Shown here: positions 1 through 33,552 of the stretch, one piece after another
Numbering within the stretch: position 1 is the stretch's first letter
How the letters are laid out: every line of letters begins with the position of its first letter
Assembly: GCA_010692645.1 (NCBI GenBank)
Contig: JAAHGS010000060.1
Span: 1-33,552, forward strand
Length of the DNA stretch: 33,552 nucleotides
From: Symploca sp. SIO2E9
GTDB lineage: Bacteria > Cyanobacteriota > Cyanobacteriia > Cyanobacteriales > Coleofasciculaceae
Direction: 5' to 3'
Made by a program: the position numbers and the translations under genes
Notes under the pieces: generated by a model
Told to the model about the DNA's origin: nothing
What the model saw: only the letters and a program-made list of their open reading frames with translations
The model's database searches: none

Positions 1-75
1 CGAGGTGGATGGGGAGAGGGGGAGATGGGGAGACGCGGAGAGGGGGAGACGCGGAGAGGGGGAGAGGGGGAGAAA
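1..75. repeat. GA-rich short tandem repeats
   Basis: Irregular tandem copies of GGGGAGA/GGGGAGAT/GACGCGGAGA-type units fill the first 75 bases. The same family of units recurs at 26095-26135 and, in the opposite orientation, at 28630-28738 and 33440-33480. The rest of the spacer up to 301 is AT-rich with a run of TTACTTAT-like units (about 238-268); I see no gene in 1-301. Confidence 0.8.
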
Positions 76-301
76 GAATTATGTGACAAGTTTGTCCCAA
101 ATCAGAGCCAAGTTCTGCACTCCTGCTTCCCTTGCTTACCATGCTTCCTCTGCGTTTCCCCTAACTCTTATCTGAAATGTAAACAAAGAAGCTACAAATA
201 ATCTGACTTTAAGTAATAAGCGACAACAACAACATTTCTTACTTATCACTTATTACTTATTACTTAAAAAACATTCGTAGCCAACATGTAGGTAATCGAT
301 A

Positions 302-2665
302 TTAATTCCGCAACGGTTTCTTCGTCTTGAGTAGATGTGCAATCCTCTCTTGGGTTTTCTTCTCCCCTAGTAGTGGTAAAAAGGTTTCTCTTTCCAGTTG
401 CAGCAGGTAATTCTCGTCTACTAGTGTCGGTGCTGACAGTTCCCCCCCTGTGATCACAGAGGCTAAACAGTTGGCAAGATAGCGGTCATATTCGGAAATA
501 AATCCTCCTTGTAGAAGAATATAAGCAGCATGCTCCAGCACAGCTCTGGCAGGATGACCAAGTACCATAATCGAATTACGCTCTGGTGCAGGCAAATATC
601 CTTCTTGATCGAGGCTAATCACTTCTTCTTTCGCCACATATAAGCGGCGCTCCCCATTGATCACAATTTTGGCTGTGGGAGAGAGATAACCCATCTCTTG
701 GGCTTCGCTGGCACTTTTGGAGACTTTTGCCATGGCGATGGTTTCAAATGCCGATTTTAGGAAGGGCTGTATCTGACTTGCCGATTCTGTTGCTGCCCGT
801 TGTGCTGCTAAGGCAGCCATCCGCATAATGCCGCCACCTCCAGGAATTAGTCCTGCCCCTAGTTCTACCAAACCAAGGTAGCTTTCTGCTGCCGCTACTA
901 CTTGCGGACAAGCCATTGCCAATTCGCAACCGCCACCAAGCACACGCCCCTGAAGTGCTGCCACAATAGGTTTCGGGAAATAGTGAATCCGCTGCATTAG
1001 CGTCTGAAACGTGCTAATCAAGTTGGCAATTACCTCGTACCTACCTGTCTGCGCCAGCATTGCCATTTCACTGAGATTGGCACCAACTGAGAAATTTTGA
1101 CCCTCGTTACCAATAACTAAGCCCCGGAAATCCTTGACTTCAAGGATATCTAGTGCTTCACAGAGCCCTTCGATTACTTTCATACTTAGGGTATTGGCTT
1201 TAGAGCGAAATTCGTACAAAAGTACCCCATCTCCCATATCTAGCAGCGCGGCTTCGGGATTTTGCCAGAGGGTGTGCTTGAGGTCAGATTTGAGAGTAGC
1301 TAGGTTAATTTCATCGGCTGGCGTTGCCACCGGAATATATCCCTGATTGGGTAGATAAACTCCCTCTGTTTGTCCTGTCCCTGCATCTTTTTGATAAAAT
1401 CGGTTGATGCCTGAGTATTGCATTTTTTCTACCCAAGCTGGCACCTGGATACCGGCAGCTTCCATATCTGCCAATACGGTTTCAAAACCAAGGATATCCC
1501 AGATTTCAAAGGGCCCTAGTTCCCAGCTAAATCCCCAGCGCATTGCTCTGTCAATTTCCACTGGAGTATCGGCAATTTCGGGAAGACGACGGGCACTGTA
1601 GCCCAGCATTTCCAAGGTGGATTGGCGGAAGAAGGCACCAGCACGTCCTTGGTGATGATAAAGTACACGCAGACGTTCTCTCAAATCCCGGATCCTGCTA
1701 ATTGTTGTCAGATCCTCTAAATTCAATGGTTTGGCTGGTTCATAGGCCAATGTCTCTGGATTTAAAGAAAGAATCTGTCCATCTTCTTTTTTATAGAAAC
1801 CCCTACCTGTTTTTGCTCCCAGCGATCCCATCTTCACTAGTTTATGCAGGATATTGGGAACACGGAATACTTCTCGGCTCTCATCGTGGGGAATAACTGG
1901 GTAGAGATTGTCAGCCACATAAACTAGTGTATCTAGCCCCACTAAGTCAGCAGTGCGGAAGGTTGCTGATTTTGGTCTTCCTGCAATTGTTCCTGTTAGG
2001 GTATCGATTTCCTCGATGGTGTATCCCTGTTGAGTCAACGCCCGGAGATTGAACATGGTTACATAAATTCCGATGCGATTGGCGATAAAGTTGGGGGTAT
2101 CCTTCGCCACGACTACCCCTTTACCTAGGTGTAGCCGCCCAAACCATTGCAAGCGTTCTATTACTTGAGAATGTGTATCGGCTGTGGGAATAATTTCGAG
2201 TAATTTTAGATAGCGTGGCGGGTTGAAAAAGTGAGTCCCTAAAAACCGATTACGGAAAGATTGAGAACGCCCTTTGGCAATTTCATGAATTGGTAAACCA
2301 CTAGTATTGGTGGAAATCACTGCTTCGCTGCTAATAACCCCCTGCAAACGTTCCATTAACTGCTGTTTGATTTCCAGATTTTCTACTACTGCTTCAATAA
2401 CCCAATCAACTTCGGCTAAACGGTGAAAATGCTGATCAAAATTACCGAGAATAATACGGCGCACTGTTTTATCTGTAAATAATATTGGTGGATTTAATTT
2501 CAGTGCTTTTTTAAAAGCCGTTTCTACAATCTCGTTTTTGTTGTCTCCTGGTGCCGATAAGTCGAGTAAATGAACTGTAAGCCCCGCACTGGCTAGGTAA
2601 GCTGCAATCTGTGAACCCATGACTCCAGCGCCTAGAACTGCTGCTGTTCGGAACGGCTTAAACAT
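302..2665 (-). CDS. Bifunctional 3-hydroxyacyl-CoA dehydrogenase / enoyl-CoA hydratase (FadN-like)
   Basis: A 787-residue protein predicted to carry out the hydration and NAD-dependent oxidation steps of fatty-acid beta-oxidation. The N-terminus has a Rossmann dinucleotide loop (GAGVMG, residues 12-17). The dehydrogenase signature follows: EAVVENL near 91, NTSGL with Ser122, and GTHFFNPP with His145 and Asn148. A second dehydrogenase C-terminal region runs to about 440. From about 480 a crotonase fold follows, with GGGCELAMACP and LVELGAGLIPGGGG; both glutamates expected in hydratases are present. The order dehydrogenase-then-hydratase and the length match Bacillus FadN rather than E. coli FadB. 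It starts 22 bp after the stop of the AMP-ligase gene, so the two are probably co-transcribed. No thiolase or acyl-CoA dehydrogenase gene is visible here. Family assignment is firm; the physiological substrate is inferred. Confidence 0.93.
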   Translation of the reverse strand: MFKPFRTAAVLGAGVMGSQIAAYLASAGLTVHLLDLSAPGDNKNEIVETAFKKALKLNPPILFTDKTVRRIILGNFDQHFHRLAEVDWVIEAVVENLEIKQQLMERLQGVISSEAVISTNTSGLPIHEIAKGRSQSFRNRFLGTHFFNPPRYLKLLEIIPTADTHSQVIERLQWFGRLHLGKGVVVAKDTPNFIANRIGIYVTMFNLRALTQQGYTIEEIDTLTGTIAGRPKSATFRTADLVGLDTLVYVADNLYPVIPHDESREVFRVPNILHKLVKMGSLGAKTGRGFYKKEDGQILSLNPETLAYEPAKPLNLEDLTTISRIRDLRERLRVLYHHQGRAGAFFRQSTLEMLGYSARRLPEIADTPVEIDRAMRWGFSWELGPFEIWDILGFETVLADMEAAGIQVPAWVEKMQYSGINRFYQKDAGTGQTEGVYLPNQGYIPVATPADEINLATLKSDLKHTLWQNPEAALLDMGDGVLLYEFRSKANTLSMKVIEGLCEALDILEVKDFRGLVIGNEGQNFSVGANLSEMAMLAQTGRYEVIANLISTFQTLMQRIHYFPKPIVAALQGRVLGGGCELAMACPQVVAAAESYLGLVELGAGLIPGGGGIMRMAALAAQRAATESASQIQPFLKSAFETIAMAKVSKSASEAQEMGYLSPTAKIVINGERRLYVAKEEVISLDQEGYLPAPERNSIMVLGHPARAVLEHAAYILLQGGFISEYDRYLANCLASVITGGELSAPTLVDENYLLQLERETFLPLLGEKKTQERIAHLLKTKKPLRN

Positions 2666-2687
2666 GTTTTTAAAATCCTCCCTTTAA

Positions 2688-4724
2688 TCAAATTTCCACG
2701 AGTTTATAGAGTTCATAAAGATATAAAATGTTGAAGATTCCCACCATAAAGGAAAGGACAGCACGCCTTTTCGACTCGGCATACATAGAATCGATTACTG
2801 TGGCAAAAACTTCGCTTACCTTCGCCCGCTTTACTTTCAAGCTGGAACTGAGCATCCCGTTTTCAACGGTAAGACTAGAATTGATCAACTTAAAACGTTT
2901 AACTGCTGACCATTGAGGCAATTTCTTGTTAGCTTTGTCTACTAATTTTTGATAAATTGAGATAATTTTGGGATGCTTCAAAAGTTCCTCAATTGGCAGC
3001 TCTATTCCTAGTATTTTTGCATGAGTGCGTAGATTCTTCACCTCTGGAAAAATCAACATACTACAGAATTTTCGATCAGCACCGACAGCGATCGCTTGTT
3101 TTACTAGAGGGGATTGCTGTAATTTATTCTCCAAAGGCTGTGGCGTGACATACTTGCCAGTGGAAAGTTTGAACAGGTTCTTCTTACAACCAATAATCTT
3201 GAGAAAGCCTTCTGCTGTAAATTCCCCTAAATCGCCGGTGTGAAACCACCCTGAAGGCTCAATAACTTGTTGGGTTGCTTCCGGGTTTTTATAATAGCCT
3301 TTCATAATGTACGGTGCTTTAACTAAGATTTCACCGTCTTCTGCTATTGCCATTTCTACCCCGGTAATGGGTATTCCTACTGTTCCAGCGCGGTTAAATT
3401 CCCCACGGTTGTAACAAAGTACGGAACTGGTTTCTGTCAAACCATATCCTTGCAAAACAGTTATTCCTGCCGCCGAAAAAATGTTAGCTAAATCTGCTCT
3501 TAAAGCTGCACCACCGCTAAGTAAGGCTTTGAGATGTCCTCCAAAAGCCTTGCGCCAAGAGGAGAAAACGATGCGATTAGCAAGTTTCAACTGGAGAGCA
3601 TAGGAACCAACAGGTTTTTGACCTAATTCATAGCGTTTGGCTAGGTTCAATGCCCAGTTAAAGACAATTTTATCGAATCCCTTTAATTGACGACCTTTTT
3701 TGAGAATATTTTCATAGGTTTTTTCCAGCAGTCGAGGTACGGTAACGAATAAGGTTGGTTGGACTTCTCGAAGATGTTTGGCTACTCGCTCAGGAGTTGT
3801 AAAGTAAATGCTATGCCCATAATTAATATGTCCATAAACAAAGGCACGGGCAAAGATGTGTGTTAGCGGCAGAAAAGAAAGGACTACTTCTGGCAATCCC
3901 GGTTCAAGTTGGGGGTGATTACTAAAGGCAGCAAGGATATCAGCAGAAATATTCTCATGGGTTAGCATCACCCCCTGAAGATTGGCACCAAAATCATTTA
4001 CCTGTTTGAGATTATGTACTCTTTGCCTGATAGCGTTGGTAAATTTAAACTGTGAGTTTTTTCTGCGCCATTTCTCCGATTCTCCTGCTCCACCAGCGAT
4101 ATAGATAATGGTGGCAAGATCATTTGGTGCAATCTCTGAGCGCAGTTGCTGTTGCTTAGTTGGTGACAACTGAGCTTTGCCTCTGCTACGCACTTCTGAG
4201 ATAGAAAATACTTGGATTTGTGGAGGCAGTGGCGGCAGTTGTTGTTGCCAGTTGAGAGTAACCTCGGCAACTATTACTATTTTCAGATTGGGTACTTTCC
4301 ACAGGTAAGGTGCTACTTGCTCGAGCAATTCTGGATTGGAAATAATCAGCGCCTTGGCTTCACTGTGCTCAATAATAAAGATTATGTTTTCTGGAGCCTC
4401 GGCTGGATAAATTGGTACGTCAATTAGTTTGGCAAGTAGGCAACCCATATCAGCGATACAGAAGTTGACATCGCTGTGCATAAACAGGCAAATGCGAGTA
4501 CTTTTTTCTAACTCCAAATCCAGTAAGCCTAGTGCTAACTCTTCGGCAGCGCTGCGGAATTCTAGGTTAGATAGAGATTGCCAGCCTTGTGCTGTCGGCT
4601 GCTGGAAGGCATTATGATTGGGATAGCGTACACATGCTTCATCCAGCAGCGAAGGTAAGGTACGTCCCAGAATCACCTCTGCTGAGTTGGGGGGAGCTGT
4701 ATAAATTTTGTTGGGCCAAAACAT
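2688..4724 (-). CDS. Long-chain acyl-CoA ligase-like AMP-binding protein with disrupted P-loop
   Basis: A 678-residue member of the ANL (acyl/aryl-CoA ligase) superfamily, expected to activate fatty acids with ATP and feed the downstream FadN-like enzyme. Family landmarks are clear: LTHENIS (254-260), LPLTHIFAR, the A5 motif GYGLTETSS, GWFHTGDLGEF (A7) and LSTGKYVTPQPLENKL (A10 lysine region). Two ATP-site motifs are abnormal. The A3 P-loop, normally YTSGTTGxPKG, reads YIAGGAGESEK and then runs through about 33 extra residues before GVML (residues 208-253), with no PKG lysine. The A8 motif reads IIGCKKN instead of the usual GRxKD. The C-terminus has a hydrophobic stretch (SFMVGIFNILYLYELY). 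It may be a specialised or inactive ligase. It is the first gene of a two-gene minus-strand unit. Confidence 0.88.
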   Translation of the reverse strand: MFWPNKIYTAPPNSAEVILGRTLPSLLDEACVRYPNHNAFQQPTAQGWQSLSNLEFRSAAEELALGLLDLELEKSTRICLFMHSDVNFCIADMGCLLAKLIDVPIYPAEAPENIIFIIEHSEAKALIISNPELLEQVAPYLWKVPNLKIVIVAEVTLNWQQQLPPLPPQIQVFSISEVRSRGKAQLSPTKQQQLRSEIAPNDLATIIYIAGGAGESEKWRRKNSQFKFTNAIRQRVHNLKQVNDFGANLQGVMLTHENISADILAAFSNHPQLEPGLPEVVLSFLPLTHIFARAFVYGHINYGHSIYFTTPERVAKHLREVQPTLFVTVPRLLEKTYENILKKGRQLKGFDKIVFNWALNLAKRYELGQKPVGSYALQLKLANRIVFSSWRKAFGGHLKALLSGGAALRADLANIFSAAGITVLQGYGLTETSSVLCYNRGEFNRAGTVGIPITGVEMAIAEDGEILVKAPYIMKGYYKNPEATQQVIEPSGWFHTGDLGEFTAEGFLKIIGCKKNLFKLSTGKYVTPQPLENKLQQSPLVKQAIAVGADRKFCSMLIFPEVKNLRTHAKILGIELPIEELLKHPKIISIYQKLVDKANKKLPQWSAVKRFKLINSSLTVENGMLSSSLKVKRAKVSEVFATVIDSMYAESKRRAVLSFMVGIFNILYLYELYKLVEI

Positions 4725-4950
4725 CTTACTTAAGAAGAGATTGAGCTTCTCTCCCGCTAATGGCTATCTTCAGGCATTATCAGCCAAGCTTTCTTAAGCG
4801 ATTAAATCCTACGCCCTGAAGCGTCGGTTCACACTCCTCAATGCCACCTATATATCTTCAGTTAACGTGGTTTGTGGCATGATTGGGTTTTTTAGGCTGT
4901 GCTAATGCCAGTTAAGGATCTGTTGGCCAATCGATCTTGATATATTTTGA

Positions 4951-4969
4951 GTATAGCATATTGCTAGAC
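4951..4969. promoter_or_regulatory. Imperfect palindrome shared with the RHH gene upstream region
   Basis: GTATAGCATATTGCTAGAC has 7-base arms with one mismatch around a 5-base centre. A copy differing at one base lies at 11467-11485, immediately before a ribbon-helix-helix gene. Flanking bases also match in part (AAT and AAAAGC downstream), so this may be an operator or a decayed copy of the same locus. It is 227 bp upstream of the ligase start. Confidence 0.4.
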
Positions 4970-5183
4970 GAATAGCTTAAAAGCTTATTTGATCAGGAGT
5001 CTGCCACCACCTCAACTCTTTATGAGAAGCATGAGAAGGGGACGCATTGTGGCTAATATCAATTTCTGATAATGGTTGCTATACATTAATCCCCGTGTCT
5101 CTTTGTCCCCGCGTCTCCGCGTCATCAGTATCTGTAGCAAACATAAATGAAATTGGCAATAAGCTCCCTAGTGCAAGGGAACA

Positions 5184-5359
5184 GATGAGTTTTTAGGTGA
5201 GATTTTAGATGAGGTTTATAGGGTTTGAGATGAGATTTTAGATGAGATGAGATTTTAGATGAGGTTTGAGATGAGGTTTCTAGGTTTTTAGATGAGGTTT
5301 GAGATGAGGTTTCTAGGTTTTTAGATGAGGTTTGAGATGAGATTTTAGATGAGGTTTAA
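5184..5359. repeat. AGATGAGGTTT-type tandem repeat array with a 33-bp unit
   Basis: The spacer upstream of the sigma-factor gene carries many copies of AGATGAG followed by GTTT or ATTT. The clearest higher-order unit is 33 bp, with two perfect tandem copies at 5258-5290 and 5291-5323 and a partial third from 5324. A further patch with the same words lies at 5488-5520, close to the gene. The remainder of 4725-5595 holds no convincing gene. Confidence 0.85.
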
Positions 5360-5451
5360 GCTGTTACGCATTTAAATCAGATATTTATTTGATATAAGTT
5401 AATGGCTGAAACCCTTGTTCCAACTGCCTACTGCCTACTGCCTCCTGCCTT

Positions 5452-5480
5452 GCTGTTGTGCCTTAACAATGCACAACAGC
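5452..5480 (+). promoter_or_regulatory. Perfect 10-bp hairpin upstream of the sigma gene
   Basis: GCTGTTGTGC at 5452-5461 is followed by a 9-base loop and by its exact reverse complement at 5471-5480. There is no T-run after it, so it is not a classical terminator. It lies 115 bp before the sigma-factor ATG and could be a 5' leader structure or a protein-binding dyad. Confidence 0.6.
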
Positions 5481-5595
5481 TTAGTAGGTTTTTAGATGAG
5501 TTTTTAGATGAGATTTATAGGTTGTTATAAATCCTGCAAAGAATAATAATTCTGATAGTGAATCAGGCATAATTTGATCTTGGATTCATAATTTT

Positions 5596-7596
5596 ATGCA
5601 ATCTAGTAACATCGGGAGCAATAGCGGCGCTACCTTAACTGGTGCCGCTCAAGGAGATATTGTCTCAGAATTTTGGCAGCAATGGCAGGAACAGAAAGAC
5701 AAGCTTTATCGCTGCTGTCTAAAGTTGATGAATTTCAACTCTACAGATGCAGAAGACGCCTTGTCTCAGGCGATGCTCAAGGCTTGGGAAAAGGTACAGA
5801 AATATGCTGGCAAAATCGATAACTTGAAGGCTTGGCTAGTGCAGTTGACTCGCAACCTCTGTATCGATATTATTCGCCAACGCTCTAGGGGAGCCGCAGG
5901 GGTAGAAAGTTTTGAATGGGTGGGGGCAACGGATAATGTCGATACCGCCAGTACGGTGGATAGTCCCGAGAAAGCATTGGAGAAAGAAGAGAAAGCAACA
6001 GTTATTAAGCATGCGATCGCATCTTTACCGGAACGGTTGCGCAATACTTTTAGATTACATTTTTATCAACAGCGTAGTCATACTGAAATCGCAGAAGAAC
6101 AAAGGATAACTTACGATAATGTCTGCAAGCGCATATCTTTGGCACGGAAACAGCTAAAAGAGAGGTTGAGGGGCTATTTCCAAGGAACGGATGGGGAAGT
6201 AGCTACGGTGGGTACTCCTCAGCGGCAAACCTCAGGGGCGACAGTAGAAAAGCCGAACAAAAGGGAGGAAGAGGAAGAAGCGTACGCAAATTGGAAAACT
6301 CCTGAAAGGACCTTACTCCAAGCACAATTAGCAACAGGTAGCGCAACGGTTTGTGGTGGAGAACCGCCAAAGAACAGTGACTCAGTGGAATTTGCGTACG
6401 CAACCAAAGATGGTTCAGCAGTTGACCAACAACATTTAGAAGCGGACGCTAACTTGAATCCTCCGGAAAAGACGGATGTCTCCCCAAAGAAGGAAGATGC
6501 TCGGGTTAGTAGGGAGCCTGCGCGATCGCCTTTGGCACCTATTGTTTTATCAAGTTCGTGGTTGAGCGCATCAAAACCTGAACGGTTGCGCAATACTTTT
6601 AGATTACATTTTTATCAACAGCGTAGTCATACTGAAATCGCCGAAGAACAAAGGATAACCTACGATAACGTTTGTAAGCGGATATCTTTGGCACGCAAAG
6701 AACTAAAAGAGAGGTTGAGGGGCTATTTCCAAGGAAGCGATGGGGTTGTAGCTACGGTGGGTACTCCTCAGCGGCAAACCTCAGGGGCGACAGGTGAAAA
6801 ACCGAACCAAAGAGAGCCAAATACAAAGGTAGCCAAAGACTCCAACATAGTCCCCAGAGAGAGTAAAGCTAAGGAGCTAAATTCTACAGGCGCGATCGCA
6901 GAAAATTCTACTCCTGATATAACTACTGTCGGCACCCCATTGGCACTAGGTATCGCTGTCCTAGAGAAAGCAGTAGCCACCAAATCCATTGACCACCATT
7001 GTGGGAGCGAGAAATCAGTAGGGGTATGCGACAGCCTAGAGCTGGCGCAGAATTCTTGTAGGTCAATCGTGGTTTCGTGCTTGAGCCGATTCGGCTTTTT
7101 ACCAGTACACTTGCGCAATAGTTTTAGATTACATTTTTATCAACAGCGTACTCATACAGAAATAGCCGCAGAACAAGGGATAACCTACGATAATGTCTGC
7201 AAGCGCATCTCTTCGGCACGGAAAGAATACAAAGAGAGGTTGAGGGGCTCAAATAAAAGCCAGAATAGTGCGATGCAAGATCAGACACAAGTTACTTCGC
7301 GTAAATCCTATGTGCTTCCTTTGCATATCTTCGAGTCCAATGATGATCAAATTGTTTTATTAAATAAAAGTTTTATAAAACGAAAGTCTGATGACCAAAG
7401 TTTTATAAAACAAAAGCAAGATACCTTTTGCGAGATTTTCCAAACGCCACTAATCAGTTCAGCTTTGTGCGGTTATTGTAATGCTGGGAGACCACTTGAA
7501 ATATCCAAACAAAACCTGTTCGCTTCCAGCTTGCAGGAAAACAGCGAGCTTGATATCCAAAGTCTCAACCCCACTATTTTTTACCTCTGCATTTAA
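5596..7596 (+). CDS. ECF-like sigma-70 factor with three sigma-4 domains
   Basis: A 666-residue protein that should bind core RNA polymerase and direct promoter choice. Residues about 37-98 form a sigma-2 domain (LYRCCLKLM, DAEDALSQAMLKAWE, IDNLKAWLVQLTRNLCIDII). A sigma-4 helix-turn-helix domain (LRNTFRLHFYQQRSHTEIAE, TYDNVCKRISLARK) follows at about 146-200. It is then repeated at about 329-383 and, more diverged, at about 504-555. ECF factors usually have about 180-200 residues and a single sigma-4. Linkers of roughly 120-130 residues rich in Pro, Glu, Ser and Thr separate the copies, and the first two copies also share the flank GTPQRQTSGAT. The ATG at 5596 is the first in frame. The last 46 codons overlap the convergent AidA-like gene, and the tail carries a small repeat (KSFIKRK / QSFIKQK). 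Function as a working sigma factor is likely; the role of the extra domains is unknown. Confidence 0.85.
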   Translation: MQSSNIGSNSGATLTGAAQGDIVSEFWQQWQEQKDKLYRCCLKLMNFNSTDAEDALSQAMLKAWEKVQKYAGKIDNLKAWLVQLTRNLCIDIIRQRSRGAAGVESFEWVGATDNVDTASTVDSPEKALEKEEKATVIKHAIASLPERLRNTFRLHFYQQRSHTEIAEEQRITYDNVCKRISLARKQLKERLRGYFQGTDGEVATVGTPQRQTSGATVEKPNKREEEEEAYANWKTPERTLLQAQLATGSATVCGGEPPKNSDSVEFAYATKDGSAVDQQHLEADANLNPPEKTDVSPKKEDARVSREPARSPLAPIVLSSSWLSASKPERLRNTFRLHFYQQRSHTEIAEEQRITYDNVCKRISLARKELKERLRGYFQGSDGVVATVGTPQRQTSGATGEKPNQREPNTKVAKDSNIVPRESKAKELNSTGAIAENSTPDITTVGTPLALGIAVLEKAVATKSIDHHCGSEKSVGVCDSLELAQNSCRSIVVSCLSRFGFLPVHLRNSFRLHFYQQRTHTEIAAEQGITYDNVCKRISSARKEYKERLRGSNKSQNSAMQDQTQVTSRKSYVLPLHIFESNDDQIVLLNKSFIKRKSDDQSFIKQKQDTFCEIFQTPLISSALCGYCNAGRPLEISKQNLFASSLQENSELDIQSLNPTIFYLCI

Positions 7597-8127
7597 ACTC
7601 ATAAAGTTTCTGTCAGCGGTTACTGGAGGCAACCCATCCGGTGAAGATGCATCTGGCATGACGGCACCAGATAAATTTTTATGAACTGGGTGAAAATCGC
7701 CAAAGACTTCATCGCCATCCCTGTGAGAGATACCGTAAACGATTGCAGCGCTACTGGAATTTGCATCAATCGAAGCGCATGAGAAAGAAACTACATCAGA
7801 GATATTTGCTTTTAATTCCAGATAGGGGGTACCTTGACCATCGATCACGTGCTGATAGTCGACCATCAAATACTGGTTTTCGACCTCGATTTCCGTCGGA
7901 GCCCACTTGTGTTGGCTGGGCTCGGGGTATTGTTCTTGGAGGTATTTTGTGTCAACGACTATATTTACGTAAATGGAACGATGCTGACAAACAAAACCAG
8001 TTAAAATAAGGGCAGCTAAACACCGTTGTTGCTCATCAGTTAGTTTACTAACCTCGTTACAGTAAAGGTCAACAACCGTCTGATCACATTGGAAGCAGTG
8101 TTCGATGTTATCAATTGTATTGCTCAT
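7459..8127 (-). CDS. AidA/PixA (inclusion-body) family protein, copy 1
   Basis: A 222-residue protein of the AidA/PixA inclusion-body family, whose members include Xenorhabdus PixA and the quorum-regulated AidA of Burkholderia and Ralstonia. Matching features are IYVNIVVDTKYLQEQYPEPS, QYLMVDYQHVIDGQGTPYL, the conserved AIVYGI, MPDASSPDGLPP and the C-terminal FGYFKWSPSITI. The first 52 residues before the conserved IYVNIVVDT are not obviously family sequence and contain four cysteines. It lies 147 bp downstream of a paralogue. Its 3' end overlaps the convergent sigma-factor gene by 138 bp. The biochemical activity of the family is not established. No good Shine-Dalgarno precedes the ATG at 8127, so the start is uncertain. 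Confidence 0.85.
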   Translation of the reverse strand: MSNTIDNIEHCFQCDQTVVDLYCNEVSKLTDEQQRCLAALILTGFVCQHRSIYVNIVVDTKYLQEQYPEPSQHKWAPTEIEVENQYLMVDYQHVIDGQGTPYLELKANISDVVSFSCASIDANSSSAAIVYGISHRDGDEVFGDFHPVHKNLSGAVMPDASSPDGLPPVTADRNFMSLNAEVKNSGVETLDIKLAVFLQAGSEQVLFGYFKWSPSITITAQS

Positions 8128-8208
8128 GGCATTTAGGACAGAAGTACTTGATCTGAAAAAAAAGATGTCGTATTAAGACAGTGGAATACAAGCTTGAAGG
8201 AAGAGGCG

Positions 8209-8236
8209 CTTCGGCGCCCGGTATAGAGCGCCGAAG
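8209..8236. other. GC-rich hairpin between the two AidA-like genes
   Basis: CTTCGGCGC at 8209-8217 and GCGCCGAAG at 8228-8236 form a perfect 9-bp stem with a 10-base loop, 39 bp after the upstream AidA-like stop on the minus strand. No T-run follows on either strand, so an mRNA-stabilising or processing stem is as likely as a terminator. Confidence 0.65.
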
Positions 8237-8274
8237 AGGCGAATCCTGGATCTACCCGCGAAAGAGGCAGTGCA

Positions 8275-8829
8275 TTACCTCACAGCAAGCCGTAACCCGG
8301 CACCACCGGAGGTGATGGTAGGATCCCATTGGTAGTAACCATACAGCTCCTGCGAGCTACCATTTTGCTGGTAAAGAGCAAACCAGACCTTAAAGTTTTC
8401 TGTCCCAGAACCGAGAACGTCTGCGGTAAACACAGGGAAAGTCAGCTTGGTGGTGAGAGGAGGCAGTCCGTCAGGCTGATTCGAGTCAGGCATAACAGCG
8501 TTATCGAGGGTAAAAGGCGAATAACGGAACGGGCCAAAAACATTATCGCCCCCGAACTTGGGCATGCCGTATAGCAGCACAGCATCCGAGGAATTGGCCT
8601 GGATACATGTACCGTAGAAACGAACTGTATCGCCAGGATTAGCCTTGATGTGCAGATCAGCAGTAGCTTGATTGGCGTAAACGTGTTGGTAGTCGACGAT
8701 CATATATTGACTGTTATGGGCGATTCCCTTGGGATTATTCTTATCACTGTTGGGACTATAGTGATCTTTTACATAGTCTGTGTCGATCACGACAGACACG
8801 TAGATGATTTCGGGTGAAGCAAGAGTCAT
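8275..8829 (-). CDS. AidA/PixA (inclusion-body) family protein, copy 2
   Basis: A 184-residue protein from ATG 8829 and the more canonical of two tandem AidA/PixA paralogues. Residues include IYVSVVIDTDYVKDHYSPNS, QYMIVDYQHVYANQAT, LHIKANPGDTVRFYG, VLLYGMPKFGG, FALYQQNGSSQELYGYYQWDPTIT. Length and start fit the family. The frame stays open upstream to a TTG at 8988 that would overlap the preceding gene's stop (TTGA), adding 53 residues with no family resemblance. I prefer the ATG, although translational coupling from the TTG cannot be excluded. The gene lies directly after a PD-(D/E)XK-like gene in a five-gene minus-strand run. Copy 1 shares the QY(L/M)(M/I)VDYQHV core and the PDGLPP motif, indicating an old duplication. 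Confidence 0.88.
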   Translation of the reverse strand: MTLASPEIIYVSVVIDTDYVKDHYSPNSDKNNPKGIAHNSQYMIVDYQHVYANQATADLHIKANPGDTVRFYGTCIQANSSDAVLLYGMPKFGGDNVFGPFRYSPFTLDNAVMPDSNQPDGLPPLTTKLTFPVFTADVLGSGTENFKVWFALYQQNGSSQELYGYYQWDPTITSGGAGLRLAVR

Positions 8830-8984
8830 GTCTTTGCGTTTGTTATCGATTACGTAAAAAGAGACGCTCAAGGAAGCCAAACCCTGACAAAATAACCTTG
8901 TGTCGCTTAGGAAGCCATCGCCAACGCCGAAGTGAGAGAACAAGCGCTCGCCACGAAACCTGTTGAACAGAGCGTTATCTTTAC

Positions 8985-9599
8985 TCAATGCGATGTCATC
9001 GACTCATTAATACCGTAGGCTAAAATTCCCAAAATCTTATTGACATTGTTAAGAAAATGCTCTCCTAAATCGATAGCAATAACTTGCCCTTCTAACTTTA
9101 GAAACTTCCACCTATCCCCAGTCGTAACAGCCCCATAAATTTTGTTAATCTGGTTTTCTTCCCGTTCATTAAATAACCTTGCAGCCAACATTTCGGCTAC
9201 ACATTGCCCTAATCCAGCATTAATATCTTCTTTTTTTGCCTCTACTATCGTAATCACGGGGGCCTTGATCAATAACTGCTCTGGAGAACGACTGATCAGA
9301 AAATCACAAGTTCCATTTAATCCTTGGGTAGCATCAACAGTAAAATCTACACCAGAAAATAAACTAATAGGCTGCGGCAAATGCCTTTTTAACTCAATTA
9401 AAATAGGGGCAATAATCATTTCTGAGCGAGACTTTTCTGTATTAATAGCAAGAGCTAAAGGTAGATTGTAATCAAGGGTTTCTTGCAAAAAATGACTGCT
9501 CTTAAATTCTGGTGCCTCTGGAAAAATATCCACTTTTTCAGAAATGGTTAACCCAAAAACTTTTATAACTTTTGCCAAAGTAAAGTCACTGTATGCCAT
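8985..9599 (-). CDS. PD-(D/E)XK nuclease-like conserved protein 1
   Basis: A 204-residue protein of unassigned role. It carries a plausible PD-(D/E)XK core: Glu60 in the helix SRSEMII, Asp99 in GTCDFLI, then IVEAKKE with Glu120 and Lys122, and a following helix [10 protein letters not shown] with Gln132. The pattern resembles uncharacterised cyanobacterial restriction-endonuclease-like proteins. It sits between another ExK protein (49 bp upstream) and an AidA-like gene. The arrangement could mean a nuclease, or a fold used for other purposes. There is no methyltransferase or target-recognition subunit of a classical restriction system adjacent to it. The start ATG at 9599 follows a purine-rich GGTGGAAGGA stretch that works as a Shine-Dalgarno. 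Confidence 0.7.
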
Positions 9600-9648
9600 A
9601 TCCTTCCACCTTTTTTAGTTTGAGTTTAGGTATTAAGACTCAAAGAGA

Positions 9649-10296
9649 TTACTCAGCTAAGTTTTGCAGCATGACTTGTCTAATTCGTTTCAAAACGCCC
9701 ATGATCTCATAAAGTTGATTGCGGTTAGGAAGTAGCAGAGAGAAAATATTAGATAAATCGTACTGGGGGGTGTCTTGAGTTGTGAGTTTGATGAATTGGA
9801 ATTCGTCGCCGTTAGTTATGAGTCCATAGACGGGGTTTTCTTGGTTAGGATTTGCCATCATATAGGTGAGGGCTTGGGGTAAAGCAACGGAGAAAGCAAT
9901 AGTTGATTTTGATTCCACTACTAATACCCAGAGTTGCTTGTGAATAATCAGGGTGTCGATGCGTCCTCTGAGTACTTCTTCTCTATCTTCTAGAATGAGT
10001 TCTACTTCTGGTTCAGTGGTGATAAAGAAGGGTTCGTCATATAAACCAGCTAGGGTTAATAAGGGGGATATGACTAAGTGATTGATGGTTCCTTCTGCTA
10101 AGGAACCGCGTTGACGGTGGCGCATAAATCGGTTTTTGATTTGCTCTAAGGTTGCTGTTTCTGTCTCAGTGAGTTTGGGTAAGTCTTGATTCCATTCCGG
10201 GAAAAATTGCTCCTTTTCTGTAGGATTAAGGTTAAATCTTTCTTGAAGATCATATAGGCTGGTGATGGTTTTTGAGATGGGTTTGGTTTGAAGCAT
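9649..10296 (-). CDS. PD-(D/E)XK nuclease-like conserved protein 2 (HsdR-N-like)
   Basis: A 215-residue protein resembling the N-terminal nuclease module of type I restriction R subunits. Possible catalytic positions are Glu68 (SLAEGTINHLVI), Asp114 (GRIDTLII) and VVESK with Glu128 and Lys130, then PQALTYMM with Gln141. The tail GLITNGDEFQFIKL is common to this group. The neighbouring downstream gene has the same core layout ([14 protein letters not shown]), so the two are distant relatives. It lies 12 bp after the methyltransferase stop, in the same transcription unit. No helicase motor is present, so it is not a complete HsdR. Function is inferred only from the fold signature. Confidence 0.72.
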   Translation of the reverse strand: MLQTKPISKTITSLYDLQERFNLNPTEKEQFFPEWNQDLPKLTETETATLEQIKNRFMRHRQRGSLAEGTINHLVISPLLTLAGLYDEPFFITTEPEVELILEDREEVLRGRIDTLIIHKQLWVLVVESKSTIAFSVALPQALTYMMANPNQENPVYGLITNGDEFQFIKLTTQDTPQYDLSNIFSLLLPNRNQLYEIMGVLKRIRQVMLQNLAE

Positions 10297-10308
10297 ACAA
10301 CTAATAAA

Positions 10309-11148
10309 CTAGCGAGATTTTTTAGCAATGTGAAAAGCTGAGAGATGAGAAAGAGAGATATTCCCTGGGCAATTCCTCTCTAGTACTTCCCTCAAGCCTT
10401 GAAATAAAGAATCCCGTGGTTGTGGATCTAGCATTATGTACGGTGAGTAAGTACTCAAAAGCGCTAGATAATCATCAATGCTATAGGTGAGTTCACATAC
10501 CAACTGTTCGTACAGTAAATCTTGGAAATAACCTGAATCAATTACAGTTTTTCCAAACTTTCTGATGCTCTCTTCCTGTGTTATCCTCTGTTCATATTTG
10601 GCAAGAGAGGGAGCATAGGTCTGATAGACTTGATCCAAGATTTGGAAAACTTCATACTCCGGCTGAAGTGCTGTATTCCATAGTAAAATTAGAGTACCGT
10701 CATCTTTTAAAGCCTCAGTAACCTTTGGATAGCCAATCTTCGGTGAAATCCAATGAAAAGAGGTGGCTGCCAGAACAGCATTAAATTGCTGAGGCTGTAA
10801 CTCCCACTCTTCAAAACTAGTATTTTTAATATCAACATTGGGATACTGCGCACAATTAAGTTGTGCTAACTGGTAAGCTTCCTGGTTAGGTTCAAGACAA
10901 ACCATCTTAAAACCCAATTGAGCAAAGGATGTAGTGGCAGTTCCAGGACCACATCCTATTTCAAGAATAGTTGCCTCTTGAGGAACTTCGGCTAACTCTA
11001 GAGCACGATAAATCAGTTCTTGCCGATAGCGCGGTCTTACCCTATTATAGGCATCTGCTACTGCACCATACCAGCTTTTTCTTTGTTGTGAGGTGTAGGC
11101 ATCTGCTACTTGGCTATACCAGCTTTGTTCTGGTTCCGAATCTTTCAT
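10309..11148 (-). CDS. Class I SAM-dependent methyltransferase
   Basis: A 279-residue methyltransferase of the type 11/25 small-molecule class. Motif I is ATILEIGCGPGTATTSFAQ, followed by MVCLEPNQEA (acidic residue that binds the ribose), VLAATSFHWIS (motif IV region) and LILLWNT. The substrate is unknown. The N-terminus contains a 16-residue imperfect tandem duplication: SWYSQVADAYTSQQRK at 9-24, then SWYGAVADAYNRVRPR at 25-40. The second copy is the one that looks like normal family sequence (VADAYNRVRP), so the first is the added one. It is the first gene of the minus-strand run leading to the AidA-like genes, with 12 bp to the next gene. Confidence 0.85.
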   Translation of the reverse strand: MKDSEPEQSWYSQVADAYTSQQRKSWYGAVADAYNRVRPRYRQELIYRALELAEVPQEATILEIGCGPGTATTSFAQLGFKMVCLEPNQEAYQLAQLNCAQYPNVDIKNTSFEEWELQPQQFNAVLAATSFHWISPKIGYPKVTEALKDDGTLILLWNTALQPEYEVFQILDQVYQTYAPSLAKYEQRITQEESIRKFGKTVIDSGYFQDLLYEQLVCELTYSIDDYLALLSTYSPYIMLDPQPRDSLFQGLREVLERNCPGNISLSHLSAFHIAKKSR

Positions 11149-11287
11149 TTACACCTGTTTAATCTAAGAGTTGTAGAGCTACTTTCAGATTTTACAGGCG
11201 AACCCTTCTAGGTAATTCTTCGCCCCCATGGGACCTGGGTTTAATTCGTTTTTTTTTACCTTGGCACTGTCACCTCTGCTGAGCTCT

Positions 11288-11455
11288 TAGCAAGATATAA
11301 CGAACAGATTTGATTCGTTAACAAGCCTAACCCCATTAACTAACATCTTTAGCAGACTTATCGCCTTGTCTATACTGACTCGAAGGCTCCTGACTCCTGA
11401 CGACCTATCTCACTAAGCAGTTTCACAACTCAAGTAGACTCGCTATATCTTGGTA
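11288..11455. mobile_element. MITE-like element with 16-bp terminal inverted repeats
   Basis: TAGCAAGATATAACGA at 11288-11303 is matched in inverted orientation by 11440-11455 at 14 of 16 positions, enclosing 168 bp with no reading frame. Its interior (11320-11377) is 54/58 identical to the reverse complement of 28070-28127. This is consistent with a short non-autonomous mobile or dispersed repeat. Confidence 0.5.
11320..11377 (-). repeat. 58-bp dispersed repeat, copy A
   Basis: The reverse complement (CAGTATAGACAAGGCGATAA...) matches 28070-28127 at 54 of 58 positions without gaps. In both places it is flanked on the same side by CAGGAGTCAGGAG-type repeats. Confidence 0.85.
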
Positions 11456-11466
11456 TACTTTAGTTA

Positions 11467-11485
11467 GTATAGCATATCGCTAGAC
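11467..11485. promoter_or_regulatory. Palindrome just upstream of the RHH gene (candidate operator)
   Basis: GTATAGCATATCGCTAGAC has 7-base arms with one mismatch and ends 2 bases before the ATG of the ribbon-helix-helix gene. RHH proteins commonly repress their own promoters through short inverted repeats, so autoregulation is a reasonable inference. A second copy at 4951-4969 supports it being a site rather than chance. Confidence 0.45.
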
Positions 11486-11487
11486 AA

Positions 11488-11649
11488 ATGAATCAAAAGC
11501 AGCTATGTATAAGAATTCCGGACCACGAACTCAAGATTTTAGACCGCTATGCTAGAAAAACAAAGCGAACTAAAACTGATATCGTCCGGGAGTTGATCCG
11601 CTCTCTGGAAAGTAAGGAAAGTTATGTTGACCATAACGAAGCAAGTTGA
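11488..11649 (+). CDS. Small ribbon-helix-helix (CopG/Arc-type) DNA-binding protein
   Basis: A 53-residue ORF starting MNQKQLCIRIPDHELKILDR and continuing with TKTDIVRELIRSLE. The pattern is a short beta strand with alternating residues (QLCIRIP) followed by two helices, typical of CopG-like repressors and antitoxins. There is no Shine-Dalgarno; a palindrome abuts the start codon. No toxin-like reading frame is visible downstream in the 300 bp before the next gene, so it may be an orphan antitoxin or a free-standing repressor. It is flanked by two MITE-like inverted repeats, which suggests an acquired or decaying island. The fold call comes from pattern only. Confidence 0.6.
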   Translation: MNQKQLCIRIPDHELKILDRYARKTKRTKTDIVRELIRSLESKESYVDHNEAS

Positions 11650-11745
11650 TTGAAGCACATTAAAAGCCGCTTTAGAGCTAGTGAAAATGACTCAAGCTTT
11701 AAAAAAATTTACTAACTGACCAATAAATTCATCTTAACCCATAGG

Positions 11746-11852
11746 TATAGCAACGGACATGTCAGTTAGGACATCCTATTTTGATTCAAAGGGAGCAGGG
11801 AGCAGGGAGCAGGGAACAAGGAAGTGTCCTAACAGCTGTGGCGACTGCTATA
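11746..11852. mobile_element. MITE-like inverted repeat with internal GGGAGCA repeats
   Basis: TATAGCA (11746-11752) and GTTAGGACA (11765-11773) are mirrored by TGTCCTAAC (11825-11833) and TGCTATA (11846-11852). The arms enclose tandem GGGAGCA units at 11791-11815. This is a compact inverted-repeat element without coding capacity. I see nothing else in 11650-11966. Confidence 0.5.
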
Positions 11853-11966
11853 ATTGCAAAAAAATAGGATTGATTCTGCGCTGGCTGTGGCTAGGCGCAC
11901 TAAAACCAACCCTCAATTTCTCTGTCTTGCCAATGCTAGATCTGGGAGTGTGTATTATGATTAACC

Positions 11967-12362
11967 TTATTCTCCGACCATATTAGGATTAATCAAGGTA
12001 ATATCAAACTCGTCGATTAACTCTCGCTCTAGGTAATAGATAGCGCTTACTTGAGGAGCAAAGACAATCTCGTCTTTATCTTCGAGAATATGGGCTTTGA
12101 TTTTGCGACCATTAACCAAGAGTCCATTGCAACTGGGCTTACCTTGAAGGTCTCCATCAATAATTTGGTAATAGTAACTACCGTCCTCGTGCCTACCTTT
12201 TTCTAGAGTAGCTTGTCGGCGGGAGACAAATAGTGAAAACAGTTGTATGTCACAGCCTGGGCTTCTGCCGATGGAGTAGGTGGCATCCTTTAAGGTAAAT
12301 TGCCTGGAACCTTCATCGTCTTTAATTTTCAGTTTATGTGTTGGAACTGGTTGTACAACCAT
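11967..12362 (-). CDS. Small FHA-domain protein
   Basis: A 131-residue protein made almost entirely of one forkhead-associated (phosphothreonine-binding) domain. The signature elements are YSIGRSPGCDIQL, VSRRQATLEK and CNGLLVNGRKI, with the usual tail DEIVFA. The Ser-Arg-Arg-Gln variant replaces the common SRxH, but the GR and S-R residues that contact phosphate are kept. I place the start at ATG 12362 (MVVQPVPTHKLKIKD); the frame continues to 12416 with an unrelated hydrophobic leader. It is isolated from the kinase cluster by about 9 kb but could read marks made by that kinase. It appears to be a single-gene unit; the 12363-12701 spacer behind it shows no other gene. Confidence 0.85.
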   Translation of the reverse strand: MVVQPVPTHKLKIKDDEGSRQFTLKDATYSIGRSPGCDIQLFSLFVSRRQATLEKGRHEDGSYYYQIIDGDLQGKPSCNGLLVNGRKIKAHILEDKDEIVFAPQVSAIYYLERELIDEFDITLINPNMVGE

Positions 12363-12701
12363 AGTAAAATTGTGATATAACAAGCAATCGAGCAATAATA
12401 TAGAGTTTAGTGGCATTCAAACTGGCAGACTTCATTAACCAGTTGATTCAACTCTCAAAGATTGCACTCTTATAAGAAATTGTCAACTACGCTTTCCACA
12501 GATAAAAAAATCTTAAGACTTAGAAATTAACATTAGTTGCGCTTGTTCTTAGATGAGTGCTACTATCAGAATCCATTTGAACTTAAATTGCCTTAAAGCG
12601 GCAGTAGTTATCCTAATATGACGGTAACACAAACTGAGAGTTAAGTTCACTGCTTTTGAAACAACAAGCATGGTTAACCAGACTCATTACTTAATGGTTT
12701 T

Positions 12702-13937
12702 TTAACATTTTGCAGCAGTGATTATCTCTCTAATCGCTTGTGCCGTGGCTGGTGCTAGCAAAACACCATTACGATAATGACCTGTAGCCACCAAGACATT
12801 ACTGTAACCAGGCAATTGAGTGATAATTGGTGCAGAATGCCCTTGTGGTCGTGGACGTTTGCCTGACCAAGTTCTAATCACCTTTGCTCCTGCTAAAGCT
12901 GGACAGAAACTGAGGGCTTGTTGTCTCACCTTCTCGAGCAAAATTGGTTCTGCGACTACATCACCAACATTGTTAGGAAACTCAACAGTAGCACCTATCC
13001 AATATTCCCCCTTTCCCACTGGCACAATGAGAACATCATCACCAGTAATCACTGGCTGAAAGTCTCCATAGCCAATTGGATGTTCCAGACGTAGTTGTAA
13101 AGCTTGTCCCAAAACAGGCTTAATCATTAGGGGTGGAGTGGTTGAAAACTGCATTGCCTCCGTGGGTTTGTTACCAATTAATGCTCCAGTATTATTTTGT
13201 TCCTGGTTGTAGGAAGGCATCGCGGAGGTAGCAGAAGGTTCATCAATGACTTTTGTTAGTTGTGCTTGTAGTAAGGTAATTAGTTGAGATGAGCCAACTC
13301 CTGCAGCAACAACAAGCCAATCTACTTCTAGTTTCCCTACATCAGTGTAAATGTGGTGACAAGTATGTAAATTTAAATTGTCTGAAAATCTTGAGAGAAC
13401 TCCCTCAACAGCATAACCAAAATTAAAAGTAACACCATTGAGAGCGGCAGCGGCTACCAAAGTTTTGGTGAGAGCTGTTGGCTCAATTTGTCCATCTTGG
13501 GGAGAATAAATGGCACCGATAATTTTATCGGTACTCAACTGAGGGCAGTGGGGCCTAATTTTAGCAGCATCCCAAATTTCCAAATGCCAGCCTTGTGAGT
13601 AGCGAGTTTCTACCAGCTTTTCCCAAGAGGCTAAATCTTCTCCAGGAAAGAATAGCTTCAGTATGCCGTTGCGGTTGCTAGGAATTTGATGCCCAGTGAG
13701 TGCTTCCAATTCAGGAATAAGGGTTTGGTAACGCTGAAGGCTTGTTTTTCGCAACTGCCATGCCCTACCCTTAACTTTCTTACTAATCGCACCCATTAGA
13801 ACACCTAGAGCAGCACCAGTAGCTCCTTGTGCTGGAGGTTGCTGATCAATTACTGTTATTTTGAGACCAGTTACTAGACTCAGTTCGTAAGCGATCGCTG
13901 CCCCAATAATACCGCAGCCAATAACTGCCACTCGCAT
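12702..13937 (-). CDS. thiO: Glycine oxidase ThiO
   Basis: A 411-residue FAD-dependent amine oxidase predicted to oxidise glycine to iminoglycine for the thiazole moiety of thiamine. It begins MRVAVIGCGIIGAAIAYEL (FAD-binding GxGxxG), has WSGKRPRPQGHSAPII near the C-terminus, and ends with GHYRNGVLLAPATAQAI, a strong ThiO signature. The start at 13937 is set by a GAGGAG Shine-Dalgarno at 13945-13950; the upstream in-frame ATG at 14030 would add 31 residues reading into the end of the IS element. There is no THI-box (TPP riboswitch) in its short leader. The tnpB element sits about 90 bp upstream and may have separated the gene from an earlier promoter. A second thiamine-salvage gene, tenA, lies 3.3 kb away. 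Confidence 0.92.
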   Translation of the reverse strand: MRVAVIGCGIIGAAIAYELSLVTGLKITVIDQQPPAQGATGAALGVLMGAISKKVKGRAWQLRKTSLQRYQTLIPELEALTGHQIPSNRNGILKLFFPGEDLASWEKLVETRYSQGWHLEIWDAAKIRPHCPQLSTDKIIGAIYSPQDGQIEPTALTKTLVAAAALNGVTFNFGYAVEGVLSRFSDNLNLHTCHHIYTDVGKLEVDWLVVAAGVGSSQLITLLQAQLTKVIDEPSATSAMPSYNQEQNNTGALIGNKPTEAMQFSTTPPLMIKPVLGQALQLRLEHPIGYGDFQPVITGDDVLIVPVGKGEYWIGATVEFPNNVGDVVAEPILLEKVRQQALSFCPALAGAKVIRTWSGKRPRPQGHSAPIITQLPGYSNVLVATGHYRNGVLLAPATAQAIREIITAAKC

Positions 13938-13944
13938 GCTCAAA

Positions 13945-13950
13945 CTCCTC
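13945..13950 (-). promoter_or_regulatory. Shine-Dalgarno that sets the thiO start
   Basis: GAGGAG on the minus strand, 7 bases before the ATG at 13937; no comparable motif precedes the upstream ATG at 14030. Confidence 0.85.
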
Positions 13951-14023
13951 AAGGAAATGGTGATGCCACTCAAACGGTAGATGCACACCCCACTCGGTAA
14001 TTTGGGATTTGAGTGAGGTAGTG

Positions 14024-15406
14024 TCAACATGAACTACCCCGCCTCACTGCGTAGGACGGGGTTTCAAAAACCCTGTCCTCCGGAGAGGACTTACTGAGTT
14101 TTGAACGCTTCTTTTGCTGTAGTTGCTTCAAAGAACCCGTATCCTTACGGCTACGCTTCTTACAAGTAGAGCTAACAGCATCCACGTCGACGAGGGCTGT
14201 CCCATCCCCCGGTTGCTTATTTATGGCAACCTGATACATCACCAACGCTGAACCTTTGTCGCGTGCAATTTCAAAACCGCAAGCATCACAAATGTGATAA
14301 CGGCCAGATAGTGATGCCCAATGCTTGTGTACTTTTCCGCAGTTGGGACAACGTTGGGATGGTTTGACTTTTTTGGTATCAAGCACAAGAAGTAATCCAC
14401 CTTTTGCCTCAATTTTGTAGCCAATCATTTTATTGAGAGTGGACATCCCTACGTCTAGAATTGACTTGTTGAGTCCGGCTTTTTGCTTCTTACGCTTGCT
14501 TCCCTTTTTAGCTTTGCGGGTCATGTTTCTAACCCGCAGTTCTTCAGTAACGCCGATGTCATAACGACTTGCTATATCTGACGTTACCTTGTGCTGCCAA
14601 TCCTGACGTTGATTACTAACTTTTCGCTGTAATCTTGAAACCGTTTTAGAGGCTTTTTTCCATCTGTTTGAGGGTTTGGTCTTCTTTTTCCTGTTGGGCG
14701 CTATCTTACGCCTCATTTGCTTAGACTTGCGCTTAACTTCCTGCTCCTTATTACGCAAGAAGCGAGGGTTAGTTAGCTCAACATACTCTGACCCATCGTA
14801 AGTAGTAAGAGCAGTGCTTGTGCCTAAGTCGTAAGCAATAATTGATTCATATTTTAGGTCTGAAGTTGAATCATATTTAGCTTCAACAGTTGCCACTTCC
14901 ACAGTGAAAGACGCATACCATTGATATGAACTTGGGCGATAAACAATGGTTAAAGTTGTAGGATCTCCCCATTGTTTCGCCTTACCGCGCATTCTAATAG
15001 AAAGCCCTAAATCCCGGAGTTCTACCTTTCCATGTTTACCGTTGGTGTAGACCTTCCATCCGGCACTACCAGGGTAAGTCCAGCCGCTGTAATTGCGTAA
15101 TGACTTGAATTTTGGGTGTTTTCTCAAGCCTTTGAAAAATGCTTGGAAGGCTGAATCAACTCGCTTTACGGTTGCCTGTAAAGCTTGAGAGCCTAAGACG
15201 GCAAATTCAGGATTATCTTTCTTGAATTGGGGTAATTTGTTTTGCTGGTCAAAGTATTTTAGATTTTTTCGGTCTGTTTCCCATGCATGTTTGCGACCAG
15301 CTAGACAAGCATTATAGATGTACTGATGCAAACGTCTGGCTTTGAATAATTGCCGCTGTTGACTTTGGTTAGGGTACAGTCGAAATGTTTGTCTTCTAGT
15401 CGCCAC
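14024..15406 (-). CDS. tnpB: TnpB, RNA-guided endonuclease of an IS200/IS605-type element
   Basis: A 460-residue TnpB. It has an N-terminal OrfB_IS605 region (QTFRLYPNQSQQRQL), a RuvC-like nuclease with Asp193 (AYDLGTS), Glu288 (VTEELRV) and Asp383 (IARDKGSA), and a zinc ribbon CPNCG (353-357) / CDACG (373-377). All three catalytic acids are present, so it may be active. The usual DRDxNAA near the third acid is replaced by ARDKGSALVM. The start is GTG 15406, backed by an unusually complete Shine-Dalgarno, AAGGAGGTGAT. The last codons read through the right-end stem, as expected where the guide (omega) RNA derives from the gene's 3' end. It is one of the few genes here with a full-length ribosome binding site, which fits a mobile origin. 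Confidence 0.92.
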   Translation of the reverse strand: MATRRQTFRLYPNQSQQRQLFKARRLHQYIYNACLAGRKHAWETDRKNLKYFDQQNKLPQFKKDNPEFAVLGSQALQATVKRVDSAFQAFFKGLRKHPKFKSLRNYSGWTYPGSAGWKVYTNGKHGKVELRDLGLSIRMRGKAKQWGDPTTLTIVYRPSSYQWYASFTVEVATVEAKYDSTSDLKYESIIAYDLGTSTALTTYDGSEYVELTNPRFLRNKEQEVKRKSKQMRRKIAPNRKKKTKPSNRWKKASKTVSRLQRKVSNQRQDWQHKVTSDIASRYDIGVTEELRVRNMTRKAKKGSKRKKQKAGLNKSILDVGMSTLNKMIGYKIEAKGGLLLVLDTKKVKPSQRCPNCGKVHKHWASLSGRYHICDACGFEIARDKGSALVMYQVAINKQPGDGTALVDVDAVSSTCKKRSRKDTGSLKQLQQKKRSKLSKSSPEDRVFETPSYAVRRGSSC

Positions 15407-15412
15407 AATTGC

Positions 15413-15423
15413 ATCACCTCCTT
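15413..15423 (-). promoter_or_regulatory. Full-length Shine-Dalgarno for tnpB
   Basis: AAGGAGGTGAT on the minus strand, 6 bases before the GTG, complements nearly the whole 16S anti-SD tail. This supports the non-ATG start at 15406. Confidence 0.85.
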
Positions 15424-15460
15424 CAATATTTTACCTCATATTTATTGCTAGGAGATTGGC

Positions 15461-15489
15461 AAAATAGGTGATGTTGAATCACCTATTTT
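15461..15489. repeat. Perfect 12-bp inverted repeat inside the IS left end
   Basis: AAAATAGGTGAT at 15461-15472 is followed by GTTGA and then its exact reverse complement at 15478-15489. It lies between the tnpB leader and the left-end palindrome. It could be a hairpin that blocks read-through from outside into tnpB, or part of the transposition end structure. Confidence 0.75.
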
Positions 15490-15541
15490 ACCCTGAATTC
15501 CATCCCCACCGTATAGACGGATGGGGAATTCCGCAGTTTTG

Positions 15542-16021
15542 TTAAAAATCTTCCAACAAGGGACTCAGGCGATTTAGCAGAGGGTCTGCATCTGGGGTAG
15601 CATTAGGAGTCAGTGTTTGTGCCTCTGGTTCCAACTGTGGAGGCTGTTGATGAGGTTCGAGGTACTGTTGTTGATTAACGATCGCACTTAGTTGAGATAT
15701 TTGTTGAGTTAGTAGATGCATCTGGCGTTCTATAGCTTCTAAGCGACTCGATTCTTTATTAAACAAACGTCGCTCAAACTCAGCAAGTTGACGCTGCACT
15801 TCGGTGGCTTGTTGCTCCATTGCCTCCTTTCTAGGGTTAGGCTTTAAAGATTCAGGAACGCATAAAAATTGCCACAGTGCCTCCTTGCAGAGAGCGCTAA
15901 AATTTCTGTGCTGTTGTTTACTCAATTCAGTTTCCACAACCTCTAACAGGCATTGATCAGCAACCTCTTGATCAAAGGTAACTGATTTATTTGTCTTGTT
16001 CCTGTTGAACCAAAAGAACAT
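15542..16021 (-). CDS. ParR-like partner: ribbon-helix-helix plus coiled coil
   Basis: A 159-residue protein encoded directly after the ParM-like gene, with start and stop sharing one base (TGATG at 16019-16023), so translation is probably coupled. Residues about 13-55 (KSVTFDQEVADQCLLEVVETEL, then NFSALCKEALWQFL) look like a strand followed by two helices, the ribbon-helix-helix layout used by ParR-type centromere-binding adaptors. Residues 65-120 are Gln/Glu-rich with a coiled-coil pattern, and the tail is Pro/Gln-rich. I do not recognise a named family. By position and layout it is probably the DNA-binding adaptor of the actin-like protein. The IS element begins 6 bp past its stop. Confidence 0.65.
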   Translation of the reverse strand: MFFWFNRNKTNKSVTFDQEVADQCLLEVVETELSKQQHRNFSALCKEALWQFLCVPESLKPNPRKEAMEQQATEVQRQLAEFERRLFNKESSRLEAIERQMHLLTQQISQLSAIVNQQQYLEPHQQPPQLEPEAQTLTPNATPDADPLLNRLSPLLEDF

Positions 16022-17202
16022 CAGTTTCCAGTTTTGGCAGTGCGATTGGCTAATGCTCTCAACATAGCCTCTCCATAAATATACTGCCCCAAGGCATTAG
16101 CTTGCCGGGAAGGTGCAGCTAAGTGAGCATTAATCTTGGCATCTTTGAGCAGATGTTGAATCTCTTCCCAAAAGAACTCTCCTCCTCCTCCTGTAAGAAT
16201 CACGTCAGTCACTCGCTCTGGCAGCCAGGCTAAGACACGGCTACAGATTTCGCGAGAAAAACTTTCTTTTAAATTAGGTAGAAAATCGTCTAGATTAGTC
16301 GGTTGGGTTAAACCCTTGGGGCGGTAGAAACGCTCACCCCTTGGTTTATGAACTGCTGAAATCAGAGATAGGGATTGACTGTTGGCTCCCTCAATCTGAG
16401 AGGCTACTTGTTCATAAAACTGGCTCATGGCAAAGGCTTCGCTTTTAGAAGCTCCTCGTGCAAACCGGAAGCTATCAACCATCAGACAATCTGTGGTTTG
16501 ATGTCCAATATCTACAATTGCCACTGATAACTTCGTAAAGTCTGGAGTCACTCCCTTGTTAGCTTGAGCTTCACTCCAGAGCAGAGAGCCGTAACCTTCT
16601 GGCATTACCCAAACCTTGGTAATGTTAATTGAGATGGGATTACCCCGATAGTTCATAAAATGAGGACCGCTAAGCAGGCTGATAATTTGTTGTTTTTCTC
16701 GCTCAAACTGCTCTTGGGAAAGGTAAGGTAAGCCTAATACAACTGCCACATCGTCCTTGATCCCGAAGTATCCTGCACAGGCTAAGACTTTGGCTAGTGC
16801 ATCTTCAACTTTAGATTGACCTAAACCCAGATTTGCTCCAAAGTCTGCTGCTAATTGACCAAAAGCATAGCCAATGCCTCGATACTCTAGCCACATATCC
16901 AATAAGGGTTCGGTAGCACGAGCTTCAAAAATACCTCCGCGCGCTTGTTCCATCGATAAATGCTTGACATTGGCAGGCATGAGAATCACATTACTAGGTT
17001 CACGCGTGACACAAGTTTTTGTGGCAGTTCGACCTAAATCCACGCTAATAATTGATTTCATAGAATTGGTGCCGAGATTGCTATTGACTGAATTTGTTGC
17101 CGATTTAATCTTATTCATCGGGGTAGCAGCATTCATCGGGGTAGCAGCATTCATCGGGGTAGCAGCATTAATTGGTGTGGCAGCTGACTTTTGACCTGTC
17201 AT
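16021..17202 (-). CDS. ParM/StbA-like actin-family ATPase
   Basis: A 393-residue actin-like protein of the kind that forms filaments for DNA segregation. Phosphate-1 is ISVDLGRTATKTCV (about 51-64), phosphate-2 is VAIVDIGHQTTDCLMVDS, and the adenosine motif is VILTGGGGEFFWEEI. The actin core starts at Met48. Before it is an extra segment with the repeated hexapeptide AATPMN, encoded by 18-bp tandem repeats. The start at 17202 is supported by AGGAG at 17208-17212 with 5-base spacing; the internal Met48 (17061) lacks such a site, so the repeated leader is probably translated. Whether it segregates a plasmid, a chromosome region or something else cannot be told here. No plasmid replication gene is nearby. 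Confidence 0.85.
   Translation of the reverse strand: MTGQKSAATPINAATPMNAATPMNAATPMNKIKSATNSVNSNLGTNSMKSIISVDLGRTATKTCVTREPSNVILMPANVKHLSMEQARGGIFEARATEPLLDMWLEYRGIGYAFGQLAADFGANLGLGQSKVEDALAKVLACAGYFGIKDDVAVVLGLPYLSQEQFEREKQQIISLLSGPHFMNYRGNPISINITKVWVMPEGYGSLLWSEAQANKGVTPDFTKLSVAIVDIGHQTTDCLMVDSFRFARGASKSEAFAMSQFYEQVASQIEGANSQSLSLISAVHKPRGERFYRPKGLTQPTNLDDFLPNLKESFSREICSRVLAWLPERVTDVILTGGGGEFFWEEIQHLLKDAKINAHLAAPSRQANALGQYIYGEAMLRALANRTAKTGN
17113..17184. repeat. 18-bp tandem repeats at the 5' end of the ParM-like gene
   Basis: Three perfect copies of ATTCATCGGGGTAGCAGC at 17113-17130, 17131-17148 and 17149-17166, plus one degenerate copy at 17167-17184. In frame they encode AATPMN repeats. 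Their position next to a partition gene resembles the iterons of a parC-like centromere. Confidence 0.9.
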
Positions 17203-17207
17203 AGAAA

Positions 17208-17212
17208 CTCCT
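17208..17212 (-). promoter_or_regulatory. Shine-Dalgarno that supports the long ParM start
   Basis: AGGAG on the minus strand, five bases before ATG 17202, argues that the repeat-encoded leader is translated. Confidence 0.75.
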
Positions 17213-17266
17213 AATCTTGCTCAGCTTCAACAAGCTATCATGCTCATACTACCGAAGAAATTAGAA

Positions 17267-17887
17267 ATGTCCTTAACCTGCAACCAACTCCTGCACAAGC
17301 ATACTCAAGTTTGGCGTGAGGCGACTGTGCATCCTTTCCTTGAGCAGTGTAAATTAGGAACGATTCAGCCTGAGCAATTTAACACCTGGCTGTTACAGGA
17401 TTACCTCTTCGTTGTCGATTTCACCCGCATGGTAGGGAGGCTTTTAGCAGTCGCTCCTCTACAGCATTTTGATGTAATTGTGGGTGGGTTGAGCGCACTT
17501 CAGGAGGAACTTAATTGGTTTGAGGCAAAGGCTGCTGAGCGCTCTCTTGCTTTGGATGCCCACAAACAGCTAACTTGTCAAATATACTGCGATTTCATGT
17601 ACTCTCTGGCTACAATGCCATATCCAGTCCAAGCCACCGCCTTTTGGGCAATTGAGTTTGCCTACAATCAAGGTTGGCAATTGCCTGGTACAATGCCTGA
17701 ACCCTACGCCGAATTTGCTTTCCGTTGGGGCAATCCTAGTTTTACGGAATACGTTCAACTCCTAGAACAACAAGCAGATCAAGTATTGCAAAATACCTCA
17801 GTAACAATTGGGCATCAAGCGGAAGAAGCCTTTTTGAAGGTGGCAAAATTGGAGAAGGATTTTTGGCAAATGGCTTTTAACTGCTGA
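17267..17887 (+). CDS. tenA: TenA-family thiamine-salvage hydrolase (Cys-less, TenA_E type)
   Basis: A 206-residue TenA/THI-4 protein (MSLTCNQLLHKHTQVWREA). An in-frame ATG at 17240 would add nine residues, but family members start near MSL. Acidic residues of the active site are kept: the Asp in LLQDYLFVVDF and the C-terminal Glu in KLEKDFWQMAF. Where Bacillus TenA has its nucleophilic Cys135, this protein reads ATAFWAIEFAYNQGW, with no Cys and a Glu close by. That places it in the TenA_E subgroup, linked to amino-HMP or formylamino-HMP salvage rather than thiaminase II. It starts a plus-strand run: the hydrolase gene begins 6 bp after its stop. The ParM-like gene is divergent from a very short shared upstream region. 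Confidence 0.85.
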   Translation: MSLTCNQLLHKHTQVWREATVHPFLEQCKLGTIQPEQFNTWLLQDYLFVVDFTRMVGRLLAVAPLQHFDVIVGGLSALQEELNWFEAKAAERSLALDAHKQLTCQIYCDFMYSLATMPYPVQATAFWAIEFAYNQGWQLPGTMPEPYAEFAFRWGNPSFTEYVQLLEQQADQVLQNTSVTIGHQAEEAFLKVAKLEKDFWQMAFNC

Positions 17888-17893
17888 TGTTTA

Positions 17894-18787
17894 ATGTTCA
17901 TGTCTAATAGTTTTCTACCAACCGAAGCTGCTAACTTAACTGAGTCCACATCTATTGCTCTGGCTCAGAATATTAAGCAAATTTCTATTAATACTCCCCT
18001 GAGCCAACAGCCAATTGCCACAACTTATGTAGACCAGGGCAGTGGTGGAACACCAGTCTTATTGTTACACGGCTTTGATAGCTCTGTGCTGGAGTTTCGT
18101 CGCCTGTTACCAGCGCTGGCTGCTGAGAATCAGACGTGGGCAGTTGATTTATTAGGCTTTGGCTTTACTGAAAGATTAACTGGAATTCCCTTCAGTGCAG
18201 CTGCCATTAAAACTCATCTCTACTACTTCTGGAAAACTCTAATCAATGAGCCAGTAATTTTGGTTGGTGCTTCCATGGGAGGAGCAGCAGCAATTGATTT
18301 TACATTGGATTATCCGCAATCTGTAACCAAGCTGGTGTTGCTCGATAGCGCTGGTTATAGTATGGGAGCAAGCATGGGCAAATATTTGTTTTGGCCGTTG
18401 GATTATCTAGCTGTAGAATTTTTGCGTCTACCCAAGGTGCGGCAACAGATTAGTAAAAATGCTTATTACGATCAGAGTTTTGTTACCCCTGATGCTCTCT
18501 TATGTACAGCCTTACATCTGAAATCACCAGATTGGGATCGAGCCCTGAAAGCTTTTACTAAAAGCGGAGGTTACGGCTCTTTTCGCCAGCAGTTGCCGCA
18601 AATTAAGCAGCCGACATTGATTGTCTGGGGTGAGTCTGACAAAATTTTAGGTACAGGCGATGCTTATAAATTTAACAGTGCGATCGCTAATTCTCAACTT
18701 ATTTGGATTCCAGATTGCGGTCATATCCCTCACCTTGAAAAGTCACAACTTACTGCCAAGCATATTCTTGAATATCGGGATTATTAG
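17894..18787 (+). CDS. Alpha/beta hydrolase
   Basis: A 297-residue alpha/beta-hydrolase fold enzyme. The oxyanion-loop motif is LLLHGFDSSVLEFRRL, the nucleophile elbow GASMGGAAAIDF (Ser in GxSxG), the acid lies in LIVWGESDKILG, and the catalytic His in PDCGHIPHLEKS. The substrate is not predictable; plant- and cyanobacteria-type members act on esters or chlorophyll-derived compounds. It follows tenA by 6 bp, so the two are co-transcribed. Start codons at 17894 and 17900 are in frame and I cannot choose between them. The downstream spacer (18788-18911) contains TTCATTGTTGATTGTTCATTG-like short repeats. Confidence 0.88.
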   Translation: MFMSNSFLPTEAANLTESTSIALAQNIKQISINTPLSQQPIATTYVDQGSGGTPVLLLHGFDSSVLEFRRLLPALAAENQTWAVDLLGFGFTERLTGIPFSAAAIKTHLYYFWKTLINEPVILVGASMGGAAAIDFTLDYPQSVTKLVLLDSAGYSMGASMGKYLFWPLDYLAVEFLRLPKVRQQISKNAYYDQSFVTPDALLCTALHLKSPDWDRALKAFTKSGGYGSFRQQLPQIKQPTLIVWGESDKILGTGDAYKFNSAIANSQLIWIPDCGHIPHLEKSQLTAKHILEYRDY

Positions 18788-18911
18788 GTATTTTTCATTG
18801 CTCATAGTTCATTGTTGATTGTTCATTGATTAATGAGGAAGTGAGGGAACAGGGAACAGGGATTAGAAATATTTCAAGTTTCATGTAGACTGCATATACT
18901 AACTATGAACC

Positions 18912-20843
18912 ATGAACAAAAAAGTATTAATTCATTCTTTTTTCTGGTTAAGTTTATGTTTGTCAGTTTTGGCACCAGCAGGAGCTATTTTATCCACAAC
19001 TGAAAGTCTTGGAAAAGCTCCGGTAATGATTGATGGCACAGTTGTTTTGCAGGTGGCAAATTCAGGGGAATTTACTGCTGAACAAAGAGCTGATTTCATC
19101 AATTCTGCATTAGAGAAAAAAGTGCAATCTGGTCAACTGATTCAAGTTGAAGTTGCTCAACAGGATGGACAAATAACTCTACGGGCTAATGACCGCTATT
19201 TGTTAACAGTTACTAAGGGAGATGTTGAACTAGATTTTGGTAGACAAGAACAAGCTGAAATTTGGCGACAGGAACTCCAAGAAAGTCTTGACAAAGCTAG
19301 AATAGAACGCACTCCTACTTATATCGGTAAGGCTTTGAGGCTCACTATCGGGGTTATTAGTGGTGCGAGCGCACTGCATTGGGGATTAAGTTTATTCTGT
19401 CGTCGTCTCTCCCGCCGACGTAGTCAAAGTTTGGGTAACAATAGTGCATCTGGATCCTCTACAACTAGACCAAGGCAACAATTTTGGTTCTTAGGACTGA
19501 GTTTACTGCTTTTAGGGATGTGGGGTGCAGTTGGATTTTATCTGAGTGAACTCTTCCCTTTAACTAGAATCTGGCGCTACAAATTGACAGGCAGTTTTAC
19601 TAAACGGATCTTTGAATTGGGCTCTAAGAGCTATTCAATTCTGGATTTTTTGTTCTTACTGGTATTATCTGCTGGAGTTTGGGTTTTAATCAGAGGCTTT
19701 ACCCAAGTTCTCAAATCTCGTTTACTACAGCTTACAGGAGTCGACAGAGGGATACAGGATACTGTCGCACTTTTGGTTCAATACGCTTTAACTTTTCTGG
19801 CTTTATTAATTCTACTAACAATCTGGGGTGTGGATGTCAGTTCTCTAGCAATTTTAGCTAGTCTGTTGGGAGTAGGAATTGGCTTTGGACTGCAAAATAT
19901 TGCTAATAATTTTATTAGTGGTTTAATTATTACTTTTGAGCGACCAATTCAGGTAGGTGACTTTATTCAGGTTGGAGATTTATTAGGTAATGTTGAACGC
20001 ATTGGTACTCGCAGTACTGAGATTTCTACTTTAGATCAAGTTAAAATTATTGTACCCAATTCCCGCTTTTTGGAAAGTGAAGTAGTTAACTGGAGTCATG
20101 GTAATCCGGTTTCGAGGATGCGAGTGCCTGTAGGGGTAGCTTATGGTTCTAATATCAAGCAGGTACGTCAAGCTCTTTTAGAGGCAGCGAAAAGTCATCC
20201 TGATGTTTTGCACCATCCCTCACCTCAAGTGTGGTTGCAGGAGTTTGGCGACAATTCAATTAATTTTGACCTCTTGGTGTGGATTTGTGAACCTCCCAAA
20301 CAGTTTAAACTCAAAAGTGATCTTAATTATCGAATTCAAGCCAGCCTGAAAAAACATGGACTAGAAATTCCTTTCCCGCAGCGGGATTTGCACTTGAAGT
20401 CACCTCAAATTGAGCAGTTGATTACTAAAATTGATCACTGGTTAGAACTTCAAACTCCTGCACCAACTAGACTTTATTATCCTAATAGTTCCCAAGAAAT
20501 TAATTATTGCCAAGATACTCCAGTAATATCAACTAAAGTAGAATCACCAAACTCAGATTTAGATTTACTTACTGAAGAAATTGATTTAGATACTCTAATT
20601 GCTCAGATGCGAGGTGCTGATGGAGTGGAAATTAAAGAGCGTCGCTATGGTTTGAAGACTTTTCATAAATGTTTTGTGGGTTCTGAGGCAGTCCAATGGT
20701 TCATGTTTACTCAAAAAGCGACACAAATAGCAGCGGTTCAGATTGGACAATTACTGATTGAGAGAGGTATAGTTCACCACGTTTTAGATGAGCATAGTTT
20801 TAAGAATGAGTTTCTTTTTTATCGCTTCTATGTTGATGAGTAA
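18912..20843 (+). CDS. MscS-family mechanosensitive channel with C-terminal DEP domain
   Basis: A 643-residue membrane protein. A signal peptide (about 1-26) precedes a periplasmic region. Transmembrane segments lie around 143-163, 192-212, 237-257 and 280-330. The last includes the pore-lining SLLGVGIGFGLQNIANNFISG. The MscS beta domain follows (RPIQVGDFIQVGDLLGNVERI, IVPNSRFLESEVVNWS) and then the alpha/beta domain to about 505. The last 85 residues (about 556-643; GVEIKERRYGLKTFHKCFVGSEAVQWF) are a DEP domain, which normally binds membranes or signalling partners. That fusion is unusual and suggests that gating or localisation is linked to a signal. Start ATG 18912 gives a good signal peptide. 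It is convergent with the kinase gene. Confidence 0.9.
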   Translation: MNKKVLIHSFFWLSLCLSVLAPAGAILSTTESLGKAPVMIDGTVVLQVANSGEFTAEQRADFINSALEKKVQSGQLIQVEVAQQDGQITLRANDRYLLTVTKGDVELDFGRQEQAEIWRQELQESLDKARIERTPTYIGKALRLTIGVISGASALHWGLSLFCRRLSRRRSQSLGNNSASGSSTTRPRQQFWFLGLSLLLLGMWGAVGFYLSELFPLTRIWRYKLTGSFTKRIFELGSKSYSILDFLFLLVLSAGVWVLIRGFTQVLKSRLLQLTGVDRGIQDTVALLVQYALTFLALLILLTIWGVDVSSLAILASLLGVGIGFGLQNIANNFISGLIITFERPIQVGDFIQVGDLLGNVERIGTRSTEISTLDQVKIIVPNSRFLESEVVNWSHGNPVSRMRVPVGVAYGSNIKQVRQALLEAAKSHPDVLHHPSPQVWLQEFGDNSINFDLLVWICEPPKQFKLKSDLNYRIQASLKKHGLEIPFPQRDLHLKSPQIEQLITKIDHWLELQTPAPTRLYYPNSSQEINYCQDTPVISTKVESPNSDLDLLTEEIDLDTLIAQMRGADGVEIKERRYGLKTFHKCFVGSEAVQWFMFTQKATQIAAVQIGQLLIERGIVHHVLDEHSFKNEFLFYRFYVDE

Positions 20844-20926
20844 ATATTTGAAGTAGGGAGTAGGGAAAAGCCGATAGTTCTAAGCTTGATTATCCATGAT
20901 CAGCTCCGAGATTTTCCTATTAAGTG

Positions 20927-20995
20927 CAAGGATTTTGAGCCATTAGATGCTATAACAAAGCACTTGAAAGGGTCAAAAAAGGCTCAAAACCCTTG
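20927..20995. repeat. 15-bp inverted repeat in the convergent spacer
   Basis: 20927-20941 (CAAGGATTTTGAGCC) and 20981-20995 pair at 14 of 15 positions around a 39-base interior. A second small pair, AAGTGC at 20922 and GCACTT at 20960, is nested. It lies between the convergent MscS and kinase genes. It could be a short mobile repeat or serve as a two-way transcription stop. Confidence 0.55.
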
Positions 20996-21032
20996 TCTGG
21001 CATACCTTTTACATTAATTCAGCAAGCCCTAC

Positions 21033-23129
21033 TTAAAGCTCAACCCCGGCTATTTCAAATGCTTGTCTAATTGCACCAGCTAATTCCGATTGGTACTGCT
21101 CCCCGTAAAACTCAGATGCTTGACGATAGGCAGACAACAGGGAACGAAAATTCTCAACTTGACCATCTACTGTTCTGATGTTGAGTAAAACCCAACCTAA
21201 GTTGTGGTATACTTCAGCATAGTCTGGTTTTAACTGAAGAGCTCTTTCCAGATAGGAGCGTGCTTGCGCCCATTGTCCTAGTTTTCCTGATAAAGTGCCT
21301 AGACGGAATAAAGCAAAGGCGTCAGAGGGGAATTGCTGAATGTAGGCTTTGTAGGCTTGGATAGCACCTTGAGAATTGTGCAAGTGTTCCTGAGTAATTC
21401 CTTGATTGAGGAATACCCAGGCAGGAATTTGTACTTTCTGGCTGGCTTGCTCAAAATCTACCAATGCCTCAGCCCATAACCCTTGCAAAGCTTGCTTCCA
21501 AGCTTTCAATCCCCAAGCAACTGCACTATTGGGTACTTGAGTTGTAAACTCTAAAATGCGCCTCTCCACATCAGTAGATTGCTTAGTAACAACAGCCTTT
21601 TCCAAGGCAATAATTAAATAGGGATATACCCATTTTTGCAGTTCTTGGGATTCCCTAGACTGACGCTGTTTTGACTTAAACAGTGCCTGGGTAGCAGCAC
21701 GAATTGCTTGTTTCCATTGCTGTTGATTAAAATGAATCCAAGCTTGTAACCCTAGAGCAAAGGTACAGTTACTATCAATTTCTAGTGCTTTGGAAACAGC
21801 AGACTCTGCCTGTTGCCAATTACCAAGCTTGCCCCATGCCCAAGCTAGATTAGCTTGTATCCAAACTTCTTGGGGAGCTAAGTTAACAGCTTGTTGCAAT
21901 TGTTTTACTGCTGTTGACCAATTTGATTTACGGCAGTTGACTAATCCTAAAACCCCATAGCTCCTGCCATCATTTGGTTCCAGTTGAATGGCTTTTTGCG
22001 CTGCCACTTCAGCCCTCAAGTCATTAAGATGCATCTGCACTAGGGCTAATTCAACCGCAGCTTCACTATTATTCGGCTCATTAGTTAGACATTTTTCATA
22101 GGCTTGAACCGCGTCTGCTAACTTTCCTTGCTTAACTAACTCCCACGCTTTCCTTTGACTGGGAGAAACAAACTTCCCTTTGAGGGCATCAATAAGTTCC
22201 TCGGCTGTCTGAAATCGCTCCTCAACTTTCATTCTCATTCCAGTTAAGATTACTTGCTCAGTTTGCGGTGTAATTTGAGGAACTAACTGTCGCGGTGGAA
22301 CTAAAGTTTCTGATGTAGCCCTATCTGTGGCTTGAGCTGGTAATTCACCAGTAAGTAACTCATACATTGAGGCACATAGAGCATATATATCCGTAGCTGG
22401 CCAACGTTTACTCCGGTAACTGTACTGCTCAAGAGGAGCGTATCCTGGTGTCAAAGTTGCACTCATTTCATGGGTTTGACCAGCAATGAATTCTTTGGTA
22501 GCACCAAAATCAATCAATACGGCTCGATCTTGGTTATCAATTAGAATATTATCAGGTTTAATATCTCTATGTAATAATTTATTAGAGTGGACAGCCTTTA
22601 AAGCTTCTGCCACTTGGATAAAATAGGGTTTAAGCTTCTTTTCAGAAAGAACACCTTCTTCTTGTAAGATGTTGTATAAGGAATTTCCAGAGATAAACTC
22701 CATTACTAAATAGGCAGTGTTATTCTCCTCAAACCACTCATAAACTTTAGCAATGTTAGGGTGGGCACATTTTTGTAAGTAACTGGCTTCCAACTGAAAT
22801 TTGTAGAGTTGTCGTTGTCGATCAATAGGGGCAACAGAAGGGGGCCAAGTGATGGTTTTGCCCATCCTAGCTGCTTTTTCAGGCCAGAGTTCTTTGATAG
22901 CAACATTGGCAGAGTTAGGCAGGTAAATTCCTTTGTAGGTAATTCCAAAGCCACCTTCTCCCATGACTTTTTCTACCCGATACTGACTTTGTCTCAGCAG
23001 TGTGCCAGCAGGCAAATGGTAGGCTGATGAACTAACAGTCTCTTCAAAATCAAGAGGAGCACCACAACTAGCACAGTAGTTGTTACTTTCAGTATTGATA
23101 TGACCGCATACTATACAGGTAATAGACAT
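21033..23129 (-). CDS. Ser/Thr protein kinase with zinc ribbon and TPR tail
   Basis: A 698-residue Hanks-type kinase. A zinc ribbon (Cys5, Cys8, Cys19, Cys22) is followed by a complete kinase domain (about 45-315): GEGGFGITYKG glycine loop, Lys79 in VAIKELWP, catalytic HRDIKPDN (Asp189, Asn194), and DFG (207-209). All catalytic residues are present. From about 330 to 690 there are tandem TPR units (VYHNLGWVLLN and similar), a protein-binding superhelix. There is no transmembrane segment, so it should be cytosolic. An 18-bp palindrome spans its start codon. It is last in the signalling cluster and separated from PP2C by 387 bp, so it probably has its own promoter. Expected partners are the FHA and vWA proteins next door. 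Confidence 0.93.
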   Translation of the reverse strand: MSITCIVCGHINTESNNYCASCGAPLDFEETVSSSAYHLPAGTLLRQSQYRVEKVMGEGGFGITYKGIYLPNSANVAIKELWPEKAARMGKTITWPPSVAPIDRQRQLYKFQLEASYLQKCAHPNIAKVYEWFEENNTAYLVMEFISGNSLYNILQEEGVLSEKKLKPYFIQVAEALKAVHSNKLLHRDIKPDNILIDNQDRAVLIDFGATKEFIAGQTHEMSATLTPGYAPLEQYSYRSKRWPATDIYALCASMYELLTGELPAQATDRATSETLVPPRQLVPQITPQTEQVILTGMRMKVEERFQTAEELIDALKGKFVSPSQRKAWELVKQGKLADAVQAYEKCLTNEPNNSEAAVELALVQMHLNDLRAEVAAQKAIQLEPNDGRSYGVLGLVNCRKSNWSTAVKQLQQAVNLAPQEVWIQANLAWAWGKLGNWQQAESAVSKALEIDSNCTFALGLQAWIHFNQQQWKQAIRAATQALFKSKQRQSRESQELQKWVYPYLIIALEKAVVTKQSTDVERRILEFTTQVPNSAVAWGLKAWKQALQGLWAEALVDFEQASQKVQIPAWVFLNQGITQEHLHNSQGAIQAYKAYIQQFPSDAFALFRLGTLSGKLGQWAQARSYLERALQLKPDYAEVYHNLGWVLLNIRTVDGQVENFRSLLSAYRQASEFYGEQYQSELAGAIRQAFEIAGVEL

Positions 23130-23145
23130 TGTAGGTTCCTACAAT
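23128..23145. promoter_or_regulatory. Palindrome over the kinase start codon
   Basis: ATTGTAGG-TT-CCTACAAT has perfect 8-base arms separated by two bases and covers the ATG and the AGG of the ribosome binding region. It resembles a repressor dyad more than an RNA hairpin because the loop would be too small. The rest of 23146-23516 is AT-rich with a 10-bp palindrome at 23269-23278 and no gene that I can see. Confidence 0.5.
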
Positions 23146-23516
23146 TTTTTGTTTGGTTAACTTCATAACCTTGCCTTTCTGTGGTTTGGAGGTAAAATCT
23201 CAGGCTTCTCGTTACCAAGTTGAACCTGGTAATGAAGGTTAGTTTACTCCTCTACTCTTGAAATAGATATGATATCATGTCTGGCCAATTACCCATAATA
23301 AAAAACTGTATTTGTAGGTTTGGTTGCGGGAAAGTGTAGTTTTGGGGGTTTCCCTCATGAACAACTTTCTCGTAAGAAGAGGTAACGAAACCCAACATAT
23401 ATACTGGTAAAGAGTTGTGTTTTACGCCCTTCTACTCAACCTAAAGTATTATGTATAGATAACAGTGTAATCTCAATAATTACTGCTAATACAGATAACC
23501 TTCCTAGAAATCAACA

Positions 23517-25409
23517 TTAAACTTTATCTAGACAACACTGCAAGGCTAAAACTGTGGCATTATCAGATGCGCCCTTTTCTAAAACTTGTTCGATAATTTT
23601 GTCAACAGCCCCTTGTAAAGGCTGAGTTTTTATAAATATTTCCGCTAGTTCAGTATCTGAAACTAAACTCCAAACACCATCTGAACAGAGTAGCAAAATA
23701 TCGCTATTTTCTAGAGGTAGAGATAATTCTTGACCAAAGCGGCTTAAATCTTGTACATAACCATTACTAAGTCTTGTTTTTGAACCCAGAGATTTAGTAA
23801 TGACATTACTATCTGGATGGTCAAGACTTTCTTCATAGGTTATTTCCCCACTGGCGAGTAACATCGCCACTAGTGAGTGGTCTTCACTTAATTGACATAT
23901 CTGTTCTTTCCTGATTAAGTAAATACGACTGTCTCCAACATGAGCCACCATTAAGTTGTGATCAATAGCCAAAATTACACTAAGTGTGGTTCCGCCGTCT
24001 CGCACCGCATTAGTTACAGATTCGTTAGCTTTTTGAAATAATGATACTAACCAAGCTGTCTGCTCTGTGACGGTTTTGAACTCAGAGGGAATAGCTTCCT
24101 CAAGCACTGTTTTGATAGCTAATTTACTGGCTAACTCTCCTTGAGACATGCCACCCATACCATCAGCAACAGCTCCTAAAATCATAGTTTCAGAATTACT
24201 CAACTGCTGCTGTCGTACTCCGTAGCTATCTTCGTTGTTTAAACGACTAGTTGAGAGTCCTACTGTGGATTTACTGGCAACTTGCCATTGAACTTGCGTC
24301 GTATTTAACGATTTACGAGTTTCAATCAATAGACTCAGTAACTGGGAAAGAGGGAAGCGCTCTTCGGGAATAGAAGAGAGGCAAATCCTGAGCAGTTGAT
24401 AAATCTGAGGAATTGGTTTAATCTCGATTTCAATCTTCTGGTCTTGTCGAGGAAGCTGTTTATGAATAGCTTGGTAGAGGAGCGCTCCCACAGTGTAACT
24501 ACTCATTGACTCATGGAAGGAATTACCGGAGGAGAGTTCAAAAGCGCAGTAATTTCCTAACAAACCATAGGATAGATTTTTATCAAGATGATAAGCACTG
24601 GTTAAATCGAAAAACTTGATCGGTTTTCCGATTTCAATCAGTTGAGGAATAACATCAACACAGCACCACTGACGCTGATATAAATAGTAAAAACATTGAC
24701 AGATTGGGATGATGAGTGATAGACACTCTTCATAAGAATGCTCTTCTTGCAGCCAAGTCTCTAAAGTTAATTGACTCTCTGGGAGAAAAGTTAATAGAAT
24801 CAGCTTCTGATTGGAAGAGTCACTACAAATTTCCTTTTCTGGATAGTGTTCTTCCTCTAGATAGTCAGATTTATTCTCGGCGTCGTTAGCGGTTTCTAAT
24901 GAATCTACTATAGTTTTAGAGTTGAACTCTTGTTCATTTGTTTCTTCTTCAGTAGGTGTTGGTTCTGATTCCCCTGTGGAAGTGACTTCCTCTTCTGAGG
25001 AAACATTAGTTTGGTTCGTTATAACTTGAACCTCTTGCTCAGAAGATTGTACCTCCTTCGGCTTCTGTGTCTCCTGTTCTTGCTCAAGCGGGGGTTGGCT
25101 AGTGTTAATAACCACAGATTCTTTAATGGTACTAGCTAGTAACTCAGCAATCATGGCATAGTTACCTAGCCTTTCCCGTAGCTGTAGTTCTCGACTTAGC
25201 CCTCCTTCAATAGAACCCACGCGCAGCAAGCCTAATTTGCCTGTAGTTGGACTGTCATCGGTAGAGTTGATGTTAACTTGAAAGTAGTCAACACCTACTG
25301 TCAATCGACCTAGGTATGATCGGACTTTGATTTGATAGTTGCCTATCTGAAATTCTGCATCTTTTTGAATTACTAAACTATTCGTTATCTCAGTTGAAGG
25401 TGATGTCAT
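23517..25409 (-). CDS. PP2C protein phosphatase fused to a pseudokinase-like N-terminus
   Basis: A 630-residue protein. The C-terminal part (about 380-628) is a complete PP2C phosphatase: VADGMGGMSQGELAS, MVAHVGDSRIYLIR, LLCSDGVWSLVSDTEL and GASDNATVLAL, all metal-binding aspartates present. The N-terminal 370 residues look like a divergent protein kinase fold split by an acidic low-complexity insert (about 105-200). LLTFLPESQLTLETWL is hinge-like, CCVDVIPQLIEI replaces HRDxKPxN, FFDLTSAYHL replaces DFG, and SIPEERFPLSQLLSLL ends the C-lobe. The catalytic HRD and Asn are missing, so it is probably a pseudokinase that senses or scaffolds. It should reverse phosphorylation by the neighbouring kinase. 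It follows the FHA gene by 46 bp. Confidence 0.9.
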   Translation of the reverse strand: MTSPSTEITNSLVIQKDAEFQIGNYQIKVRSYLGRLTVGVDYFQVNINSTDDSPTTGKLGLLRVGSIEGGLSRELQLRERLGNYAMIAELLASTIKESVVINTSQPPLEQEQETQKPKEVQSSEQEVQVITNQTNVSSEEEVTSTGESEPTPTEEETNEQEFNSKTIVDSLETANDAENKSDYLEEEHYPEKEICSDSSNQKLILLTFLPESQLTLETWLQEEHSYEECLSLIIPICQCFYYLYQRQWCCVDVIPQLIEIGKPIKFFDLTSAYHLDKNLSYGLLGNYCAFELSSGNSFHESMSSYTVGALLYQAIHKQLPRQDQKIEIEIKPIPQIYQLLRICLSSIPEERFPLSQLLSLLIETRKSLNTTQVQWQVASKSTVGLSTSRLNNEDSYGVRQQQLSNSETMILGAVADGMGGMSQGELASKLAIKTVLEEAIPSEFKTVTEQTAWLVSLFQKANESVTNAVRDGGTTLSVILAIDHNLMVAHVGDSRIYLIRKEQICQLSEDHSLVAMLLASGEITYEESLDHPDSNVITKSLGSKTRLSNGYVQDLSRFGQELSLPLENSDILLLCSDGVWSLVSDTELAEIFIKTQPLQGAVDKIIEQVLEKGASDNATVLALQCCLDKV

Positions 25410-25455
25410 GAGGAAACCTCATCGAGACTTTATTCATACTTTTTGCTTTGAAAAA

Positions 25456-26067
25456 TCAGGGACTTTGGAAGAGAAAACGAATTTTTGCGATCGCAATTTC
25501 ATCTCCAGGAGTTATAGTTTCTGGTAGAGTAATTTTGGCATTGAAGCGAGTGTTACCAGCAGGTTTGATAAAAACACCGTTAGTAGAACCAAGATCTTTT
25601 ATTTTCCATTGCCCTCCCTCTCGATAAATTTCTGCGTGGTGGCGCGAAACTGTCTCGTTACCGGAAAAAGCCTCTAAGTCAATATCGACAGGTCCCATAT
25701 CTGGATCAAAGATACCGATAAGATTGCTATCATCTAGCGGGAATTCTGAGGTAGGAGCATCAGCTTGCTTAGAAATGAGTCTGGCTGTTACAGCAGCGGT
25801 AGTAACAGGAGGAGTTGGAGATATGGGGGGCTGGGGTGGATTTGGGGTGATTACTGGAGGCGGCTCAGGAGGCTGGATTGGGGTTGGCTCAGGAGGTTCC
25901 GGTGTTACTTGGGTAATTACTGGAGGCGGCTCAGGAGGTTGGATTTGAGTGTTAGCTTGAGATTCTATAGTTACTTGGGTTTGGGATGTTAATTCAGAGC
26001 CGCAAGCATCACAAAACTCTGTTCCTTCTGGGTTTTTATCATAGCCACAAGTTTGACAGATAATCAT
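25456..26067 (-). CDS. FHA-domain protein with zinc ribbon and proline-rich linker
   Basis: A 203-residue cytosolic adaptor. A zinc ribbon (CQTCGYDKNPEGTEFCDACG, residues 4-23) is followed by a Pro/Glu linker with repeated PPEPPPVIT units (about 40-90). A canonical FHA domain (about 105-200) closes it, with VSRHHAEIYRE and KDLGSTNGVFIK. The SRHH and STNG residues that bind phosphothreonine are intact, so it should recognise phosphorylated partners. The zinc ribbon resembles that of the kinase, suggesting a shared docking partner. The start is fixed by AAGGAG at 26076-26081. The linker is encoded by direct repeats (ATTACTGGAGGCGGCTCAGG near 25849 and 25917). It lies between the vWA and PP2C genes in the same direction. 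Confidence 0.92.
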   Translation of the reverse strand: MIICQTCGYDKNPEGTEFCDACGSELTSQTQVTIESQANTQIQPPEPPPVITQVTPEPPEPTPIQPPEPPPVITPNPPQPPISPTPPVTTAAVTARLISKQADAPTSEFPLDDSNLIGIFDPDMGPVDIDLEAFSGNETVSRHHAEIYREGGQWKIKDLGSTNGVFIKPAGNTRFNAKITLPETITPGDEIAIAKIRFLFQSP

Positions 26068-26075
26068 TGAGATAA

Positions 26076-26081
26076 CTCCTT
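26076..26081 (-). promoter_or_regulatory. Shine-Dalgarno of the FHA gene
   Basis: AAGGAG on the minus strand, 8 bases before ATG 26067, confirms the start just ahead of the zinc ribbon. Confidence 0.8.
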
Positions 26082-26094
26082 AGTTGGTAAAAGA

Positions 26095-26200
26095 TAGATG
26101 GGGAGAGGGGGAGATGGGGAGATGGGGGGGATGGGGAGACAATTTTGATGAATCATTCGCCCTCTGCCTCCTGCCTCCTGCCTCCTGCCTCCTGCCTTCT
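26095..26200. repeat. GA-rich repeats followed by CTCCTGC heptamers
   Basis: The spacer between the FHA and vWA genes consists of GGGGAGAGGGGGAGATGGGG-type units (26095-26135) and at least four tandem CTCCTGC heptamers (about 26164-26195). Confidence 0.85.
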
Positions 26201-26201
26201 G

Positions 26202-27596
26202 TTAGGTTCCTGATAGTTTACGAATTTGCTCTTCTGAAAGTTCACCCTCAATTTCTCCACTCATTTTGATAGTCTTTCCTCTGGAACCCATTTTGATGGT
26301 TTTACGGGTTCCAGAAGAAATTTTGCGAGTTTTGCGTAACTCGTTTTGAGCTTCATTGAGAGATTCAAGCATGGCTTGGTTGCCAATCTTTACTGTCATA
26401 CGACGTGCAGTTTCTAAGATTTTTCCTGCTTGTTCGGGATTACTATCTGCAAGTCTGGTGGCTTCAGTTACTAGCTGAGAAATGTTGCACTGTTGTACAT
26501 AACCCATTACTTCTGGATCAACTTGTGCCGCTCCGCTTTGACCAGCAACAAATTGAACTACGACATTCTGAGGTGGTAGCTCGCCGCGTCGATTTTGTCC
26601 TGGAATATCATAGGTTAAACCAAGTTGAGCAATTCGTACACGGGAGCTGGCATGACTATCTATAGTGAATTCCAGAATAAAAACTGTTTCATCATTGGCA
26701 ACGGCGGTGCCAATGAGATAGGGTTCTTGAATAAGGGAGAATTCCGCTTGATCAGGATAAGCACGAACAACACGGGTGAGTTTTACCCCCTTAACTGTCT
26801 TGGCAGTTAGAGTGAGATTATTAATAACTTCCTGTTGTGCTTGGCTAAATTCTTTAAACAGGATTTGAGGTAAATCACTAATGGCAACATCAGTACCTGT
26901 AGCATGTCCTGAAACAATATGGTGAAGATGACCAGCAGTATTATCGCTTAGGTTGATCAGTAAATCTTCATTGAATTCACCAACCCCCAAGGCTGTAATC
27001 GGAATACCCTTATCCGCAAACTGTTTCGCTAGTTCTCTACATTCTTCCTCATCAAAGGTTGCACCATCAGTAAAGATTAAAGCACGGCGACTAGTCATAC
27101 TTTGACCAGAAAGCAGATTCAATGTCTGCTCCATCCCTTTTCCCATGCAGGTGCCACCGCTGTGGTTACGGAGTTTCTCAATTCCTGCCTCTAATTGACT
27201 GGTTTGAGTTGCTGGTGTTAGTCCGATAATAGTTGATGCTCGGTCGTCAAATTGGATAATTGCAACGCGATCGCTTGCACTGAGTTGGTTAGAGCCGACT
27301 AAATTTAACAGAGACTCAATAACAATATCGATTTTAGTTTTACCACCTGTCACTTCCTCAAATTCTTTTCCATCCTGTGTGTACACTTTGCCTGTCGGTT
27401 TTGTGTCGCCTTTGACTACTTCATACATCGAACCACTGGTATCGATCACAAAGGCAAAACTAGTTGAGGGTAACTCAATCGCCACTTCTTTTGTTGGTCG
27501 TAATTTCAACATCACAAATAGTTTCTGCTCTGGTGTATCAGCAGGCAGAAATTCACGATGAGGAGTGATTGCTACATATAAAGGTGGGTTACTCAT
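26202..27596 (-). CDS. Cytosolic vWA-domain protein with Thr-rich repeated tail
   Basis: A 464-residue protein with a von Willebrand A domain in its first half. The MIDAS metal site is intact: FVIDTSGSMYEV (DxSxS), SGGTCMGKGM (Thr) and IFTDGATFD (Asp). A beta-rich region and a helical segment follow. The last 45 residues contain a short basic repeat, TRKTIKM then GKTIKM, preceded by TRKISSGT. These are attractive candidate kinase sites that the neighbouring FHA protein could bind. No signal peptide or membrane segment. I place the start at ATG 27596 (MSNPPLYVAITPHREF); the longer frame to 27692 overlaps the upstream gene and lacks family sequence. In vWA/PP2C/kinase triads the vWA protein is the usual target or scaffold. 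Confidence 0.9.
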   Translation of the reverse strand: MSNPPLYVAITPHREFLPADTPEQKLFVMLKLRPTKEVAIELPSTSFAFVIDTSGSMYEVVKGDTKPTGKVYTQDGKEFEEVTGGKTKIDIVIESLLNLVGSNQLSASDRVAIIQFDDRASTIIGLTPATQTSQLEAGIEKLRNHSGGTCMGKGMEQTLNLLSGQSMTSRRALIFTDGATFDEEECRELAKQFADKGIPITALGVGEFNEDLLINLSDNTAGHLHHIVSGHATGTDVAISDLPQILFKEFSQAQQEVINNLTLTAKTVKGVKLTRVVRAYPDQAEFSLIQEPYLIGTAVANDETVFILEFTIDSHASSRVRIAQLGLTYDIPGQNRRGELPPQNVVVQFVAGQSGAAQVDPEVMGYVQQCNISQLVTEATRLADSNPEQAGKILETARRMTVKIGNQAMLESLNEAQNELRKTRKISSGTRKTIKMGSRGKTIKMSGEIEGELSEEQIRKLSGT

Positions 27597-27628
27597 TCTA
27601 ATATCCTGGTACGACCAATGCTCTAGTT

Positions 27629-28012
27629 TCAATGAAAATTCAAAGGCGGTAACATTCCTGAGGTAGGTTCTATACCTGACAAATCTGGGCAAACTAGATT
27701 CGGTATTTCCTGATTACCTAGTTCCTGCAATTGACTAATATCTGAGGCAATTATCAAGGGCAAATCCAGAGTAATGGCACTGTCTCGATAACCTTCTTCT
27801 ATATCTTGGATCCAGGTTTTGATGATTTTGTCGAGGTTATAGCTATTAATTTTGCATAGGCTTTGCTCTTGAAACGATGCTCTCAGCTTTTCTCGCTCTG
27901 AGAGAGTGAAAAATAAAGCTGGATTATCTTCCTGGCTACTGTCTAAAGTGACGGAATACCTGTATTCATCTTCTATATCCTTTATATGGAGAGTGAACGT
28001 ATATCTTACCAT
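27629..28012 (-). CDS. Small conserved-looking protein of unknown function
   Basis: A 127-residue protein from ATG 28012 (MVRYTFTLHIKDIEDEYRYSVTLDS). The frame stays open upstream to 28081 through CAGGAGTCAGGAG repeats, which is unlikely to be coding. It is acidic, with no membrane segment. It has two similar DIE(D/E)xYR segments, IKDIEDEYRYSV and IQDIEEGYRDSA, about 60 residues apart, hinting at an internal duplication. I recognise no family. It ends 32 bp before the cytosolic vWA start and shares its orientation, so it is probably part of the signalling cluster, perhaps a small partner of the vWA protein. Confidence 0.65.
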   Translation of the reverse strand: MVRYTFTLHIKDIEDEYRYSVTLDSSQEDNPALFFTLSEREKLRASFQEQSLCKINSYNLDKIIKTWIQDIEEGYRDSAITLDLPLIIASDISQLQELGNQEIPNLVCPDLSGIEPTSGMLPPLNFH

Positions 28013-28069
28013 TTTACAAACATCATCTAACTGAAAGGAGACAGGAGTCAGGAGGCAGGAGTCAGGAGG

Positions 28070-28127
28070 CAGTATAGACAAGGCGATAAGTCTGTTAAAG
28101 CTATTAGGTAATGGGGTTAGGCTTGTT
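28070..28127 (+). repeat. 58-bp dispersed repeat, copy B
   Basis: 54 of 58 bases match the reverse complement of 11320-11377. The preceding CAGGAGTCAGGAGGCAGGAG units (about 28042-28069) are also partly shared by the other copy. Confidence 0.85.
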
Positions 28128-28156
28128 CACGTTTCATTTAAGCTCGCTATAGTTCA

Positions 28157-28588
28157 TGGTTCATCTGTCTTCGCGGCAGGAGACTCTCGCTTGAGCGCGA
28201 CGAGACGTGCGACATAAACGCCTGGGGAAACCCCAGGCGACGCGCACTCGCCGAATGCCGCGCCTCCACCGCCGTTGTACAATTGAGAGATACCGAAACG
28301 CCAAAACCAAGCAGTAGGTATCAGCACCTTGAAAACTAGAGTTAGGGGGTTCCAACCAGGAAAGCTTGGCTGGGTAAAAACTCTAAGCAACAAGTACCAA
28401 GTCTTGTAAGACTCCGTACCGCAGGGCTTGCGGAATCGGGACTCTGCAATGGGTCGAAAGTCTGTGGACACAACGTAAGACGGGGACATAACTAACGCGA
28501 GTTGGTGGTGTACGCAGATGTGGAAGAAGCAGAAACCTAAATCGCGAGGTTTAGGAATCCCGCGAAACACGCGCTGGGAGGATGTCAA
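28157..28588 (+). mobile_element. Solo right end of an IS200/IS605-type element with omega-RNA-like structure
   Basis: A GC-rich, apparently non-coding block unlike its surroundings. It has many local stems: CGCCTGGGG-AAA-CCCCAGGCG at 28219-28239 (perfect 9 bp), AAACCT/AGGTTT at 28533-28552, and CGCG-AAACA-CGCG at 28561-28573 inside TCCC/GGGA. It ends in GGGAGGATGTCAA. From memory, this 3' layout (a CCTAAATCGCGAGGTTTAGG stem, a GC stem, then GGAGGATGTCAA) is that of cyanobacterial tnpB elements downstream of the nuclease gene; TCAA is also the right cleavage motif of IS608. No tnpB remains here. The minus-strand open frame across it is almost certainly spurious. A HEARO/IscB-type RNA is the main alternative. 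Confidence 0.55.
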
Positions 28589-28629
28589 TACTCATTAAAT
28601 GATATGAGGGCAGCACAAAATAATAATTT

Positions 28630-28738
28630 CTCCCCATCTCCGCGTCTCCGCGTCTCCGTGTCTCCGCATCTCCGTGTCTCCGCGTCTCCGTGTCTCCGTG
28701 TCTCCTCATCTCCCCCTCCCCCCATCTCCCCCTCTCTT
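28630..28738. repeat. CT-rich tandem repeats (CTCCGCGT/CTCCGTGT)
   Basis: Octamer and nonamer units such as TCTCCGCG and TCTCCGTG repeat more than ten times directly after the vWA stop at 28739. This is the opposite-strand form of the repeats at 1-75. Confidence 0.9.
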
Positions 28739-30067
28739 CTAATCCTCAGATTCCTCTCGCTTTAGATATCGTCCCCAGAAGTAAAATGGCACTGCACCTC
28801 CAATTCCTATTGCGAGGAAGGCACCTACAAGCATTCCCAGTCTCATCGGGAAAGGAAGTGACCATCCAAAGGAGGTAATTCTGTAAGGTTTAGGTTCAGA
28901 TAGTTCTGTCGAAACATGTCGAGAATTAACTGCTACCTGAACTTTATGCCTTTCGGCACGTATCGGGTTGGGATCCTTGTAGGTGATTTCATACTCTCCT
29001 AGCAGGGCATCAAGGAATACTCTTAAAGCATCTCCAACTGCCTGCGCATTTCCGGAAACTTGGCAAATTCCTCCAGTGATACTGGCAATTATATCTAGTC
29101 TTTTGATGTCTACAAACTCACTTGCTGGTACTTTGCCCGATGGCAATTTAGATGCATAGGAAATGTCCCCACGAGTTGCTGCTCGACCAAGATTATATTT
29201 ATCTCCCAACTCTCCAGGTTTTAAGCCATAGCCCAAAGTATGCACAACAATATTGTCATTAATTTTAAGCAGTTTCGTGAGACGTTCAAAGTCTTGTTCT
29301 TCATTGTCTTGGTTATGGAAGCCATCAGATAGAAGAATAATCGAGAGTCGAGGCTGTTGAGGCTTAGCTTGCCAGAAGAACTCTTTTTTCGGATAGAAGC
29401 TATCATCACCTTGTTCTTGACTAAAGAAGTCTATTGCTTTAGAAAGGGGATCGTAGATATTACTAGCAGCGCAGGGTTCTTTATTGGCAAGGTCATTAAG
29501 CTTGTTTTGCAGCTCAGGATCTCCGACAAGAAGAAACTTATCCTTATTGAGTGTTTCATCATTAACAGGATAGTCACCATTTCGACACCTAGAACCACCT
29601 TCGCCAAAAGGAACTATTGCCATTTTAGTATCACTACTCCGATCCGCTGTAGCTTTGGTAAATTCGAGAATGGCTTGAGTAGCCCCCTCAAGTTTGCTTT
29701 GGCTAGAACCTGGCTTATCCGGATTTGCCATACTACCACTCATATCTAGCAGGAAAATAATCCAGGCAGAAGGTTGCTCAGCTTGTTGAGGATTTCTCAA
29801 ATTCTTAGGCTTAAAGGTAACTTGCTCATTATTTACATAGAGCTTAAAATCCTCATCGCTAAGATTGGTAACAGGTTGGTCATATTTATTTTTGACCTCA
29901 ACACGAATTTTTACCTGCTCATCTTCAACTGTTGTATTAACTATTTTCGCTTCTTGTGCCTGTAGACTACCAGGATAAGTCAAGCAACCTGCAAACAACA
30001 TTAACAAGCTAAGCTTGCGGGTCCAAGAAACGATTGTAGTAGACAAAGCGATAGATTTTTTCTTCAT
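28739..30067 (-). CDS. Secreted/membrane-anchored vWA-domain protein
   Basis: A 442-residue protein exposed outside the cytoplasmic membrane. The signal peptide is at 1-38 (KLSLLMLFAGCLTYPGSLQAQ). A beta domain (EAKIVNTTVEDEQVKIRVEV) leads to a vWA domain with MIDAS residues: FLLDMSGSMANP (DxSxS) and ILLSDGFHNQ. Four cysteines are spread over the domain, compatible with disulphides. A single C-terminal membrane helix (MLVGAFLAIGIGGAVPFYFWG, about 412-432) ends in a basic/acidic tail. The start is set by AGGAGG at 30073-30078. It overlaps the upstream membrane-protein gene by 59 bp, so translation is likely coupled. It may be the extracytoplasmic counterpart of the cytosolic vWA protein. Confidence 0.9.
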   Translation of the reverse strand: MKKKSIALSTTIVSWTRKLSLLMLFAGCLTYPGSLQAQEAKIVNTTVEDEQVKIRVEVKNKYDQPVTNLSDEDFKLYVNNEQVTFKPKNLRNPQQAEQPSAWIIFLLDMSGSMANPDKPGSSQSKLEGATQAILEFTKATADRSSDTKMAIVPFGEGGSRCRNGDYPVNDETLNKDKFLLVGDPELQNKLNDLANKEPCAASNIYDPLSKAIDFFSQEQGDDSFYPKKEFFWQAKPQQPRLSIILLSDGFHNQDNEEQDFERLTKLLKINDNIVVHTLGYGLKPGELGDKYNLGRAATRGDISYASKLPSGKVPASEFVDIKRLDIIASITGGICQVSGNAQAVGDALRVFLDALLGEYEITYKDPNPIRAERHKVQVAVNSRHVSTELSEPKPYRITSFGWSLPFPMRLGMLVGAFLAIGIGGAVPFYFWGRYLKREESED

Positions 30068-31103
30068 TTTTTCCTCCTGGGTGAAGGCTGTGAAAAGTCA
30101 ATATATGGTTATGTTTCAAAGGAATATCTTCGTTGTCAATCAATGGTTTACCATTAACTTCGATGGTATCAAAATGCCTGGGATTGGGAGATAAGATTGC
30201 TTTACGCTGCATCAATACTATGTCTGCTGCATGTAGTGGTACTCCAGGGAGATAAATATCAGAGCCTCCTTTACGATTTGGCTGTTTGATAGCAGAACCA
30301 ATTCTAATCGTACCAGTGGCAGGTAATTGAATTGACAAACCCTCTTCAATTTCACTGGTTCTACTTTTACTGACAAATTTGAGTAGAGACTTGTTGATAG
30401 AGGGTAAATGATTATTTACAGTTGTACTCTCTGGATTGATATCCCCATAGTTAGGGCCCTTGTATTCAAAACCAGCACCTGCTCTCAGTGCTGCCATATA
30501 ACTTGGTGAATTGGTAATGCTAAAGACTAAACCTAGCACAAAGCCTAAAATGGAGAATCCTAGAGGGTCTTCAAAACCTCTATTGTTTATCTGACTTAAG
30601 AGTGAGCGGATTAATTCAAAGAAGAGAGCAGTCACTAAAGCTGCACCACTAGCAGCAATGATACCAGTTATTAACCTTTGTCGGAAGCGTTTGCGATCGC
30701 CTGCTTCTACACTGCGCCACCACCAAGTCAATCCTTCTGTCAAACCTACTGAGCTACCAATTAAGAGCCAACTTAGGGGTCTAATGATATTTCCAGGAAT
30801 AGGAGAAAATAAGAGGATTTGGTAAATAAATCCAAAAATTAAACCGATGATAATTCCTAATCCAACAGCAATCAGAATGGGAATTTTGGCAATGCGGAGG
30901 TTTATTTTAGGTCTGGTGGGATTACTAATAAAGATTTCATTAATGACCATCCCCACTGCTAAGGAGATAGCAATGCAGGGGAAGAGAATGATTTCTTCTG
31001 GAATTAGCCTTGATAAGCCTAGGTTAGTAATTGCGAATTGACCTAGATTCCAGCCAATTAATGCTGATGTTATGCCAGCTAGTATGTAAAGGTAAGTTCG
31101 CAT
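30009..31103 (-). CDS. Polytopic membrane protein with FHA-like C-terminal domain
   Basis: A 364-residue protein. The first 215 residues carry about six membrane segments (YLYILAGITSALIGWNLG, ILFPCIAISLAVGMVI, IPILIAVGLGIIIGLIFGFIY, a WLLIGSSVGLTEG segment, IIAASGAALVTALFFEL, LGFSILGFVLGLVFSI). The cytosolic tail (about 260-364) looks like an FHA or FHA-related beta sandwich: TIRIGSAIKQP, SDIYLPGVPLHAADIVLM, DTIEVNGKPLIDNEDIPLKHNHILTF. The SRxH phosphate-binding motif is replaced by LHAAD, so phosphothreonine binding is doubtful. It starts 27 bp after the large upstream gene and overlaps the secreted vWA gene. It probably forms the membrane anchor of the system. Confidence 0.8.
   Translation of the reverse strand: MRTYLYILAGITSALIGWNLGQFAITNLGLSRLIPEEIILFPCIAISLAVGMVINEIFISNPTRPKINLRIAKIPILIAVGLGIIIGLIFGFIYQILLFSPIPGNIIRPLSWLLIGSSVGLTEGLTWWWRSVEAGDRKRFRQRLITGIIAASGAALVTALFFELIRSLLSQINNRGFEDPLGFSILGFVLGLVFSITNSPSYMAALRAGAGFEYKGPNYGDINPESTTVNNHLPSINKSLLKFVSKSRTSEIEEGLSIQLPATGTIRIGSAIKQPNRKGGSDIYLPGVPLHAADIVLMQRKAILSPNPRHFDTIEVNGKPLIDNEDIPLKHNHILTFHSLHPGGKNEEKIYRFVYYNRFLDPQA
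30073..30078 (-). promoter_or_regulatory. Shine-Dalgarno of the secreted vWA gene, inside the preceding gene
   Basis: AGGAGG five bases before ATG 30067 supports the start that overlaps the upstream reading frame by 59 bp. Confidence 0.85.
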
Positions 31104-31130
31104 TTTTTAATATCATCTTTGTTTTTAATT

Positions 31131-33374
31131 TTATAGATTTTCAAGATGTTGTTTTGTATCAGTCTTTAACTTTTCATAGGTGAGTTGAAATTCTCCAGGG
31201 CGATAATTTATGATTCCATCAGATTCAAGTCCTTTGTCTTTTTGATACGTGTAGATAGCTTCCACCCATTCCCCCTTTAAATATTTGATACTTTTAGGTT
31301 CTGCCTTTCCTTCAATTGCACCAGCATAATTGAGATTTTGATATTTAAGAATTGTCTTGATTCCAATGACCACTTGAACTTCTGGTTCATGTGGCTGTCC
31401 TGGCTGTTGTTGTAATTTTTTTTTATTTTTTAGTAATTTAGGATTAAGTTCATTATCATTGACCAGATCTTCGACAATCTTCTGAATTGATTCACTGGTG
31501 GCATTAAAGTTTCTTAGTGCTTTCTTCTTCTGATTTGGAGGCATTTTATAGATAGGATTAGGAGTCTCTTTTGCAGGAGTCTCATTCTTAGAAACACTTC
31601 CTATTCCTGAAGTAGTTTCTTGGTTTTCACTATCATTGTTACTGCTACCTATACCTGTTTTATGAGAGCTACTAATTTGCGCATCTTCCTCTTTCGCTAT
31701 CTCCTTTGTAATTTCAATCCATACATAAGTAATAGTTCCTGAAAGTAAGGACAATCCTATAATAATACAAAAAATGCCTCTATTTTCTAATAAATATTTT
31801 AAAATCCCAGAAGATTGCTTAATTATTTTTTCAGGCAGAGTTAGATTTTTTCTGAGATGCAAACCAGAAAGAACTAAATGCTCGGAACTTGAACTAGAGA
31901 AGGCTTGAATAAATATTTCTCTGGGAACTTTACTACAACCAACCTGGTAAAAGTAAGCAGACAAACGATATTCTTCAAGCCACTCAAACAAGTTAGCTAG
32001 AGGTCTGTAATAAGGTTCAGAATGTCTACGTCGATAGCGAACTACTTGTAAATAGTGGAGTAATTTATTCCAAATTTTATCTCCGCAACGGAAAGAATTT
32101 GACTCTGAACTAGATGACGATTGATGAGAAGACTGCTGAAAACTACCAATCATTTCTAAATCAATGAGAAAATTATTTATAAATTCCCCACGGCAATGCT
32201 TCCAGGCACTTTTAGGAGCTTTCAGTAACCAATGAACAGCTTCAGGAGTAATTTGCCTTTCCAGAAGCTCAGGCAGGATGAGCTTTATGCCCCTAGCAAG
32301 TTGCTCCTGTGGGAGTTGGGAACCAAGAGCCTCTTGAAACTCTAAGGATATAACTTGATTGTTGTCAGGTTTTTGCCTACCACCCTTGATATTCAACCAA
32401 GCCAAAAACTCTGGGAGCGTTTCTGGAATCACCAAAGCTCTGAGAGTTATCAACCTTACCAACTGAGGACTATATAAGTTCTGATTTAGAGCCTTACTAG
32501 CTCCCTCATCATTAAACAGAGTCTCCCAGTAATCTACAGTAATTTGCTCATCCCTTAAAGATTCTGTAATTACCTCAACAGCTTCTGGTTTCACCTGAGA
32601 ACTATTAATTAAGCTCTTAATCGCTGACTTTAGTGCCTGTTTGTCAATAGCTGCTGGCATCAAAGTTAAAGGAAGATTTGCCTGGGCTTGCTGAAAACTT
32701 ATATAGGCACGCTCACTAGCTGGATCAATGACAACAAAACTCCAAGGGTTCTCTAATGCTTCAGCATTGTAAGCCCAGGACACAGGCTGTCCTCCAGCTT
32801 TAATTTCAGCTATTTTGTTAATCAGTCTGAAATTATACTGATACTCCCTTGAGAGCACTATCGGCACAGATTCATTCCCAAACTCCTGCTCAAGCTTCTC
32901 TGAGGGTATTTCAGGTGGTCTAGAAATATCTTCTAAAGGACTTACTCTAGTATCAAAAGGATTAAAAACAGGCAGCTGCCCTTCTCGCTGCTCAGCATAC
33001 TGTTCCATCCACATTAGGATTTTCCAGAGACTATCTGCTCCCTGACAGAGGAAATAACGATAAACTGAAAGCGGTCGTCCCCCATCATCTCTACCGCGAC
33101 TCACCACTGCCACAACAGACCAATCAGGCTCTCCTAGCACAACTCGACCAATTACTGCCGGCTGGTTACTAGAAGCTCCCTCCACCACAGCAAATAGTTT
33201 ATTAGCGATCGCTCGCTCAACCGCATAAGGAATCCTCTCATTAGGCAGAGTAACATTCATATACCGCCCAGTAAAGCCTGTAGATATCCAGCCACCATCT
33301 GTGGTAATCTCAGCCTTAATACCAGTGCTAAATTCGTGAATTTCAACAGTAGTTCTAATATTAGAAGGATCCAT
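31131..33374 (-). CDS. Large single-pass protein of unknown family, first gene of the signalling cluster
   Basis: A 747-residue protein from ATG 33374 (MDPSNIRTTVEIHEFSTG); a GTG at 33413 would add 13 residues. The N-terminal 150 residues contain beta-rich sequence with many aromatic and Gly residues (GWISTGFTGRYMNVTLP, VYRYFLCQGADSLWKILMWME). A long helical middle follows (LNINLYSPQLVRLI-type segments, 300-520). One membrane helix lies near 535-555 (CIIIGLSLLSGTITYVWIEI). The last 90 residues (LKYQNLNYAGAIEG, VEAIYTYQKDKGLESDGIINYRPG) resemble a peptidoglycan-binding-like repeat, suggesting that the tail faces the cell wall. I do not recognise the family. It is the most upstream gene of the minus-strand run and defines its 5' end. 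Confidence 0.75.
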   Translation of the reverse strand: MDPSNIRTTVEIHEFSTGIKAEITTDGGWISTGFTGRYMNVTLPNERIPYAVERAIANKLFAVVEGASSNQPAVIGRVVLGEPDWSVVAVVSRGRDDGGRPLSVYRYFLCQGADSLWKILMWMEQYAEQREGQLPVFNPFDTRVSPLEDISRPPEIPSEKLEQEFGNESVPIVLSREYQYNFRLINKIAEIKAGGQPVSWAYNAEALENPWSFVVIDPASERAYISFQQAQANLPLTLMPAAIDKQALKSAIKSLINSSQVKPEAVEVITESLRDEQITVDYWETLFNDEGASKALNQNLYSPQLVRLITLRALVIPETLPEFLAWLNIKGGRQKPDNNQVISLEFQEALGSQLPQEQLARGIKLILPELLERQITPEAVHWLLKAPKSAWKHCRGEFINNFLIDLEMIGSFQQSSHQSSSSSESNSFRCGDKIWNKLLHYLQVVRYRRRHSEPYYRPLANLFEWLEEYRLSAYFYQVGCSKVPREIFIQAFSSSSSEHLVLSGLHLRKNLTLPEKIIKQSSGILKYLLENRGIFCIIIGLSLLSGTITYVWIEITKEIAKEEDAQISSSHKTGIGSSNNDSENQETTSGIGSVSKNETPAKETPNPIYKMPPNQKKKALRNFNATSESIQKIVEDLVNDNELNPKLLKNKKKLQQQPGQPHEPEVQVVIGIKTILKYQNLNYAGAIEGKAEPKSIKYLKGEWVEAIYTYQKDKGLESDGIINYRPGEFQLTYEKLKTDTKQHLENL

Positions 33375-33439
33375 ATTTTTAGGGAACTCCAAGAAATAAA
33401 TTCTCCAATTCACTCAGAAACACCACCTCAAGATTCTTC

Positions 33440-33480
33440 TCCCCATCCCCCCCTCTCCCCCTCTCCCCCTCTCCTCACTC
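33440..33480. repeat. CT-rich short tandem repeats
   Basis: CCCCCTCTCC units repeat at the right edge, upstream of the large signalling-cluster gene. No gene is visible in 33414-33552. Confidence 0.85.
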
Positions 33481-33552
33481 CTTCCCCACTACCCTCCCCC
33501 CTACACACTTCACCCCTCCCAACAGCACATATCACCTTCTTCCACACTCCAC

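What the first reader, a model, noticed from the sequence alone, without database searches (positions are those of the whole stretch)
5596..7596. A sigma factor with three sigma-4 DNA-binding domains
One sigma-2 domain is followed by three copies of the sigma-4 helix-turn-helix region (starts near residues 146, 329 and 504), with long disordered linkers. Normal sigma factors have a single sigma-4. Several domains could bind several -35 elements, change promoter spacing, or bind anti-sigma factors. Seen in sequence: all three copies keep the LRN(T/S)FRLHFYQQR(S/T)HTEIA core and TYDNVCKRIS.
Basis: partly seen in the sequence, partly recalled or inferred. Interest (0 to 1): 0.8.

Follow-up and report, generated by a model that had tools for sequence, protein, structure and literature searches.

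The report
Sigma factor with three sigma-4 domains
A filamentous cyanobacterium carries a gene-switch protein (an ECF sigma factor) whose DNA-reading domain has been copied twice, and its gene, like many relatives, starts next to an array of one short repeated DNA word that the extra domains may read.

Summary
In detail: ORF 5596-7596 (+, 666 aa) has one sigma-2 and three sigma-4 domains on flexible linkers. It is neither isolated nor an obvious assembly error: the same genome has another three-sigma-4 paralogue and one with two, and a separately assembled congener (Symploca sp. SIO3C6) has a two-sigma-4 gene with the same 127-aa linker. The duplicated unit is sigma-4 plus the C-terminal extension seen in single-sigma-4 paralogues. 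Copy 2 looks as constrained as copy 1 (dN/dS 0.08 vs 0.12, few changes), copy 3 less (0.38). Five linkers stay open and indel-free despite 230 changes, though broken copies also exist. Second copies in other genera look relaxed. New here: tandem 12-bp TTTTANATGAG arrays precede many family genes and genes for small secreted-looking proteins and enzymes in 11 of 18 chosen genomes (reversed control: none), a candidate regulon whose word may be the -35 element. Against a simple link: single-sigma-4 genes also have arrays, and multi-sigma-4 genes of other genera lack them. Best reading: an autoregulated ECF factor whose tethered extra sigma-4 domains add avidity at repeated -35-like sites. Binding is untested. 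New variant of a known kind.

The parts
5596..7596 (+). ECF-type sigma factor gene, 666 aa: one sigma-2, three sigma-4
5695..5889 (+). sigma-2 domain (Sigma70_r2, residues 34-98)
6028..6171 (+). sigma-4 copy 1 (48-aa core, residues 145-192)
   Evidence: dN/dS from consensus 0.12
6172..6576 (+). linker 1, 135 aa; first 34 aa like the family linker, the rest has no other match in the own genome
6577..6720 (+). sigma-4 copy 2 (residues 328-375), 47 of 48 aa identical to copy 1
   Evidence: dN/dS from consensus 0.08
6721..7101 (+). linker 2, 127 aa; same length without indel as four other linkers of this clade; homologous to the C-terminal extension of single-sigma-4 paralogues
7102..7245 (+). sigma-4 copy 3 (residues 503-550), less constrained
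7246..7593 (+). C-terminal tail, not homologous to the repeat unit; last part antisense to a PixA-family gene; probably read-through
6015..6267 (+). DNA repeat unit copy 1
6564..6816 (+). DNA repeat unit copy 2 (91%)
7089..7341 (+). DNA repeat unit copy 3 (63% over the whole reference; similarity to other copies ends near 7249)
5183..5358 (+). distal array of TTTTAGATGAG-type units (TRF periods 12, 33, 45, and 17 in a part)
5488..5516 (+). proximal array of two units, ending 79 nt before the ATG
5507..5528 (+). conserved gene-proximal element GATGAGNTTTATAGGTTGTTAT; its 5 exact sites in the genome all precede family sigma genes

Best explanation
An extracytoplasmic-function (ECF) sigma factor whose 3' half (sigma-4 plus a ~127-aa flexible C-terminal extension) was tandemly duplicated, giving sigma2-sigma4-linker-sigma4-linker-sigma4. 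SHOWN by sequence: the duplicated unit and its occurrence in paralogues and a congener; changes in the extra sigma-4 copies of this clade are mostly at third codon positions, while linker residues drift but length and frame are kept in five linkers; arrays of a 12-bp word (TTTTANATGAG) precede many genes of this family and a set of other genes. INFERRED: the extra copies are in use; by the usual ECF rule of autoregulation the repeated word is the -35-type element that sigma-4 reads; one sigma-4 sits in the normal place on the RNA polymerase flap and the gene-proximal element, and the others, tethered by long linkers, bind neighbouring copies of the word and raise occupancy of array promoters, including the factor's own. 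Likely targets are secreted or surface-acting proteins.
For: Three sigma-4 stretches above threshold. Paralogues C83 (3 copies) and C90 (2, then a second frame with 2 more, one truncated), and congener G001:C268 (2; contig length equals Symploca sp. SIO3C6 JAAHHJ010000008). Window sigma-4 copies against each other: dN/dS 0.02, 0.29, 0.20; linkers 0.71-1.01 over ten pairs, the differing linker 1 left out. Six extra copies: 50 of 79 changes at third codon positions, P 6e-8 by a test that treats changes as independent. Five linkers: 230 changes from consensus, 0 stops, 0 indels; neutral simulation expects 9.3 stops; counting all eight 127-type linkers, five of them open, P is about 0.005, or 0.1 at the most lenient rate. 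Linker profile matches the C-terminal extension of single-sigma-4 paralogues (E 7e-20, 6e-8, 4e-4). Motif TTTWAGATGAGNTTT: 33 sites in 7.75 Mb (control 0 and 1), 28 of them in 7 clusters upstream of family ORFs, 5 in two clusters elsewhere, one before a lipase gene. Double unit: 72 sites in 11 of 18 chosen genomes, control 0 in all 18. In G007 both the sigma gene and the secreted-looking protein gene after it have arrays. The second residue of Y(D/Q/N)NV in the recognition helix tracks the variable array letter: D with G in 6 of 6 genes, Q/N with C/T in 7 of 8; Fisher 0.0047, kinship ignored.
Against: Arrays are not tied to sigma-4 number: genes with one full sigma-4 (L044, L043_1361, L053, L065, L070, L071, L073, L074, L095, L104) have 4-8 ATGAG words upstream, while multi-sigma-4 genes L049, L054, L059, L066 and L090-L092 have none or one (L049 has lost its 5' end; L060 lies at a contig edge). 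Five of the 18 genomes have a family gene but no array. The single motif is not specific outside the own family: in f2 genomes the control counts equal or exceed it. Window copy 3 is weakly constrained (5 of 12 changes at third positions). The broken downstream copy of C83 gives dN/dS 0.28-0.47 against intact ones, overlapping the 0.02-0.39 range among intact copies, so dN/dS separates them poorly. The five linkers were taken from open frames; two further ones are broken. Second copies in other genera give copy1-copy2 dN/dS 0.26-1.28 in seven genes, compatible with decay. A -10 element is weak: CTAA at +18-22 in 6 of 46 stretches, shuffled mean 1.3, a test chosen after looking at the same data. 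The letter/residue match has one exception and shares ancestry.
Confidence: 0.42

Rival explanations
1. By-product of tandem 3'-end duplication: the gene family is prone to partial tandem duplication, and the extra sigma-4 copies are tolerated C-terminal passengers kept similar by gene conversion.
For: Broken further copies follow the C83 and C90 genes; whole-gene or partial-sigma-2 duplications occur in L057, L060, L090, L091; several gains or losses on the tree; second copies in other genera look relaxed; window copies 1 and 2 share private residues, suggesting conversion; the frame test is only moderate once broken linkers are counted.
Against: Third-position excess in the extra copies of this clade; copy 2 dN/dS 0.08; within-gene dS of copies 1 and 2 (0.38) is not below the between-paralogue core dS (0.25-0.35), so the copies are not simply recent.
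Confidence: 0.3
2. The extra sigma-4 domains act as decoys or brakes: they bind the RNA polymerase flap, the first sigma-4 or an unseen anti-sigma factor, and set a threshold for activity.
For: C-terminal extensions of ECF factors are often regulatory (PMC8999054, passages), and anti-sigma factors are seen bound to ECF sigma factors or their region 4 in solved structures (titles of 3hug, 5wuq).
Against: No anti-sigma family among the 7 window neighbours scanned (neighbours of the other paralogues were scanned only in part); all copies keep the recognition helix unchanged, which decoys for protein partners would not need.
Confidence: 0.15
3. The ATGAG arrays are read by another DNA-binding protein, or are a passive repeat that travels with the genes; sigma-4 copy number has nothing to do with them.
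For: Arrays occur with single-sigma-4 genes and are absent from several multi-sigma-4 genes; in two loci the array lies between a divergent integrase ORF (Pfam in L116, by eye in L119) and another gene; one array is open as a 7-aa repeat ORF (L119).
Against: The 11 genomes with double-unit arrays all have a family sigma gene, and the two of the 18 without a family match (G006, G008) have none; in six of nine own-genome clusters the last unit ends 58-79 nt before the ATG in the same orientation (distances taken by hand); letter/helix match.
Confidence: 0.25
4. Assembly artefact of one contig.
For: The source is a draft of 383 contigs.
Against: Copies differ (91% and 63%); the same unit with the same 127-aa linker stands in other contigs and in another assembly.
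Confidence: 0.02

Closest known systems
ECF (group 4) sigma-70 factors, e.g. SigW (5wuq) and E. coli sigma-E (2h27)
   Same: sigma-2 plus sigma-4 without sigma-3; phmmer to SigW 9.5e-11; copy 3 fold matches 2h27, TM 0.84
   Different: Those have one sigma-4; here three on long linkers, with another recognition helix (TYDNVCKR against PVGTVKTR in SigW)
ECF groups with C-terminal extensions (ECF41 SnoaL, ECF42 TPR, CorE-type; PMC8999054, passages)
   Same: a long segment after sigma-4
   Different: no SnoaL or TPR Pfam hit in the window protein; it carries further sigma-4 copies instead
Cyanobacterial sigma-70 clan F (r2*r4_2) of Gevin et al. 2024, PMC11119718
   Same: same set of essential domains; the paper provides for 'non-canonical' families with duplicated essential domains (section 7 read)
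   Different: in the section and passages I read, A.5 (a second r3) is the duplicated pattern spelled out; the supplementary tables were not readable, so an r2*r4_2*r4_2 pattern may be listed there
TAACTGA direct repeats upstream of ORFs in Beggiatoaceae and cyanobacteria, PMC4679880
   Same: short direct repeats upstream of many genes
   Different: a different, 7-nt word, proposed there as a post-transcriptional site (abstract and outline only)

Membership tests
ECF sigma factor (sigma-70 group 4) | sigma-2 followed closely by sigma-4, no sigma-1 or sigma-3 | tested here: met
   Pfam r2 34-98 and r4_2 137-187, no r1 or r3 among the 15 families listed; TIGR02937 134.8 bits against cut-off 42.9, though the whole-protein score includes three stretches
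ECF sigma factor (sigma-70 group 4) | one sigma-4 domain | tested here: not met
   three sigma-4 stretches
ECF sigma factor (sigma-70 group 4) | cognate anti-sigma factor nearby | tested here: inconclusive
   no anti-sigma family in the 7 window neighbours scanned; review passages describe ECF groups without one
ECF sigma factor (sigma-70 group 4) | autoregulated promoter shared with targets (recalled rule) | tested here: inconclusive
   shared array upstream of sigma genes and other genes; no transcription data
ECF41/ECF42-type with folded C-terminal domain | SnoaL or TPR extension | tested here: not met
   no such Pfam hit in the window protein at E up to 0.1
Functional RNA polymerase sigma subunit | binds core RNAP and initiates transcription | not testable with these tools
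   needs in vitro transcription
Cyanobacterial clan F (r2*r4_2), PMC11119718 | essential domains r2 and r4_2 as the core set | tested here: inconclusive
   Sigma70_r2 and Sigma70_r4_2 are above the gathering score, but the overlapping Sigma70_r4 is too, and the paper's own assignment procedure was not run; duplication would make it non-canonical

The most novel reading that the evidence does not exclude
A polyvalent sigma factor: one polypeptide with several sigma-4 domains reads promoters that carry an array of tandem -35 elements, the protein domain and its DNA site having been amplified side by side, with a one-residue/one-base match (D-G, Q/N-C/T) between recognition helix and array word.
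Probability: 0.31. Interest if true: 0.87.

Novelty: new variant of a known kind. Interest (0 to 1): 0.7.

Why it matters
Sigma factors are treated as having one -35 reader per RNA polymerase. A selected protein with two or three tethered readers, next to promoters built from iterated words, would mean that initiation can be tuned by avidity within the sigma subunit itself. It also gives a ready-made natural series (one, two and three sigma-4 copies; one to about fourteen words) to test how sigma-4/-35 contacts set promoter strength, and it proposes a regulon for an uncharacterised ECF family in large cyanobacterial genomes.

Tried and rejected
Assembly artefact: rejected. Linkers as decayed sigma-2: linker DNA against the gene cores gave only matches of 9-20 nt, best E 0.029; in L090 and L091 (another family) partial sigma-2 does remain, so those look like separate events. 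Codon-model omega from IQ-TREE: my script's search for the value failed and the report heads printed did not show it, so Nei-Gojobori and codon-position counts were used. Sigma-4 number versus array length: suggestive in the own genome, rejected as a general rule. A fixed -10 box: weak. TIGR02985 scores above its cut-off (134.8 vs 126.4), but the whole-protein score includes three stretches, so I do not use it for membership. Reverse-transcriptase-like neighbours (component 8) as cause of the duplication: not followed. Literature: nine paper searches ran; in the titles and abstract starts listed (lists capped) I saw no sigma factor with repeated sigma-4 domains and no ATGAG arrays; most subscription journals are not in that library.

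Full report
Observation. The ORF at 5596-7596 (+) is as described: 666 aa, one sigma-2 and three sigma-4 domains. In the AlphaFold2 model of the whole protein (4 rows, mean pLDDT 47.8) copy 1 has four helices at block pLDDT 84-93, copy 2 three helices (core 73-83), copy 3 helices at 40-66. Copy 3 modelled with its relatives (7 rows) has four helices and mean pLDDT 78.8; its closest solved structure by fold is sigma-E region 4 on -35 DNA (2h27, TM 0.84, E 0.026; no hit reached 0.001). Linkers are polar (61-68% D,E,K,R,S,T,P,G,N,Q) and mostly below pLDDT 50.

Relatives. The own genome holds 22 matches to the protein at 0.001. Copies per ORF: C341 (window) 3; C83 3; C90 2, then a second ORF of 231 aa with 2 more, one truncated; C366 (two genes), C330, C362, C157 and C57 one each. 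Further copies downstream of C83 contain stops. The congener G001, two of whose contigs have the lengths of Symploca sp. SIO3C6 records, has a gene with 2 copies in C268 (its 5' end is replaced) and single-copy genes. Of 97 genomes searched (the own one included) 38 have a match at 1e-10; of 388 in the order 98 match the sigma-4 at 1e-8, with a capped list of matches. From these I fetched loci, favouring long ORFs, and compared 60 genes that have both domains: 49 have one sigma-4, 9 two, 2 three (at 50 bits or more). Well-supported branches force at least seven changes (gains or losses) of the two-copy label. In L090 and L091 the duplicated part includes a piece of sigma-2; in L092 a sigma-4 plus a sigma-4 fragment is repeated.

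What was duplicated. A profile of five 127-aa linkers matches the C-terminal extension of single-sigma-4 paralogues: G001 C190 7e-20, C366 6e-8, C330 4e-4. So the unit is sigma-4 plus extension, the 3' half of the gene. Linker 1 of the window gene (135 aa) is of this type only in its first 34 residues; the rest has no other match in the own genome, and I left this linker out of the linker statistics (with it, pairwise dN/dS is 0.37-0.95).

Selection. Nei-Gojobori dN/dS between window sigma-4 copies: 1-2 0.02 (9 synonymous, 1 non-synonymous change), 1-3 0.29, 2-3 0.20. From the consensus of ten cores: C341.1 0.12, C341.2 0.08, C341.3 0.38, C83.1 0.14, C83.2 0.23, C83.3 0.08, C90a.1 0.24, C90a.2 0.27, S8.1 0.08, S8.2 0.27, each on 7-16 changes. 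Third positions take 24 of 35 changes in first copies, 50 of 79 in six extra copies, 92 of 230 in linkers, and 5 of 12 in window copy 3. Five linkers have dN/dS 0.71-1.01 but the same length and no stop; a neutral simulation from their consensus expects 9.3 stops and none of 5000 runs was stop-free. These five were taken from open frames: of eight 127-type linkers between successive sigma-4 copies in this genus two are broken and one has a deletion (my count). Allowing for that, five or more stop-free of eight has P about 0.005 at the mean rate and 0.1 at the most lenient. A broken copy downstream of C83 gives 0.28-0.47 against intact ones, overlapping intact pairs (0.02-0.39, leaving out the two copies of the second C90 frame). 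Copy1-copy2 values in seven genes of other genera are 0.26-1.28. Gene conversion between window copies 1 and 2 is likely (shared private residues) and would colour these figures. I read the whole as: copy 2 is probably in use, copy 3 uncertain, and outside this genus second copies may be decaying.

The arrays. Upstream of the window gene lie 14 GATGAG words (TRF periods 12, 33 and 45). TTTWAGATGAGNTTT occurs 33 times in the 7.75-Mb genome (reversed control 0 and 1): C341 7, C83 6, C90 5, C330 4, C366 3 and 1, C33 2 (before an ORF with sigma-4 only), C23 4, C324 1. GATGAGNTTTATNGGTTNTTAT has 5 exact sites, all before family genes; with up to two mismatches there are 13 sites, control 2. In 26 other genomes the single motif matches in 13, but in the f2 genomes the control is as frequent or more so. 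In G001 arrays precede a 115-aa protein with a signal-peptide-like start, a 138-aa ORF, a flavin amine oxidase and a cut-off sigma gene. The doubled 12-nt unit with free letters occurs 72 times in 11 of 18 genomes that I chose, control zero in all 18; the letter inside the word is mostly lineage-specific: G in the own genus, T in g2 and f2, C or T in g7. Five of the 18 have a family gene and no such array. Genes following arrays include small proteins with signal-peptide-like starts (L128, L130, L132, L137; judged by eye), H_lectin-like proteins (L129 E 1e-4, L138 E 0.0096, both below Pfam's cut-off), a haem peroxidase (L134), an amidohydrolase (L141) and a response regulator (L143); for L127, L131, L133, L139, L140 and L142 my script found no gene or only a short ORF. 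In G007 the sigma gene and the gene after it each have an array. The array letter follows the second residue of Y(D/Q/N)NV: D with G in 6 of 6 genes, Q or N with C or T in 7 of 8, the exception being L043_1361 in the own genome (Fisher 0.0047, kinship ignored).

Mechanism. ECF factors commonly switch on their own gene (recalled), so a word shared by the sigma genes and a small set of other genes is a natural candidate for their -35 element, and tethered extra sigma-4 domains with unchanged recognition helices are natural extra readers. That step is inference. Against a strict pairing, single-sigma-4 genes also have arrays and multi-sigma-4 genes of other genera lack them. A consistent -10 box was not established.

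Known work. Nine searches of the paper library listed no report of repeated sigma-4 domains (titles and abstract starts seen). Gevin et al. 2024 (PMC11119718; abstract, outline, section 7 and passages) sort 4193 cyanobacterial sigma-70 proteins into 59 domain patterns and provide for duplicated domains; the text I saw spells out a doubled r3 (A.5); the supplement could not be read, so the bare architecture may be tabulated there. A review of non-canonical ECF factors (PMC8999054, passages) describes C-terminal extensions of other kinds.

Verdict. The architecture is a new variant of a known kind; joint use of several sigma-4 domains is plausible but untested.

Noticed in passing
L119:1584-3197 (+); similar ORF at L116:4520-6199 (-): A ResT/TelK telomere resolvase (PF16684, E 1.6e-42 in L119; the L116 ORF looks alike by eye) sits near an ATGAG array and an integrase ORF in two genomes: a hint of linear replicons or a prophage.
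   Followed up: partly
L043:4850-7147 (+): A YcaO cyclodehydratase (PF02624, E 8.7e-105) lies directly upstream of the single-sigma-4 paralogue in C366; a similar-looking ORF lies about 1 kb from an array in G013 (L124).
   Followed up: no
window 16021-17202 (-), repeats 17113-17184: ParM/MreB-like actin gene (ALP_N) whose N-terminal part holds four 18-nt tandem repeats; a TnpB-like gene (NF040570) lies at 14024-15406.
   Followed up: no
window 7459-8127 and 8275-8988 (-): Two neighbouring PixA inclusion-body-family genes; the first overlaps the tail of the sigma gene antisense by 138 nt.
   Followed up: partly
window 8985-9599 (-): ORF without Pfam hit whose BLASTP single-linkage cluster has members near family sigma genes in four other loci (L043, L048, L052, L053, component 10).
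   Followed up: no
L041, L045, L050, L057, L060, L061: ORFs of one cluster, some reading like reverse transcriptases, lie within a few kb of family sigma genes in six loci (component 8; nature judged by eye).
   Followed up: no
L055, L056, L059, upstream of the sigma genes: A different repeated word, about CCGACTTTTCCGACT, stands upstream of these sigma genes, which lack ATGAG arrays.
   Followed up: no
L119:3573-3881 (+): The ATGAG array is itself open as a 7-residue repeat (LDEVYRF), so a coding role of some arrays is not excluded.
   Followed up: partly
L060:2753-4675 (-) and L057:3268-4806 (-): In-frame fusion of two sigma genes, and a C-terminal second sigma-2 fragment: the family duplicates in more than one way.
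   Followed up: partly
window 11967-12416, 21033-23129, 25456-26067, 26202-27692 (-): FHA, protein-kinase/TPR, FHA and VWA domain proteins spread over the window.
   Followed up: no
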